From: Ailanthus altissimus
Lineage: Eukaryota > Streptophyta > Magnoliopsida > Sapindales > Simaroubaceae
Direction: 5' to 3'
Length of the DNA stretch: 64,000 bases
Assembly: GCA_946807835.1 (NCBI GenBank)
Contig: OX327683.1
Span: 13,335,001-13,399,000 of the forward strand
The notes beneath the pieces were generated by a model. It saw only the letters and a program-made list of their open reading frames with translations, was not told the origin of the DNA and did not search any database. Shown piece by piece: positions 1 to 64,000 of the stretch. Every line of letters begins with the position of its first letter. The first letter of the stretch is position 1. A program made the position numbers and the translations under genes.

Positions 1-159
1 ATTGGAAGCAAGTTGGAGAAGATACTATTAGAATATGCCTCCTCATCCTGAATCAAAGTGTTAATATGGCAACTTTAAACAATACACTCATTGTTTTGAT
101 TCCAAAACTGCCAAATCTATAAAAACCAATAAATTTCAGGCTAATTAGTTTATGTTTAA

Positions 160-819
160 TGTGAACCTCACAAAGAAAAGTGAGACCCGACGCTCAGTGA
201 GGTTCTTTCGCCAAGGATCGTTCTAATTCAGATTTTTATATTAACAAAAATAAGAACCTTGACACGTTATCTATCAAAGATAAGAACCAGAGGTATAAAA
301 AGATAGTAGTCGCCACACTCAAGATAGATGAGAAGTTGTGAGTGATAAGTCTGAAAGAACGCCACAAGATGAAATCTTGATAAGTCTTAATTAAAAGTTC
401 TTTGAAGAACTTAAGAGAAAACTCTCAACATTAATATTATCCATTTTATTTTTGTTCTCCCTCATCTCTCATATATTTATAGAGACTTTTTGGGATGTCT
501 AGTATTTATTACAGCAATTAATGACAACTTGCAACTACTACCAATAACTTAGACACTTGAGATTTCAGCACTTATTATAATATTTAATGAAAACTCACAA
601 CTACTAACTATCAACTAGTACCAATAAATTAGGTACTTGGAATGCTAGCATTTATTACAATAATTAATCGTAACTTATAACAAATAATTACTAATAACTA
701 TCAATATTGAGTCTTTACATCACATGGGATACTCACATGAACTGCTATGCTATTGTTCCCCATCACACATGGATGCTAAATGGATCTTATGAATTTTTTT
801 GGCAGTTTATTTTGCATCA
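160..819 (-). repeat. Solo LTR of a Ty3/gypsy-type element inside LINE A
   Basis: The reverse complement of 160-470 is clearly similar to the last 300 bases of the gypsy LTR at 18,029-18,688, including its closing segment (TTTGTGAGGTTCAC here, TTTGTAAGGTTCAC there). The upstream half differs more. The segment begins TGTGAACC and ends near GCATCA, so it has TG...CA ends and about 660 bp, the same length as the other LTR. LINE RT reading resumes directly afterwards (about 822). No internal domain lies beside it, which makes it a solo LTR. I could not find a clean target duplication. Confidence 0.75.
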
Positions 820-831
820 ATAGTATACCAT

Positions 832-2130
832 TTCATAGCCAAAGCCATAGCTAATAGATCAAAGAAAGTGCTCACACAAAATCATCTTCCTCAACTGAAG
901 TGTATTCATACCAAATAAGCTAATTAGTGGTAACATCACCATTGGCTATAAATGCTTGCATAAGGTAAAGACCAAAAAGAAAGGGGAAAAAGGGATATGT
1001 TACCTTGAAACTAGACATTAACAAAGCTTATGACAGAGTAGAGTGAAAGTTTTTAAAAGAAATGATAAGAAAGTTAGGCTTTGCATACTCTTAGGTGAAG
1101 CTAATTTTGAGATGCATAACTATCACAACTTTCTCAATATTACTTAATGGATTTGTCAACGATAAATTCAAGGTTAATAAGGGATTAAGACAAGGGTGTC
1201 CCCTTTAACCATACCTCTATATTTTATGTGCTAAAACAATGTCATCACTGCTATACAAAGCTTAAAAATGGTATGGACAGATCAAAAAGATTAAATTTAA
1301 CCCCAACTTGTCTATAACCCATGTCTTCTTTGCAAATGATTGCTTGATATGCATAAGGGCCATAACTAAAGATCGCAATCGGCTAAAACAGATTCTTGAA
1401 AACTATACTACAACTTTTAGGAAAAATATTCTGTTAAAAAAAATCATCCACTTTCTTCAGCCCAAATGCCCAGAGAGTAGACACACACCATTAAAGATAT
1501 CCTTTAGCTCAAAGAGGTCTCAATGCAGAAAAGATATCTTGGGTTGCCATCTATGGTGAGGAGAAACAAGAGGCATTTTTTCAATGAAATAAAACTAAAG
1601 GTATCAAGGAAAGTCAATGCTTGGTAGGATAGATTATTTTCTAGTGGTGGCAAAGAAATTCTAATCAAATTTGGAGCCCAGGCTATCCTAAAATTTGCTA
1701 ATGAGCAATTTTAATATCCTATGAGGTCTACGTGGATATAGAGAGAATGGTAACTGGTTTTTTTGTGGGGTTAAGAGATACAAAAAATAAAAAATCCATT
1801 AAACTAGCTGCAGGAGATTATACAAACAAAAGGGCAATAGGGGTTTAGAGATTGGAGATTTTGTTTGTTGTATTCAAGCCTTGCTTGCCAAACAAGGTTG
1901 GAGAGTCTTATAATTCCTTGAAGATTTAGTTATAAAAGTCCTAAAGGACAGTTATTTTAAGAATGGCAAGTTCTTGGATGCCAAAATAGGTAATAACCCA
2001 TTATATATATAGAGGAGTATATTATGGGGAAGAGAAATTTTGGAAAAATGAGTCAGGTGGCTAATTGGTAGAGGTGATAAAGCTGGAATCCACATCAATA
2101 ATTGGTTCCCAAGAAATTCTATTCTAAAGC
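832..2130 (+). pseudogene. LINE A reverse transcriptase remnant
   Basis: This is the catalytic polymerase of the LINE, which would prime cDNA synthesis at nicked target DNA. Translation in shifting frames shows AKAIANRSKKV, the motif LDINKAYDRVE (about 1,010-1,043), GLRQGCPL (about 1,180-1,206) and FFANDCL (about 1,327-1,350). In active elements the last reads F-A-D-D, so a catalytic aspartate is now asparagine. Further on are LGLPSMVRRNKR, GGKEILIK and ALLAKQGWRV, the conserved post-RT block. Several in-frame stops are present, for example after DRVE and GCPL. It is a clear pseudogene. Confidence 0.88.
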
Positions 2131-2439
2131 CAATCTCTTTCTAGACACTGCCGTATGATAACAAAGTGGAACTTTGATTGTGGAGAAAATAAATGAAAGG
2201 AAGAGCTCATCAGTAAACATTTGTAGGAGGATGATGCAAAGAAGATCTTAAGCATCCCCTTCCCTAACAAAACTAGATGACTACATTTACTGAAGCTATG
2301 ATAGGAGGGGTATATACTCAATACAGAGTGGTTATTATGCAGCCTTAAGAGAAAAGTTTAAAAGAGAAACATAACCATTGATGCCCATGGAGAAATAGTA
2401 GAAGCTTATATGAAGCCTCCCTATATGGAACCACTGATG

Positions 2440-3345
2440 CCCATGGAGAAACAAAACCACTAATAAAGTCAATACCTTTGGAAAGCTATATCCAATCTGT
2501 TACCCATAGTAGATGGGCTATATTATAAGAAAATTGTGAACAACCCTATTTGCTAGAGATGTCGTAAGGAACAAAAAAATTGATTTCATGCTCTGATAAA
2601 ATGCAGGGAAGCCAAGATATTATGAAAATGTACTCAATATGGTAGCCTAATCAACAACATTTATAGAATGAAAATATGGGACTTTATAATCCATGTCTAT
2701 GCAATGACAACCAAAGAGACAATGGCCAAGATATAGCCATAATCCCATAGGATTGGTAACTAAGAAACAACACTATGGCAACTGGTAAATAAAAGGCTCA
2801 AATCAAGAAAATTGCAAAAATTGAAGCAAACTTAAAATCATATCAAGTAGGAGGTTATGGAATGCTAAGATCAAGATAAGATGGAGAGGCAAAAGAAACT
2901 CAGAGAGGTCACAAACTTTTAGTAGGATAGATCAAAGTAAACATTGATGTTTCCACATATGCCAAGAAGAGGAGAACAAGATTAAAAGTTCTTATAAAAA
3001 ACTATGAGGGTATCTGAATGGTAATGGCTACTTTAAATTGTGAATTTAAAAGGAATATCGGAATGGCAGAAGTACAAGTAGTTAGATTTGCATTGTAGGT
3101 GGCAAAAAGTCTAAATATCTAAATTGTAATTATAAAGGTGAATGCTAAAATGTTCTGGATATAGTGAATGGAAGTTTGGACAAATTGAAGAAAATCAAAT
3201 GAGTGATTAAAGATATTTAGAAGAAACTTAAGCTTAGAAGCACTTAAAAATGCATTACATTCTCGGATTATGTAATGTTGCAACTCATAAACTTGCAAAA
3301 ACAATGTACTCAAATATGGACTAATGAATTCCCAGTTCAATTAAA
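2440..3345 (+). pseudogene. LINE A zinc-finger-like RVT region and RNase H-like domain
   Basis: Around 2,540-2,610 a degraded N-P-I-C-x-R-C ... HAL-x-K-C pattern matches the zf-RVT region of plant LINEs. From 2,925 the translation VKINIDVSTYAKKRR, then MAEVQVVRFAL, then VAKSLNI matches a plant LINE RNase H fold: first strand with an Asp, the E-helix, then the next strand. Stops interrupt it. The 3' end is a short untranslated stretch and A-run. Domain order is standard for the plant L1 clade. Confidence 0.7.
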
Positions 3346-3380
3346 GTAATGAAACAACAATCTATTTTTAGAAAAAAAAA

Positions 3381-3980
3381 CATATAGGTTCATAAATTTT
3401 GATTTCTCCTAAGCATTAGTTTCTTTATTTGTACAAAATAGATCTTTAACATTCACATATTGATGTTTAAAATTCAATATTATAAAAGTATTGTTTTTGG
3501 GTCATTTCAAATGGGTCATTAGTCAGGGACCTATTTAAAATAAAAGGACAAACTATGCTCTTATTTAATAAAACATAAAACTCAGATCTGAGTGTTATTA
3601 TCCCTTGCAGGTATTTATATTTCAAAAAGTTTATAAACAAATGAAAAGGCTGTTTTTTTCTGCTAAAAGTCTTGTGTAAACTTGTAAACATAAAAAACTG
3701 AAATGATCCTATGAGTATGAGCACGAGCTTTTTGATTGATAACCATTTCTAAAAAATGTGGCTAGGATTCACAAATCAAAATGCCTAGAAAATTGAAATT
3801 TACAGTATCCTTTTTTAAAATTCTAATAAATGATATTATTGTTTATGGTTATTTCTGCCAGAGTTTGAATTTGGACATTCGAGATTGAATGGTCTTTTTA
3901 TAAAAAGGCGGCTTGAGAACCCAAAAATTCCTTTCGAGGGCAAGATTATGCATTAACAATGATTTAAATTTAATGCTTTA
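3381..3980. other. Unassigned AT-rich DNA
   Basis: About 600 bp between the LINE A tail and the tandem repeats. I see no coding similarity, RNA gene or terminal repeats. Short open frames on the minus strand here are low-complexity and match nothing I recognise. Confidence 0.5.
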
Positions 3981-4889
3981 AAATTGTAATAAATTCTTTT
4001 TAAATTGTATATGGCAGAGTTTTCCAACATACGCAGTGTTCTGAATGTGAAGCAACGCAGCCTCATTTTGGGATGCAATCTCAATTCTGCTTTTGGTTGA
4101 CATTATTTTTTTGACCAAATTGGTGAATGGTGATTTCTTTTTTCCTTTTCAATTATTATTATTATTTTAAGAAGAATATAGAAAGCACCTCAATATATTT
4201 ATTTTACTTAAGTTAGGGTTCAAAACGGTTTTTAGGACATTAGCCCATTCCTTAAAAGTGAGAGAAAAGAAGTGGAATAAATTGTAATAAATTATTTTTA
4301 AATTGTATGTGGCAAAGTTTTCCAACACACGTAGTGTTCAGAATGTGAAACAATGCAGCCTCATTTTGGGATCAATCTCAATTTTGCTTTTGGTTGATAT
4401 TATTTTTTTGACCAAATTGGTGAATGGTGAATTCGTTTTTCCTTTTCAATTATTATTATTTTAAGAAGAATATAGAAAGCACCTCAGTTTATTTCTTTTA
4501 CTTAAGTTAGGGTTCAATAAAAATTTTAGTACATTAGCCTATTCCTTAAAAGTGAGAGAAAAAAAAGTGGAATATATTGTAATATATTCTTTGAAAATTG
4601 TAATAAATTCTTTTTAAATTTGTGTGGTAGAGTTTTCCAACACACGTAGTGTTCAGAATGTGAAACAATGCAGCATCATTTTGGGATGCAATCTCAATTC
4701 TGCTTTCAGTCGACATTATTTTTTTGACCAAATTTGTGAATGGTGATTTCTTTTTTTTTTTTAATTATTATTATTATTTTAAGAAGAATATAGAAAGCAC
4801 CTCAGTTTATTTATTTTACTTAAGTTAGGGTTCAAAAAAGTTTTTAGGACATTAGCCTATTTCTTAAAAGTGAGAGAAAAGAAGTGGAA
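3981..4889. repeat. Three tandem copies of a ~298-bp unit
   Basis: Copies run about 3,981-4,278, 4,279-4,594 and 4,595-4,889. Each contains the same ordered landmarks: AAATTGTAATAAATT, TTTTCCAACA, CAGCCTCATTTTGGGAT, TTTTTTTGACCAAAT, an ATT-repeat, AAGAAGAATATAGAAAGCAC and AAAAGTGAGAGAAAA. The period is 298 bp between copies 1 and 2. Copy 2 is longer by an extra AATATATT-type mini-duplication at its end. No coding capacity. It could be a short satellite array or a local triplication. Confidence 0.92.
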
Positions 4890-4945
4890 AACTATTATAG
4901 GTCAAAATTACAAAAATTGATACGTTAGAATATTCTCAAACACTT

Positions 4946-5087
4946 TTTTTTTTCTTTTTAAAAGTTTTGGTGGGAAGTTAGATACCCAAAATTAACTAAA
5001 CTTTGCCTCTTTCTCTTATTCGAACTCAAGTCGCCATAGTTGCTATGCAGCTTAGTGACCATTAGAGTCACTCTCAGGGGGCATATA
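4946..5087 (-). mobile_element. tRNA-derived SINE with 14-bp target-site duplication
   Basis: The element is about 142 bp. Read on the minus strand it has a degenerate Pol III B-box-like site (AGTTCGAAT, reverse complement at 5,018-5,026), an A-box-like TGGTCACTAAG upstream, and an A-rich 3' tail (T/A-rich run on the + strand from 4,946). It is flanked by identical 14-mers, ATTCTCAAACACTT, at 4,932-4,945 and 5,088-5,101. That is the length and position expected for LINE-mediated SINE insertion. The family was not identified. Confidence 0.75.
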
Positions 5088-5101
5088 ATTCTCAAACACT
5101 T

Positions 5102-5448
5102 AATTAATAAATATGAAAAATGGAGGAAAATGGTTAAATTAAGTTTTATATCTTGTTTAAGATGGATTGAAAAATTTATCTCAGCTCTAACATTGTCTTA
5201 GTTCTTTTTATTCTACTTTATTAAAAAAAATGCCTTAATTAAATCTCTTAACTCAGAGACGTATAGGTCATATTAAACTTAGGTTTTACAAAGTTAAAAA
5301 AAAACATAGATTTAACAATATAATTTTCAAGGACATGCTTCTAACAAAATCTCTATACTAAGACCTTTGTCAAGATTGCCAAAATGTTTATAACAATATT
5401 CTAACCTAAATGGCCAAATGAAAAAAGAGGAAATTTTTTATAATCAAC
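5102..5448. other. Unassigned AT-rich DNA
   Basis: About 350 bp between the SINE and the next LTR. I see no coding similarity or terminal repeats. Positions 5,444-5,448 (TCAAC) are the left target-site copy of the following element. Confidence 0.5.
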
Positions 5449-6002
5449 TGTTGACACTGGCATAAAATTGTACATAGTGGGTCTATTTGGGTTCTTTTTA
5501 TTTTGCACATTACTCTAGACCTAGTTGAGAATTAAATTCATATTAAGTGCCTATTAGCATAGAAAGTTTTATTTAATTATAATTCTTTTTCTTTTAAATT
5601 CGGATTAGGATAGGGTTTTGAAGAGTTTATATAAAGGCTTAATAAAATCATTGTAATCAATTATCATCATTCGTCACATAATAACACAATTTTCTTTTCA
5701 ATTTAGCTTTATTCTCATTTCTTGTTTTCCACATAAGATCATAAATCCTTGCTTGTTGATTGTCATAGCCTTATTGTTGAATTTCGCTTGTTCTTCTTTG
5801 CAAAGTAACCTAGATTGTGTAGTACGCTCATTATCTTTGTAGCCCATGTTTATTCCAAGACTCACTCACTATAAGTCAAATTTAGCTTTACCTAATTCGA
5901 CAAGACCATAACTTTAATTTACCACAAACATGAGGAAGTATTTTTTCTAGTAGGACATTGGACATACATGAATCCAGTCGATTAAATTTTTACGCACAAA
6001 TA
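5449..6002 (+). repeat. 5' LTR of the gag-only element
   Basis: Starts TGTTGACACTGG and ends near CAAATA, where the right LTR has the canonical CGAACA, so the terminal CA has mutated here. A TATA-like TTTATATAAAGG lies at about 5,626. It matches 15,155-15,706 over its full length with scattered substitutions. Confidence 0.85.
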
Positions 6003-6006
6003 TCTT

Positions 6007-6027
6007 TTTGGTATGCTCAGTGGGACT
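6007..6027 (+). other. Primer-binding-site-like sequence
   Basis: TTGGTATGCTCAGTGGGAC directly follows the 5' LTR. It has the TTTTTGG...CAGTGGGAC form found after the LTR in several plant gypsy-derived non-autonomous elements. The matching tRNA was not determined. Confidence 0.55.
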
Positions 6028-6045
6028 CATTTTTGTATGTTAGCA

Positions 6046-6658
6046 ATGACTAGAAGTATGACAAAGAATTCAAAGATTATCGAAGGTGGAAAGCCTTCTG
6101 CCGAGCCCTTTAGTACAGTGAAAAAGTGTGAATAGTTGTCCACCACTTCTATTAGAAATATTGTAAATGAAACACATCATGCAGAAACAAGTGATGGTCA
6201 TGATCTCGAAGAAGATTCATTCAGTCAATAACTCGACGACATTTTGAGAGATACCCTACCACTAACAAGGTTGTTCTCCACTGCCAACATTCAAGGGTTG
6301 GTTTCCCAAATTGCTTTGGAGAACCAACAATTGGGTACTATGCTCACCTATCAAATGGTTATAGTTTTTAGACCACTAATTAGAGACAACCAAAACATCA
6401 ACAGAAGCATTTTAAAGAATCTGGAGACTTGAGATAGAATCATATCAAACTCACGACCCTTTTTTCAGGCTGACCTAATCCAGAGCTCTAAGAGCCCCGT
6501 AGACGTCAAAACTATAGACAGGTCAACCTTCAACATGTATTTATTAATATCCTAAGGTGACATGAGTACATTGAATCTATGAACTCCTAAGTTCAACAAG
6601 ACTAACTAGGATATGTTTTCAACTATAATTATGTCAAAAATATGGTTAACTTGGGATG
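6046..6658 (+). pseudogene. Gag N-terminal part, gag-only element (interrupted)
   Basis: Starts at ATG 6,046 with MTRSMTKNSK, a start typical of this gag class, followed by an acidic linker and a helical stretch (RLFSTANIQGLVSQ near 6,265-6,310). In-frame stops appear after TVKKCE and DSFSQ and again at about 6,430. The reading is broken at 6,658 by insertion of the Athila element and resumes at 13,856. Gag would form the virus-like particle that packages the RNA. Confidence 0.7.
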
Positions 6659-6663
6659 CTTAC

Positions 6664-8045
6664 TGATAAACACATTTCATACATTAATTAGTACCCTCTT
6701 AATTAGATATTTGCTTCTTTTAAGTATTAAAATATGGCCACTAATATATGCATTGATTATTTTATAAGTTCTATCTAATTGGAGCATAAAAAAGATCCAA
6801 ATTTAATGAAAAAGAGCAAAGAAATCATTTCACAAAGCGTTCAAGCCGCAGCCTCGAGACAAGGAAGAAATCAAGTACCAGGAGTTGGGTGGTGGCCCCA
6901 ACTTTTTTAGGGCTGTGTCCTTACTTTGGTAGAAACTTAGGGCTGTAACCACAACTTCTTTAGGCCATATCCCAAAGTCAATAAGAAGTTGACATCATAG
7001 CACCACCATTGTGAATCATTTTTAAACTTGTTCCCTAATTTTAAAAGGGCCTTTTTTAGGAGGATCTATAAATAAAAGATCAAAGGCCTCATTTTGGGGA
7101 GGAAGCGAGGGAGGGATAGGTAAGAGGCATGAAATGTTGTGAGAAGATAAAAGGTTTTTAGTGAGAGAAATATACTTAGAGCTCGGATTCTTGAAGAACC
7201 ATTAAAGATTGAAGGCTTCAAGGACTTCTCCAACTAGTTCCCTCTTTCTCTCTACCTCATTTACTTTAGTTTCAAGTTTACATTTGTAATTTATTTTGTT
7301 TGAAACAGGTTACTTTTATGAACTCTTGGACTATTGTATTTGTGCATTTAACTATAGATAGCTAGATTTCATGTTCTAAGGCATGATGTAACTCTACTTA
7401 ATAATATGCTTTGATGTATTATACTGATTAATGACTATCTTGTATTTATCATTTATGCTTTTTATGAGCTTAATGCTTCTAATTTAATTAGGAGATTGAT
7501 TTGATGATTTAAGACTTGTAGGTTATGTGCGTGGAAAAGTTTAACTATGTGTTAGAATTAAAAAGCATAGCATTAATTTTATTGAGTTTGGAGACTAATA
7601 GAATTAGGGTAATCACTTAAAGGTAACTTAATACTTATATAGGTAACAAGTTAGATAGAAATATCAACTTAGTTGTGTATGCATAGATCTCATTCGACGC
7701 TCGAGAGAGATAATGAGATTAATTCTAAACCCTTAAATATTGAATTCATAATATTAGTTGTTAATCATTAATGATAAAGAATATAGGAACGATAGAGTGA
7801 AATCAAGACCCTATGACCCTTTAACATAGAATTCTCACCTTATTAATTTACTAAGTATTTTTAATTTCATAATTCAACTTAGCCTTTAAATTAGCATAGA
7901 TAAAGTTAGGTTGTGAACACTATGGTACTTAGCATTAATTTAGAACACTAATCCTTATGGAAACAATACTCATTCATCACTTTATTACTTGATCACAATC
8001 TGTGCACTTACAATTACAATTCGTGTGTGTATAAAATCGTGAGCA
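6664..8045 (+). repeat. 5' LTR of the nested Athila element (1,382 bp)
   Basis: Starts TGATAAACACATTTCATAC and ends ATCGTGAGCA. It is collinear with 12,524-13,850. Landmarks include GAGAGAAATATACTT followed by GATTCTTGAAGAACC. A G/C-rich stretch with CCGCAGCC and GGCCCCAAC phrases lies at about 6,845-6,980. Confidence 0.92.
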
Positions 8046-8051
8046 AATATT

Positions 8052-8067
8052 TGGCACCGTTACCAGA
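8052..8067 (+). other. Athila-type primer-binding site
   Basis: TGGCACCGTTACCAGA differs at a few positions, mostly G to A, from the TGGCGCCGTTGCCGGG form used by Athila elements. It lies six bases after the LTR end, where the tRNA primer would anneal. Confidence 0.85.
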
Positions 8068-8169
8068 GATTGTAAATTTTTAATTGGTGCTAATATTGTG
8101 GATACGCAACTTGATTTTAATTTAGGCATTTTATTTTTCTTTTGTTCTTTTTGAATTGTGATTTTATTG

Positions 8170-9560
8170 TGGTCGTTGAAGGTTTATGAGAAGAGCTCAT
8201 ACCTTGGAGCTTTTTCTCTTTGATCCAAAAGTTAAGCACAGTTTATGGATGTTTAAGAGTAAAAGAGGAGATCAAATTCAAGCTATGGCCAATAAAGGCA
8301 ACATCAACGTATAACTACGAGTATAACGAGACTATTTTAGGCCTCTGGTTAATGAAAATTATTCAAAAATCCAGCGTCAAGTGGTTTAAGCCAATAATTT
8401 TAAATTAAAGCCAACTCTTATCAATATAGTACAACAAAATTAATATGGGAGATTGCCAAATGAAGATCCAAATGTTTAGCTTTCTATGTTTTTAGAGGTT
8501 TGTAACAGTATTAAGATGAATGAAGTTACAGAGGATGCTATTCACCTATGCTTGTTTCCATTCTCTCTTAGGGACAAGGCAAGGGATGGCTTAAATCCTT
8601 GCAATCGGGAAACATTGCAACTTGGGAAGAGCTTGCACAAAAATGTCTCCTAAGTTCTTTCCATCATCTAAGACTTCACAATATCGATAGGAAATAGCAC
8701 AATTTAGGTAAATTGATTTCAAGCCTTTCTATGAAGATTAGGAGTAGTTCAAAGACCTTTTTCGGAGCTTCCCCTAACATATAGAGATTGATTCCAAATA
8801 CAAATCTTCTACAATAGACTATATGGGCAAACAAAGATCATTATAGATGCAGCAATGGGTAGTACATTGTTGTTAAAAACTGCGAAAGAAGCCTAAGTTT
8901 TGTTGGAGAAAATGGCATCTAACAATTACTAATGGCTTAATGAAAGGTCCATCGTGAGGAGGGCCACCGGAGTGCATGAAGTTGATCACATTGTTGCACT
9001 TTCAGCCTAAGTTTCAACTTTAGCTAACCTAATTTCTACAGTCAATGCTAGAGAGGCTTCAATAAGTAAAGATCTAATAATAGTTATAAATGTATCTTAC
9101 ATTGGTGAGAGAGTGATCTAAAATAAGTCCAATATGTCAACAACCAAAATTTTAACTATCGAAGTAATAACGTGCCTACACATTACCATCTCGGGCTCCG
9201 AAATCAGGAAAATTTCTTCTATAGCAATTTAAGAAATGTTTGCAACCTCCACTGAGATTCAATTAACAAGTTGCGAGAAGAAGACTTTTTTGGATGACCT
9301 TTTAGGCATTTTCATCATTAAGACAAGGGAGAGGTTCAACAAGAATGAGGCTCGTCTTGATAATATTTAGACACATTACACCCACATGAATGCTACATTG
9401 AAGTTACTAGAGGTGTAGGTTGGCCAATTTGCCCATGCAATCAAAGGTCAATCTTTCAGCAAGTTTTCAAGTGATAAAGAGGCTACCATAATGGAGCAAT
9501 GTAAAGCCATCACTCTTAGGAGTGGTAAAGAAGTTGAAGCTCCAAAAACAATGTGATGGA
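8170..9560 (+). pseudogene. Athila gag remnant
   Basis: Recognisable blocks in order are LPNEDPNV then FLEVCNSIKMNEVTEDAI (about 8,455-8,545), LFPFSLRDKARD (about 8,550-8,590), FYNRLYGQTKIIIDAA (about 8,805-8,855), LLEKMASNNYXWLNERS and the gag-end block EQCKAITLRSGKEVEAP (about 9,490-9,545), which is diagnostic for Athila. Stops and frameshifts occur throughout. The protein would assemble the capsid. Confidence 0.85.
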
Positions 9561-9799
9561 GGGTAATGAAGAAGAAGTTATTATGGATCCATCTAAGGTG
9601 AATCATAAACCCAACTTTATTTCCTTCCCAGATAACCTCTCTATCATTACCCCACCATTATCATACCCTTAACGCTTCTACAAAAAGAAGTTAGATGCCT
9701 AAATCTTCAATTTTCTTGAGAATTTAAAAAGATTCACATCAACATTCTCTTTATGGATGCCTTGGCGAAAATGTCAAACTATATGAAATTCATAAAGAA

Positions 9800-10330
9800 A
9801 GTGATGTCAAAGAAGAAAAAGTTAGAGGATTATAAGATGGTGAGGCTAACGGACGAATGTAGTGCAATTATTCAAAGGAAGTTTCCTTAAAAAATAAAGG
9901 ATCCTAATAGCTTTACCATCCTTAATACTATTAAGGAGTCTAATTTTGAGAAAGCCTTGTTTGACCTTGGAGCAGGCATCAATTTATGCCTTTGTCCATC
10001 TTCAAAAAGTTAGGTCTTGGTAAGGTGAAGCCCACTACAATTTCTTTGTAAATTACGGATAGATCTATAACTTATCTATGGGGTATTATTGAGGATGTGT
10101 TAATAAAAGTGAGTAAATTCATTCTATTGGTAGATTTTGTTGTCCTTGATGTGGAGAAAGATCAAGAGATTCCAATTATTTTTGGGTAACCATTCTTAGT
10201 TACTGGGAGAGTTCTCATTTATATGGAAAAAAAAAGAGATGTAAAAGGGGGTACAAGATAAAGATGTCACATTCAAGGTTTTTAAGGAGATGAAGTTACC
10301 AAAGGACTATGATAAATGTTTAAAGATTGA
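9800..10330 (+). pseudogene. Athila aspartic protease remnant
   Basis: The reading LTDECSAIIQRKFP, then FEKALFDLGAGINLC with the active-site D-L-G-A (about 9,945-9,990), then a flap region and a degraded I-I-F/L-G-P-F block, then KDVTFKVFKEMKLP (about 10,260-10,300) follows the retropepsin-like domain of Athila polyproteins. After it the expected RT is absent, and sequence continues directly into the post-pol region. Confidence 0.82.
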
Positions 10331-10344
10331 CAATATGCATCCAA

Positions 10345-12523
10345 ATTAAGGAACAAGACTATCAAATGTGAAAGGATAGCTCATAAGAAAGTGAAGATGC
10401 ACCAAACAAGGAAACATATGACGTATGGCAAGATTATAATAGATAAGCAGTCAATACCAGCTATCGACGTTCATTATTTCGTCCAAGCCTAAAACACTTT
10501 TTGGGCAAGCTCAAAACAAGATAGTTGGGGTCATTCCTTGATGATCATCTTATGGAGCTTCAGAAATTGAGGAAAGATATTGACAAGGCTAAGAAATACA
10601 CACCAAAGACTAAAATGGAGGAGTGTTCCAAGGGCAAAATACCTCCAAAGTCTGGTTTGATCCCCTTGACTTTGGAAGATGTCAAGCTGAAGACGTTAAA
10701 TCAAGTGCTTCTTGAGAGGCAATCTAAGTGAATTTTAAATTTTAATTTCAATTTAAGTTTTTAATATTGGTTCTTTTTTCTTGTAGTGTATTAAAACAAC
10801 AAGTTGAAACCTCATAAAACATGGAAAAAGGATCAGAAGCAAAGTCAACAAAGTGCGGCCAATAGGAGGTCAAAAGCCAAAACAATGCCAAGCGTGGCAG
10901 CAAGTTAGGGCTAAAGCCCCAATCTTTTGGGACTGCGGCCCCAACGCCTAGAAAATGTCAATTTAATAATCCAGGTTGTGGCGCCACGGTGCCATTTCAA
11001 CCCATCCTCTAAATCACTTCCCCACTATCCCTTAAGCCACTTTAAACACTCTCTCACTTCTCTCACTTATCCTCACATCTTTCGAATAGAAAATTATCAC
11101 CAAATCTCACCTCAAACATCATCAAACAATATGGCTCATCAAACTTCATGTTTTGGGAAGCATCACTTAAGGGCTTTGGGCACCAACTTAAGCAACAATT
11201 CTGACTTTACGATTTGAGCACCGCCACACTAATCCATCGTCTACGAGGGAAGTTTCTTTTACTCACTTTTATTTTTTTTCATTGTAGACAATGTCAACTT
11301 TAAGGTTAGGGAAGGAAAATACTATTCGATGTTCATTTTCCATGTTGATCATGTTTACTCCTTACGACTATTATTTTTAGTTATTTTATTTTGCATGCAT
11401 TTATTTTCATTTTTGTCTTTAGTTGCAGGTTAGTTGATCGTGGCTAGTCAATGATAATAAATAGAAGCACAATTTCCTTGAGTTTAGTCTGTAGGGAATT
11501 TAATGTGTTATAGATTTTTGCATGATTTTTTAGAACATATTTCGCTTCATCCAGTGATCACTTAATTCATTGATCACATAGTTAAGATTATGTAGTTACG
11601 TTTCTTACCTAGAGGATATTTATGCATAACGAGACTATTTAGAATCTCCATAACACGCTAGAATTTGTTTGAGCATTACTTGAGGCGAAATCCTAGGGCA
11701 CACATAATTTAAGAAATAGTTTTAGGCCATTTTTGGATTGATTGAGCCTTTCAAGCCAACCATTGTATTTTTATTTTTACCCTTGGTTACCCCGTCGAGC
11801 TTAACAAGCAATTTTATTTGCTAACTACATCAATACCTCAACCTTGACGTTTATCTCCATTCTTAATACCTGTCACACCATGAACTATAACAACTAGTTT
11901 AGTGAGTTGTGTGAATAATGAGAATGTTAAAATTAGAAGAATGAGTTAAAATAAGGGTTATGGGTTTGGTTGTTCTAATATTGTAAAGCATAAATTTGGG
12001 GGTATAGTGACTTATATATGTAATATAAACAAAAATCAAATAAAAAAATTGTATAGATTGAGTTTGCTATACCCCTAACTTAGAAAAAAAAAAGATGAAT
12101 AACAAAATAGCAAGGAAATGAGAAAATAAGTTTAGGGGAGTTCAATGGGGAAATAATTGGGTTGGTTTGATCAACCTTTAGAAATAATGTATGTTTATGG
12201 TATGAGTTGAGCCTAAATGTATTCACTTTATCATCCTCAAACTAGCCATATGTTACAAGTTAGATTAAAGTCCTATTTGATCATTGACTATGTGTGTGCC
12301 TATATTAGTAGAGAGTGATGCAAAAAATAAGCCTATGGAGTGTTACTTAAATAAAAACTCATAGAGGCCATTCTTATTGATTTGTATGCATAAATTATTC
12401 TTGATACAATTCACTAACCCTTGAGGTCATTTATTATTATAGTATTTTAGTAATCCGAATTTTTAGTTTTTAAATTGTCTCTCCTTACTTAAGGACAAGC
12501 AAGTATTTAAGTTTAGGAGAATT
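10345..12523 (+). other. Post-protease region of the nested Athila, no RT or integrase
   Basis: An open stretch at 10,525-10,731 (68 codons, basic/acidic, ending TLNQVLLERQSK) resembles the tail that follows pol in Athila elements. Then come a G/C-rich phrase cluster (10,850-10,995), a short open frame of no recognised family (10,927-11,217), and AT-rich 3' untranslated DNA to the polypurine-like GTTTAGGAGA at 12,511-12,520. I see no envelope-like gene. Confidence 0.55.
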
Positions 12524-13850
12524 TGATAAGCACATTTCATACATTGATCAGTACCCCTCTTATTTGATATTTGCTCATTTTAAATATTAAAATATAGCAA
12601 CTTATGCATGCATTGATTCTTTTGTAGGTTCTATCCAATTTGAGCATAAAAGAGATCAAAATTTGATGAAAAAAGTTAAAGAAGTCATTTCACAATGCAT
12701 ATAAGCCGTAGGCCGGAAAGTCCAAGCCGCAATCCTAAGACAAGAAAGAAATCAAGTACCAAGCATTAGGGCCGCAGCCTTAACTTCTCTAGGCCATGGC
12801 CCTAAGTCAAGAAGAAGTTGGCGTTGCGGCACTGTCGCTATAAATCATTTTTGGGACTTGTGCATTAATTTTAAAGGGCATTTTTGGGAGGACCTAAAAA
12901 TAGAAGAACAAAGGCCTTATTTGGAAGGGTGAGGCAAGAAATGTTGAGAGAAAGTTAAGGGTTTGTAGTGAGAGAAATATACTTGGAGCTTGGATTCTTG
13001 AAGAACCTTTAGAGATTGAAGGCCCCAACGCCTTTCTCTCTACCTCATTTATTTTAGTCTCAAGTTTATATTTATAATTTATTTTGTTTGAAACATGGTT
13101 ACTTTTATGAATTCTTGGACTATTGTATCTATGCATTTAACTATGGGTAGATAGATTTCATGTTATAAGGCTTGATGTAACTCTACATATTACTATGTTT
13201 TGATGTGTTATGTTCATTAATGACTATCTTGTATTTATCATTTATGCATTTTATGAGTTTAATGCTTATAATTAGATTGAAAAATTGATTAGATGTTTTA
13301 AGACTTGTGGGTTATGTGCTTAGAAAAGTTTAACCCATATATTAAAATTAAAATGCATAGCCTTAATTTTATTGAGTTAAGAACCTAATAGAATTAGGGT
13401 AGTCACTCAAGGGCAACTTAATACATGTATAGATAACAAGTTAGATAAGAATATTAACTTAGTTATGTATACATAGGATCTCATTCAATGCTTGGGAGAG
13501 ATAATAAGATTAATGTTAAAAACTTGATTAATGAATTCATAAGATTAGTTGTTAATCACTAATGATAAAGAATATAGAAACGGTAGAGTGAAATCAAGAC
13601 CCTAGGACTCTTTACTATAGAATTCTCACCTCTTTGATTTACTATATTGTTCATTTTAAGTATATTTAATTTCATAATTCATCTTAACCTTTATATTAGT
13701 CTAGATACGGTTAGGTTATCAATACCATAGTACTTAGCATTAATTTAGGATACTAATCCTCATGGGAATGATACTCACTCATCACTTTATTACTTACTCA
13801 CGACCCGTGCACTTATGGTTGCAATTTACGTATGTATAAAATCGTGAACA
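12524..13850 (+). repeat. 3' LTR of the nested Athila element (1,327 bp)
   Basis: Begins TGATAAGCACATTTCATAC and ends ATCGTGAACA, followed by target copy CTTAC. It is collinear with the 5' LTR but shorter, having lost the TAGTTCCCTCTTTC segment seen at 7,236-7,249. Confidence 0.92.
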
Positions 13851-13855
13851 CTTAC

Positions 13856-14695
13856 ACTAGTAAACTCAACAAACATAAGAACAAGTTGGCCCATCCCAAC
13901 CAAAGCCGATCTAATTTGAGTCTATGGAGCCACATAGACTAGCTAGCTATCAAAATTATGAAATCGATTGGAATATATTGGCTGAAGCCTGACAAAATAT
14001 AGGGGTTGATTTAAAACCGATGGTTAGACCGTTCTATAGGAAGGCATACCCCTATAACATAGACTTTTTTTTCCTATTTTCAAAATGGTATAAATTTTTG
14101 GAGTTCTTTTTATTTTTAGGAGAAGAGAATATAATCACCTTTGACCATATCTCGAGGTTCACAGTGTAGTGTAGAAAAGCCAACTCTTTTCTCTTCTAAA
14201 AATTAAGATTATTCGGCAATTCCCTGATGAAGACTGTTTTCACCTGGTACACAAATTTGGTGCTGGAGTCTATTGCTAGTTAAGAGTAAATGGAGGATAA
14301 ATTTCATGCCAATTTTTATAGACCGCTCCAAAGAACACTAGTTGAGTTGGCTAGAGTGATGTAGATGCTTGGCGAATCGATATCTAAATACATAGCTTGC
14401 TTTAGAAAGCTCAGGACGCGATGCCAAACCCAAATCTCTGAAGCCAATTATGTACCCATAGTTGTTAAGGATATGTCCTTCGCCACGAGGGAACACTTTG
14501 AAAGACACCGATTCATGGATTTATATGAATTGGCCACTAGAACGGCCAGTTTTGAGAGACTCATAATGGAGAAAGATTAGAAGAGGGCCTCCTCAAAATG
14601 GACTTATTACAAGGACCAACTCGATGTAGCTACTATTTAGGTCGAGACAAAAAGCGACTTCGTTGACTTAGATTCGGAGACTTACATAAAGTAAA
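13856..14695 (+). pseudogene. Gag C-terminal part, gag-only element
   Basis: Continues the gag broken at 6,658. Blocks include ITFDHISRFTVQC-like text (about 14,130-14,170), TVFTWYTNL (about 14,235-14,262), the open stretch MLGESISKYIACFRKLRTRC (14,365-14,424) and the block DLYELATRTASFERLIMEKD (to 14,577), then WTYYKDQ and DLDSETYIK at the end. This is the retrotransposon-gag family pattern. Stops at several points, including after IMEKD, make it a pseudogene. Confidence 0.82.
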
Positions 14696-15154
14696 AATAA
14701 TTGTTTGAAATCGGCCTTTGAAATAAAAAATTGATAAGTAACAAACACTTAAAATTATCTTGTCACCATAATTCAATAATCATCTTGCATATCGGCCATG
14801 ATAAGTCGGCAACAAATGACTACAAATAGTCATTTGCATGGTTTGAAATTGGAAATTCAATTTTTGATGAGATTTTTTAAGCATTACCTTATTATGTCAA
14901 CTTTTTTCTATGATAACCTTGCTAAAACTAACCTCTTATGATTTCTAAAATTATCATGTTATGCTAACTTTCTTATATAATTTATGAGAAGTGTAATTAC
15001 GAAGCCGATTTTTCTACAATTCAAGCATATAGGTAATTTTGAATGGCGATCAGCTTGGTTGAAGCAGGTTTGTGTCAACACGTAAAATTTAAGGTCTGCT
15101 TTATTAGGATGCAAACCTTAGCAAAATAGCTTTTGATCGGCTTCCAAGAAACAT
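14696..15154 (+). other. 3' untranslated region of the gag-only element
   Basis: About 460 bp, AT-rich, with several ATCGGC words and no coding similarity. It fills the space between the gag end and the 3' LTR, so the element carries no enzymatic genes. Confidence 0.6.
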
Positions 15155-15706
15155 TGTTGACGCAAGAACAAAATTGGACATAATCGGTCTATTGGGATTC
15201 TTTTCTTTTTGTATATTAATCTAGGTCCAGTTGGAAATTAGGCCCATATTAGGTGCCTATTAGCATAGGAAAGTTATACTTAATTAAAATTCTTTTCCTT
15301 TCAAATTAGGATTACAATAGGATTTTGAGGAGTCTATTCAAAGGTTTGATAAATCATTGTAATAAATCATCATCATTCATCACATATAATACAATTTTTT
15401 TTTTCAATCTAGCTTTATTCTCATTTCTTGATTTCAATCTAGGATCCCAGATCTTTGCTTGTTGACGACCATAACCTTATTGTCAAATCTCGTTTGCTCT
15501 TCTTCGCAAATTAATCTAAATTCTACAATATGCTCACTACCTTTGTAGCCCATTTTATTCAAAGCCTTGCTCGTTTTAAGTCAAATTCTGCTTTGTCATA
15601 TTTGACAAAATCATAACCCCGGTTCTTCGCGAGTTTGAAGAAGTATTACTTCTAACAAGACATTAACATATATAAATCCAGTCGATCAAATTTTTACACG
15701 CGAACA
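15155..15706 (+). repeat. 3' LTR of the gag-only element
   Basis: Starts TGTTGACGCAAG and ends ACGCGAACA. Collinear with 5,449-6,002. Followed by TCAGC, matching the left flank TCAAC with one change. Confidence 0.85.
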
Positions 15707-16552
15707 TCAGCTCATTCCCTATCCTAACATTTTGATGAAAAGTGCTCGTTCTTTATATGATGTAGCTTATTGCTGTTACATTCATTTATGCTTTCAATTT
15801 AGATACTGACCGGTGAAGTCAAGTATTCGAGTTATTTTATTATCGTGTTCTGTGTTAGATTATAATATACATAGGATGAGAGTCAATCCTAGATGAATCC
15901 CATCATGTTTCAAAATTGAAAAATAGCCCAAAATCGAGACAAGAGAAAGAGACCATCTCGTTGGTATTACTAATTACTCCCACAAAACCAAGCAAAAGCC
16001 GGACCTTATTATTTTTGTGCACATCAAAATTTTCAGAAATAAACACAAATAAGAACTGAAAGTGAAAACTATACATTATTTTTTCTTTTATCTTTTTTTT
16101 TTTTTTGTCAACGAGAAACCTTGTCCCTCCCATTGAATGATATTGTGAAAGTATTTTAGCCATCTTAGTTTCATGGAACAGGAGGAATTCTGAACGTGTG
16201 CAAGTGCAACTACTCAGAAGATACACATATATTATCTAAATCCAAGTATATATGTTTGCATCCGGATAAATTTGACTTTGCTGGTGCCATTACCATTTAT
16301 TGACCATTTTGAATAACTTTAAAAATGCGTGCCGAGTACGTGGGATGGTGTGTAAATACTCTATTTTCGACTGCTAAAAATATAATTTCACAACTAAAAT
16401 TAAGACCGTTCAATCATTAGTCTTCCTTACTCCTTTAGAAAGAAAAGTAATTTCACAGTCACCGGAGTCTGTATAAGGTTAATTACATTAAAAATAGGCT
16501 GGTCTAGTCTAAGATGCAATAGCAGGTTGTAGGCTTCTCAAATTATATCTTA
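15707..16552. other. Unassigned DNA upstream of the U6atac locus
   Basis: About 850 bp with no recognised transposon domain. A minus-strand open frame at 15,903-16,226 is low-complexity (lysine and phenylalanine runs from poly-A/T) and is not convincing as a gene. With 16,744-16,818 this is the best candidate in the window for low-copy host DNA. Confidence 0.5.
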
Positions 16553-16593
16553 ATCCCACATGGCCAAATTACCAGTTACAAACGGTATATAAG
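16553..16593 (+). promoter_or_regulatory. Plant Pol III snRNA promoter: USE and TATA box
   Basis: ATCCCACATGG at 16,553-16,563 matches the plant upstream sequence element RTCCCACATCG at 10 of 11 positions. TATATAAG follows at 16,586-16,593, leaving 22 bases between them. In plants this close spacing specifies Pol III (U6-type) rather than Pol II snRNA transcription. The TATA box starts 29 bases before the inferred RNA start at 16,615. Confidence 0.85.
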
Positions 16594-16614
16594 AGTTAGT
16601 TGAAGCCACCCACC

Positions 16615-16735
16615 GCGTTCGTAGAATGAAGAGAATGTTGGCATCTCCCCTGACAGACGTAGTAGCAGCCGTCGGGCTTAATTGTAACCTACACAATCTG
16701 TTAAGGCACCCACCTCCTTGGATCTTCTAATCCTT
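16615..16735 (+). ncRNA. U6atac: U6atac snRNA gene copy (minor U12-type spliceosome)
   Basis: U6atac replaces U6 in the spliceosome that removes U12-type introns, pairing with U4atac, U12 and the intron 5' splice site. The locus is about 119 nt plus terminal Us, close to the 125 nt of human U6atac. As I recall the human RNA, collinear matches include AGAGAA, GTT(G/A)GCA then CTCCCCT-GACA (16,631-16,655), CTCGGGC-like GTCGGGC (16,671-16,677) and GTTAAGGCA (16,700-16,708), then CCACCT and ATCT...CTAA near the end. GACG (16,656-16,659) can pair with CGTC (16,670-16,673). The promoter and T-run fit Pol III transcription. The conserved AAGGA that pairs with the 5' splice site is not present; the region reads ATGAAGA. 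It may therefore be a diverged copy or pseudogene. Confidence 0.85.
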
Positions 16736-16743
16736 TTTTTTTT
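16734..16743 (+). terminator. Pol III terminator (T10)
   Basis: A run of ten T residues directly follows CTAATCC at the inferred 3' end of the U6atac RNA. This is a strong Pol III stop. Confidence 0.8.
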
Positions 16744-16818
16744 CTGTTCTCAAATGAAAATTTTCTTTTTGGCTTTGATATTAAACAGCTGCCGTTAACT
16801 CTCCATTTGAGCCTTCAA

Positions 16819-16934
16819 TTTGGGCTTCTTAGAGAACTCTTCATCACAGTGTTCACATTCTAACGTGGCTTACAATTTGATATGGAGTGGCGATATTTCC
16901 ATTTTTTTTTTTGGAACAAAGATACTGATATTAA

Positions 16935-16965
<31 letters not shown>

Positions 16966-17145
16966 CGAGGATGCATATCTTCAACAATAAATTGTTCTTC
17001 GATTTGGGCTTCTTAGAGAACTCTTCATCGGTGTTCATATTCTAACGTGATTTACAATTTGATAAAGAGTGGCGATATTTCTTTTCTTTTATTTTTGATA
17101 AAGATATTGATATTAAAAAAATATAAACTTGAGGATGCATATATC
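16819..17145. repeat. 184-bp direct duplication covering a LINE 3' end
   Basis: TTTGGGCTTCTTAGAGAACT occurs at 16,819 and 17,003, and the following text (TTCTAACGTG, TACAATTTGATA, GAGTGGCGATATTTC, GAGGATGCATAT) repeats in the same order. The first copy contains a TA dinucleotide run (about 16,935-16,962). The duplicated unit includes the terminal part of the minus-strand LINE. Confidence 0.88.
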
Positions 17146-17840
17146 TCTACAAAAAATTATTCAAGTGAGCTTGGAATTGAGTCGATCCAAGTTATATTTG
17201 AGAAAAAAATACATAGCAAGTTTAGCTAATTTACGAGCTACCTTATTCGCAACTGATGGTGTGAAAATAACTTTATGAGTTAGCAAGGTGCCTAAACAAT
17301 TAAGAATATCCTAAATAATAAACCCCAATTTCAGGGAAGAACTTATCTCTGATAGAATATCATTAGCAACTGAAGCCAAATTTGACTCAATCTCGATATT
17401 TGTATAGACCAAAGTCACTCTTACATTAAGCCACTTTGAATTGCTAGTGCCTCCACAAATAGGACAAAGAATAAGTATAGGAGTGTCATGACACTTGGAA
17501 AAATAACTCTACTAGCACTATCTCTACACACAAAGCCAAAGCTAGACTTATTTGCACACTTGTTGAATGCAGCATCTGAATTGAGTTTGAAAGAACCCAC
17601 TATTGGGGGATGCCCGGAAACAGCTGATGCAGAGGAGGGAAGTGATTACAACTATATTTTATGAAGTCGTTGGTTTGTAGAGCATATACGCCAAACCACA
17701 ACCAACAATAGCTCAAAATATGCAATATAAAGCTAAGACATACAAGTAAGGAAACAATCCTGTATCGACATTCTGGGATTGTATGAAATATCCCCAATGA
17801 TTATGTAAATCAAGTTATCAAAACTTCACAAAATTCGTTG
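16902..17840 (-). mobile_element. LINE D, 3' part: RNase H-like domain and 3' end
   Basis: On the minus strand the translation GHPPIVGSFKLNSDAAFNK (about 17,615-17,560), then FGFVCRD, then VEALAIQ, then ANKVARKLAKLA (about 17,255-17,215) is the RNase H-like domain that ends plant L1 ORF2. The preceding stretch resembles the linker after the zinc-finger-like region. The 3' end is marked by a T-run at 16,902-16,912, the complement of the poly(A) tail. Stops and frameshifts are common. It pairs with 24,245-25,080. Confidence 0.8.
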
Positions 17841-17841
17841 A

Positions 17842-18028
17842 GCATCCATAGGAGTCCAATGATAAGAGTAAGAACCAAGAAAATGAAAGAAGCATTAAAT
17901 AGGTTAATTGATCACATTTTAAATTCGTATTTTGTTTAAGACACTAATTTGACCGATTCAGTGTTCAAGATGATCTATACCTTGTCAATGTTATTCAAAT
18001 TTTTTTAAGTGATCTAAAGTAATTTACA
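17842..18028 (+). pseudogene. Integrase C-terminal tail of the gypsy family, upstream of the 5' LTR
   Basis: This stretch is collinear with 23,911-24,098, the end of the gypsy polyprotein (GPITKARIK ... LIEHISN ... LTDSSVQDDLYLVNV there). A coding tail should lie before a 3' LTR, not before a 5' LTR. Its presence points to a tandem arrangement or unequal recombination between copies. It carries stops. Confidence 0.75.
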
Positions 18029-18688
18029 TGAAGAACAAAATAAGACGCATATCAATTTAAGAAGGAAGATTTGGTTGATATCAATTTAGGAAGGAATATC
18101 TAGCATTATTGTTCATGTGTCACTATTCACATAACACTGTTCATAAGTTACTGTTCATGCAATACTGGTCACCGCTTATTAGATCCTTATTTTCTTTATT
18201 TCCTTTTTTTTTTTCATTCTTAGGTTAAATTCTGAAACAAAGATACAAAAATATTTGTTTTCTTAATATGCTTATTATTTATTTCCTATTTTTGTAATCA
18301 ATTCCTACTATGACTCAAGCTATGACTTAGTTTTTCCTTTTACGCTCTTGGTAAAATTGCCTATATAAGGCATTGTAACCTCAATGGGAATTCAGAGTTT
18401 AACATTAATAATAATAGTGAGAGTTTTCTCTTGGTTCTTTAAAAAACTTTTCAGAACTTATCAAGACTTCTTCTTTTGGCGTTCATTATTGACTTATCAC
18501 TCACAATCTTTCTCATCTTTCTTGAATATGGTATCTACCCTAATTTTTTTATACCTTTAGTTCTTATCTTTTTATAGATAATGGGTCAAGGTTCTTTATT
18601 TTGTTTGTTTGGAAATCTGAATTAGAACGATCATTAGCAAAGAAACCTTATTGAGCATCGAGTCTCACTTTTCTTTGTAAGGTTCACA
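18029..18688 (+). repeat. 5' LTR of the gypsy element (~660 bp)
   Basis: Begins TGAAGAACAAAATAAGACGC and ends AAGGTTCACA just before the primer site. The first 145 bp match 24,099-24,243, and the last 300 match the solo LTR at 160-470 in reverse. A TATA-like CCTATATAAGG at about 18,360 is a likely promoter. The left boundary is inferred from the length of the solo copy. Confidence 0.75.
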
Positions 18689-18693
18689 TCAAT

Positions 18694-18705
18694 TGGTATC
18701 ATAGC
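18694..18705 (+). other. Primer-binding site, initiator Met tRNA type
   Basis: TGGTATCATAGC matches the plant consensus TGGTATCAGAGC except one base. It lies five bases after the LTR end. Confidence 0.85.
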
Positions 18706-19380
18706 TTAGGCTCTAAATCAGGTTTAATCTATCCTTTATTTTCATTGTTTGTTCGTCTTTTAAATTTACCATTTGTTCTATTCTCTTGAATCTACAACCT
18801 ATCATCTCTATTTCTTCTTGACCATAACTTTTACCTGTTTTTTCACCCTAATTCATTCAAGTTCTATTGTTTATTATTACATATAAGAAAAAAAAGAAAA
18901 TAGAAAAAAATTCATATTCAATTGATTTTAAGTTTCAATTCTGAATTCTGAATCAAAAAAATAAAAGAGTATATAGAAATCTAAATTAGTTGAATTGTTG
19001 TTAACTATTTAAATTTTGTTTGCGTATAGTGTGCATTCTACCTATTTTGTGCAATTTGGCCTAAAACAAAACCAACAACCCTAAATTTCTTCAAAATCCA
19101 TATTTCGTTTTGTTTTTCTCTTTGCTTCTTAAATTTTGCTTATTCTTTATCTTTTACGTTTAACCCATTCTCATTCTTAGTGATTTAATTTGTTGAGTTT
19201 GGATTGTTACAAAGTAATTTTGATTAAGTCCGTTAAGTTCAATAAAGAACTAAAGAGGAGACTAAAGAGTGGAACAAGGCAAGAGAGTGTGAGCTAATTA
19301 GAGGGTAAAAGCCAAATTTGAGTAAACATGTAAGGGAGTGTTTATGAGGTTTTCTAACTTTTTTTTGCAGGTTATTAAAC
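18706..19380 (+). other. Gypsy leader between primer site and gag
   Basis: About 670 bp of AT-rich untranslated leader. Just before gag it holds TTCTAACTTTTTTTTGCAG, which has the form of a branch point, pyrimidine tract and 3' splice site (AG at 19,369-19,370). Confidence 0.55.
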
Positions 19381-20480
19381 ATGTCTCAAGAAAAAGATAG
19401 TGACTCATCCAATGTTGTTCAGGAAAAGATAGATTTTAAACTTTAATTTAAGTCCTTAGAACAAAAATTTAATCGATTGAAATTGAGGTTTGATAAGGTG
19501 AATGAGAGAATAGATAAAGTTGAATCTAGTTCACAAAGGTGGTAGCCATCTAAAGCTTCTAATGTGCAACAAAGAGATAGAAATACACTTAGGTATGATT
19601 ATGAAGATGACTATAAGGATGGCCTAGATGATGATGATCATTCCTCTAATGTTAATTTAGGCAAATTTAGGCATAGGAATGGAGATAAAAGAGTTAGATA
19701 TAGAGATAAGATTGATAACAACTTAGGAAGCATTAAGATGAAGATTCTATCTTTCCAAGGCAAAAACAATCCTGAAGTATATTTGGAGGTGGAGAAAAAG
19801 ATGAAATTGGAATTTTATTGTCACAACCACTCCCAATTAAAAAAAAAAAAAGGTGGCTGCCATAGAATTTACTGACTATGCCATTGTTTGGTGGAATCAA
19901 CTTGCTTTGAGTAGGAGATGAAATTATAAAAGATTCATTGAAACATCAGAAGAGATGAAGGCTATTATGAGAAGATGATTCATTCTAAATTATTACTATA
20001 GAGACTTATTTCAGACGTTACAAAGCTCAAGGGTCTAAAAGTATAGAAGACTACCACAAAAAGATGAAAATAGCCATGATTCGAGCCAATGTAAAGGAGG
20101 ATCGAGAAGCTATTATGACTAGGTTCCTAGTTAGTTTGAATCGTGATATTGCAAACGTGGTACAGTTACAACATTATGTTGAGTTGAATTGCATGGTGCA
20201 CATGGCCATAAAAGTGAAGCAATAATTGAAGAGGAGGGGTTCCATATGAAATGGGCAGAATTTGGGTTCTTCTTCGACATGGAAACTGAATTAGAGTAAA
20301 AATGATGAAAAGCCTAATTTCAAGCCTAAGGCCAAAACTTCCAAAAATTAAAAAGATAGAGGTGCATCAAACAAAGGTAAATCTGATTCCCAAAATTCTA
20401 TAAATAGAGATATTAAATGCTTTAAGTGTTTGAAAATACGTTATATTGCATCTCAATGCCTAAACAAAAGAGTGATGATA
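19381..20480 (+). pseudogene. Gypsy gag remnant with zinc knuckle
   Basis: ATG 19,381 opens MSQEKDSDSSNVVQEK, followed by a coiled-coil-like stretch and RDKIDNNLGSIKMKILSFQG (about 19,695-19,760), the start of the capsid domain. Later blocks YAIVWWNQL-like, MRR-F and IEDYHKKMKIAMIRANV (about 20,040-20,090) continue it in other frames. The nucleocapsid knuckle at about 20,419-20,460 reads CFKCLKIRYIASQC; the expected histidine is tyrosine. Stops interrupt it from codon 20 on. Gag would package element RNA. Confidence 0.82.
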
Positions 20481-20574
20481 TTAAAATATGACGGTGATAT
20501 TAAGACTGAAGTTGAATTTGATGATGAGCCCATCCTACCATTGGAGGATGCAAGTGATATTGAGTATCAATTTG

Positions 20575-20765
20575 ATGGAGAGCTTTTGGTTGCAAGAAGG
20601 CTCTTAGTGTGTAAATCAAAGAAGATAAGAAGGTACAATGTGATAATTTGTTTTATACTATATGTCAGTTAATGGAGAGCTTTTGGTTACAAGAAGGCTC
20701 TTAGTGTGCAAATCAAAGAAGATGAGAAGGTACAACGTGATAACATTTTTATATACTAGACGCTA
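20575..20765 (+). repeat. 97-bp tandem duplication at the gag-protease junction
   Basis: ATGGAGAGCTTTTGGTT at 20,575 recurs at 20,672, and the following text (AGAAGGCTCTTAGTGTG, AAATCAAAGAAGAT, AGAAGGTACAA) repeats in order. It lies between the zinc knuckle and the protease and disrupts the reading. Confidence 0.9.
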
Positions 20766-20769
20766 GTCA

Positions 20770-21300
20770 ATGATAAGATATGTAGTATGATTATTGATGA
20801 GAGGAAGTTGTAATAATATAGCTAGTACTAGTTTAGTTGAAAAATTGAAATTGACAACTTTAAAACATCCAGGCCATATAAGCTACAAGGGTTAAATGAT
20901 TGTAGAAAATTTAAAGTAAATAAATAAGTGTTGGTTTATTCTCAATTATGAAGTATAAAGATGAGGTTTTGTGTGATGTAGTAGCAATGCATGTGGGGCA
21001 TATTCTTTTGGGGTGACCATGGCAGTATGATAGGCATGTAATTCATGATGGTTACCCCAATAGGTATTCTTTTGCACTTAGTGAAAAATCAATTACTCTT
21101 GTACCTTTAACCCTAAGACAAGGGTATAGAGATCAAGTGAAGTTGAAAAGGAATATAAAAAAAGATAGTGAAAGTTCAAAAGTAAGAGAGGCTTAAACAA
21201 AAAGAAGAGAAAAAAAGAGTGAAACGGAAAATGAAGTTTTAGTTAATGAGAAAAGAAAAGAGAGAAAACAAGTGAATTTTTATACAAGAGAGAGTGAAAT
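20770..21300 (+). pseudogene. Gypsy aspartic protease remnant
   Basis: Frame-shifted translation gives NDKICSMIIDERKL where active relatives read I-D-G-G-S-C, then STSLVEKLKLTTLKHP, then VAMHVGHILLG-like text (about 20,985-21,015) and ITLVPLTLRQGYRDQVK (about 21,090-21,140). This is the retropepsin-like domain that would cut the polyprotein. The active-site D-G-G has become D-E-R, a loss of function. Confidence 0.75.
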
Positions 21301-21369
21301 AAAAAAAATCTTCTTTTGTAAATCAGCCTACGATTGCACTTTTATATAAAGAAGCTTGTTTTAATACTA

Positions 21370-22250
21370 ATGAACTTAACCCTCTGTACCTAGTGCTATT
21401 GTTTCTCTTTTACAGGAATTTGATAATTGCACTAGGCAAGTTAATGAGCTCATGAAGAATGAGTATGTGCGAGATAGCATGAGTACTTGTGTGGTTCCAG
21501 TATTGCTTATGCCTAAGAAGGATGGGTCACGAGGATATGTGTTGCTTGTTGTGCCATCAACAATACCATTATAAAGTATAGACATCCCATTTCTAGATTA
21601 GTTGATATATTTGATGAATTGCATGGTTCTTGTGTTTTTTACCAAAATTGATTTTAAGAGTGGATATCATCAAATTAGGATAAGAGAATGTAATGAATGA
21701 AAAACCGCATATAAAATAAAATATGGTTTATATGAGTGGTTAATAATGCCATTTGGGTTAACTAATGCACCTAGTACTTTCATGAGATTAATAAATCATG
21801 TTTTGCGTGCTTTTATTGGCAAATTTGTAGTTGTATACTTTGATGATATTATGATATATAGCAAAAACTTAGATGAACATATAGAACATTTAAAACTTAT
21901 TTTAATGCTTTAAGAAAAGAAAAGTTGTTTGCTAACCTCAAAAGTGTACCTTTTGCATGGATAAACTTGCATTTTTTGGTTTTGTTGTAAGTGTTAAAGG
22001 AATTAAGGTAGATGAAGAAAAATTTAAGGCAATCCAAAATTAGCCGAAACCTACAAGTGTGGGTCATGTTAGAATTTTTCATGGTTTGGCTAGTTTTTAT
22101 AAAAGATTTATGAAAGATTTTAGTAGCTTAGCCGTACCTTTAACTGAAGTTATGAAGAATGTAGGTTTTAAGTAGGGTGACGAACAAGAAAAGGCATTTA
22201 ATTTATTTAAGAAAAATTAACTATCGCACATTTGCTTGCTTTACCTAACT
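21370..22250 (+). pseudogene. Gypsy reverse transcriptase remnant
   Basis: Blocks in order are STCVVPVLLMPKKDGS (about 21,480-21,530), FTKIDFKSGYHQIRI (about 21,636-21,680), [20 protein letters not shown] (about 21,723-21,782), [18 protein letters not shown] (about 21,826-21,879) and SFHGLASFYKRFM-like text. The catalytic Y-F-D-D is intact, although stops and frameshifts occur before and after it. It would copy element RNA to DNA in the particle. Confidence 0.88.
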
Positions 22251-22600
22251 TCTTTAAAATTTTTGAAATTGAGTATGATGCTTCAGGAATAGATATCAGT
22301 GTTGTACTAATGTAAGAAGGATGTCCAATTGCGTATTTTAATAAAAAGCTAAGTGGAGCAGCCTTAATTTATCCTACATATGATAAAGAGATGTATGCAT
22401 TATTTAGGGCATTGAAAACTTGGCAACATCATTTTTGGAACAGAGTTTATAATTCATACAGATCATGAATCATTGAAGCATTTGAAAGGCCAACACAAGC
22501 TAAACAAGCAGCATGCCAAGTGGATGGAGTTCATTGAAACATTTCTTATGTGATCAAGTACAAGCAAGGTAAGGAAAACATTGTGGTTGATGCAATATCT
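22210..22600 (+). pseudogene. Gypsy RNase H remnant
   Basis: Reads HLLALPNFFKIFEIEYDASG, then [20 protein letters not shown] (about 22,321-22,380), then [17 protein letters not shown] and [19 protein letters not shown] text, ending in [20 protein letters not shown] (about 22,550-22,609). Catalytic positions DAS, E and D are recognisable. It would remove the RNA strand during reverse transcription. Confidence 0.85.
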
Positions 22601-22609
22601 CAAAGGTAC

Positions 22610-24092
22610 GCCTTACTTTCTACCTTATATGTAAAATTATTAGGTTATGAATATATTAAAGACTTGTATGTTAAATATTTTAATTTTGGTAATGTATTCA
22701 ATGCATGTCAAAAGGTGGCATTTGAGAATTTCTTTAGGCATAATGGGCTTTTGTTTAGAGAAAATAAATTATGTGTGCCTAGATGTTCGTTCTGTGAATT
22801 GCTTGTTAGAAAAGTTTTGAGGTGGTTTAATGGGGCAGTTTGGAATATCTAAAACGTTAGATGTTTTGAATGAACACTTTTTTTACCCTTATATGAAACG
22901 TGATATAGAAAAAATTTGTGAGAAGTGTATTACTTGTAGACAAGATAAGTTTAGAGTTAAGCCTTATGGATTGTATACACCTTTGCCTATACCTAGTGAA
23001 CCTTGGATTGACATATCTATAGCTCTTTTGTTAGTTTTACTTAGGTCAAAAAGGAGGTAGAGATTCCATATATATGGTATTTGATAGGTTTTCTAAAATG
23101 GCACATTTTTTTTATGTCATAAAATGATGATGCATCACATATTGCTAACTTATTTTTTAAATAAATTGTACAATTGCATGGCATACCTAAGAATATTGTT
23201 TCAGATAGGAAGAAAAGTTCTTAAGCTATTTTTAGAAGACTTTGTGAGGTAAGTTAGGAATTAAACTTTTAATTTCTACTACTTGTTATCCAAAAATTGA
23301 TGGATAAACCGAAATAGTTAATAGGACTTTTATATACTTTTATTGCGTGTTATAATACAAAAGAACTTAAAAATATGGGAATAGTACTTACCGCATGTAG
23401 AGTTTGCATATAATAAGAGTGTGCATTCAGTAACTAAGTTTTCTCATTTTGAAATTGTGTATAGTTTTAATCCATTAACTCCTTTACCTATGGATGAGTG
23501 TGTTAATTTAGATAGGACGAATAAAGTTGACTTTGTTAGGCACATCCATGAAGAGTTATAATAAAGTATTGAAAGAAGAACTAAATAATATGCCAACCAA
23601 GCTCATAAGGGACGCAAGAAAATTATATTTAAGCCGGATGATTGGATTTGGTTGTATATGTGGAAAGAACGATTTCCCATTCAAAGGCATTCTAAACTAC
23701 TTCTAAAGGGAGATGAACCATTTTAAGTGATTGAAAAGATCAATGATAATGCCTATAAGTTAGACCTTCCAGGTAAGTACAATGTAAGTGTAAGTTTTAA
23801 TGTTGCTGATTTGTCTTCTTTTGATGTAGGTGAAGATTTGAGGATAAATCCTTTTCAAAAGAGGAGAGATGATGCAAATTACATTGTTAAAGCTTCAGAA
23901 GATCCGTTTAGCATCTATAGGGGTCCAATAACAAAGGCAAGAATTAAAATAATGAAGAAAGTATTAACTGGGCTAATTGAGCACATCTCAAATTCATGCT
24001 TTGTTCAAGACACTAATCTAACCGATTCTAGTGTTCAAGATGACCTATACCTTGTCAATGTTATTCAAGTTTCTTTAAGTGATCAAGAGTGA
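22610..24092 (+). pseudogene. Gypsy integrase remnant and C-terminal tail
   Basis: An N-terminal zinc-binding H-H-C-C region (about 22,735-22,945, with CEKCITCRQ) is followed by the DDE core in shifted frames: FDRFSKMAHF and HGIPKNIVSDR-like text. The C-terminal part WKERFPIQRHSKLLLKGDEP (about 23,660-23,720) leads into the open stretch 23,727-24,092, INDNAYKLDLPGKYNVSVSF ... SSFDVGEDLR, with the GPITKARIK tail typical of this plant gypsy group. The last 121 codons are uninterrupted; upstream parts carry stops and frameshifts. Integrase would insert the cDNA. Confidence 0.85.
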
Positions 24093-24098
24093 TTTACA

Positions 24099-24243
24099 TG
24101 AAGAATAAAATAAGATGCATATCAATTTAGAAAGGAAGATTTAGTGAATATCAATTTAGGAATGAAGATCTGGCATTAATGTCCACACGTCACTATTTGT
24201 GTCACAATGTTCACGCGTTATTATTTATAAGACACTATCTATT
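24099..24243 (+). repeat. Truncated 3' LTR of the gypsy element
   Basis: Begins TGAAGAATAAAATAAGATGC and follows the 5' LTR for about 145 bp, then stops abruptly at 24,243, where LINE D sequence begins. The remaining 515 bp or so are missing. Confidence 0.8.
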
Positions 24244-24244
24244 T

Positions 24245-25080
24245 TTCAAGCCAATAATTAGACTTCACCGAATATTGTCTATGCTGATCATAGTGCCAAA
24301 TCAGTGAATCTTGAGACATATTACCATGTGATGTAAAGGGTATGCTTAAAATGTGTTATTATTCATGTATTGAAACTTGGAAGGATTAGAGCATGATTCC
24401 AACCTCTTATATTTGTCTTTTAGTTAGCAACAGTATTATACTCCAGTAGGAGATGTGGATATGAGGGCTTGAAAGAATATAGTTGCAGGAGCCAACGATC
24501 ATCTTATATCGAAATGGTAGTATCATCACCCACAATCCAACGAGATCCTGTGACCATAAGTTCTTACCCTAAATGATGCTTCACCATAAAAAAAAATGCT
24601 TGGGATGTCAAATTTGCTTGCAAAAATGAAAAGTTAGCAATTTATAAGCTCTTGAACACACAAGCCATCAAAGATTTCAGGCCAGCCTTATTTTGCCAAT
24701 ATAGATTTGTTGAAAGTAAAATAGGTCTCAAAAGCCAAACCCTCTATCTTTTTTATTGAGGCACAGAGCTTCACATTTATACCAGTGTATTTTTCTTTTC
24801 CTATCGTCCTCTCCTCATTAAAACTATGTATTAAGGTGATGAAGCTCATTAAGAAGAGATGCAGGTAGCCAAAAGGAAATTCATAGCATAAGTCGAGATG
24901 GATTGGATAATTGCCTTAAAACAATATCACGCCGACCTATAGAGAAAAGTTCAGACTTCAAACCCATAAGCTTGTTCCATACATGGTCTTTAATCTAACT
25001 GAACATTGTCTTCTTATTTTTACCATTGAAGCTCGACAACCCCAGGCACTTTTTATAGCAATTCACACGTTTATTTTATT
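24245..25080 (-). mobile_element. LINE D, 5' part: post-RT region
   Basis: On the minus strand, blocks read NKKTMFSXIKDHVWNKLMG (about 25,010-24,955), then FSIGRRDIVLR, FWLPASLLNELHH, RKRKIHWYK, LNKKDRGFGF, then QDLVGLWV, SPHIHISYWS, and finally a degraded tail QYSVKSNYWLEK ending at 24,245. This is the region after the RT core of plant L1 ORF2. The next expected domain, the zinc-finger-like region, is absent. The RNase H part is found at 17,840-16,902 on the far side of the gypsy element. Confidence 0.82.
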
Positions 25081-25740
25081 TCACCAACTCCCACATTTTT
25101 ATTATACTTTGTTAAAATAATTTATATTATATATATATATATATCTAATTTCATTCCCAATTTATTCTTTTTATCACTTTGAATTTTTTTAATACACATA
25201 TATTACTTAAAAAAATTAAACAAATCAAATTTTTTCATAAATTTTTTATTCCTAAAAATTATTTATTTTACTTTTTAAATAAAAATCTTTAGATGTTACT
25301 ATATTTACAAAATCAGAAATTTAATGTGTATAATAGGTATTAGAGTTTATGATATATTTATAAAAGAAAAAATAAATTATATATGTACATTTAGAATATT
25401 TTTTTGTCTTTTTTGGTAGTTTTAAAAAAAAATTAAAGTTCAAATAAAAATTGTAAGTGGGGATTGATGAAATAAAATTAAGAGTCAAATAGTGCCACTC
25501 TTTCATAAAAAATTGCAATTTGCATTAATTCATTGAATATGATTCAATTTGCCTTTTTTATTTTTGTTCTTTGACGAGTGTTATTGAATACAACTTCCAA
25601 TCTTATTTTAGGCCAACTTAGTAACTCACCTTTTTTGATTTCTCAAAAATTTATTTGAATGATCTGATCTCTCTAAAGACCCCCAATAAATAAATTTTCG
25701 ATAGGCAAAAACTTAGACCTTTTCTATTTGAAAACCTAAA

Positions 25741-25846
25741 AGTGTAGTTGAAAGTATTTATTTTTAAAGAAAAAGTACTTTCTTATGTATGAACATAATA
25801 AGAAAGTATGATACTAATAAAAAAACTAAATACTTCCAACTATACT
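25741..25846. repeat. Imperfect inverted repeat (~106 bp), MITE-like or hairpin
   Basis: AGTGTAGTTGAAAGTATTTA (25,741-25,760) is mirrored by TAAATACTTCCAACTATACT (25,827-25,846) with two mismatches. Inside, ACTTTCTTATG and AATAAGAAAGT extend the pairing. No target duplication was established. Confidence 0.7.
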
Positions 25847-25856
25847 CTAAGTGTCT

Positions 25857-26028
25857 AATTAAAAGTATTTTTTGAAAGTTTAAAAATTGTTTTTTATGGT
25901 ATAAAAAAAAACTTATAACAATGTTTGAAAAAAACAACCATTTGATTAAAATTATTTTTTGAAAGTTTAAAAACGTTTTTTACGGTGTAAAAAAAAAATA
26001 GCAATGTTTGAAAAAAAACACAACCATT
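25857..26028. repeat. 87-bp direct duplication
   Basis: TTTTTTGAAAGTTTAAAAA with a following G-TTTTTTA-GGT and an A-run, then AATGTTTGAAAAAAA, occurs twice with a period of 87 bp. Confidence 0.75.
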
Positions 26029-26208
26029 TTTAAAATTATAAAATCCGTATTATTTTTTAAGCAAACCAAATAATAGGGTGCTTTTATTGTAAAACGCTTT
26101 TAATTGTAAGATAACTTCATTCAAACTTAAGTATGAGTATTTTAGGGAGGTAATGTTTTTTTTTTGATCGAATTTTGAGTAGAGATGAATCAAGTTGATT
26201 GCTGAATA

Positions 26209-26477
26209 CAATTAAATGCCTAAATTTGATTGACTTTTTTTTTTTAGCTTAAGATTTTAAAATAAATATTAAATTATTTGTAATATCAATCTCATTTTCT
26301 ACAATAAGTTAAAAAGCTAAAAATAATAATATTAAATTATTTATTTATTTTAATTAAATTATTAATAGTGCTAATATAATTAAATGGTTGAATTTGATTG
26401 ACATATTTATTTTTTTTGTTTAATTTTTAAAAATAAATGTTGAATTATTTGTAATATCATTCCCATCTTCTATAATA
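26209..26477. repeat. Direct duplication with 168-bp period
   Basis: ATTAAATG...AATTTGATTGAC, then AATAAAT-TT-AATTATTTGTAA, then TCATTTTCTACAATAA or TCCCATCTTCTATAATAA, occurs at 26,211 and 26,379 in the same order. Confidence 0.7.
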
Positions 26478-26779
26478 AAGCTAATATCATTCCCATCATG
26501 AATACAAAATTAAACAACCCGTCTTTTCTAACTAGTCTTCTTATATAAGTTACTTTTATCATTCTTGTTTAATTAATTTGAGTTATTTGCTTACTTGAGT
26601 GAGATTAGAAAAGTTCAAATTAAATTTTGATTGAGTTTTTCTCACCTTTTTGGGATTAAACTTCTTACACTAGAAAAAGTTTTAGGGTGAGATTATTTTA
26701 TTATGCACATATTTAATAAAATTTTAACAAAATTTTACTCTATACACCTTTCAATATACAAAATATCATAGTCGGTGGT

Positions 26780-27660
26780 ACAACTTTTACAGTCAGTGCA
26801 TGTTGCTGGAAAGAAATCGATGACTTTGTCTTTGTTGGAAAAAAGATTGTGTTGTAAAACTATGAATTGGGATACCTTTATTGCGGCCTTGGAGTAACCT
26901 ACCAGGAAAAACTTTGTAGAGCTTTGTAGAACGAAGTGGCCTTTCTTACCTAAGGAACCTTACTTCATTATAAGAAATACAAAAAAATAATAATAATTCT
27001 AGCATTAATCTTGATGGTTGTCGAAGGCAAACTAGAGGCCGGAGGCCAAAAACAAAGGATATTAACCAAGAATCCTTTATGGCTGTCGGAGGTAGACTAG
27101 CAGTTGGAGGCCGAAAACAAATATATAAATTTAAAATCCTTAACCTACATAGCATGAGAAAGATTTGGCAGACGTTAGAAGACTTCTTGATTAAAGCAGT
27201 CAATCCAAGCTAAAATATTTTTTGTTTTCTCATTCATAGCAAATGAAAATAAAAGAAAGGCACTATCAAGTGGACCATGGAATTTCAACAACTATTTCAT
27301 AGTTTTTGTAAAACATCAGGGATTCAGACTACTATCAAAGTTAGAGATTAACAGGGTGTTGTTTTGGGTCCAATTACATGGATTATCTTTATTTTTTATG
27401 AATGTGAAACTGGGTGGTTCTTGGGTTCATTGATTGGCGAAGTTGAGGATATTAACAAAAGAGCATCAAAAGAATGTATCGGTAAGTTTCTTAGAGTTTA
27501 GGTTAGTGTGAATATAGCAGAACCACTGAAGTTAGCATTGCAAGTATCTGTGAAAGGTCTGAAGAGATTATAATAGTTTTATTGTGATATGAGCAGTTGC
27601 TAGAACTTTGTTTCAATTGTGGTAAGTTTGGACACCCCACACATGATTGTGATTTATGCA
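26780..27660 (+). pseudogene. LINE B ORF1 remnant with CCHC knuckle
   Basis: The first block MNWDTFIAALE (about 26,862-26,894) resembles the start of the DUF4283 region. Later blocks ALSSGPWNFNNYFIVFVKHQ (about 27,258-27,318), INRVLFWVQLHGLSLFFMN (about 27,349-27,405), FLGSLIGEVEDINKRASKEC and VNIAEPLKLALQVSVKG match plant LINE ORF1. The knuckle CFNCGKFGHPTHDC (about 27,614-27,655) has all C-C-H-C ligands. The protein would bind LINE RNA. A short insertion with two similar units (about 26,960-27,130) and several stops break it. Confidence 0.8.
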
Positions 27661-27666
27661 CAGAGG

Positions 27667-28994
27667 TAATATGGGTTAATTAGGCATAATATTTTTATTT
27701 TTCAAATTTAATATTTGTTTGTTTAAATTAAAATTATTTGACTTTTTACTTGTTTTATTATTATTTTGTAGGTTTAGAGTTAATTGAGCAAATATAAATG
27801 AAAATTTAATGATTACATAGGAAAAATGTCAAAATTTCTACAGTAGATTACTACAATAATCACTACAAAATGGTGAGCAGTGATTTGCTACAGTACTTTA
27901 CTACAGTACTAGCGTCACGACACGTAGGCAAAAATTTTGAGATGTAAAGTTTTCAGATCTCAACGTCACAACACCCACATTCAATGTTGCCACTCTCATG
28001 CGATAAAAGGGTGATTTTCTTTTAGTTCCCTAATACAACTTGGACTCTAAGCCACAAGCCTTTAGGGTTACGAAAAGTTATAAAAAGACTCTTTTTCTAA
28101 GCCAAAAGACAAAGAGAAACATAGAAAAGTCAAGAGCAAACATAAAATGGCTTTCAAGAGATATTAAAGTAAGAAGATTGAAGGTCGAAGAGTAAGGATT
28201 GCACAACAAGTAAGAGAGAAGGAGAAACTATTTAAGGGCATCAACCTTGTATTATTACTTTTATTTTCTCTTACTTGATGTCTTTGTTAATTATGTCTTT
28301 AATTTATTGCTTTTGAACTCTTAGATTTATCATGAACTAACGTTCTTTATCTAGGGTACGACTCTTGAACCAATTTGTGGTTGAATTATATTATTTATCT
28401 TATTTTATGAACTCAATAAAGGAGATTGTTCATTATATCCTGTGATTAATACTTTCTTTATATCTAGCCAATATATTAATTTTTTGAGGAACCATAATGA
28501 ACTTGATAAAAGAATTTATGTGTTTAGCTTATGATAATTTGGTATATGATCATGTAGGATAAATATATACCTATATGGCATATATAGTATTATTAGACCT
28601 GTTCTTAATGAGTTTCATACTATTCTGATTATCATAGACATATAGGTAATTATTTGGATGAAATATAGTTATCGGACCACTGATATAGGCATATAATGAT
28701 ATTCATGTTCTAGCCAACAATTCATTATTGAGGGATTAAATAAGAGAATAATATGTCCAATAAAGTATTGGGAATAAGTTTATTGCTTAAGACTAGTTTA
28801 GTTTAGTAAATTTAGATTAGTTAAAGATTATCTAATTCTAAGCTTGTATAAATAAAAGTTAAGTAGGATTAATTTTAGTACTTGATTAGAAGAATTAGAT
28901 TAAATATGTTTCTGTATGAACGATACTTAAACTCAAATTCTATATTACTTGGTACGATAGTATGTACTTGCGCTTAGTTAGAAATCGCACATCA
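27667..28994 (+). repeat. Solo LTR (Athila/Tat-like), 1,328 bp, TSD AGAGG
   Basis: Flanked by AGAGG at 27,662-27,666 and 28,995-28,999. The 3' end ACTTGCGC...AATCGCACATCA has the form of Athila/Tat LTR ends. The 5' end reads TAATATGG, so the canonical TG start has probably mutated. No internal domain is attached. LINE ORF1 text joins perfectly across it: LCTE on the left continues as EGSQLG on the right. Orientation is inferred from the CA-type right end. Confidence 0.85.
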
Positions 28995-28999
28995 AGAGG

Positions 29000-29480
29000 A
29001 AGGATCACAATTAGGATAAGGCTTTTATAGTGACTGGTTTATGGGATTAATCCTACAAATATAGATGTAAGGGGTATGAAGCATAATTGGGATGGGCAAG
29101 ATAGACATTATCAGAATTTTCAAAGGGAGATGAGTAAACAAAATTTTCCTACATGGTGTAAGAAAGTGGGAGAGGGATCTATAGTCAAAGAAGTTTAACA
29201 ATGGCAATAACATTATTAATGGCATGTAATTGGGCTAACAATGGCTATTACCAACTGGAAACCCTCCAAGAAGAACAAAAGAGTTTAATATTTTATGAAA
29301 TTCATGAGAAGAAAGGTAGAGGCGGGGAGGAAGGAAGAAGAGTTTTTTAGTTAAGTTTTAGTAATGAAAAGGAGGTGAAAAAGATACGAAAGGAACTAGT
29401 GTAATAGTCTTTAGTGGAATTAACGTTAAAATAAGTTCCTTATTAGCGATGCCTGCAGATGAGCAGGGTTGTTGATCGCC
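29000..29480 (+). pseudogene. LINE B ORF1 C-terminal part
   Basis: Continues ORF1 after the solo LTR with GSQLG..., a low-complexity, polar region ending in the FSNEKEVKKIRKEL stretch (about 29,362-29,400). This variable tail is typical of plant LINE ORF1. It ends before the ORF2 ATG at 29,481. Confidence 0.55.
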
Positions 29481-29846
29481 ATGAAAACATTGTGTTAGAA
29501 TGTTCAAGGATTGGGCAACTCTCAAACATTTAAAATATTGTGCCAGGAGGTATAGGAATATTGCCCATACATGATTTTTCCTGAGTGAGACTATTGCTTA
29601 TAAAGACCAAGTGGAGAGTCTTAGAGTAAAATTAGAATTTAAAGGGAAATTGCTGGTGGAAAGATTAAGGCATAGTAGGGGTTTAGTGATGCTATGGTTA
29701 AAAAATAATTGAGGTTCAATTACAGTCATTTTCTCGATTCTATATCAATGTTAGGGTTCGTATCAAAAAGGACAATTTTAGAGATATATAGGTTTTCATA
29801 GACATCCAGAGGCAGCTTGTAGAATTCATTCTATTGGGTTTAATAA
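29481..29846 (+). pseudogene. LINE B ORF2 endonuclease, N-terminal part
   Basis: MKTLC-stop-NVQGLGN (29,481-29,516) is the start of the apurinic-like endonuclease (standard N-V-R/Q-G-L-G). It is followed by a degraded F-L-S-E-T block, then VESLRVKLEFKGKLLVERLR (about 29,612-29,670) and RGLVMLWLKN. The sequence breaks at 29,846 in the GHPEAACRIHS region where the copia LTR enters. The enzyme would nick target DNA. Confidence 0.82.
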
Positions 29847-31838
29847 TGTGTGTGTGTGGTTAATGAAATACAAATGCGTGCCATATATAACATGCAGCAG
29901 AAACGTAAATATTTCAACAATCATATTCCTCAAACAACAATTCTATTAATCATTACTTTGAAGACTGTCGGTGTAGTTGGACAATTTGGAACACTGAATC
30001 TCATTCTAAAGCGCTCCAGAGAGCAATTATAGCCTTTAACTTTGGTAGGCTCAAGACATTAAAATGGTAGCCTTTTAAATTTCTACATAATTTGATTTGG
30101 TGTAGCTTTTTGAGCTTTTTTGTGTCTTAAGGCCTAAGACTTTCTCAAATTTTCATCTTATGAAATTTGATGAAAGTCTATTTTGTTCATCACATAAACT
30201 CTCTCACTTAGCCAAACACAAGCCAAAACCTTTCATTTTCATCTTATATAAAACAAATTGAATGGCCGAACCATTAGCTAAGCCAATTACAAATCTCATG
30301 TGCATGATGCTTTGACTTTTGCTAATAAATAAAGTCTATTAATGAGACACTTGTCCACCGTTCAAATTGTTAACAACATTTTTCAACCATTAAGGCTAAT
30401 TATAAGCCAATTGTCCATGCTTATTGCCATGAATGAAAAATGTCCTACATTTTTTGCTTAATTAAGCTTTAATAAGCCAAGTGTCTAACACTTGTTGCCA
30501 CCAAATAACAAGTGTGCGTTACTTGATTTGCATCCAAATCAAGTATCCCACACTTGTGAAACATTAATCAAAGCTTAACTATTAAGTTTGTTAAAATAAT
30601 TCAAAATAACCATTATTTCTTATAGCTTAATGACATGTGTTAAATTTTAACAATTAGAAATTTGACATGTGTAATTTCTAAGAGATACTAAACTAAATTA
30701 TGTTTTTCCAAAAAATATTTAAATCGAACTCTTCGACTCAGTCTGCTACCTCAATATTAAATAAGTACACTTTATATTGTGAGACTTTCTAAGTTCATAC
30801 TTATTTATCTTATGAAATATTTCTATAAGTCCGTGAACACGGCCCCAAACATATGTTACGGATATTACAAAATAGCATTGAGGTTAAAAATATATTCGTA
30901 TAGTCCCTATATCACCTATATACCAAAAAAGTAGAGACATAAATCTTTATTGTCACGTCTTTATTTGCTCAAATATAAATTTATCTCCCAGATTTGTATT
31001 TCGCTAAATAATATCAACAAACAAATTTCTGATATTATTTTTATGAAAACTCTTTTTCGGGGTTAATGCTTGTGGTCATAAGACTTTCTAAACTATAATC
31101 TTGGAGCATAAGGTTAAACAACATACCTATACAAGCTAATGGATCCCGTATCTATGCATACTGGACTCCATGAGCATTAGACCATACCTAACAACACTCA
31201 AAGGTCAAACCATAAAAGTTCTCTAACATGTGTAGTATCAAGGTATGGTAGATCACCCACAAGCCCACTGTGGTGTTCAGGTTAAAGGACTACAAATACT
31301 ACTCCACTCAAGAAGACTTTCTATTAACATCTTTATGGGATGTCTATTGAAGGTCTTCGTGAGTTTATTTAGTGCCCAGTCTTTACTGAATACCTATATG
31401 CCTATAAGAGCTTCCACTAAGCTCACGGTCTACTAAGACTAACCTTCTGAACAATATAAATATAGATATACACTGATCTAGAAGGTTTACTAATCGACCC
31501 GCATTATAAACATTGATCAAGAATAATTTTTTTGAGAATATGATGCATAATGATATTTCTTAGTGTCATTTAAAACTCCTTGCAACTATGTCATTACTAT
31601 AAATATTCTCGGGTCTTTGTCTCAGTCCAGACAAGGCTCTAACTCTTAAAATTGCTAACTCTTAGTATAGATCTAAACACCTTTAGCTCAGATCTAAATT
31701 TTTTTAGATCTACAATGTTTGAAAAGTAACAAGATAATACCATATAATTAAGTTAACGATTTACTGAAATGTACATTGTGTAAATATAAAATGAATATAC
31801 ATAAAAGATGGAATGACACATAAGCACAATCTCTAACA
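29847..31838 (-). repeat. Solo copia LTR (-) inside the LINE B endonuclease
   Basis: The right end is AGCACAATCTCTAACA, the complement of a TGTTAGAGATTGTGCTTA start like those at 46,236 and 53,731. It shares the ordered landmarks of that LTR family: ACCATACC-TAACAAC, CCCAC-GTGGTGTTCAGGT and TTTACTGAATACCTATATGC. The left end is placed at TGTGTGTGTGG, comparable with TGTGAGAC at 61,787. No internal copia DNA flanks it. The target duplication is unclear. Confidence 0.78.
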
Positions 31839-32825
31839 TATTCGTGGACGTTATTAAGATATCTTTGACCACTATCTGAACTTTCATGGTTATGTGGAGG
31901 AGATTTTAACAAGATTTCAGGCCAGAAAGAGAAAATACGAGGGTGCTAAGGCCTTATTATTTGATAGAAAGTTTTCAAAGAGTGCTAGATGATTATGAAT
32001 TGATGGAAGTACCTTTTGAGGGTCCTAAGTTCACATGCTATAACGGGAAGGTACGAGGAGATTTTATTCATGAGAGATTCGATAGAGCTGTTTGCTCTTT
32101 GGAATGGAGTAGTCTCTTACCTAAGGCTAGGATTCAACACTTGGAGTTTTAGAGGTCTGATCATAGGCCTTTACTAATTTATTTAGATGAAGATTTTAAT
32201 TCTATATAGAAGGTTTCATTTTGAGGAGGCATGGGCTAGGGACTCGGTATGTGATGATATAGTGCAATCTGAATGGTGTAGCTCGGCTAAGAATCTACAT
32301 GAAGTGCAGGAATAGTGGGCGAAGATTGGGTTCATATTGCATAAATGGAACTGGGTTAGTTTAAAAATATTAGTGAATGAAATCCGGATAGCTAAGAAAA
32401 ATTGGCAAATTTAGACAAATATATTGATGAACATGAAGCAAATTGGAGGTAGAAGCAAGATGTAGAGAAGTGGTTGGATGTTTTGCTCTATAAAAATGAC
32501 ATCTATTGGAAGCAAAGATCAAGGGTTAGCTGGTAGCAAAGTGGGGGATCGAAATATAAGGTATTTCCACTTAAAAGCTTCAAAAAGAAGATTAAGAAAT
32601 AAAATAGATGGTATTTTTTATGAGCGAGATAATTGGTGTCATGAACGACAACATGTTGAAGAAGTTTTTGTTAGCCACTTCCGAAATATTTTTGAATCTT
32701 CAAACCCGAAAGAGTCACGAATTCAGAAAGTTCTTGATAATGTGTAGTTTCAACTTTCTGACACTAATAAATTATATTTGAAGGCATCTTTTACCAAAGA
32801 GGAGATGTCCGCACTGCTTATTCTA
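31839..32825 (+). pseudogene. LINE B endonuclease C-terminal part and region before RT
   Basis: Resumes as SWTLLRYL, then LSWLCGGDFNKISGQKEK (about 31,878-31,930), LIESFQRVLDDYELMEVPFE, RGDFIHERFDRAVCSLEWSS and the catalytic block RSDHRPLLI (about 32,155-32,180), in which S-D-H is intact. Next come GSKVGDRNIRYFHLKASKRR and FTKEEMSALL (about 32,793-32,822), the border just before the RT core. The text then breaks off. Confidence 0.87.
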
Positions 32826-32889
32826 TGAATTTATTTCCCCTTCAATGTGCAATTAAAAATAATTTACATCGAGCATGTGCTAATTCTGG

Positions 32890-33720
32890 TTAGGGAAAAT
32901 GAAGATAAAAGGAAGCTCCATTGGTGTTCATGGAAGAATTTATGTTTTTTGAAAAAATAAAGAGGCTTAGGCTTTTGAAATTTATTCTTTTTCAACCAAG
33001 CAATGCTAGCTAAGCAAGGGTAGCACATTCTACACTTTTTGAATTCCTTGATGGCGATAGTGTTCAAGGGTTTTTCTTTTTAATTTATCTTTCTTTTTGC
33101 AGGCAAAGGCTTCAAGATCAACCTCTCATATCTGGAGAAGTATTCTTTGAGGGAGGAAGCTACTTCAAAAAGGAATCCGGTGGCATGTTGGTGATGGCAA
33201 GTGTGTATCAATATATCACGATCCTTGGCTTCCAAGATTATATGTTTCGGCCTCTTTTTCCCTCACAAGCTTCCGAAACATGAAACAGTAGATCAACTTA
33301 TCACGACATCAGGGCAATGGAACGATGATTTTATTCATGCATCTTTTTTTGAAGAAGATGTGGATGCCATACTGAGTCTTCCATTACTCGACAACAAAGA
33401 GTATACCAAGATAGTATAATGTGGTACTCTGACAAGTTTGATAAATATTTAGTTCGAAGTGGCTATTGGTTGGCCAAGTAACTCAAGGAAAAGCAAGTTA
33501 TTCAGAGAAGTCAAATGTGGAGGAGTGGTGGCTGCGATTATGTCATCTGAAGTTACCTCTGAAAGTTAAGTGCTTCTTGTGGCGTGCTTCAAATTATTGG
33601 CTTCCAACACATTACAATGTCGGTAGACACCATGTGCCTATAGAAGAAACTTATACCAGGTGTGGTAGAGGAGTAGAAGTCACTCTACATGCGCTTTGGT
33701 TATGCAGCTGCTTAAAGTAA
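32890..33720 (+). pseudogene. LINE B post-RT and zinc-finger-like region
   Basis: Begins ENEDKRKLHWCSWKNLC (about 32,890-32,945), which in intact LINEs lies some 400 residues after the block at 32,822, so the RT catalytic core is missing. Continues FFNQAMLAKQGW, VDQLITTSGQWNDDFIHASF (33,270-33,345) and SGYWLAK-like text, then LKLPLKVKCFLWRASNYWLP (33,547-33,606) and the zinc-finger-like block TRCGRGVEVTLHALWLC (33,655-33,708). Frames are better kept here than in LINE A. Confidence 0.85.
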
Positions 33721-33959
33721 GTAAGACGAGAATGCATGTTCATGGATTCAATTTCAACTTATCACCATAATTCCACTCGAGATTTCTTCAAAAGTTATGT
33801 TAACACATTAAATGGTGATGATTTTGATCTGCTTTACATAATTATGTGGCAGATTTGGTTTCTCTGAAACCAACTAAAGTTGGGGAAAGAAGAGATTAAT
33901 GGTCTTCTTGTTGTGGGATGGTCGAGGAGCTACTAAATTTCACTCAATTCAAGTACTTC

Positions 33960-34489
33960 AGTCGAGAAATAATCAAGGAAATTTATGCAGCTGGCATCTT
34001 CCGTCTGCAGAAGCTATCTAAATAAACTGTGATGCTGCTGTTAATCAGATTCAGAAACCGATGGGAATTGGCTATGTTTTCAAAAATTGTGATGGGGATA
34101 TTTTACTTACTGGTTGTGAAAAATTTGAGGCCCTTTATTCAGTCCTCGTGGTAGAAGCTCTAGCTATTCTAAAAGTTGTTTTAGCAGCTTAAAACTTAAA
34201 TTATACAGTCATTGAAATCGAATCCGATACTACCGTAGTTATAAATGAGATTTTAGCTAAATCACAACTAACTTCTGAGCTTTTGATTGTTGAGGATATT
34301 TTGCATTCTTTAGATTCTTTTAGATCTTACAAAATTCTTTTCACTTATAGGAAGGCAAATAAAGTTAAAGTTGCTCGTGGCTTAGCCAAAATAGCATTTA
34401 GTTCTAATTCTTCAGTCACTTGGAGGTATGATGTTCCAAAGGCTTTGATTCCTTATGTCCTAGAGGATTCTCAGTCAGTTTTAGTTTAA
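33960..34489 (+). pseudogene. LINE B RNase H-like domain and C terminus
   Basis: Reads INCDAAVNQIQKPMGIGYVF (about 34,022-34,080), VVEALAILKVVLAA, IEIESDTTVVINEIL (about 34,210-34,255), then open from 34,283: VEDILHSLDSF ... KANKVKVARGLAKIAF ... WRYDVPKALIPYVLED to the stop at 34,487-34,489. Positions D, E, D of the RNase H fold are present. Earlier stops (after SAEAI and LAA) break it. Confidence 0.87.
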
Positions 34490-34530
34490 GCGCTCAATGC
34501 AATTTTATCTTTGAAAGATGAAAAAAATTT

Positions 34531-34735
34531 CTTTAATTATACTTTTTTTATTCATTAATTTCACTCGAGCAACAGTGAATTGCCCCATTCTTAGATTTTA
34601 AATGACTCAAAAAAACAATCTCTGGCATTAGCATAATTTAATTCTGTAAGCAATTTTAAAATGTTGATTTTAAGATTAATAAAGAGTGTATTTTTTTAAT
34701 AATATTAAATTCAACAAGTTGTAGTATATAATTTT
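34531..34735. other. Unassigned DNA
   Basis: About 200 bp of AT-rich DNA between the LINE B 3' end and the copia LTR. Nothing recognised. Confidence 0.4.
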
Positions 34736-35564
34736 TGCTGGAATTCGGTTACTTAAAATTAAGAAAAAGTTTAATTTTAAGTTGGAAACTAAAGAAGAGT
34801 TAAGATGAGGTCAAGAATCGTTAGATAGATGAGTAAGGGTCGTAAATAGAAGTCGAATGTGAGAAAGAATGCAAGAGGGGACTTGACGTATGAACGCCGC
34901 AGTGTTGAGATGCCGCAGCAATGGGATCTCAACACTGCGGTGATAATTTCAAAAGGCTGAACACCCTAGCATTAGCTTTCGAACACCCCAACATTGGTTG
35001 TTGAACTTTGTGGCATTGGCCCGGTAATCTCATTACTGCACTAGCGTTGGATATTGAACGCCACAGTGTTGCTTCTTTAAGCAAAATTTTATTTTTGAGT
35101 ATAATTGCATCCTAAAGTTGATTACAATGTGTGAACTCTTATTTTAATTTGGTTTAAGATTTTTAGGTTTGGTAATAACATTATATAAACCCTTGTAATC
35201 CATTACAATTGATTAAGCATCAAATCATCTACAAGAGAGAGAATATAGAGCTTAGGTCATACTTTAGTATTTTGAGCACATAAGATAGTGTGGTATAGAT
35301 CCTTGAGAGCTCTAGGCTATTTGGGTATTTCTTGTATCTCTTGTTGGGGTGGTTCTTTTTGTATAAAAGAACAAAATAAAAGAAGCATCCACTATGGATG
35401 TAGGCAGTTTGCCGAACCACTTACATTGATTTTGTGCTTTCTTTGGTTGCTTGATTATTTATCCTCTTGGTTGTGTGATCTTTATTATTCTTGGTTGCTT
35501 ATGAGGGAAAACTTCCGCAGGGCACTAAGGGTTCCTAGATTGCACGTTAGAAAACCCTGCAACA
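34736..35564 (+). repeat. 5' LTR of a truncated copia element
   Basis: The right end, CCCTGCAACA, lies three bases before an initiator-Met primer site. A TATA-like ACATTATATAAACCC at about 35,180 is followed by typical leader text. The left end at TGCTGGAATTCGG is a guess, because no second LTR exists to compare. A G/C-rich phrase cluster (CCGCAGTGTTGAG, CACTGCGGTG) occupies 34,895-35,080. Confidence 0.65.
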
Positions 35565-35567
35565 AAT

Positions 35568-35579
35568 TGGTATCAGAGC
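35568..35579 (+). other. Primer-binding site, initiator Met tRNA
   Basis: TGGTATCAGAGC, a perfect match to the plant copia consensus, three bases after the LTR. Confidence 0.92.
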
Positions 35580-35595
35580 ATAGGTTGGTTTAACC

Positions 35596-36195
35596 ATGAC
35601 AGCTCATAAGTATGAGATAGAAAAGTTTAATATGATAAATGACTTCAATCTATGAAAAGTAAAGGTTATGAATCTATTGCTAAGTCAAGGGTTGAATTAT
35701 CAAGGGTTAAATTCAACCCTTGAGGAAACTCAAGAAACAACTAGTGAAAACGGATACTGACGTAACCTAGATTTGAGGTAGATAGAGAAAACATTTAGAA
35801 AAGTGCCCATAGTACTATAGTGTTATCTTTAAGTGATGAAGTTCTATGGAAGATGGCTGGAGAGAAGACAACACTGGGTCTTTAGAATAAACTTAACACT
35901 CTACATGACGAAGTCCTTAGTGAATCATCTGTATGTCAAGAAGAAGTTATTTCGACTGTCTATGCCTGAGAGAACTTCCATGAAAGTCCATGTAGATGCC
36001 TTCAAAAAAATTATCATTGATTTTGAGACAATAGACATTATGATTGAGGATGAGGATAAAACGATAATTTTGTTGTGTTCTTACCTCTAAGTTTTGAATA
36101 TTTTATGGACACATTCATGTATGGTAGAGAGACTTTAACGATGACAAATGTTAAAGCGTCATTGCAATTTAAAGAAATAGGGAAACGATGAGAGG
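35596..36195 (+). pseudogene. Copia gag remnant (UBN2-like)
   Basis: ATG 35,596 opens MTAHKYEIEKFNMINDFNL, the standard start of copia gag. Then follow LSLSDEVLWKMAGEKTTLGL-like text in another frame, MTKSLVNHLYVKKKLFRLSM (35,905-35,964), VHVDAFKKIIIDFETIDIMI, DEDKTIILLCS, FMYGRETLTMTNVKASLQFK (about 36,116-36,175). Sequence similarity ends near 36,195 without a zinc knuckle, so the element is truncated. Stops are present early. Confidence 0.85.
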
Positions 36196-36589
36196 CTTCC
36201 CTGTGTTGATAGAGATTGATTGACCCAAGGGGATTGATGCACTGCATTAATGTATTTTTCTAGAGAGACACAACACCTCTTTAAAAAATCTCACCCATTG
36301 GAAGGGGTAGATGAGTCTTGCAAAAGTTACGTTTTTAGCCCCCAGCATTGTGAAGCCCATCCTTAGTACCGCGGTGTTCAATGGGAAAAAATTCAAAATG
36401 CTCAACTGTGCGCCACGATGCCCAAGCCTTGTCTGGCTTGGGCACATTTTCTTGTCCCCTTCTATTTGTTTCTCTTCTGGCTCTTTCTCCGTACTCTAAT
36501 GCTTGAATTAACTTTTATTTATTTGAAATACACTCATAAATACTAATAATTTCTCATATATTGCAAATAAACTAATATAAATTATATCA
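36196..36589. other. Unassigned DNA with G/C-rich phrases
   Basis: About 390 bp joining a + strand copia gag to a - strand copia 3' end. It contains CCCAGCATTGTGAAGCCC and TAGTACCGCGGTGTTC, phrases like those in several LTR or leader regions here. It may be LTR of the minus-strand copia. No coding similarity was found. Confidence 0.4.
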
Positions 36590-37345
36590 ACTACATATCA
36601 AAATAGAATTTAACTTATATGAATTGGTGCTCTTTCAAGTTATGAACCAACCATTGATTAAGTAATTGTATTTTATAAAAACTAGGTGAAACCAAGTTTC
36701 TATCAACCTTTATTCCTTTGGATTTAAAATAGAAGATTAAATGATCAAGTTAAATTCTCTAGGAATTTGTTTTTGTTCGCAGTTTGGCACTATTAATGAT
36801 TTTATACCTTCTTAGTTTCATGAGTGCTCTAGAGAAGCCTACTTAGCTCTCCCAGGAACCAACTAATTCCATACTTATATAGGTGACAATCCATCAAGTG
36901 TGTTCTGTAAGTTTAACACACCACTAAACTATAAAGGGCTATAGAATTCATTAAGAGTATTGCTCACTCTTATCCACTGTAGATGCACTACCTAGCCATA
37001 GGGAGGGATTCACAAAATACAATTAGTAGTACAACAAGACAATAAGTGACTTATTCTTACCCTTATAAACTTACTTCAATGCATCACCAATCATATAGGT
37101 AGGGTTACCATCACTCTTGTCTCATGTTCTAGGTAGAAGTATCATCCCAGTTGACGTCTATTCTAATAATCTCCTACTTAGTGGCTTTGCCAGAAGATTG
37201 GCCAAGTTCATCTTTGACCTCACATTGTCTAGGCTCACCACCTTAAATTAAGCAGTTGCTTAATAATGCCATGTCTTAGACGAATATGTTTACTTTCTTT
37301 ATTATAGATCTTACTCTTTGCTCTAGCAATGGCTGTTTGGCAATT
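36590..37345 (-). pseudogene. Copia pol C-terminal end (RNase H tail) and 3' UTR
   Basis: On the minus strand AIARAKSKIYNKESKHIRLR (about 37,333-37,275), HGIIKQLLN, SLDNVRSKMNLANLLAKPLS matches the RNase H end of copia polyproteins. The 500 bp or so beyond the coding end is typical untranslated DNA leading towards an LTR. The upstream part of pol is replaced by the plastid insertion at about 37,440. Confidence 0.78.
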
Positions 37346-37439
37346 ATAATTTATTGAAATTATTGTAAGAGGGCAATTATAATTTTCGATTTTGGTTTAC
37401 ATTACAATTATACGCACACTTGTTTTTTTTGGGATTATC

Positions 37440-38300
37440 TTCCAGATTAACTAAAAAAGAAGAATCACAGAAAAGGCGACGATTTAAATCTAGATTTCTC
37501 AGTACCTTAAGCAAAATCACAAAAAGAAAATGGAAGGGAAAAGTAAAAAGTAATAGAGCAATGTTGCATCAGACCACTTGTCTTCTTGTAGTTGGATCTC
37601 TAATTTTTTTAAATGCTTCAAATTTCACTTAAGCATCCAAATATAGGTCAGTACTAGCAAAAATATCTCTGAACAAGGTTCTAGCACCATGCCAAATATG
37701 TCCGAAGAAGAAGAGTAGAGCAAATGAAGCATTTCCAAAAGTAAACCAACCCTTTAGACTTCTACGAATACATTATCTAATTTCAATGTAACACGATCTA
37801 ATTTAAAATTTGCACTAAATTGAGCACGTCTAGCATATTTTTTCATAGTAGTAAGATCATTATAACTCACTCCAATCAGTTCTCCGCCATAGAACTCAAT
37901 AGTTACACCTATTTGTTCAACACTATATTTCGATTCTGCCTTTCTCTAAAAGGAAAATCGACTTTAACAATTCTGTCTCCAACTACCAAAACAATTGGAA
38001 ATGTTTCAAAAAAAAGTAGGCATACAACATACAAAAAGTTGATGCCCTTCTTTATCTCTAAAGATAGGGTGTCCTAACCACCTGACTGCTATGCTATTCT
38101 ATCCCGTTATCCATAGAACCCGTTCTGAATAATCCTTCTTTCATTGGATTATTTTTTATATAATCATAAATAGCTAATTTTTCAGGAATTTTAGACCAAG
38201 TTTTTGATAAACTTTGATTTTCAACTAGTCCTGCATTAACTCTTCGATATATTTCTTACTAAATGTATCATTGATCCCTGATAAGCATAAAATGGATATA
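37440..38300 (-). pseudogene. psbB: Plastid psbB (CP47) C-terminal fragment, nuclear plastid insertion
   Basis: psbB encodes the CP47 antenna protein of photosystem II. On the minus strand the reading runs: DQ..Y...EIYRR-like text (about 38,275-38,240), [20 protein letters not shown] (about 38,222-38,163), [77 protein letters not shown], then [20 protein letters not shown] (about 37,760-37,700) and [11 protein letters not shown], ending in TTRRQVV and a stop near 37,570. Frameshifts, an in-frame stop and losses such as D to N rule out function. About 130 bp after the stop look like plastid intergenic DNA. Confidence 0.9.
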
Positions 38301-39628
38301 TCATTTTCCCATTTTAGCTTTGCTTATTGCTGTTTTTAAGTAATGAGGTAAATTTATACATAGTTGTTTTGAAATTATAGGATAAACACTTGAATAGGGA
38401 TTGAAATTGCCAAAAAGTGAAAAATTTAGAGTTAGAAGTATAGAAAAAAACTGGACAAGATTACATTCTAGAAGACAACGGGCTAGCATTTATCCACCAG
38501 GATAAACGCCTTTGCATTTCTAGGATTTTTAACGCTGCAATGTTGATGTGGAGGATGAGCAGCATGAAATCTAGAAAGTTTTTAAAATCACCAATGCCCT
38601 AGCGTTAAAAGGCAATGCAGCTACTCCACTTTTTTCAATGCCTTAGTTGCTGGAAGGTAATGCCACAATTCTATAATAAAGTGTTACAAGAAGAAGAACA
38701 CTGCCGTATTCGTACGTGACATTTGGGAACTTCTTTGCATTCTAAGAAGAAACGTCGTTATTTCTTACACTAGATAAAGCAACTCTTTTAAATTTTTATG
38801 GGAGCTGGAATGTTTCGCCTTCATCTTAGCATTTAAGAATCATATTTTAAGTAAAAAATCACACATTTTATAACAAAAATTTACATTTATACACTTGGAA
38901 CCCATTTGGAGAAGGATCAACATCATCAAGGGAGGCTAATATTTGCAAGAGAAGTATTTGAACCAAGGCTTGGGAAGATTATTTGAACTTCTTTTTGTAT
39001 TTATTGATCAAAACTTGGTTTTGTTATGTTATCTTGTAATTTGTTATTTGAACTTCATTCTGTAGAACTAAATATATTTGTCTAGGATTGTAGTCTTGAA
39101 CTTAAGTATATGTTTTTAAAATTTTCAACTTTAATTACATTAACTTGGTTTTTATTCATTTTGTTGGTACTTAATGCTTACATATGACTTGGCCAATTTT
39201 ATGCCTGAACTTAAATTTCATTGAGAAAACTTAGAAAAGACATCTAATTGAATAGCATAGAACAAAATGATGTAAGATTGTAGAGTAGCATCTACAAGTT
39301 TCACTTAGAATATGAATATAACTAAGTGGCATACATGGTTAATACAACTTGGACTTAATGAATTCCCCTTAATTTCAATATCATAGGAATATAAGTATTG
39401 GATTGAGTAGAGTAAAATTGCTTGACCATCGGAAAAGGCTTATGAGGAGCCTCGTGTTGTGACCAATACTAATCAAGGAATTGACATTTAAAGCATATCC
39501 ATAACAAACATGGGTTCAGGGATAACTACTCATCTTAGACATAACTTATCATTGATAGTGTGGGATTTTTTTTATTTACATAATTAGTTGTTAATTTAGT
39601 GTTAGTTTTATTTCCAATTGAATCAATT
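38301..39628. other. LTR-like noncoding DNA, family not resolved
   Basis: About 1.3 kb with no coding similarity. 38,520-38,710 holds phrases AACGCTGCAATGTTG and AATGCCCTAGCGTT, seen also near 34,980 and 50,390. The following text (38,860-39,600) has the style of an Athila/Tat LTR: leader-like, AT-rich, with a promoter-like region. No paired copy exists in the window, so the call is weak. Confidence 0.35.
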
Positions 39629-41897
39629 TGTTTGGCCCACTACTCGGCAATAAGAGAATCAGCAGCTTGCGTACCGAGACCTGCACTTAGGAAGGGTTTA
39701 GAAAATATAAAACACAAAACGAGTGAGCTAAAGGAGCTCAGTGAGTGCAATTAAGATTTCAAATAAAATAACATTATGCATAGATAGTAAATTCTAAAGT
39801 ATATGCATAAATCATGCTTCTAAAACTGTAAAATGGTTTCTAGTATCATATGCCGATGAAATCTCGCCGATTGGGTTTTATCTACATCTTTGGAAAGCAA
39901 TATCTAAAATTTGTATAACATAATAACTGCCGTGTGCATATAAATGCATAAATGCTATCGATAAATCAAAAACTAGTAAAGTCCTCGCTCGGCCATTTTC
40001 TTTCTAAACTGTAACAATGGTAACCCTAAAGCTCTATACTCACGTAGCGACTCAACTAGCACAGCACACGTGAGTAGGTCACGGGGCACCTCAACTAGCA
40101 GCACACGATAACATCTCAAGATATCTCACTGGCTATGTAGCGGAATCCTACATCGTATACATATAGCGAGACAATACTCCGTACACATAGAGTGACTCAC
40201 ATGACTCAACATCCTGACTTCTCGGAGTTAGTGACACACCCCCAAAACTTGCCTATATGTACGGGATATACCGACCGGGTCTAATACAATCACCACCACT
40301 ATAATCAGAGGGTACCAATGGCCTTTAAAATGAATGCAGAAATTTTAACACTATTTCTTAAACCGAACATGTAAATGCATATCTATGGATATATATCAAG
40401 ATCATAAATCATGTTTATGCATTGAAAACTCATAAAACATATATTTTCATTATGCGGAAACATAATAAACGAAAAATAACAGAAAAAGCAGATTTTTACT
40501 CACAACCACTCTGAGCTCAATTTCGCTCTGAATTTCTGCTCCCGTTACCGCTCTCGGTTTTCTTCACCTACGCGCTATAAAAGACATTTAGAACCAAATC
40601 AAATGCTAGAATCTCATTTAACTACTAAACACCCTAATCGGCATACAAAGCCCGGATGCATACTACTTCTCAATTTTTCATTTACGGAGTCATTTAATCT
40701 AATCTAACTCATCACCTGGCGCCCTGAAAATTATTAAACGCCTTATAACTTGGTTGGACATAATTGTCTTTCACCTTTTCAAAATGGACAATTATGTCCC
40801 ATTTTCTTCATTTTTGATTTTTCCATCAACCATATACATTCAACATACATAATGCGTCATTTACACACAACAACTCAATTAAAACACCACTCAATCCCTA
40901 ACTTCCTTAAAGTGACAAAATTTTACCCTATGTTCCAACACATTTCTTTTCTCAATTTCTTGTTCCAATTACATCAAAATCAAGCCAATTTCATTCTAAT
41001 TGCCTAATTACAACCAATTGAAGTCTCTACATTCAAATCACCCAAAACCCTTATTCTTACCTTACCAATTTCTTCAAATTGATGACTCCTTCAAGATCCA
41101 CACTAGAATTCAACTCAATCTAAACTAATAATACACACAAGAACATCAATTGAAGTATTATTGAAAACTCACTTATCAAACTCATAAAACAATACTTTTC
41201 TTACCTCTTTTTCTTGAATTTCCACTAATGGAGACTTTAATTGAGCTTAGGGATTGGTATGTAACCTTATTTTGGCTTGATTAAGCATGACAAATCATGA
41301 AAAAAAAACTTGAAAGATCACTGTAGCAGCACCACCCTTCAAGCTCGAATTTTTCTCTCTTTTGCTCTAAGTGTTTGCTTTTTGATCACTTGAAAATTCT
41401 ACACACTTCCAACATATATATAGTGCTCCCTCAATTGACCATTTTGCCCTTCAACTTACTCAAAATTATTAATTTGCCATTAGTTGAAAACTAATTATGC
41501 AATTAGTTCATTTGTAACTATCTAGTTAGAATAGTCCAAAGAACTAACTAGAATTTTGAACTTGGCAATCCATGAGATTTCTTCTAATTGGTCCATTATC
41601 TAATATATGGATTATGTTTCTCAACAAAGGCTTGTTCCATTCATCACCCTTAAATGAAAATTGATGTAGTAAATTAGAATTTCCTTTTCCAAGTCAATAG
41701 AGAAAAATTCCAAAAATATTCTAGGGTCGTCCGGCGCTTCGATCGAGTGTGAAATTATCAAATTAGATCTAATATCTCTCATGCGCACTATAAAGAAAAT
41801 ATTTCTAATAGGGTTACAATCGAGTAACCCTACAGTGTCTTATTTGCTCTATACCGAAATCAGGCACCAATACTACTAATAGGGATTGGATATTACA
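39629..41897 (-). repeat. Probable Tekay/Del-like gypsy LTR (~2.27 kb), solo
   Basis: On the minus strand it begins TGTAATATCCAATCCC and carries GCGCCGGACGACCC, resembling the TGTAA-start LTRs of Tekay/Del chromoviruses, which are also 2-4 kb. The plus-strand left end TGTTTGGCCCACTACTCGGC would be its 3' end. No internal domain or second copy is present. The right end abuts a copia LTR. No target duplication found. Confidence 0.55.
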
Positions 41898-44027
41898 GTT
41901 AATGCTTACGTCTCATCCCCGAATTTACATATACTTGTTATTTATACAAGTCTACAGTCCCATTAAATCGCTAATGCCCATTTATATAGTATCATATAAT
42001 GTAACATTACAAACATTGTATGATTTGAAGGAGTTCAAATTTAATCTAAAGGAGTTTAAATTAAGACTCAGAGATGGCCATGCTGAGAGATATAATTGCT
42101 AAGAGTTAGCTGGTTATAATACTCAGTGAAGATCTAAGAGTTAGAGCCTTGTCTATAATGATACATAGACCTGAGAATATACTACTAATTGTATAGTTAC
42201 AAGAGTTGCAATCAGGTGCTGAAAAATATTAGTTGCGCAAGTATGTTCTCGAATATTGTCCCTAATTTATTTCTTCTAATACGTGACTGTCAATGGATAC
42301 CTTTATATAGATCAGCATATGTCGTACCTATAGGGTATAGATGGTTGTTCTTAGCCGACCATGAGCTTAGAGCTTGTATTGATATATGGGTATCTAATTA
42401 GGATTAGATATGAGACAGACTCAAGATAACATCTGATAGACATTCTATGTAAGCCGTCAACAGAGAGTCTCTCGAGTTGAGTAATATATGTAGTCCTTTG
42501 ACCTGAGTGCCACGGTGAGCTTGTAAGTGATCCACCATACTTTGGTTCTACACATGTCACAGATTTTTCATGGTGTGACCGTTGGGTGTCGTTGGGTATG
42601 GTCCGATGCTTATGAGTCCGGTGGGTACAGATATAGGATTCGTTAACTTGCATAGGGAGTTTGATATCCAAATACTCTAAGACTGTATCTCAAAAAGTCT
42701 TATGGCCATAAGCAATATATTCGAAAAAGGAGTTTTCATAAGGTCGAACAGTATGACAACAATTTTACAAAAACTGTTCAGTGAGATACAAGTCTAGAGA
42801 TAGGTTTATGGATGAGCACATAGGGACAGGACGGTGTTGATCTATGTCCTCGCACATCTAAGATATAGATGATGAAATAACTATATGTATGCATTGTGAC
42901 CTCAGCTTATATGGTCAAACGCGTTGATTTGTAATATCCGTGACATGTGCGTCGAGCATTGTTCACGAACTCATAGAATAGTTCTTTTTGACAAATTGAG
43001 CGTGGACTAGGGAGTTTCGCGATATAGAGTTTATTCGTTGTGTACTGGGGCAGCGCACTAAATTGAATTGTTCAGTCCAATAATATTCAGCACTACCACG
43101 GGAATGCGCACGTGTCCCTATTTAAGTGTTAACTAATTATATCATAATATGCAATGTATTGTGAGCCATTGGTTGAGTTTATCCAAGTGTGAAATTTTGT
43201 GAGGCCCACTAGGAAGTATACTTGGTAACCACTTAGAAGAGTAAAATCGTAATTTCACACTTTAATTATTTAAGTGTAAAATCATCAAAATCTCTCTTTA
43301 TAATATATTATTATATTGTATAATATAATAATATTATATGGTAATGCTTGGTTGTCAAGCATTTTAACATATAATATTATTATTTATTATTTTACAATAT
43401 AATGTAAACTTAGTGGCCAAGTTTACACTTATATATTATTATTATATTTTATATTAATATAATAATGTATACATATGTGATATATATACATTTTGAGAGA
43501 GTAATGGGTGATTGATGGTGAGAAGAAAAATTGTTTTATTTTTGGTTCTTGAGAGGGGCGGCGACATTGAAGGGAATAAGGAAAAGAAATTGTTTCAGTT
43601 TCTATAGATTTCAAGTGTTGAAGTTGTTCTTTGTAAACCCCTCTTACAAATCAAGCCATCAAAAGCAAGAGGAATTTTTTTATTTATCAAAGAGTTGATT
43701 AAGGAAAAATAAATTCAAAGGGTTTAAGAGTTAAACTCGGTGTTGGAAAAGATGAGTTATGTTTCTACCTTATGAAGTCCTCTGAGTTAGTGACTAGTAC
43801 TGCCAACGGGTTGGTCTTCTGGTAGACTCCCAGTTTACCGTGTAAAAGGCTACACATTTTGGTGAATTCTCAAACTCACTTTAATATATTAATGTGATTA
43901 ATGTATTATTTATTGTGTTTATTGTATGTTTTAATATTCTGTTGCGCCTAAATATGTATGTGATATATAATTTGTATAATGAACACAGTTGCACATACAT
44001 ACTCCCACGTATATTAAATCCTCTGCA
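41898..44027 (+). repeat. Copia LTR (+), ~2.13 kb, no internal region attached
   Basis: Starts GTTAATGCTTACGTC, like the TGTTA...TGCTTACGTG start of the family with the first base lost. It follows the family landmarks in order: ATTGTATGATTTGAAGGAG, CCTGAGAATATACT, TGAGCTTGTAAGTGATCC, GGGTATGGTCCGATGCTTAT, then AGGCAGC-like GGGGCAGCGCAC, and a CTCTGCA end. It lies between a gypsy LTR and an Athila gag fragment without copia coding DNA, so it is probably a solo LTR. Confidence 0.75.
43310..43403. repeat. 94-bp hairpin inside the copia LTR
   Basis: ATTATATTGTA (43,310-43,320) pairs with TACAATATAAT (43,393-43,403), and the centre AATGCTTGGTTGTCAAGCATT is a stem with a 5-base loop. TAATAATATTATATG and CATATAATATTATTA extend the stem. 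Confidence 0.8.
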
Positions 44028-44087
44028 AAATTGAGAGAACACTTAGAAGGATTTGTTGACAGCAATCACAAAGGGCTAATATAAAGG

Positions 44088-45478
44088 ACAAAGGTGATGT
44101 CTCTGAACCTCTGGAGAACAATCTAAGAACTTTGAGAAAGTATGCATTACCATATTGGTGGATGGAATCAATTTAAGCGTTCAGAGACCCCCTATCAATA
44201 CAAACAATTTTTTAGATCAAGCCTAGTACAGTTCAAATGCTTAAGGATTCAGTTCAGTTTGTGGGACTCCCAAATGATGATCCTAACAAGCACATCATAA
44301 ACTTCTTGAAAATCTGTGACACCTTTAGATTCAATGTAGTTTCAGACTGTGCCATCAGATTAAGGTTGTTTCCAATTTTTTTAAGGTATAAGGCCAAAAG
44401 ATGGTTAATGCCATTGCCTTTTGGGTCAGTTGTTACTTGCGATGATTTAGCAAGTAAGTACTTAGCCAAATTTTTCCCACCTGTCCAGACTGCTAAGTTT
44501 AAGAATGAAAATACTTTTGTTGAATATGACCAAGAATTATTGAATGAAGCTTACAAGAGGTTTAACAATATGTTGAGGAAGTGTCTACATTATAGAGTTC
44601 ATAAGTGGTTGTTGGTACAAACTTTTCTGTAATGTGCTTACATGTTAGTTAAAGACTATTGTAGATGCAGCAACTAGAGATACTTTTATTAATAATTCTA
44701 CTGGTAAGGGTTATGATTTGTTGGGAGAAATGACAGCTAACAATTATTAGTGGCTAGCTAAAACTGTGAACCGAAGAAAAGTAGTTGGGATACATGAGAT
44801 AAATGCTCTGACATCTTTGACAACTCAGGTAAGCTTTTTTTATCAAGAATGTGAATGCTTTGGAAGTGAATTCAGTAAAAATCTAGCAAGTTATTTATGA
44901 CTTATGTAGGGACAACAATCCTAAAGGTCATTGCATGGAGATAACTTAGTATGTGGGGTTCAATAGAAATTAGAACAACCCCAACTCAAACTACTATAAC
45001 TCAAGATAGAAGAACCACCCAAATTTCTCTTGGAATAATCAAGGCCAACCATCCAGACTAAACTATCCGCTATGATTCCATGCTCCACCAGTGCAATACT
45101 CATAAAAAAATGAACCAAGCGGCCTCTCTCAGAACCTTGGAGAACTATGTGGGACAGTTAGCTTTATCAATCAACAACCATCCATAATGTGCTCTACCAC
45201 ACTGAGGCCAACCCTAGAGATAAAAAGAAGTAATGTAAAATAGTCACCTTGGGAATTGGCAATAAGGTGCAGTCGAGTGTAGTGTAACCTCTAGACAACA
45301 AGCTATACAAGAAGCAAACATGGTTAGATCTAAAGAAGAAAAAGAGGACACTCAACTTCATAAGCAATAGAAAGCAGATAAAGGTAGACTAGTACATTCA
45401 CAGAGGCATATTTATATCCCACCACCCCACAGACTCCAAAAGAAGAAACTAGACAAGCAAATTTCCAATATACCATTT
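44088..45478 (+). pseudogene. Athila-type gag fragment
   Basis: Reads VQFVGLPNDDPNKHIINFLK (44,252-44,311), ICDTFRFNVVSDCAIRLRLF, FGSVVTCDDLASKYLAKFFP and QELLNEAYKRFNNMLRKCLH (44,530-44,589), open over 44,237-44,632. Decayed blocks follow: TIVDAAT, GYDLLGEMTANNY, VVGIHEINAL, then LRTLENYVGQLA (about 45,133-45,168) and the end block PQRLQKKKLDKQ-like text (to about 45,465). This is a different Athila subfamily from that at 8,170. Cut off at about 45,480 by rearranged copia DNA. Protease is not attached. Confidence 0.87.
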
Positions 45479-45482
45479 AGAG

Positions 45483-45542
45483 AAGGCCAGATCTAAAATT
45501 ACAGCTGAATAAGGGACGCCACACCAAGAAACCCAAGGACAC
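45483..45542 (+). repeat. 60-bp dispersed repeat, copy 1
   Basis: Matches 49,320-49,379 at 51 of 60 positions with no gap. Eight of the nine differences are transitions. It lies exactly at the end of the Athila gag fragment. Its last 22 bases, ending CCCAAGGACAC, are identical in both copies. Confidence 0.85.
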
Positions 45543-45544
45543 CA

Positions 45545-46236
45545 GACTCTATAAGCATCAGACCATACCCAGCAACACCCAACAGTCACACCATGAAAGG
45601 TCTGTAACATGGGTGAAACCAAAGTATAATGAATCACTTACAAGCCCACCGTGGCACTCAGGTCAAAGGATCACATATACTACTCAACTCAAAAGGACCT
45701 TTTGTTGACAGCTTACATAGAGTGTCTATCGGAGGCCCTTGTGAGTCAATCTTATATCCAATTCTAACTGGATACCTATATGTCAATACGAGCTCCAAGC
45801 TCACAGTCGGCTAAGAACGACCATCTATATCCTACAAGTACGACATATGCTGATCTATATAAAGGTATCCATCGATAGACCCGCATCGGTAGAAATAGAT
45901 CAGGAATAATATTCGAGAACATACTTGCGCAACTGACATTTCTTGACACTGGATTATAACTCTTGCAACTATACAGTTACTAATATATTTTCAGGTCTAT
46001 GTCCCATTACAGACAAAGTTCCAATAATTAGTTATGCTAACATTTAGTATTTATATCTCTTAGCATGGCCAACTGTGGTTCCTTATTTAAACTCCTTCAT
46101 ATCATACAATGTCTGTAATGTTACATTGCTTAATACCATTTAAATAGGTATTAACGATTTAATGAGAATGTACACATGTATGAATACTTATAGTATGTAC
46201 ATTTAGAGATGCCACGTAAGCACCAACCCTAACAGG
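45545..46236 (-). repeat. Copia LTR 5' part, minus orientation
   Basis: Ends on the right with CACCAACCCTAACA, the complement of the TGTTAGGG LTR start. It contains ACCATACCCAGCAAC, GCCCACCGTGGCACTCAGGT and CTGGATACCTATATG in family order. Only about the first 700 bp of the LTR are present. It is immediately followed by copia pol in the opposite (+) orientation. Confidence 0.8.
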
Positions 46237-46237
46237 T

Positions 46238-47210
46238 GGATGTAAAGACAACGTTCCTGAATGGATATCTCGAGGAATAGATATACATAAAATAGCCTGA
46301 AGGTTTTGTATCCAGCCTAACTGTGCGTCTAGTATATTAGGTTTTTTAGTTCTCTATGTGGATGACATACTGATCATTGGGAATAATATTGGTATATTAT
46401 AGTCAATAAGAAGTTATCTGAGTAAGAACTTTCCTACAAAGGATTTTGGAAAGGCTTCCTATATACTATGTATACAGCTTTATAGCGCTAGGAAGCTAAT
46501 AATACTCTCACAATTATCATACATCGATAATGTCTTAGAAAAGTATAATTTTACTAACTGTAAGATAGCTAATGTACCTTTTAGACATGACGTTCATCTT
46601 TCGAGAAAGATATGTCCTCAAATAGAAGATTAAAGAGTTAGAATGTCTAGCATCCTATATGCATTACATGTTAGAAGCTTGATGTATGCCATGATGTGTA
46701 CGATACTTGACATCAGCATGGCTGTAAGTGTACGAGCCAGTATCAATCTGATCCAAGTGACAGTCATTGGATGGCAATCAAATATGTCCTTAAATACCTT
46801 AAGTGTACAAAGGATAAGCTTCTAATTTATAGAGATAGTGACTTATAAGTTTGAGTATACATAGATTCATACTTTCAATCTGATCTGAATGACAGAAAGT
46901 CTATATCTGGATATGTGTTTATCCTCAATGATGCTGCAATAAGTTAAAAAAGCACCAAACAGGGATCCACAGCTGATTCGACAACGAAAGTAGAATACAT
47001 TGCAGCCTCTGAGGCAGCAAAAGAAGCTGTGTGGATACGCAAATTCGTCGCTGAGCAAAAAATTATCCCTACCTTAGTGGATCCTATTCCATTATTCTGC
47101 GACAATAATGGGGCATAACACAAGCTAAAGAGCCAATAGCACACCAAAGATCTAAACATGTAGAGAGGAAATATCATATAATTAGAGAAATCTTGACTAA
47201 AGGAGATGTA
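46238..47210 (+). pseudogene. Copia RT C-terminal half and RNase H
   Basis: Starts in mid-RT with VDVKTTFLNGYLEE, then FLVLYVDDILIIGN in shifted frames (about 46,345-46,385, Y-V-D-D intact), YVLKYLKCTKDKLLIYRDSD (about 46,778-46,838), LNDRKSISGYVFILNDAA, STKQGSTADSTTKVEYIAAS (about 46,951-47,010), AAKEAVWIRKFV, LVDPIPLFCDNNGA and KHVERKYHIIREILTKGDV (about 47,155-47,208). Same family as 53,734-57,106. The last residues of pol and the LTR start are deleted at 47,210. Confidence 0.87.
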
Positions 47211-47724
47211 ATATTTAATTTTAATATTTATATAATTAATATTTCATTTAATCGCTAATTATATTTGTTGAAATAGTAAGATGCTTGGAATGTTTCAGTC
47301 ATTGTATGATCTGAAGGAGTTCAGATCTAGTCTAAAGAAGTTTAGATCAGTATTAAAAGTTAGCAACGCTAATAGTTATAAGTACTAAGAGTTGGTGGTG
47401 TTAAAAGTTAGCAGGTTATAAGAGTTAGCAATATCTAAAAGTTAGAGCCTTGTCTGAAATGGGATAAAGACTTTAGAATACATTAGTAATAACATAGTTG
47501 TAAAGGGTTATAAATAGTGCTAGAAAATGTCATTATGCAAGTCTACCAGTGAAACCCTAACATATAGATCAATGTATTTCTATATTTGGATGGTCCAGAT
47601 GGTTAATCTTAACAAACTATAAGCTTAGTAGAAGCTTGTATAGGCATACGGGTATTGATAACTGAATACTAAACAAACTCATGTGGACTTCCAATAGACA
47701 TCCTCTAAAGACCGTTACTAGAAG
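47211..47724 (+). repeat. Copia LTR fragment (+)
   Basis: TTTAATCGCTAATTATATTTG, GTATGATCTGAAGGAGTTCA and later family landmarks in LTR order, lacking the first 50 or so bp of the LTR and cut off at about 47,724 by gypsy DNA. Confidence 0.75.
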
Positions 47725-49300
47725 GTCTCATAGATTTGTCCTCAAATCTTCATTTTTATCATCCCCTATATCGAAAAGAGATAAGTTAAAAATATTAAAA
47801 CTTGCACTAACACCATACTCACCAAGTAATTCAAGCATGTAGGCATTGTCATTTAAGTATTCCAATACTTGAAATAGCCCATCACCCTTTGGACAGAGTT
47901 TAGAATGCCTGTGCTCGGGAAAATGATCTTTCCTCATATGCAGCCAAACCCAATCTCCTGGTTTAAAGACAACCTTCTTGTGTCCCTTATTGGCTTGTTT
48001 AACATATTGCTCTATCCACCGTTTTATATTTTGCTTCGCATTTTCATGAATCTATTTAATAAATCAACTTTCTTTTTGCCATTTAAGTTAACACATTCAC
48101 TCAAAGGTAGAGGAGTTAAATCCAAAGGAGTCAATGGATTAAAACCATAAACAATCTCAAATTGTGAAAGCTTAGTTGCAGAATGAACATAATTATTATA
48201 AGCAAATTCAACATGCAACAAATAGTCTTCTTATTTTTTCAAATTTTTTATATGATAGCACACAACAAAGTAAACAAAGTCCTATTTACTATTTCGGTTT
48301 GACCATCAATTTGTGGGTGACATATAGTAGGGAACAATACTTTAGTTCCTAAATGTTTCCACAAAGTCTTCCAAACGTAGCTCAAGAACCGTGCATCTGA
48401 TCAGAAATAATAGTCCTGGGCATGCCACGTAACCTAACTATCTCCTTGAAGAATAAATCGGCTATATGTGATGCATCATCAATTTTATGGCATGCAATAA
48501 AATGTGCCATCTTAAAGAGCCTATCAACAACTACAAAAATTGAGTCCCTCCCTCTCTTAGTCCTAGGTAAGCCCAAAATAAAACCATAGAGACATCGACC
48601 TAATATGCACTAGTAATTGGGAGGGGTGTGTAAAACCCATGTAGTTCATGTGCAGCTAAAACAATGTTCATGCAATACACCTAAAGTCCTTGCTACCCTG
48701 AAATGGCCCATCAAATCACCACTATATACTTCCTGAACTAGTAATTCACGCAAAGATGAATGTGGAACACACAATTTATTTTCTCAAAATAGAAAACCAT
48801 CATGCAAATAGAACTTCCCACTTACCTCTTAGTGAAATTTTTAAACAGTCACTGAAATCAAAATTCGTTGCATATAACTCCTTAATGTACTCAAATCCAA
48901 GCAATTTAGAATTAAGGGTTGAAAGCAAAGTGTACCTGTGTGATAGTGCATCGACAACTACATTCTCCTTATCTTGTTTATATTTGATCACATAGGAAAA
49001 TTTTTCAATGAACTCCACCCATTTGGCATAGCGTTTGCTCAACTTATGCTGCCTTTTTAAATGCTTTAAAGATTCGTGATCTGTATGAATCACAAACTCT
49101 TTTGGCCATAGATAATGTTGCTAAGTCTCTAGAGTTCAAACCAATGCATACAATTTCTCACTAAAGGATGCAACCAATCTTCCCTATTGCATCAACATAC
49201 CTCTAATACCTATACTTGAAGCATCCATTCAATTTTGAACATTTAAGTGAAGTTAGGTACAACAAATAAAATTGCATTATTCAATTTTTCTTTAATGAGT
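47725..49300 (-). pseudogene. Ty3/gypsy fragment: RNase H to integrase C-terminus
   Basis: Minus strand, same family as 18,029-24,243. From 49,300 downwards: LIKEKLNNAILF, then [20 protein letters not shown] (about 49,087-49,028), [20 protein letters not shown] (RNase H end), the zinc-binding region largely lost, [20 protein letters not shown] (48,573-48,514), [10 protein letters not shown] (DDE core), [20 protein letters not shown] (48,212-48,153) and RKDHFPEHRHSKLCPKGDGL then LNDNAYMLELLGEY (to about 47,800). Truncated at both ends with no LTR. Its integrase is somewhat better kept than that of the + copy. Confidence 0.87.
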
Positions 49301-49319
49301 CTTGACCCGTGACCTAGCA

Positions 49320-49379
49320 AGGCCAAAACCAAGACTACGGTTGAATAAAGGACACCACACCAAGAAACCCAAGGACACT
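49320..49379 (+). repeat. 60-bp dispersed repeat, copy 2
   Basis: Second copy of 45,483-45,542, directly after the truncated gypsy fragment. The two copies bracket 3.8 kb of copia and gypsy DNA in the same orientation. Confidence 0.85.
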
Positions 49380-49790
49380 CAAGAAGGTGATAATTCAGGT
49401 TATATCAAATTTAAACTTCTAGAAAATCTACGTATATCAATTTTAAATTCAAAATTAATATCTTGGACCTTTCAAAAGCTGTGTAGATCTTCAATTTAGC
49501 TCTTTTAGAACCTTAATCAAAGTGATTAGGCTCTCTTGAATCTAACTTTGACTTATTTGAAATGGATTTGGGCTTATGTCAGGCATACATGTGTTTGCCA
49601 TCTCACCAACTTGTTGAATCAGCCCATTCAATGCTTCTTTAAAGTGCTTGGCTTTAAATCTTGTGATTAGCCCACTTGGCAAGCTTAATGAATCATGTGA
49701 TTACTGGCCTTGAGCACCTCCAAGGCCACTTGTCTCATAAGTCCCTCTAAGCCTACGTGTGAGTTCTTACTCTTGTATGCGTATAGGCTA
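49380..49790. other. Unassigned DNA
   Basis: About 410 bp without recognised coding or terminal repeats, between the 60-bp repeat and the Athila protease fragment. It may be part of either neighbour. Confidence 0.4.
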
Positions 49791-51085
49791 TGCAACTTCG
49801 TTTGCATCAAGTTAGATATGGAATAAGATAATGATATCCCCCCAATCTTAGGTCAGCCATTTTTAGTCATTGGTAGAATAATCATTGCTGTGCTAAAAAG
49901 GAGAGCTAACAATAAGGGTATAAAAGAGATAGTCACCTTTAAGATCTTCAAAGAGATTAAAGTGCCAATGGAAGAGGAATGTTTTATGATCGATAAATGC
50001 AACTAATTAATAAAGATCCCCCACAAGTAAAAAAGAATGATGATGTTCAAACCCAGATAAAAAGAAAGGTAATAAGACACAAGGTACAAAGCAAGACGTC
50101 AACCTGATGACGTTAAATCAAGCGTTGCTTAGGAGGTAACCCAAGCAATAATTTGTATTAGTTAAGTGTTTGTGTTTTATTTTGGTGTTTTTAAGACTTG
50201 AACAGGGAAAAAATTTCATAATTGCCCCAACATCAGCATTTAAAATGCCATCGTGTTCATGTAGACAAAATGAACGCTGGAGCATTTATTTTCCATCGCC
50301 CTTGCATCGGTGCATGGTATCCAACACTATGGCGTTCCCATTCTTCAGCGTCTCGGCTAAATGCTAGGGCGCCAATTTTGCGACGCCCTAGCGTGAATTC
50401 TAATATGTTTCTATGGAGTCCAAAAACCTCTAACGCCCCTGCGTCAAGCCAAAATGCCCTAATGTCCAAATTGATCTTGAAGGTCAACAAAGCATTAATA
50501 TGGCAGTGTTGCTGAATTTGAACGCCTCTGCATCCCAACTCAATGCTAGCAACACTCTTGTATCTCAGTTCAATGCTGGTGTGCCAATTTTACAATGCCC
50601 TAGCATAACTTTCAGCATGTTCCAAGGGAACCCAAGGGTCGTTGACACCCCCGAATCAAGAAAGCATGCTCCAGCATCCAATCTTCATTGAAGACCAACC
50701 GTTATTGCTCCAACGTAGCTGCATGACTGAACCTCAATGCTTTAGCATTTGACAAATTCAAAAAGTGGTTAACCACCTAATTGAAGATGCCTTAGCATTT
50801 TTTAACTCCAACGCACCAATGTTTTGGGAGTTTCAAAATTTGAAGAGACAAATTGAACATGTCCCAATGTTCTTCACCTACCATGCCCCTACATTTTTTA
50901 ATTAAGGATGAACGTGCCAATGTTCTGTACTTTAACACATTAGTGTTCCCTCAAAAATCAATTTTAAAACCACTACTTTTCCATTTCCACTCTAAACAAC
51001 ATTAAACATTCCCATTCCCTCTCAATTTCAAATCATACAATGCCTAAGCTCACCCAAAATCCAACCAAAAAATACTTCACCCATT
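49791..51085 (+). pseudogene. Athila-type protease end and post-protease region
   Basis: Opens MEQDNDIPPILGQPFLVIGR (about 49,817-49,876), then IVTFKIFKEIKVPMEEECFM (about 49,930-49,990), the end of the Athila protease. Then DDVKSSVA-type text and GTTAAATCAAGCGTTGCTTA (50,113) match the post-protease tail at 10,690. No RT or integrase. The next 750 bp (50,220-50,960) hold many degenerate phrases such as GCCCTAGCGTG and CGCCCCTGCGTC. Open frames there on both strands are by-products of this repetition. Confidence 0.75.
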
Positions 51086-51089
51086 TGGT

Positions 51090-51311
51090 ATGCCAAGTGG
51101 GTGGAGTTCATTAAAACATTTTCTTATGTGATCAAGTACAAGTAAGGAAAGGAAAACATTGCGGTTGATGCAATATCTCAAAGGTACGCCTTACTTTCTA
51201 CCTTAGATGCAAAATTATTAGGTTTTGAATACATTAAAGACTTGTATGTTAATGATTCTGATTTTGGTAATGTATTCAATACATGTGAGAAAGCGGCGTT
51301 TGGCAGGTTTT
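51090..51311 (+). pseudogene. Ty3/gypsy fragment at the RNase H-integrase junction
   Basis: Nearly identical to 22,518-22,730. Reads [18 protein letters not shown], then GKENIAVDAISQRYALLSTL (about 51,150-51,209) and [12 protein letters not shown]. Cut at 51,311 by the copia LTR. Confidence 0.88.
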
Positions 51312-53731
51312 TGTGAGAGTTAATTAGACCTAAGGTATTTTATTATAGGTATTATATCTATCATTTTTAACATGCATTTTTAACATATCTCATACATTGA
51401 TAAGACAGCAGAAATATCAAAAATCTAATTTCCTAATTGTAAACACAATAAATTTTACATGTATCTCATAAATGTAAGTTACAAGGGGATTGAGAATGTA
51501 TTACATTGGCAAGCCATTGGAAGTTCTTCAAATCAGAGAACCACGATGAAGTAACTCATTTACAATTCTAGTTTCCCAACACGGTGGGCTTAAAAAGTCT
51601 AAAATAACAGCTTTTCCAGTAAGGGATTCAATACTTGAACCCTATGTTTTTACCTTATAGTGTGGTTATTCAAGATGGAGATGAATTTAAGAAGTGTTTT
51701 ATGCTCTCAACTCTTAAGAGGGTTCCTAACACTTAGCAAAACCAAAGCACCTTACTTCTCTCTTTCTTGCCTTTCACTTAGCCGAACACACCACACTTCA
51801 TTGAGCAATTTTGCTCATCTTATTTGTTAAAATTTCATTCCCTCTAATCATCTAGCATAGGCCCCACATGGTATGGCAACAAATGCCATACCTATCCTCA
51901 TTTATCCTTGCTTCTTTTGTTTAAAATAAACAAAATAAAAAACCAAAGCCAAAGAATACACTTAGATGGATTGTGCAACCAAATGAAACAATTTCCTTAC
52001 TTGTGTTATACATAATGGTCCTACCATTTACTTTGGTTTTGTCTTTGAAACAATTGTTTACATTAAACAATTGAAATCAAAAGACATGTGATGGTTAATG
52101 TGTGTTGAACCGTATGAGACAAAGCAATTTTGAAGAAACATTTTTCACTTGCTTGTATTACACATCCTGCCCTCGCCACTTACATATCCATGCATTCATA
52201 TTTTATTTCTTTATTTTAATCATATTAAAACAAATGACATATATGCATAATGTTATAAAATATGATTGTTTGACTTTATTAAATAATAATGTGTTATATT
52301 ATTATTATTTTACTTATTTAGCAAATAATTTAATGAATAAAATATTGATCTTACTTGTCTAACAAGTAAGGTCATTTTTGTAATTTTTAAGTCAAACAAT
52401 GATAGGACAACAATGCGTCGGGTGTCAACATCTTATTGGTCCATAATTATTGTTAACTAATTGACGTACTCAACTCTTAAGTCTTGACACGTGTACGGCC
52501 CAAGAAAAACTGAAGCAAATGTCCGGTCTGCTGAAATTTATTGGATTGAACTATTCAATCCTGTACGTTGCCCCAATGCAAAATGAGTACACTTTATATT
52601 GCACGACTCCCTAGGTCCATGTCAGAATCGTTAAAAGGAACTTTCTGTAAGTCCAAGATCGATGCTCCATGCACATGTCATAGATTTTACAAATCAGCGT
52701 AGTAGACCATATAAGTTGCGATCATCGCACATACGATAATCCTTCCGCTAATTATATTCTAGAGGAGCGGGGATATAAATCATCACCATCAAATCTCCAC
52801 ACGCTCATCTGTGAACTCATCTCCAGACACGTATCTCAATAAACAGTACACAAAAACACCTTTGCCATATTGTTTAACCCTATTGGAAACTCTCTTTCCT
52901 GGGTTTGTTGCTTATAGTCATAAATCTTTTTGAGATATAGTCTCAGAGCATCCGGATATACAACTCATCTATGTGAGCTGACGAATTCCATATCTGCATA
53001 CTGTGGAATCCATAAGCATTGGACCATACCCAACGACATATAGCGATTAGACCATGAAAGAACTCTGACATATGTGAAACTAAAGCATGGTGGATCACTT
53101 ACAAGTCTATCGTGACACTCAGGTCAAAGGTTCACTACTCAACTAGAGAGGACCTACCATTGACGGCTTCATCAAATGTCTATTAAGGTCTTCAATGCAC
53201 CTGTTCAATATTCAATGCTTACTGAATACCTGTATACTATACGAACTTCTGATAAGCCTATGGTCAGTTAGGAACAACCATCTAGGTATAGTATACACTG
53301 GTCTTTTTAGAAAGGATTCCACCGACAAACCCGCATCGATGAATAAGACCAGTAACATATAATTTGAGAATAGGCTTATAAAATAACATTTCTTAATACC
53401 TATTACAACTCCTTAGTTTGTTATTACTGATGTACTCTCAAGTCTCGTTGCAAAAAAGGTCATAACTCATAGATTTTGCTGACTTTTATAACCTACTAAC
53501 TTTTAATAGTGTTAACTTTTAAAAATTACAATTCTCAGTATTGCTAACCTTTAGCACTAGTCTAAACTCCTTTAGGCCAAATTTAAACTCCTTCATACAA
53601 TGTCTGTAGCGTAACAAGTACTGTACCATTTAATATATGACATTAGCAATTTAATAAAATATATTATATAAATATTGTGAAATAAAATATTCATATATTA
53701 ATGTGATGGCACGTAAGCATAAATTTTAACA
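51312..53731 (-). repeat. 3' LTR of the large copia element (2,420 bp)
   Basis: On the plus strand it begins TGTGAGAGTTAATTAGACC and ends CATAAATTTTAACA. It is collinear with 61,787-64,000. Inside is a nested inverted repeat: TTGTTTGACTT (about 52,265) against AAGTCAAACAA (about 52,390), with an inner stem CTTACTTG-TCTAA-CAAGTAAG (52,350-52,370). Confidence 0.9.
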
Positions 53732-53755
53732 AACTCTCACTTGCTTTATTGCCAT
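53732..53755 (-). other. Copia polypurine tract
   Basis: On the minus strand ATAAAGCAAGTGAGAGTT lies directly before the TGTTA start of the 3' LTR, the usual copia arrangement. Confidence 0.75.
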
Positions 53756-53759
53756 TCAT

Positions 53760-55240
53760 AATAGTATCTAATACCCATAGACTCCACGTATTTCTCAAAC
53801 AACTTTGGTGTTTAGGCCTTAGTCAGTGAGTCCACCACATTATTTATAGAGTCAACTCTACAAATTATTACATCTCCCATTTCTAAAATCGCTTTAATTA
53901 TGTGATATTTTCTCTCCATATGTTTAGATTTCTAGTGTGCTCTTGGCTTTTTAGCTTGTATTATGGTCCCGTTATTGTCGCAGAATAATGGGATAGGATC
54001 TATCGAGGTAGGTACAATTCCTAGTTCAATGACAATATATTCTGCTTCTATTGTTGAATCAACTGTGGATCCCTGTTTGGTGCTCTTCTAACTCACTATT
54101 GCACAATTAAGGATAAACACATATCTAGATATAGACGTTTTATCATTCGGATCAGACTGGAAGTCTGAGTCTGTGTATCCTCTAACTTGCAGGTCACTAT
54201 CTCCATAAATTAGAAACTTGTCCTTTGTACCCTAAGGTATTTAAGGACATGTTTGATTGTCATCCAATGGTTATCACCTGGATCAGATTTATACCGACTA
54301 GTAACACTTACAGTCATGCTGATGTCAGGTCTAGTATACATCATAGCATACATTAGGCCACCTACAGCTGATGCATATGGCATCTTAGATATTTTAACTC
54401 TTTCATCTTTCGTCTAAGGAGACATTCTCCTTGAAAGATGAATGCCATGTCCAGAAGGTACATTAGCTATCTTACAGTTAGTAAAATTGTATCTTTCTAA
54501 GACGATATTGATGTATGATGATTAAGATAGTTCTATCAGTATCCTAGCTTTAGATAAAGCTTTTACCAAGTATATAGGAAGCCTCTCCCAAATCCTTCAT
54601 GGAGAAGTTCTTGTTTAGATAACTCTTCATTGATTGTAACATACCTATATCATTTTCAATGATTAGTATGTTATCCACATAGAGAGCTAAGAAGACAATC
54701 ATGCTTTCACTGACCTTTTTGTACACACAAAGTTCCTTTTAATTTTTAATAAAATCAGACCCTTTGATTACCTCATCAAAATAAAGATTCCAACTTCGGG
54801 AACCTTGTTTCAATCCATAAATAGACTTCTTTAGTTTGTATATTAGACCCGTAGTTAGGCTGGATGAAAAACCTTTAAGCTATTCCATGTATATCTCTTC
54901 CTCGAGATATCTATTCAGGAATGCCATCTTTACATCCATTTGTCATATCTCAAAGTCATAATACGCCGCAATTGCCAATAAAATTCGTATTGAATTTAAC
55001 ATTGCTACTAGTTCAAAGGTTTCCTCATAATCGATCCCAGATCGTTGAGCATAACCTTTAGTAATCAATTGGGCTTTAAAGGTCTCTACCTTCCTATTGG
55101 GCCTACGCTTCCACTTATAAATTCATTTACAACTAATGGAAACTATTCACTCAGGAAGCTTAACCAAGTCCTAGACTTGATTTTGATGTATTGAGTCAAT
55201 TTCAAATTTCATAGCCTCTTACCACTTTTTTGAATCAATG
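53760..55240 (-). pseudogene. Copia RT and RNase H remnant
   Basis: On the minus strand, reading from 55,240: degraded SGSVGPIGRXRPLKPNXLLK, then ALYVDNILIIENDIGMLQSM (about 54,695-54,636) in which the catalytic Y-V-D-D is Y-V-D-N, NKNFSMKDLGEASYIL, GTKDKFLIYGDSDLQVRGYT (about 54,230-54,171), STKQGSTVDSTIEAEYIV, DPIPLFCDNNGT, KHMERKYHIIKAILEMGDVI and NNVVDSLTK to the pol end. Stops recur. The RT is dead by the active-site change alone. Confidence 0.87.
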
Positions 55241-55249
55241 TTCAACATC

Positions 55250-56680
55250 GCCTCTCTATAGGTTAAAAGATCATTTTCTTCAATTAAGAAAACTCCAAAC
55301 GTACCTTCGGGCATCTGAACATACCTGCTAGGTGGTCTAGACATTCTCTCTGACCTATGTGGAGGGTGTGTTAAAGGTATTCCACTAGATTAAACTTAAG
55401 GTTCTATCTCTGGCTTATTCTGGTTTTAATTGGTTTCATCAAACTCAATCCTTCTATAACCCCCACAATCCATGAGAAACTCTTTCTGAAGAAAAGTGGC
55501 ATATTGAGATATGAACACAGTTCGTTTCTCAGGATCATAGAATTGGTATCCTATAGAATTTTTAGGATTCCCAACGAACTGATATTTGTACCCTCTGGGT
55601 GCAAGTTTATCATATTGCGTAACTTTTACGTAAACAGGACAACCCCAAATCTTAAAAGTATTTAAGACTTGGTTTTCTTTCATTTAACATCTCGTGTAGA
55701 ATGGTTAGAATAGCTTTGGATGGAACCCTGTTCAATATATGAGTAGCAATATCAAGAGTATATCCCCAATGATATTCTAGAACATCAGTGAAGCTCATCA
55801 TCGATCAAATCATACGCAATAAAGTTTTATTTCTCTTTTTTGAAATACCATTATGTTACGGAGTACCCGAAGGACTATATTGAGTGAAAATATCATTCTC
55901 TTTTAAATAATTAGAAAATTCACTACCCATTCTCCTTTAAGTAATTAGAAAATTCACTATTCGCCTCTCTATAGGTTAAAGGATCATTTTCTTCAATTAA
56001 GAAAACTTCAAGCGCACCTTCAGGCATTTGAACATACCTGGTAGGTGGTCTGAACATCTTCTCTGACCTACGTGAAGGGTGTGTTAAAGGTATTCTGCTA
56101 GATTAAACTTAAGGTTCTATATCTAGCTTATTCTGGTTTTGATTGGTTTCATCAAGTTCAGTCCTTCTACAACCCTCACGATCCATGAGAAACTCTTTCT
56201 GAAGAAAAGTGGCATATCGAAAAATGAACACATTTCGTTCCTTAAGATCATAGAATTGGTATCCCATAGAATTCTTGGGATTCCTAACGAACCACTATTT
56301 GTACCCCCTGGGTGTAAGTTTATTATATTGCGTAACTTTTACGTAAGCAAGATAGCCTCAAATCTTAAAGTATTTAAGACTTAGTTTTCTTTCATTTAAC
56401 ATCTCATGTAGAGTGGTTAGAACAGCTTTAGATGGAACCCTATTTAATATATGAGCAGCAATATCAAGAGTATATCCCCACAGATATTCTAGTACATCAG
56501 TGAAGCTCATCATCGATCAAATTATATCCAATAAAGTTCGATTCCTCTTTTTTGAAACACCGTTGTGTTACAGAGTACACAGAGAGTGTCGATTCTATTA
56601 CCATTGTGTACTATATTGAGTGAGAATCCCATTCTCTTTTAAATAATTAGAAAATTCACTACTCATATACTTACTGTCTC
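55250..56680. repeat. Tandem duplication (~722 bp) within copia integrase
   Basis: CGCCTCTCTATAGGTTAAA occurs at 55,250 and 55,972. The two copies (55,250-55,945 and 55,972-56,680) are collinear through CTTTCTGAAGAAAAGTGGC, GAATTGGTATCC, TAACTTTTACGTAA and AAATAATTAGAAAATTCACTA. The second copy has an extra 35-40 bp near 56,575-56,610. Shared changes and private changes both occur, so the duplication is not recent. Confidence 0.88.
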
Positions 56681-57106
56681 GATCTGATCGAAGGCAATTG
56701 ACGTATATTTCAATTTGTTTCTCCACTTTAAGTCTAAACTCTTTGAAATTTTTAAAGGTTTTTGACTTGTGTTTCATTAGAAACATGTACCCGTATCATG
56801 ATAAATCATCGATAAAGGTCTCAAAGTATCACAAATCACCAATTGTAGCGTGATTCATTGAACCACATACATCACAATGTATTAGTTCCAATAAATCAGT
56901 GGCACGGTATCCAACACCAGTAAATGAAGATTTAATCATTTTTTTCTTGAATGCAAGATTTATAAAATGGGCAAGGTTCTATAGTTAGGTCAGGTATCTA
57001 ACTATCTTTAACCAAACTGGTTAGACTTCTTACGCCTATGTGACCTAATCTCATATGCCAAAGTTCTATATATTGAAATTGTTGCTCATGTGCGCTATCA
57101 AAATTA
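55426..57106 (-). pseudogene. Copia integrase remnant
   Basis: From 57,106 downwards on the minus strand: YIELWHMRLGHIGVRSLTSL (about 57,065-57,005; GAG-pre-integrase block), a long decayed core, FRLKVEKQIEIYVNCLRSDR (about 56,740-56,681; R-S-D-R of the DDE core), YLKENGILTQYS, and near the C-terminus TFKIWGCPVYVKVTQYDKLA (55,657-55,598), YKYQFVGNPKNSIGYQFYDP and TVFISQYATFLQKEFLMD. The C-terminal section is present twice because of the duplication. The copy at 55,426-55,683 is open. Confidence 0.87.
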
Positions 57107-59316
57107 TATATGAATATTTTCATTTCATATTTATGTAATAAATAAATATTTTATTAAATCGCTAATTATGTTTATTAGGTAAGATGCTTGCAATTTTTCA
57201 GATATTGTATTGATTTAAAGGAGTTTAGATCGGGTCTAAAGAGTTAGAAACTTATCTAAAATGGGACAAAGACCTGAGAATATACTTGTAATGACATAAT
57301 TGTAAGCGTTGCTAGAAAATATCATTGTGTAAATATGTTTTCGAATTATTTGTTCTTGATCTGTTTCTATTGACACAGGGTCTATCGAGTGGAATTGTTT
57401 TAAATAAATCAGTGTAAATCTATATTTGGATCATCTAGATGATTAATCTTAGCAAATCATAAGTTTAGTGAAAGCTCGTATAGATATATAGGTATTCAGT
57501 GAGGATTGGATACTGAACAAGACTCAATGAAGACCTCTAATAAATATCCCATAAAACCATCAATGGAAGAAGGTCTTCTTGAGTTAAGTAGTATTCGTGT
57601 TCCCTTTACCTCAGCACCACGGTGGGCTTGTAAGTGATCCGCCATAATTTAGTTCCATATATATCAGAGAACTTTCATGGTCTGATTACTGTGTGTCGCT
57701 GGGTATGTTCCGATGCTTATGGAATTTGGTAAGTGTATATATGGGATCCTTCAGCTCATATGGGTGAGTTAAATATCCAGATGCTCTAAGATTATATTCT
57801 AAGAAGTCTTATGGCCATAAGCATTAATTTTAAGAAAGAGTTTCTTGTGGTATAAACAATATTGCCAAGGAAATTGTGGATACTGTTTATCAGAATACTA
57901 ATCGATGAGATACGTTTATGGTTAAGCAATAGGGGATTTGGTGGTGTTGATCTATATCTCTGCTCTTCCATGATATTAATAACAGAGAAATTATACGAAT
58001 ATGGATTAACCTCAACTTGTATGGCTTAACTCGCCATTTTGTATTATCCATAAAGTATGTGTAGGTCATTAGTTATAGACTTATAGAAATGTTTCGTGAG
58101 ACAAAATGAGTGTGAGCCTAGAGAGTCTCAATGTATGAAGTGTACGCATTGAGTTCGTAGGTAGCGCACCAGATCGAATTGTTCAATTTGAAAAGTTTTC
58201 AGAAAATATTAATTTTATTTTAAGGTCTATCGGGGAGTAGAAAAGGTTTAAGGGTTAAACCTAAAATTATGTCAAGTGAGACTTGACACTTTTTATCTGC
58301 CTAGTGTAATCTCAAATTGTGCAAATAATTTGTATGGGAACTAAATTTGGCATTGGTAGATATAGCTATCATTTAAATGAAATAATTATTGTTCTATTTA
58401 AATTAATTTATTCGGTCATATATTTATTTCAAGGTCTCTTGGGGAGTAGTTAAAGTTTAAGTGTTAAACCTAAAATTGTTTCAAGTGAAACTTGACACTT
58501 TTATCTACCTAGTATGTCTTAAATTGTGGTAATAATTTGTATGGGTACTAATTTAAGCATTGGTAGATAAAGTTATTGAAAATAAAATAATTACTATTTC
58601 TTTACATTTTCAACTCGGCCATGTGTATAAATTCTCAAATGAATTTATTCATTTGATTTAATATATTTTAACCATTTGTCATGTTTTGATTTGGTGGAAT
58701 AAAGTTAAATGCAAGTTTTTACATTACTAGTGGCCAAAAGCAATTGAAGAATCAAATTGAATTTGATTCAATTTGTGAAGCAAGAGGCGGAGTTTCTATA
58801 AGCCACTAATTGCTTCTTTATTGTGCCACCAAAATAAGTAGTTTGACTAAGCAATATATTTGCCTAGTCATGCTTAAACAAATGTCAATTTAATAACTTT
58901 CCATTGGTTGATTGAAAGGCAACTTTTCTTATATATATATTTAGTGGCCCAGAGTTGTGATATGAATTAAAAGTGAAAGAATTAAGTTATTAGTTTACAT
59001 GGTTGAGAGAAAAGAGTGAATTACTTCAGTTTTTATTTTAAAGGTTAAGTGTTAACCTTAATAGTTCGAGAGACGGAAATTTATAAGAAACAAAAGTTGT
59101 TTCAAAATATTTCGAAATAGAAAGGTACTATTCTAGTTTGAAGAAGTTCACCACGTCTCTAACTATAATCGTTCAAAAGCACGCTTCGATGGTGAGTTTT
59201 TTAATCTCATTAGTGTAATAAAATTATTTTAATTTGTATTAATCCACTATGATGCATATATTATATGCTAATTTTAAATTATTTTAAATGCACACATTCA
59301 CCTGTAGCACGGTGCA
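57107..59316 (+). repeat. Copia LTR (+) nested in the copia element (-)
   Basis: Shows the LTR landmarks in plus order: TTATTAAATCGCTAATTATG, CCTGAGAATATACTTG, TGGGCTTGTAAGTGATCC, GGGTATGTTCCGATGCTTAT, GTAGCGCACC. The first 33 or so bp of the LTR are missing. The right end is near GTGCACACACACA. The copia polyprotein reads up to both sides, so the LTR sits between protease and integrase. The exact right border is uncertain by about 30 bp. Confidence 0.72.
58213..58625. repeat. 219-bp tandem duplication inside the nested copia LTR
   Basis: AAGGTCT-TC-GGGGAGTAG, GGTTAAACCTAAAATT, TCAAGTGA-ACTTGACACTTTT, ATAATTTGTATGGG and CGG(T/C)CAT occur twice at a period of 219 bp (AAGGTCT at 58,222 and 58,441). 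Confidence 0.85.
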
Positions 59317-60645
59317 CACACACATAACACCCAACAATGTATCATTTAAAGTTTCTGAACAACTACTAATGCTACCCTGTACATTCATGACGTTTCTTAT
59401 TGTATCTAAAATAATTTGCCCATTAATTAACTGTCATTCAGCTAATAAAATATTAAACATATCATATAAAAATAAAAAAACTGTTCCTGATATACATATG
59501 ATACTCTTCACTATCAAGTACAGGAAAAGAGATAATTTGTTTGATATAAATAGGAACAAAATAATAGTTATGCAATACAACAGTTTTATTACAAGGGAGA
59601 ATCAAGTCAAAATGTCCAACTGCCTTGATCCATAGGAGATCACCATTTCCTATTTAAAATTGTATCTCTTTTGGCTACAACCATCTAATGTCCTTCAAAC
59701 CCTACAACACATTGCAGATGTGAGAAAGAGATACAGTATCTAATTCCCAACCTGCATTAGTATCAAATGCTAAAGAAATATCAATAATGGGGTAAGCATA
59801 TACCTGTGGGCATCTTCTTCACGATGGCAAGGTATTTGGGGCAGTTCCTTTTTTAGTGCTCATCCTCGCTGCAATGAAAACAATTTCCTTTTGCTTTTGA
59901 CTTCTCTTGTGGATTGGATATCTGTCACTGCTGAGGACCCATCTTGGTGTCTACTTTACATTCTTTTTCTTCTTCCCTTTGGACTTCCCAGAAGCCATCG
60001 GGGTCGAAGATGAAGCACCCTGGACATAGAAGGCTGCACCCTCTTTACTCACGTCCTCCTACATGGTCTTGAGCATATTATGTAGATCAGTGTAAGTAAG
60101 GGTCAGACCTTGCATTTTGAAGTTCATGATGAGCTGTGCAAATGACCTAGACAGTGACTGGAGAATTAAGTTGTTCCCCAAATTATTGTTCAAAGAAATG
60201 TCCATGCTCTCAAGGCTCTTTATTAATCCTATCATCTTGAGGACATGAGGACTCACTAGGCTCCCCTCAAACAGTCTGACCTGAAAGAGACCTTTGGCGA
60301 CTCTATAAATCTCGACCTGGAATCAGTCACCAAAGAGCTCCTTTAGGTGGAGCATGATGCTGCTAGCACTATCCATGCGGACATGCTCACGCTATAGCTT
60401 AGTGGACATAAAGGTAAGGATGTAAAACCTTTAAATCATCATCCTTCCATTTTTGATGTGTTAGCTTTTTCTCCTCGGTGGCATCCTCAGAAATACCTCT
60501 ATGCATTTTTTTGGTCAATAATATATTCAAACTTTTTTGAATCCAAAACAATTCTGAGATTCATATACCAATTAGTAAAGTTATCAGCACCTTTAAGCTA
60601 GTGCACATTTAGTACAAGTGCTCGGGGATTACTTGAAGCCATTAC
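59317..60645 (-). pseudogene. Copia gag and protease start
   Basis: Minus strand from 60,645: MASSNPRALVLNVH then LKGADNFTNWYMNLRIVLDS (about 60,600-60,541), degraded middle, MSPHVLKMIGLIKSLESMDI (60,256-60,197), LNNNLGNNLILQSLSRSFAQ, then a lysine-rich basic region and a degraded zinc knuckle. The knuckle opens CFHCSEDEH..RNC (about 59,885-59,845). A protease-like block DTNAGWELDTVSLSHICN-type follows (about 59,775-59,720). Then come VVLHNYYFVPIY and IISFPVLDSEEYHMYI. Frame breaks are frequent. The start Met is at 60,643-60,641. Confidence 0.82.
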
Positions 60646-61771
60646 TACTTGACAAGATAAAACAAAGAAATATGAGATGTCAGCGGAATTTAAAAAATTA
60701 TTAAATCGCTAATAAATTTTTTTTAAATTATGGGTATAAAAATATATATACATTTTTTTAAAATTTAAAATGCCCTCTCACTGCTTTACATAGTCCCTTT
60801 AATTTCTTGAAATGGAACAATGACAGTTCAAATTTATTTAAACTATATAGTGGGAAGTAGACCCCATTAGTATTTTACTCGGGTCGCACACTATAGTGAT
60901 CTTGGCCTTTGTAAACCTAATGGGTAGACAACTCTTGTCAATTGCATCTCATACAACTCTTATTCATGATCCTAAATACACCTTAACCTCGTACTGAAGC
61001 AATCTTGGTAACTGTATTCCATATTAACTTGTCAATTATCAAATATATGCTACCAGTACTACCCACACATTGTAATGATCTAAAGTAATACTTTGATATA
61101 TATTTGCCTCATTTTATGTTTAACCGACATAGTCTAAATCATACCGACCACATCTCTCACATGTAGCGGTCTTGGAAAAAGACCAACATGACATTTCTAA
61201 CACTTTATTGAAAGGCAGATCATTATACAACATTATCTCATAAGGAAATAATTCTCAATCAGACATTAATTTATGTGTAATCACAACTAAGCCCTACTAA
61301 TAGGGTTCCCAATGTGGTTATCAACACAAAAAAATAATTCTAGTTTATAGTAAAAATTGATAACTCTTATCATTGTATCTCATAAACCCCACATGATAAG
61401 AATATATTTTAAATAATTTAAAACATAATTGGAGTGATTGTTGTCGATACCGCAGTGTTGGGTTCATTAAAACTGCAACACCGGGGGCATAGCCCTCAGC
61501 CTTGCGACTCTCAGCAGTTGGCGCTGCAGTACCCAAATCAGATCCTGGGTCCCAAGGTGCCCATGACTTTATTATTGCGGCACTAGAGGTGTGACCTCCA
61601 GCACCGCAGTGCCTGCTTCTTAGCGCTGGAGTGCTGGGACAAAATTCCCAGTGCCGCAGTGCTTAGCATTTATGGTAAACCCATTTTAACAACTTGAAAT
61701 ACACCATTTGAGCATCAGAACATCACCAACAATAATTTCACACTCAAAACCACCCAACATCAACTTAATAC
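60646..61771 (-). other. Copia untranslated leader with G/C-rich phrase cluster
   Basis: About 1.1 kb between the primer site and gag. 61,440-61,680 is G/C-rich and repeats CCGCAGTG-type words (CCGCAGTGTTGGG, CACCGCAGTGCC, TGCCGCAGTGCTTAGC). No coding similarity. Confidence 0.6.
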
Positions 61772-61783
61772 GCTTTGATATCA
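61772..61783 (-). other. Copia primer-binding site, initiator Met tRNA
   Basis: The plus strand reads GCTTTGATATCA, the complement of TGATATCAAAGC, which matches TGGTATCAGAGC at 10 of 12 positions. It is three bases from the LTR end at 61,787. Confidence 0.85.
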
Positions 61784-61786
61784 TTT

Positions 61787-62261
61787 TGTGAGACTTAATT
61801 AAACCTAAGGTATTTTCATGTGAGTATTGCATCTATCATTTATAAAATGCATTTCTAATGTATCTCATACATTATAGAACGCAACAGAAGTACCAAAAAT
61901 CTAATTTTCTATTGATAAACAAAATAAATTTTACATGTATCTCATAAATGTAAGTTACAAGGGGATTGAGAATGTATAACCTTGGCAAGCCTTTAAATTT
62001 TCTTCAAACCGGAGAACCGCGATGAAGTAACTTGTTTACAATTCTAGTTCCCCAACACGGTGGGCTTGGGAAGCCTAGAATAACAGCTTTTCCAATAAGG
62101 GATTCAACACTAAAATCCTATGGTTTTACCTTATAGTGTGGTTAGTCAAGATGGAGATGAATTTAAGAAGTGTTTTGTGCTTTCAACTCTTGAGCGGGTT
62201 CCTAATACTTAGCAAAACCAAAGCACCTCACTTCTCTCTCTCTTGCCTTTCACTTGGCCGA

Positions 62262-62293
<32 letters not shown>

Positions 62294-64000
62294 CGTTGAG
62301 CAATTTTGCTCATCTTATTTGTTTCAATTTCATTCCTTCCAATCATCCAGCAAATGCCCTATATGGTATGGCAACAATTGCCATACCCATCCTTAATTGT
62401 CTTTAGTTCTTTTGTTTACAGTAAAAAATAAAAATAAAAAACCAAAGCCAAGGAATGATATAAGACGGATTGTGCAACCAAAGAAAATAATTTCCTTACT
62501 TGTGTTATACATGACAATCTTGCCATTCACTTATAATTTTATCTTTGAAATAATTGTTTACATTAAACAATTGAAATCAAAAGACATGTGATGGTAAATG
62601 TGTGTGTTTGAAATGTGTGAGATAAAGTAATTTTGAAGAATCAATTCTTCACTTGCTTGTATTACACATCTTGCCCCCACCAACATCCATGTATTCATGT
62701 TTTATTTCTTTATTTTAATCATATGAAAACAAATGAAATATAAGCATAATGTTATAAAATATGATTGTTTGACTTTATTAAATAATAATATCTTATATTA
62801 TTATTATTTTATTTAATAAATAATTTAATGAATAAAATAATGATCTTGTTTGTCTAACAAGTAATGATAGGCCAACAATGCATCACGTGTCAACATTTTA
62901 TTGGTCCACAACTATTGTTAACTAATTGACGTACTTAACTTTTAAGTCTTGACACGTGTACAGCCCAAGGAAAATTGAAGCAAATGTACGGTCTGCTGAA
63001 ATTTACTAGATTGAACTATTCAATCTTGTACATTGCCCCAGTGTATAACGAGTACACTTCATATTATAGGACTCCTTAAGTCCACGCCTAATTCGTTAAA
63101 AGGAACTGCTTCGTGAGTCCGAGATCGATGCCCCATGGACATGTTACAGATATTACAAATCAGCGTAGTAGACTATATAAGTTGAGGTCATCACGCATAC
63201 GTATAATCATTCTGCCAATTATATTCTGAAGAATTGGGGATATAGATCATCACCATCAAATCCCCACACGCTCATCCGTGAACTCATCTCTAGACACGTA
63301 TCTCAATAAACAATACACGAAAACACCTTTTCAATATTGTTTGACCCTGTTGAAAATTCTTTTTCCCGGGTTTATTGCTTATAGTCATAAATCTTTCTAA
63401 GATATAGTCTCTGAGCATCCGGATATACAACTCACCTATGTAAGCTAACGAATTTTATATCTATGTACAGTGGACTCTATAAGCGTTGGACCATACCCAA
63501 CAACACATAGCGATTAGACCATAAAAGGACTCTAACCTATATGAAACTAAAGTATGATGGATCACTTGCAAGTCCACCGTACTGCTCAAGTCAAAGGTAC
63601 ACTACTCAACTTGAGAAGACTTACTATTGACGGCTTCATAAGATGTCTATTGGGGTCTTTGATGAGCCTATTCAATATTCAGTACTTACTGAATACCTAT
63701 ATGCAATATGAACTTCCGATAAGCCCATGGTCAGCTAGGAACAACCATCTAGACCATCTAGGTATAGTATAAACTAGTCTTTTTAGAAAGGATTCTACCG
63801 ACAAACCCGCATCGATGAATAAGACCAAGAACATATAATTTGAGAATAGACTTGCATAATAACATTTCTCAACACCTATTACAACTTTTTGCAAGTTCGT
63901 TATTACTGATATACTCTCGGGTCTATGTCCCGTTACAAAAAAGGTCCTAACTCTTAGATTTTGCTGACTTTTATAACCTATTAAATCTTAGTAATGCTAA
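61787..64000 (-). repeat. 5' LTR of the large copia element (incomplete)
   Basis: Begins TGTGAGACTTAATTAAACC and is collinear with 51,312-53,555 or so. Differences include an AC-repeat expansion at 62,261-62,292 and loss of the right arm of the inverted repeat after 62,860. The remaining 180 or so bp of the LTR should lie beyond the window. Confidence 0.9.
62261..62292. repeat. AC dinucleotide microsatellite
   Basis: About 15 AC units. The sister LTR has only ACACACCACAC-like text at the same place (about 51,786), so the array expanded after insertion. Confidence 0.9.

Follow-up and report, generated by a model that had tools for sequence, protein, structure and literature searches.

A U6atac-derived locus in the genome of Ailanthus altissimus, very probably a non-processed pseudogene with promoter remnants

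The U6atac locus and its signals

The window, i.e. the whole stretch of 64,000 nucleotides of A. altissimus DNA analysed here (C1:13335001-13399000), possesses one match to Rfam 15 at gathering cut-offs, U6atac (RF00619). This match extends over positions 16615-16742 of the forward strand and covers the entire model (1-126 of 126) with 49.9 bits (cut-off 33, E 3.8e-9). A permissive Rfam scan of positions 16000-17300 returns besides U6atac only a snoRNA (E 0.41), and no better fit to U6 or another RNA. The family assignment of the initial annotation is therefore borne out, and the window contains a real U6atac-derived locus with the following elements:

16553-16563, forward strand: USE, ATCCCACATGG, identical to RTCCCACATCG in 10 of 11 positions
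16586-16592, forward strand: TATA box TATATAA, separated from the USE by 22 nt and situated 29 nt upstream of the RNA start
16615-16733, forward strand: U6atac RNA body, decayed (RF00619, 49.9 bits, model 1-126)
16734-16743, forward strand: T10 run, a Pol III-type terminator by its sequence

The USE (10/11), the U6atac body of about 119 nt and the T10 run are all present as claimed initially. The TATA box, which had been described as standing at Pol III spacing, is likewise present, and its distance to the USE is closer to the Pol III than to the 32-33 nt type, but with 22 nt it falls 3 nt short of the 25 nt found in the U6atac copies of contigs C12 and C6. USE-like sites with at most one mismatch occur four times in the window (0.58 expected; none of 100 shuffles reaches four). 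The USE at 16553 is the only one of them on either strand that is followed by TATA[AT]A within 20-28 nt.

U6atac copies in the assembly

The genome search comprised 939 Mb in 37 contigs, in which at least six U6atac matches score above the cut-off; the other 8 of the 14 matches listed remain below it (U6atac counts for the genome are lower bounds, with the best candidates scored). The highest score belongs to C12:27862930-27863059 (92.6 bits), a copy adjoined by SufD and PPR genes, followed by copies on C2 (69.8 bits) and C6 (54.0 bits), and the window copy (49.9 bits) ranks fourth among the matches listed. The scores of C12, C2 and C6 were reproduced in a repeat scan. The remaining two matches, with 42.8 and 42.3 bits, are on contig C1 near 2.40 and 2.42 Mb. 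The A+T-rich U6atac-like copies there, L005 (C1:2397827) and L006 (C1:2420267), are found in opposite orientation, 22 kb apart and inside a 2.9-kb duplication of 86% identity, which may be a repeat with a U6atac fragment in it.

None of 14 prokaryote control genomes has a match above the U6atac cut-off, and 11 of the 14 have sub-threshold matches with E up to 10. A 20-base pattern scan of genome contigs for plant U6atac elsewhere gave a single match, in a Bacteroidetes MAG, which is taken as chance; the same pattern scan of viral contigs gave no match.

Duplicated segment and retrotransposon surroundings

The window copy is embedded in a stretch of host DNA that is shared with contig C2:

15769-16866, forward strand: host stretch with the U6atac copy, common to C2:8848549-8849699 (BLASTN)

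Identity amounts to 839 of 1,233 columns (68% with gaps, E 9.4e-122). On the upstream side of the RNA the homology continues for about 0.85 kb, promoter region included, and on the downstream side for about 0.13 kb. Two more C2 anchors keep order and orientation, one upstream (window 3465-4126) and one downstream (25557-25654), both amid many repeat matches. The end of the upstream anchor is repeated twice more in the window (4279-4423 and 4575-4739). A second pair is formed by C12 and C6, which are similar along 10 kb in pieces of 83-91%.

The initial annotation had placed the locus inside retrotransposon DNA, which is not supported. When 15769-16866 (1,098 bases) is searched against the whole genome at the DNA level, four places are returned: the stretch as such, its C2 counterpart, a nearby repeat of the final 54 bases, and C12, where the RNA body alone matches. 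As the stretch as such is found only at C1 and C2, its location in a transposon was rejected; the search skips very common words, and its result indicates a low copy number rather than proving it. Retrotransposon remnants are present in the neighbourhood: 4 of 10 frames tested belong to Ty3-type elements, with gag at 44216-44632, RNase H at 48800-49120 and two matches to SH3_Tf2-1, one at 47728-48051 and a sub-threshold one at 23727-24092. An LTR pair (17799-18143 and 23868-24213, 81% identical) frames an old element about 1 kb downstream of the U6atac copy. The longest open frame of this element (17799-24213) is 121 aa, and the comparison with C2 gives no match inside it. The U6atac copy thus stands in a host remnant between insertions. 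Just downstream of it lies a 95-nt direct repeat of 83% identity (16849-16943 and 17031-17125).

Promoters, terminators and partner RNA genes

USE scores are 11/11 in the C2 partner, 10/11 in the window and C6 copies, and 9/11 in C12. The USE-to-TATA gap measures 22 nt in the window and 25 nt in C12 and C6, versus 32-33 nt in the U4atac candidate and the U12 gene. A TATA-like pattern was sought in the promoter of the C2 partner and was not found, and its T run is broken, whereas the window copy has T10. The window and C2 copies have lost different signals: C2 lacks the TATA box and an unbroken T run, and the window copy has a USE of 10/11 and a USE-TATA gap of 22 nt. Of the pair, the window copy is the one with better preserved Pol III signals, and Pol III could still transcribe it at a low level.

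A single U4atac candidate was found, L014 (C11:27855497-27855646), which with 32.9 bits (E 0.26) does not reach the Rfam cut-off of 53. It is preceded by a perfect USE and, at Pol II spacing, by a TATA-like box, and its stem II matches the C12 U6atac. The U4atac start used in the comparison of promoter gaps was placed by eye and lies 3 nt upstream of the start given by Rfam. Two U12 copies are found at L023 (C2:15913299-15913455, 88.6 bits), the sole U12 above the cut-off of 53, and L024 (C1:17264005-17264155, 34.4 bits). Their upstream flanks are 80-83% alike and both possess a perfect USE. U12 follows a pattern like that of U6atac on the same pair of contigs, C2 and C1, with one well-preserved and one decayed copy.

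Predicted pairings

The functional regions of the window copy are differently preserved:

16624-16634, forward strand: region of pairing with the 5' splice site, altered at positions 13 and 15 of the human numbering (T at 16627, A at 16629)
16634-16643, forward strand: region of helix I with U12; half of the predicted helix Ia is lost, GGCA remains
16645-16655, forward strand: proximal half of U4atac stem II, CTCCCCTGACA, intact, in predicted duplex with the U4atac candidate L014
16656-16666, forward strand: distal stem II half together with the 3' strand of the internal stem-loop; both are destroyed (GACGTAGTAGC, versus GGACGGGA in C12 and C2)
16667-16678, forward strand: central stem-loop AGCC-GUCG-GGCU, kept in the predicted fold
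16709-16724, forward strand: 3' apical stem-loop region, not formed (CCCACCTCCTTGGAT versus CCCATCTTTCAGATGGAT in C12)

Energies were predicted for fixed slices of each RNA body: the U4atac duplex was computed from residues 21-60, the duplex with the 5' splice site from 1-24, and the internal stem-loop from 29-52. In human U6atac, GG14/15 is described to pair with CC5/6 of the 5' splice site (PMC4980772). This element is absent from the window copy, in which position 15 is A and position 13 is T, and both T16627 and A16629 are private to the window in comparison with C12, C2 and C6. The predicted duplex with the 5' splice site AUAUCCUUU has -5.6 kcal/mol in C12, -3.8 in C2, -4.9 in C6 and -2.1 in the window copy.

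The first 13 nucleotides of U12 are reported to form helix I with U6atac (PMC4980772). Four U12 pairs (GGCA:UGCC) are predicted for the window copy versus nine for C12, i.e. five of nine are gone, but the energies of helix I differ little (C12 -7.8, C2 -6.5, C6 -7.8, window -6.2 kcal/mol). The motif GGCA is found in all four long U6atac copies (L001, L002, L003 and window 16640-16643) where the Rfam consensus has AGCA, and the U12 5' end (UUGCC) is able to pair fully with it.

With the U4atac candidate L014 the predicted duplex has -39.1 kcal/mol in C12, -34.2 in C2, -28.3 in C6 and -30.6 in the window copy, which keeps the proximal half of stem II and loses the distal half. The internal stem-loop is predicted with -4.0 kcal/mol in C12, -6.5 in C2 and -5.8 in C6 (there with shifted pairing), and does not fold in the window copy (0.0 kcal/mol). 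Compensating changes were sought in the partner RNAs, but for neither U4atac L014 nor U12 L023 does the predicted pairing favour the window copy over C12. Human disease variants are described from stem I, stem II, their boundary and the central stem-loop (PMC13049632). The 3' stem-loop is reported to be deletable from human U6atac without loss of splicing (PMC4980772), and its loss in the window copy proves little because it is dispensable in this human assay.

Rates of sequence change

Window and C2 copies are identical in 87 of 117 positions of the body and 662 of 845 of the pooled flanks, without a detectable difference (Fisher p 0.34). As the body is no better kept than its flanks, no extra constraint is seen. 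C12 and C6 share 100 of 124 body positions versus 127 of 217 in the near flanks (p 2.7e-5); their farther flanks, where protein genes lie, show a higher conservation (1549/1767 and 1597/1721). Both flank pools exclude the interval from USE to RNA start (window/C2 34/62, C12/C6 41/68). Identity counts vary with the alignment (window/C2 84/117 in the four-way alignment), and adjacent changes may be single events.

The four-copy alignment has 126 columns, 116 of them ungapped, in which private substitutions number 1 in C12, 6 in C2, 13 in C6 and 17 in the window copy (17:1 for window versus C12, p 1.4e-4). Private gap columns number 1, 4, 0 and 3, respectively. Relative rates of window versus C2 are 22:6 with C12 as outgroup (p 0.004) and 18:8 with C6 as outgroup (p 0.076), and C6 versus C12 gives 18:2 (p 0.0004, outgroup C2). 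A count of 32:3 for window versus C12 with C6 as outgroup was set aside, as C6 is paired with C12 and the comparison would not be fair. According to the body/flank contrast, the private changes and the rate counts, C12 is the copy that looks constrained.

Origin and status of the window copy

The window locus is very probably a non-processed U6atac pseudogene with promoter remnants, which arose by duplication of a DNA segment and is no longer under selection. Flanks and promoter region in common with C2 argue for a duplicate at the DNA level and against a retro-copy. A second U6atac gene of this plant would have given rise to the two copies on C1 and C2 by the duplication of a chromosome segment as DNA, most likely in the course of a whole-genome duplication. 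Together with the pair C12/C6, the simplest account has two older U6atac genes, each of which would have been doubled by a later chromosome duplication. The parent is expected to have been a Pol III gene, in which USE and TATA box directed a transcript of about 119 nt that ended in a T run. Pol III may still yield some RNA from the window copy. This RNA would most likely be unable to act as U6atac, because the 5'-splice-site base at position 15 is changed and, according to the predictions, helix Ia with U12 is largely broken, as are the distal stem II for U4atac and the internal stem-loop.

Several observations run counter to a pseudogene. USE, TATA box and T10 persist together, and the window USE (10/11) is nearer to the consensus than that of C12 (9/11). 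Proximal stem II and central stem-loop are intact, and the U4atac duplex of C6 (-28.3 kcal/mol) is weaker than that of the window copy (-30.6 kcal/mol). Finally, the rate difference from C2 is weaker with C6 as outgroup, and the loss of U12 energy is small.

These promoter elements and the full-length match above the Rfam cut-off speak for a second U6atac gene that still works, one that Pol III transcribes and that serves minor splicing in spite of the changes it carries. Arabidopsis offers a precedent, as its second gene atU6atac-2 is reported to have a USE, a TATA box and a 10-nt deletion (PMC545797). We regard such a gene as very unlikely in the window, because the pairings are altered, the body displays no sign of constraint over its flanks and it changes faster than C2; furthermore, the U4atac pairing region of atU6atac-2 is reportedly 100% conserved (PMC545797), whereas the distal half is destroyed here. 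The window copy is also unlikely to be the working U6atac gene of the genome, the role suggested for it at first, given 49.9 bits versus the 92.6 bits of C12, the most private changes among the four copies and the loss of functional pairings. Most likely the cell is supplied by the C12 gene.

A transcribed U6atac-like RNA with a changed role, either a decoy that holds U4atac and thereby lowers or tunes minor splicing, or a reader of a different 5' splice site, is highly improbable. Promoter, terminator and CTCCCCTGACA are kept and the U4atac duplex is still predicted at -30.6 kcal/mol, but the body is without sign of selection, and C6, more broken in its U4atac element, still reaches -28.3 kcal/mol, so that the energy says little. 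A processed, i.e. reverse-transcribed, U6atac pseudogene inserted in retrotransposon DNA would be in keeping with the gag, RNase H and SH3_Tf2-1 remnants of Ty3 type in the neighbourhood. It is hardly credible, since the homology with C2 passes the RNA ends on both sides and continues through promoter region and flanks; the RNA ends are therefore not the ends of the copy, and an origin as retro-copy was rejected. A chance match or another RNA has a negligible probability, as neither the Rfam scan of the window nor the permissive scan of 16000-17300 nor DNA homology gave support for it, the whole model is matched with E 3.8e-9 in 64 kb, no other family falls below E 0.4 in 16000-17300, and the body is directly homologous at the DNA level to the 92.6-bit C12 copy (E 1e-12).

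Comparison with known U6atac genes and pseudogenes

Arabidopsis is described with the U6atac genes atU6atac (At5g40395) and atU6atac-2 (At1g21395), the 10-nt deletion of the latter being central (PMC545797). With a plant U6atac gene (atU6atac, or C12 in the present genome) the window copy shares USE, TATA box, a spacing near that of Pol III, RNA length, order of blocks and the terminal T run. It differs in the altered 5'-splice-site element, U12 helix Ia, distal stem II, internal and 3' stem-loops, and in a USE-TATA gap 3 nt shorter than that of C12. The window copy resembles atU6atac-2, as reported, in being a second copy with a kept promoter and an altered body, but atU6atac-2 is reported to keep the whole U4atac pairing region (PMC545797), of which the window copy has lost a part. 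In Arabidopsis, snRNA models that carry the mark 'p' are given as putative snRNA pseudogenes (PMC545797). Degraded body, low similarity and poor fold are common to the window copy and non-processed snRNA pseudogenes; in contrast to these, its transcription signals are still recognisable and its duplicated flanks demonstrable.

A spare U6atac copy in a plant is not new, since atU6atac-2 is on record for Arabidopsis, and a decayed non-processed duplicate is an ordinary kind of finding. Among the literature matches listed, no title or abstract opening deals with this locus or with the decay of duplicated plant U6atac genes; genome papers on yerba mate and coffee mention U6atac in passing.

The Rfam cut-off alone would label at least six places of this genome as U6atac genes. 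When the four long copies are compared by flanks, rates and pairings, C12 emerges as the only well-preserved one. The pattern of U12 and U6atac suggests that, after duplication, this plant loses surplus copies of its minor-spliceosome RNA genes.
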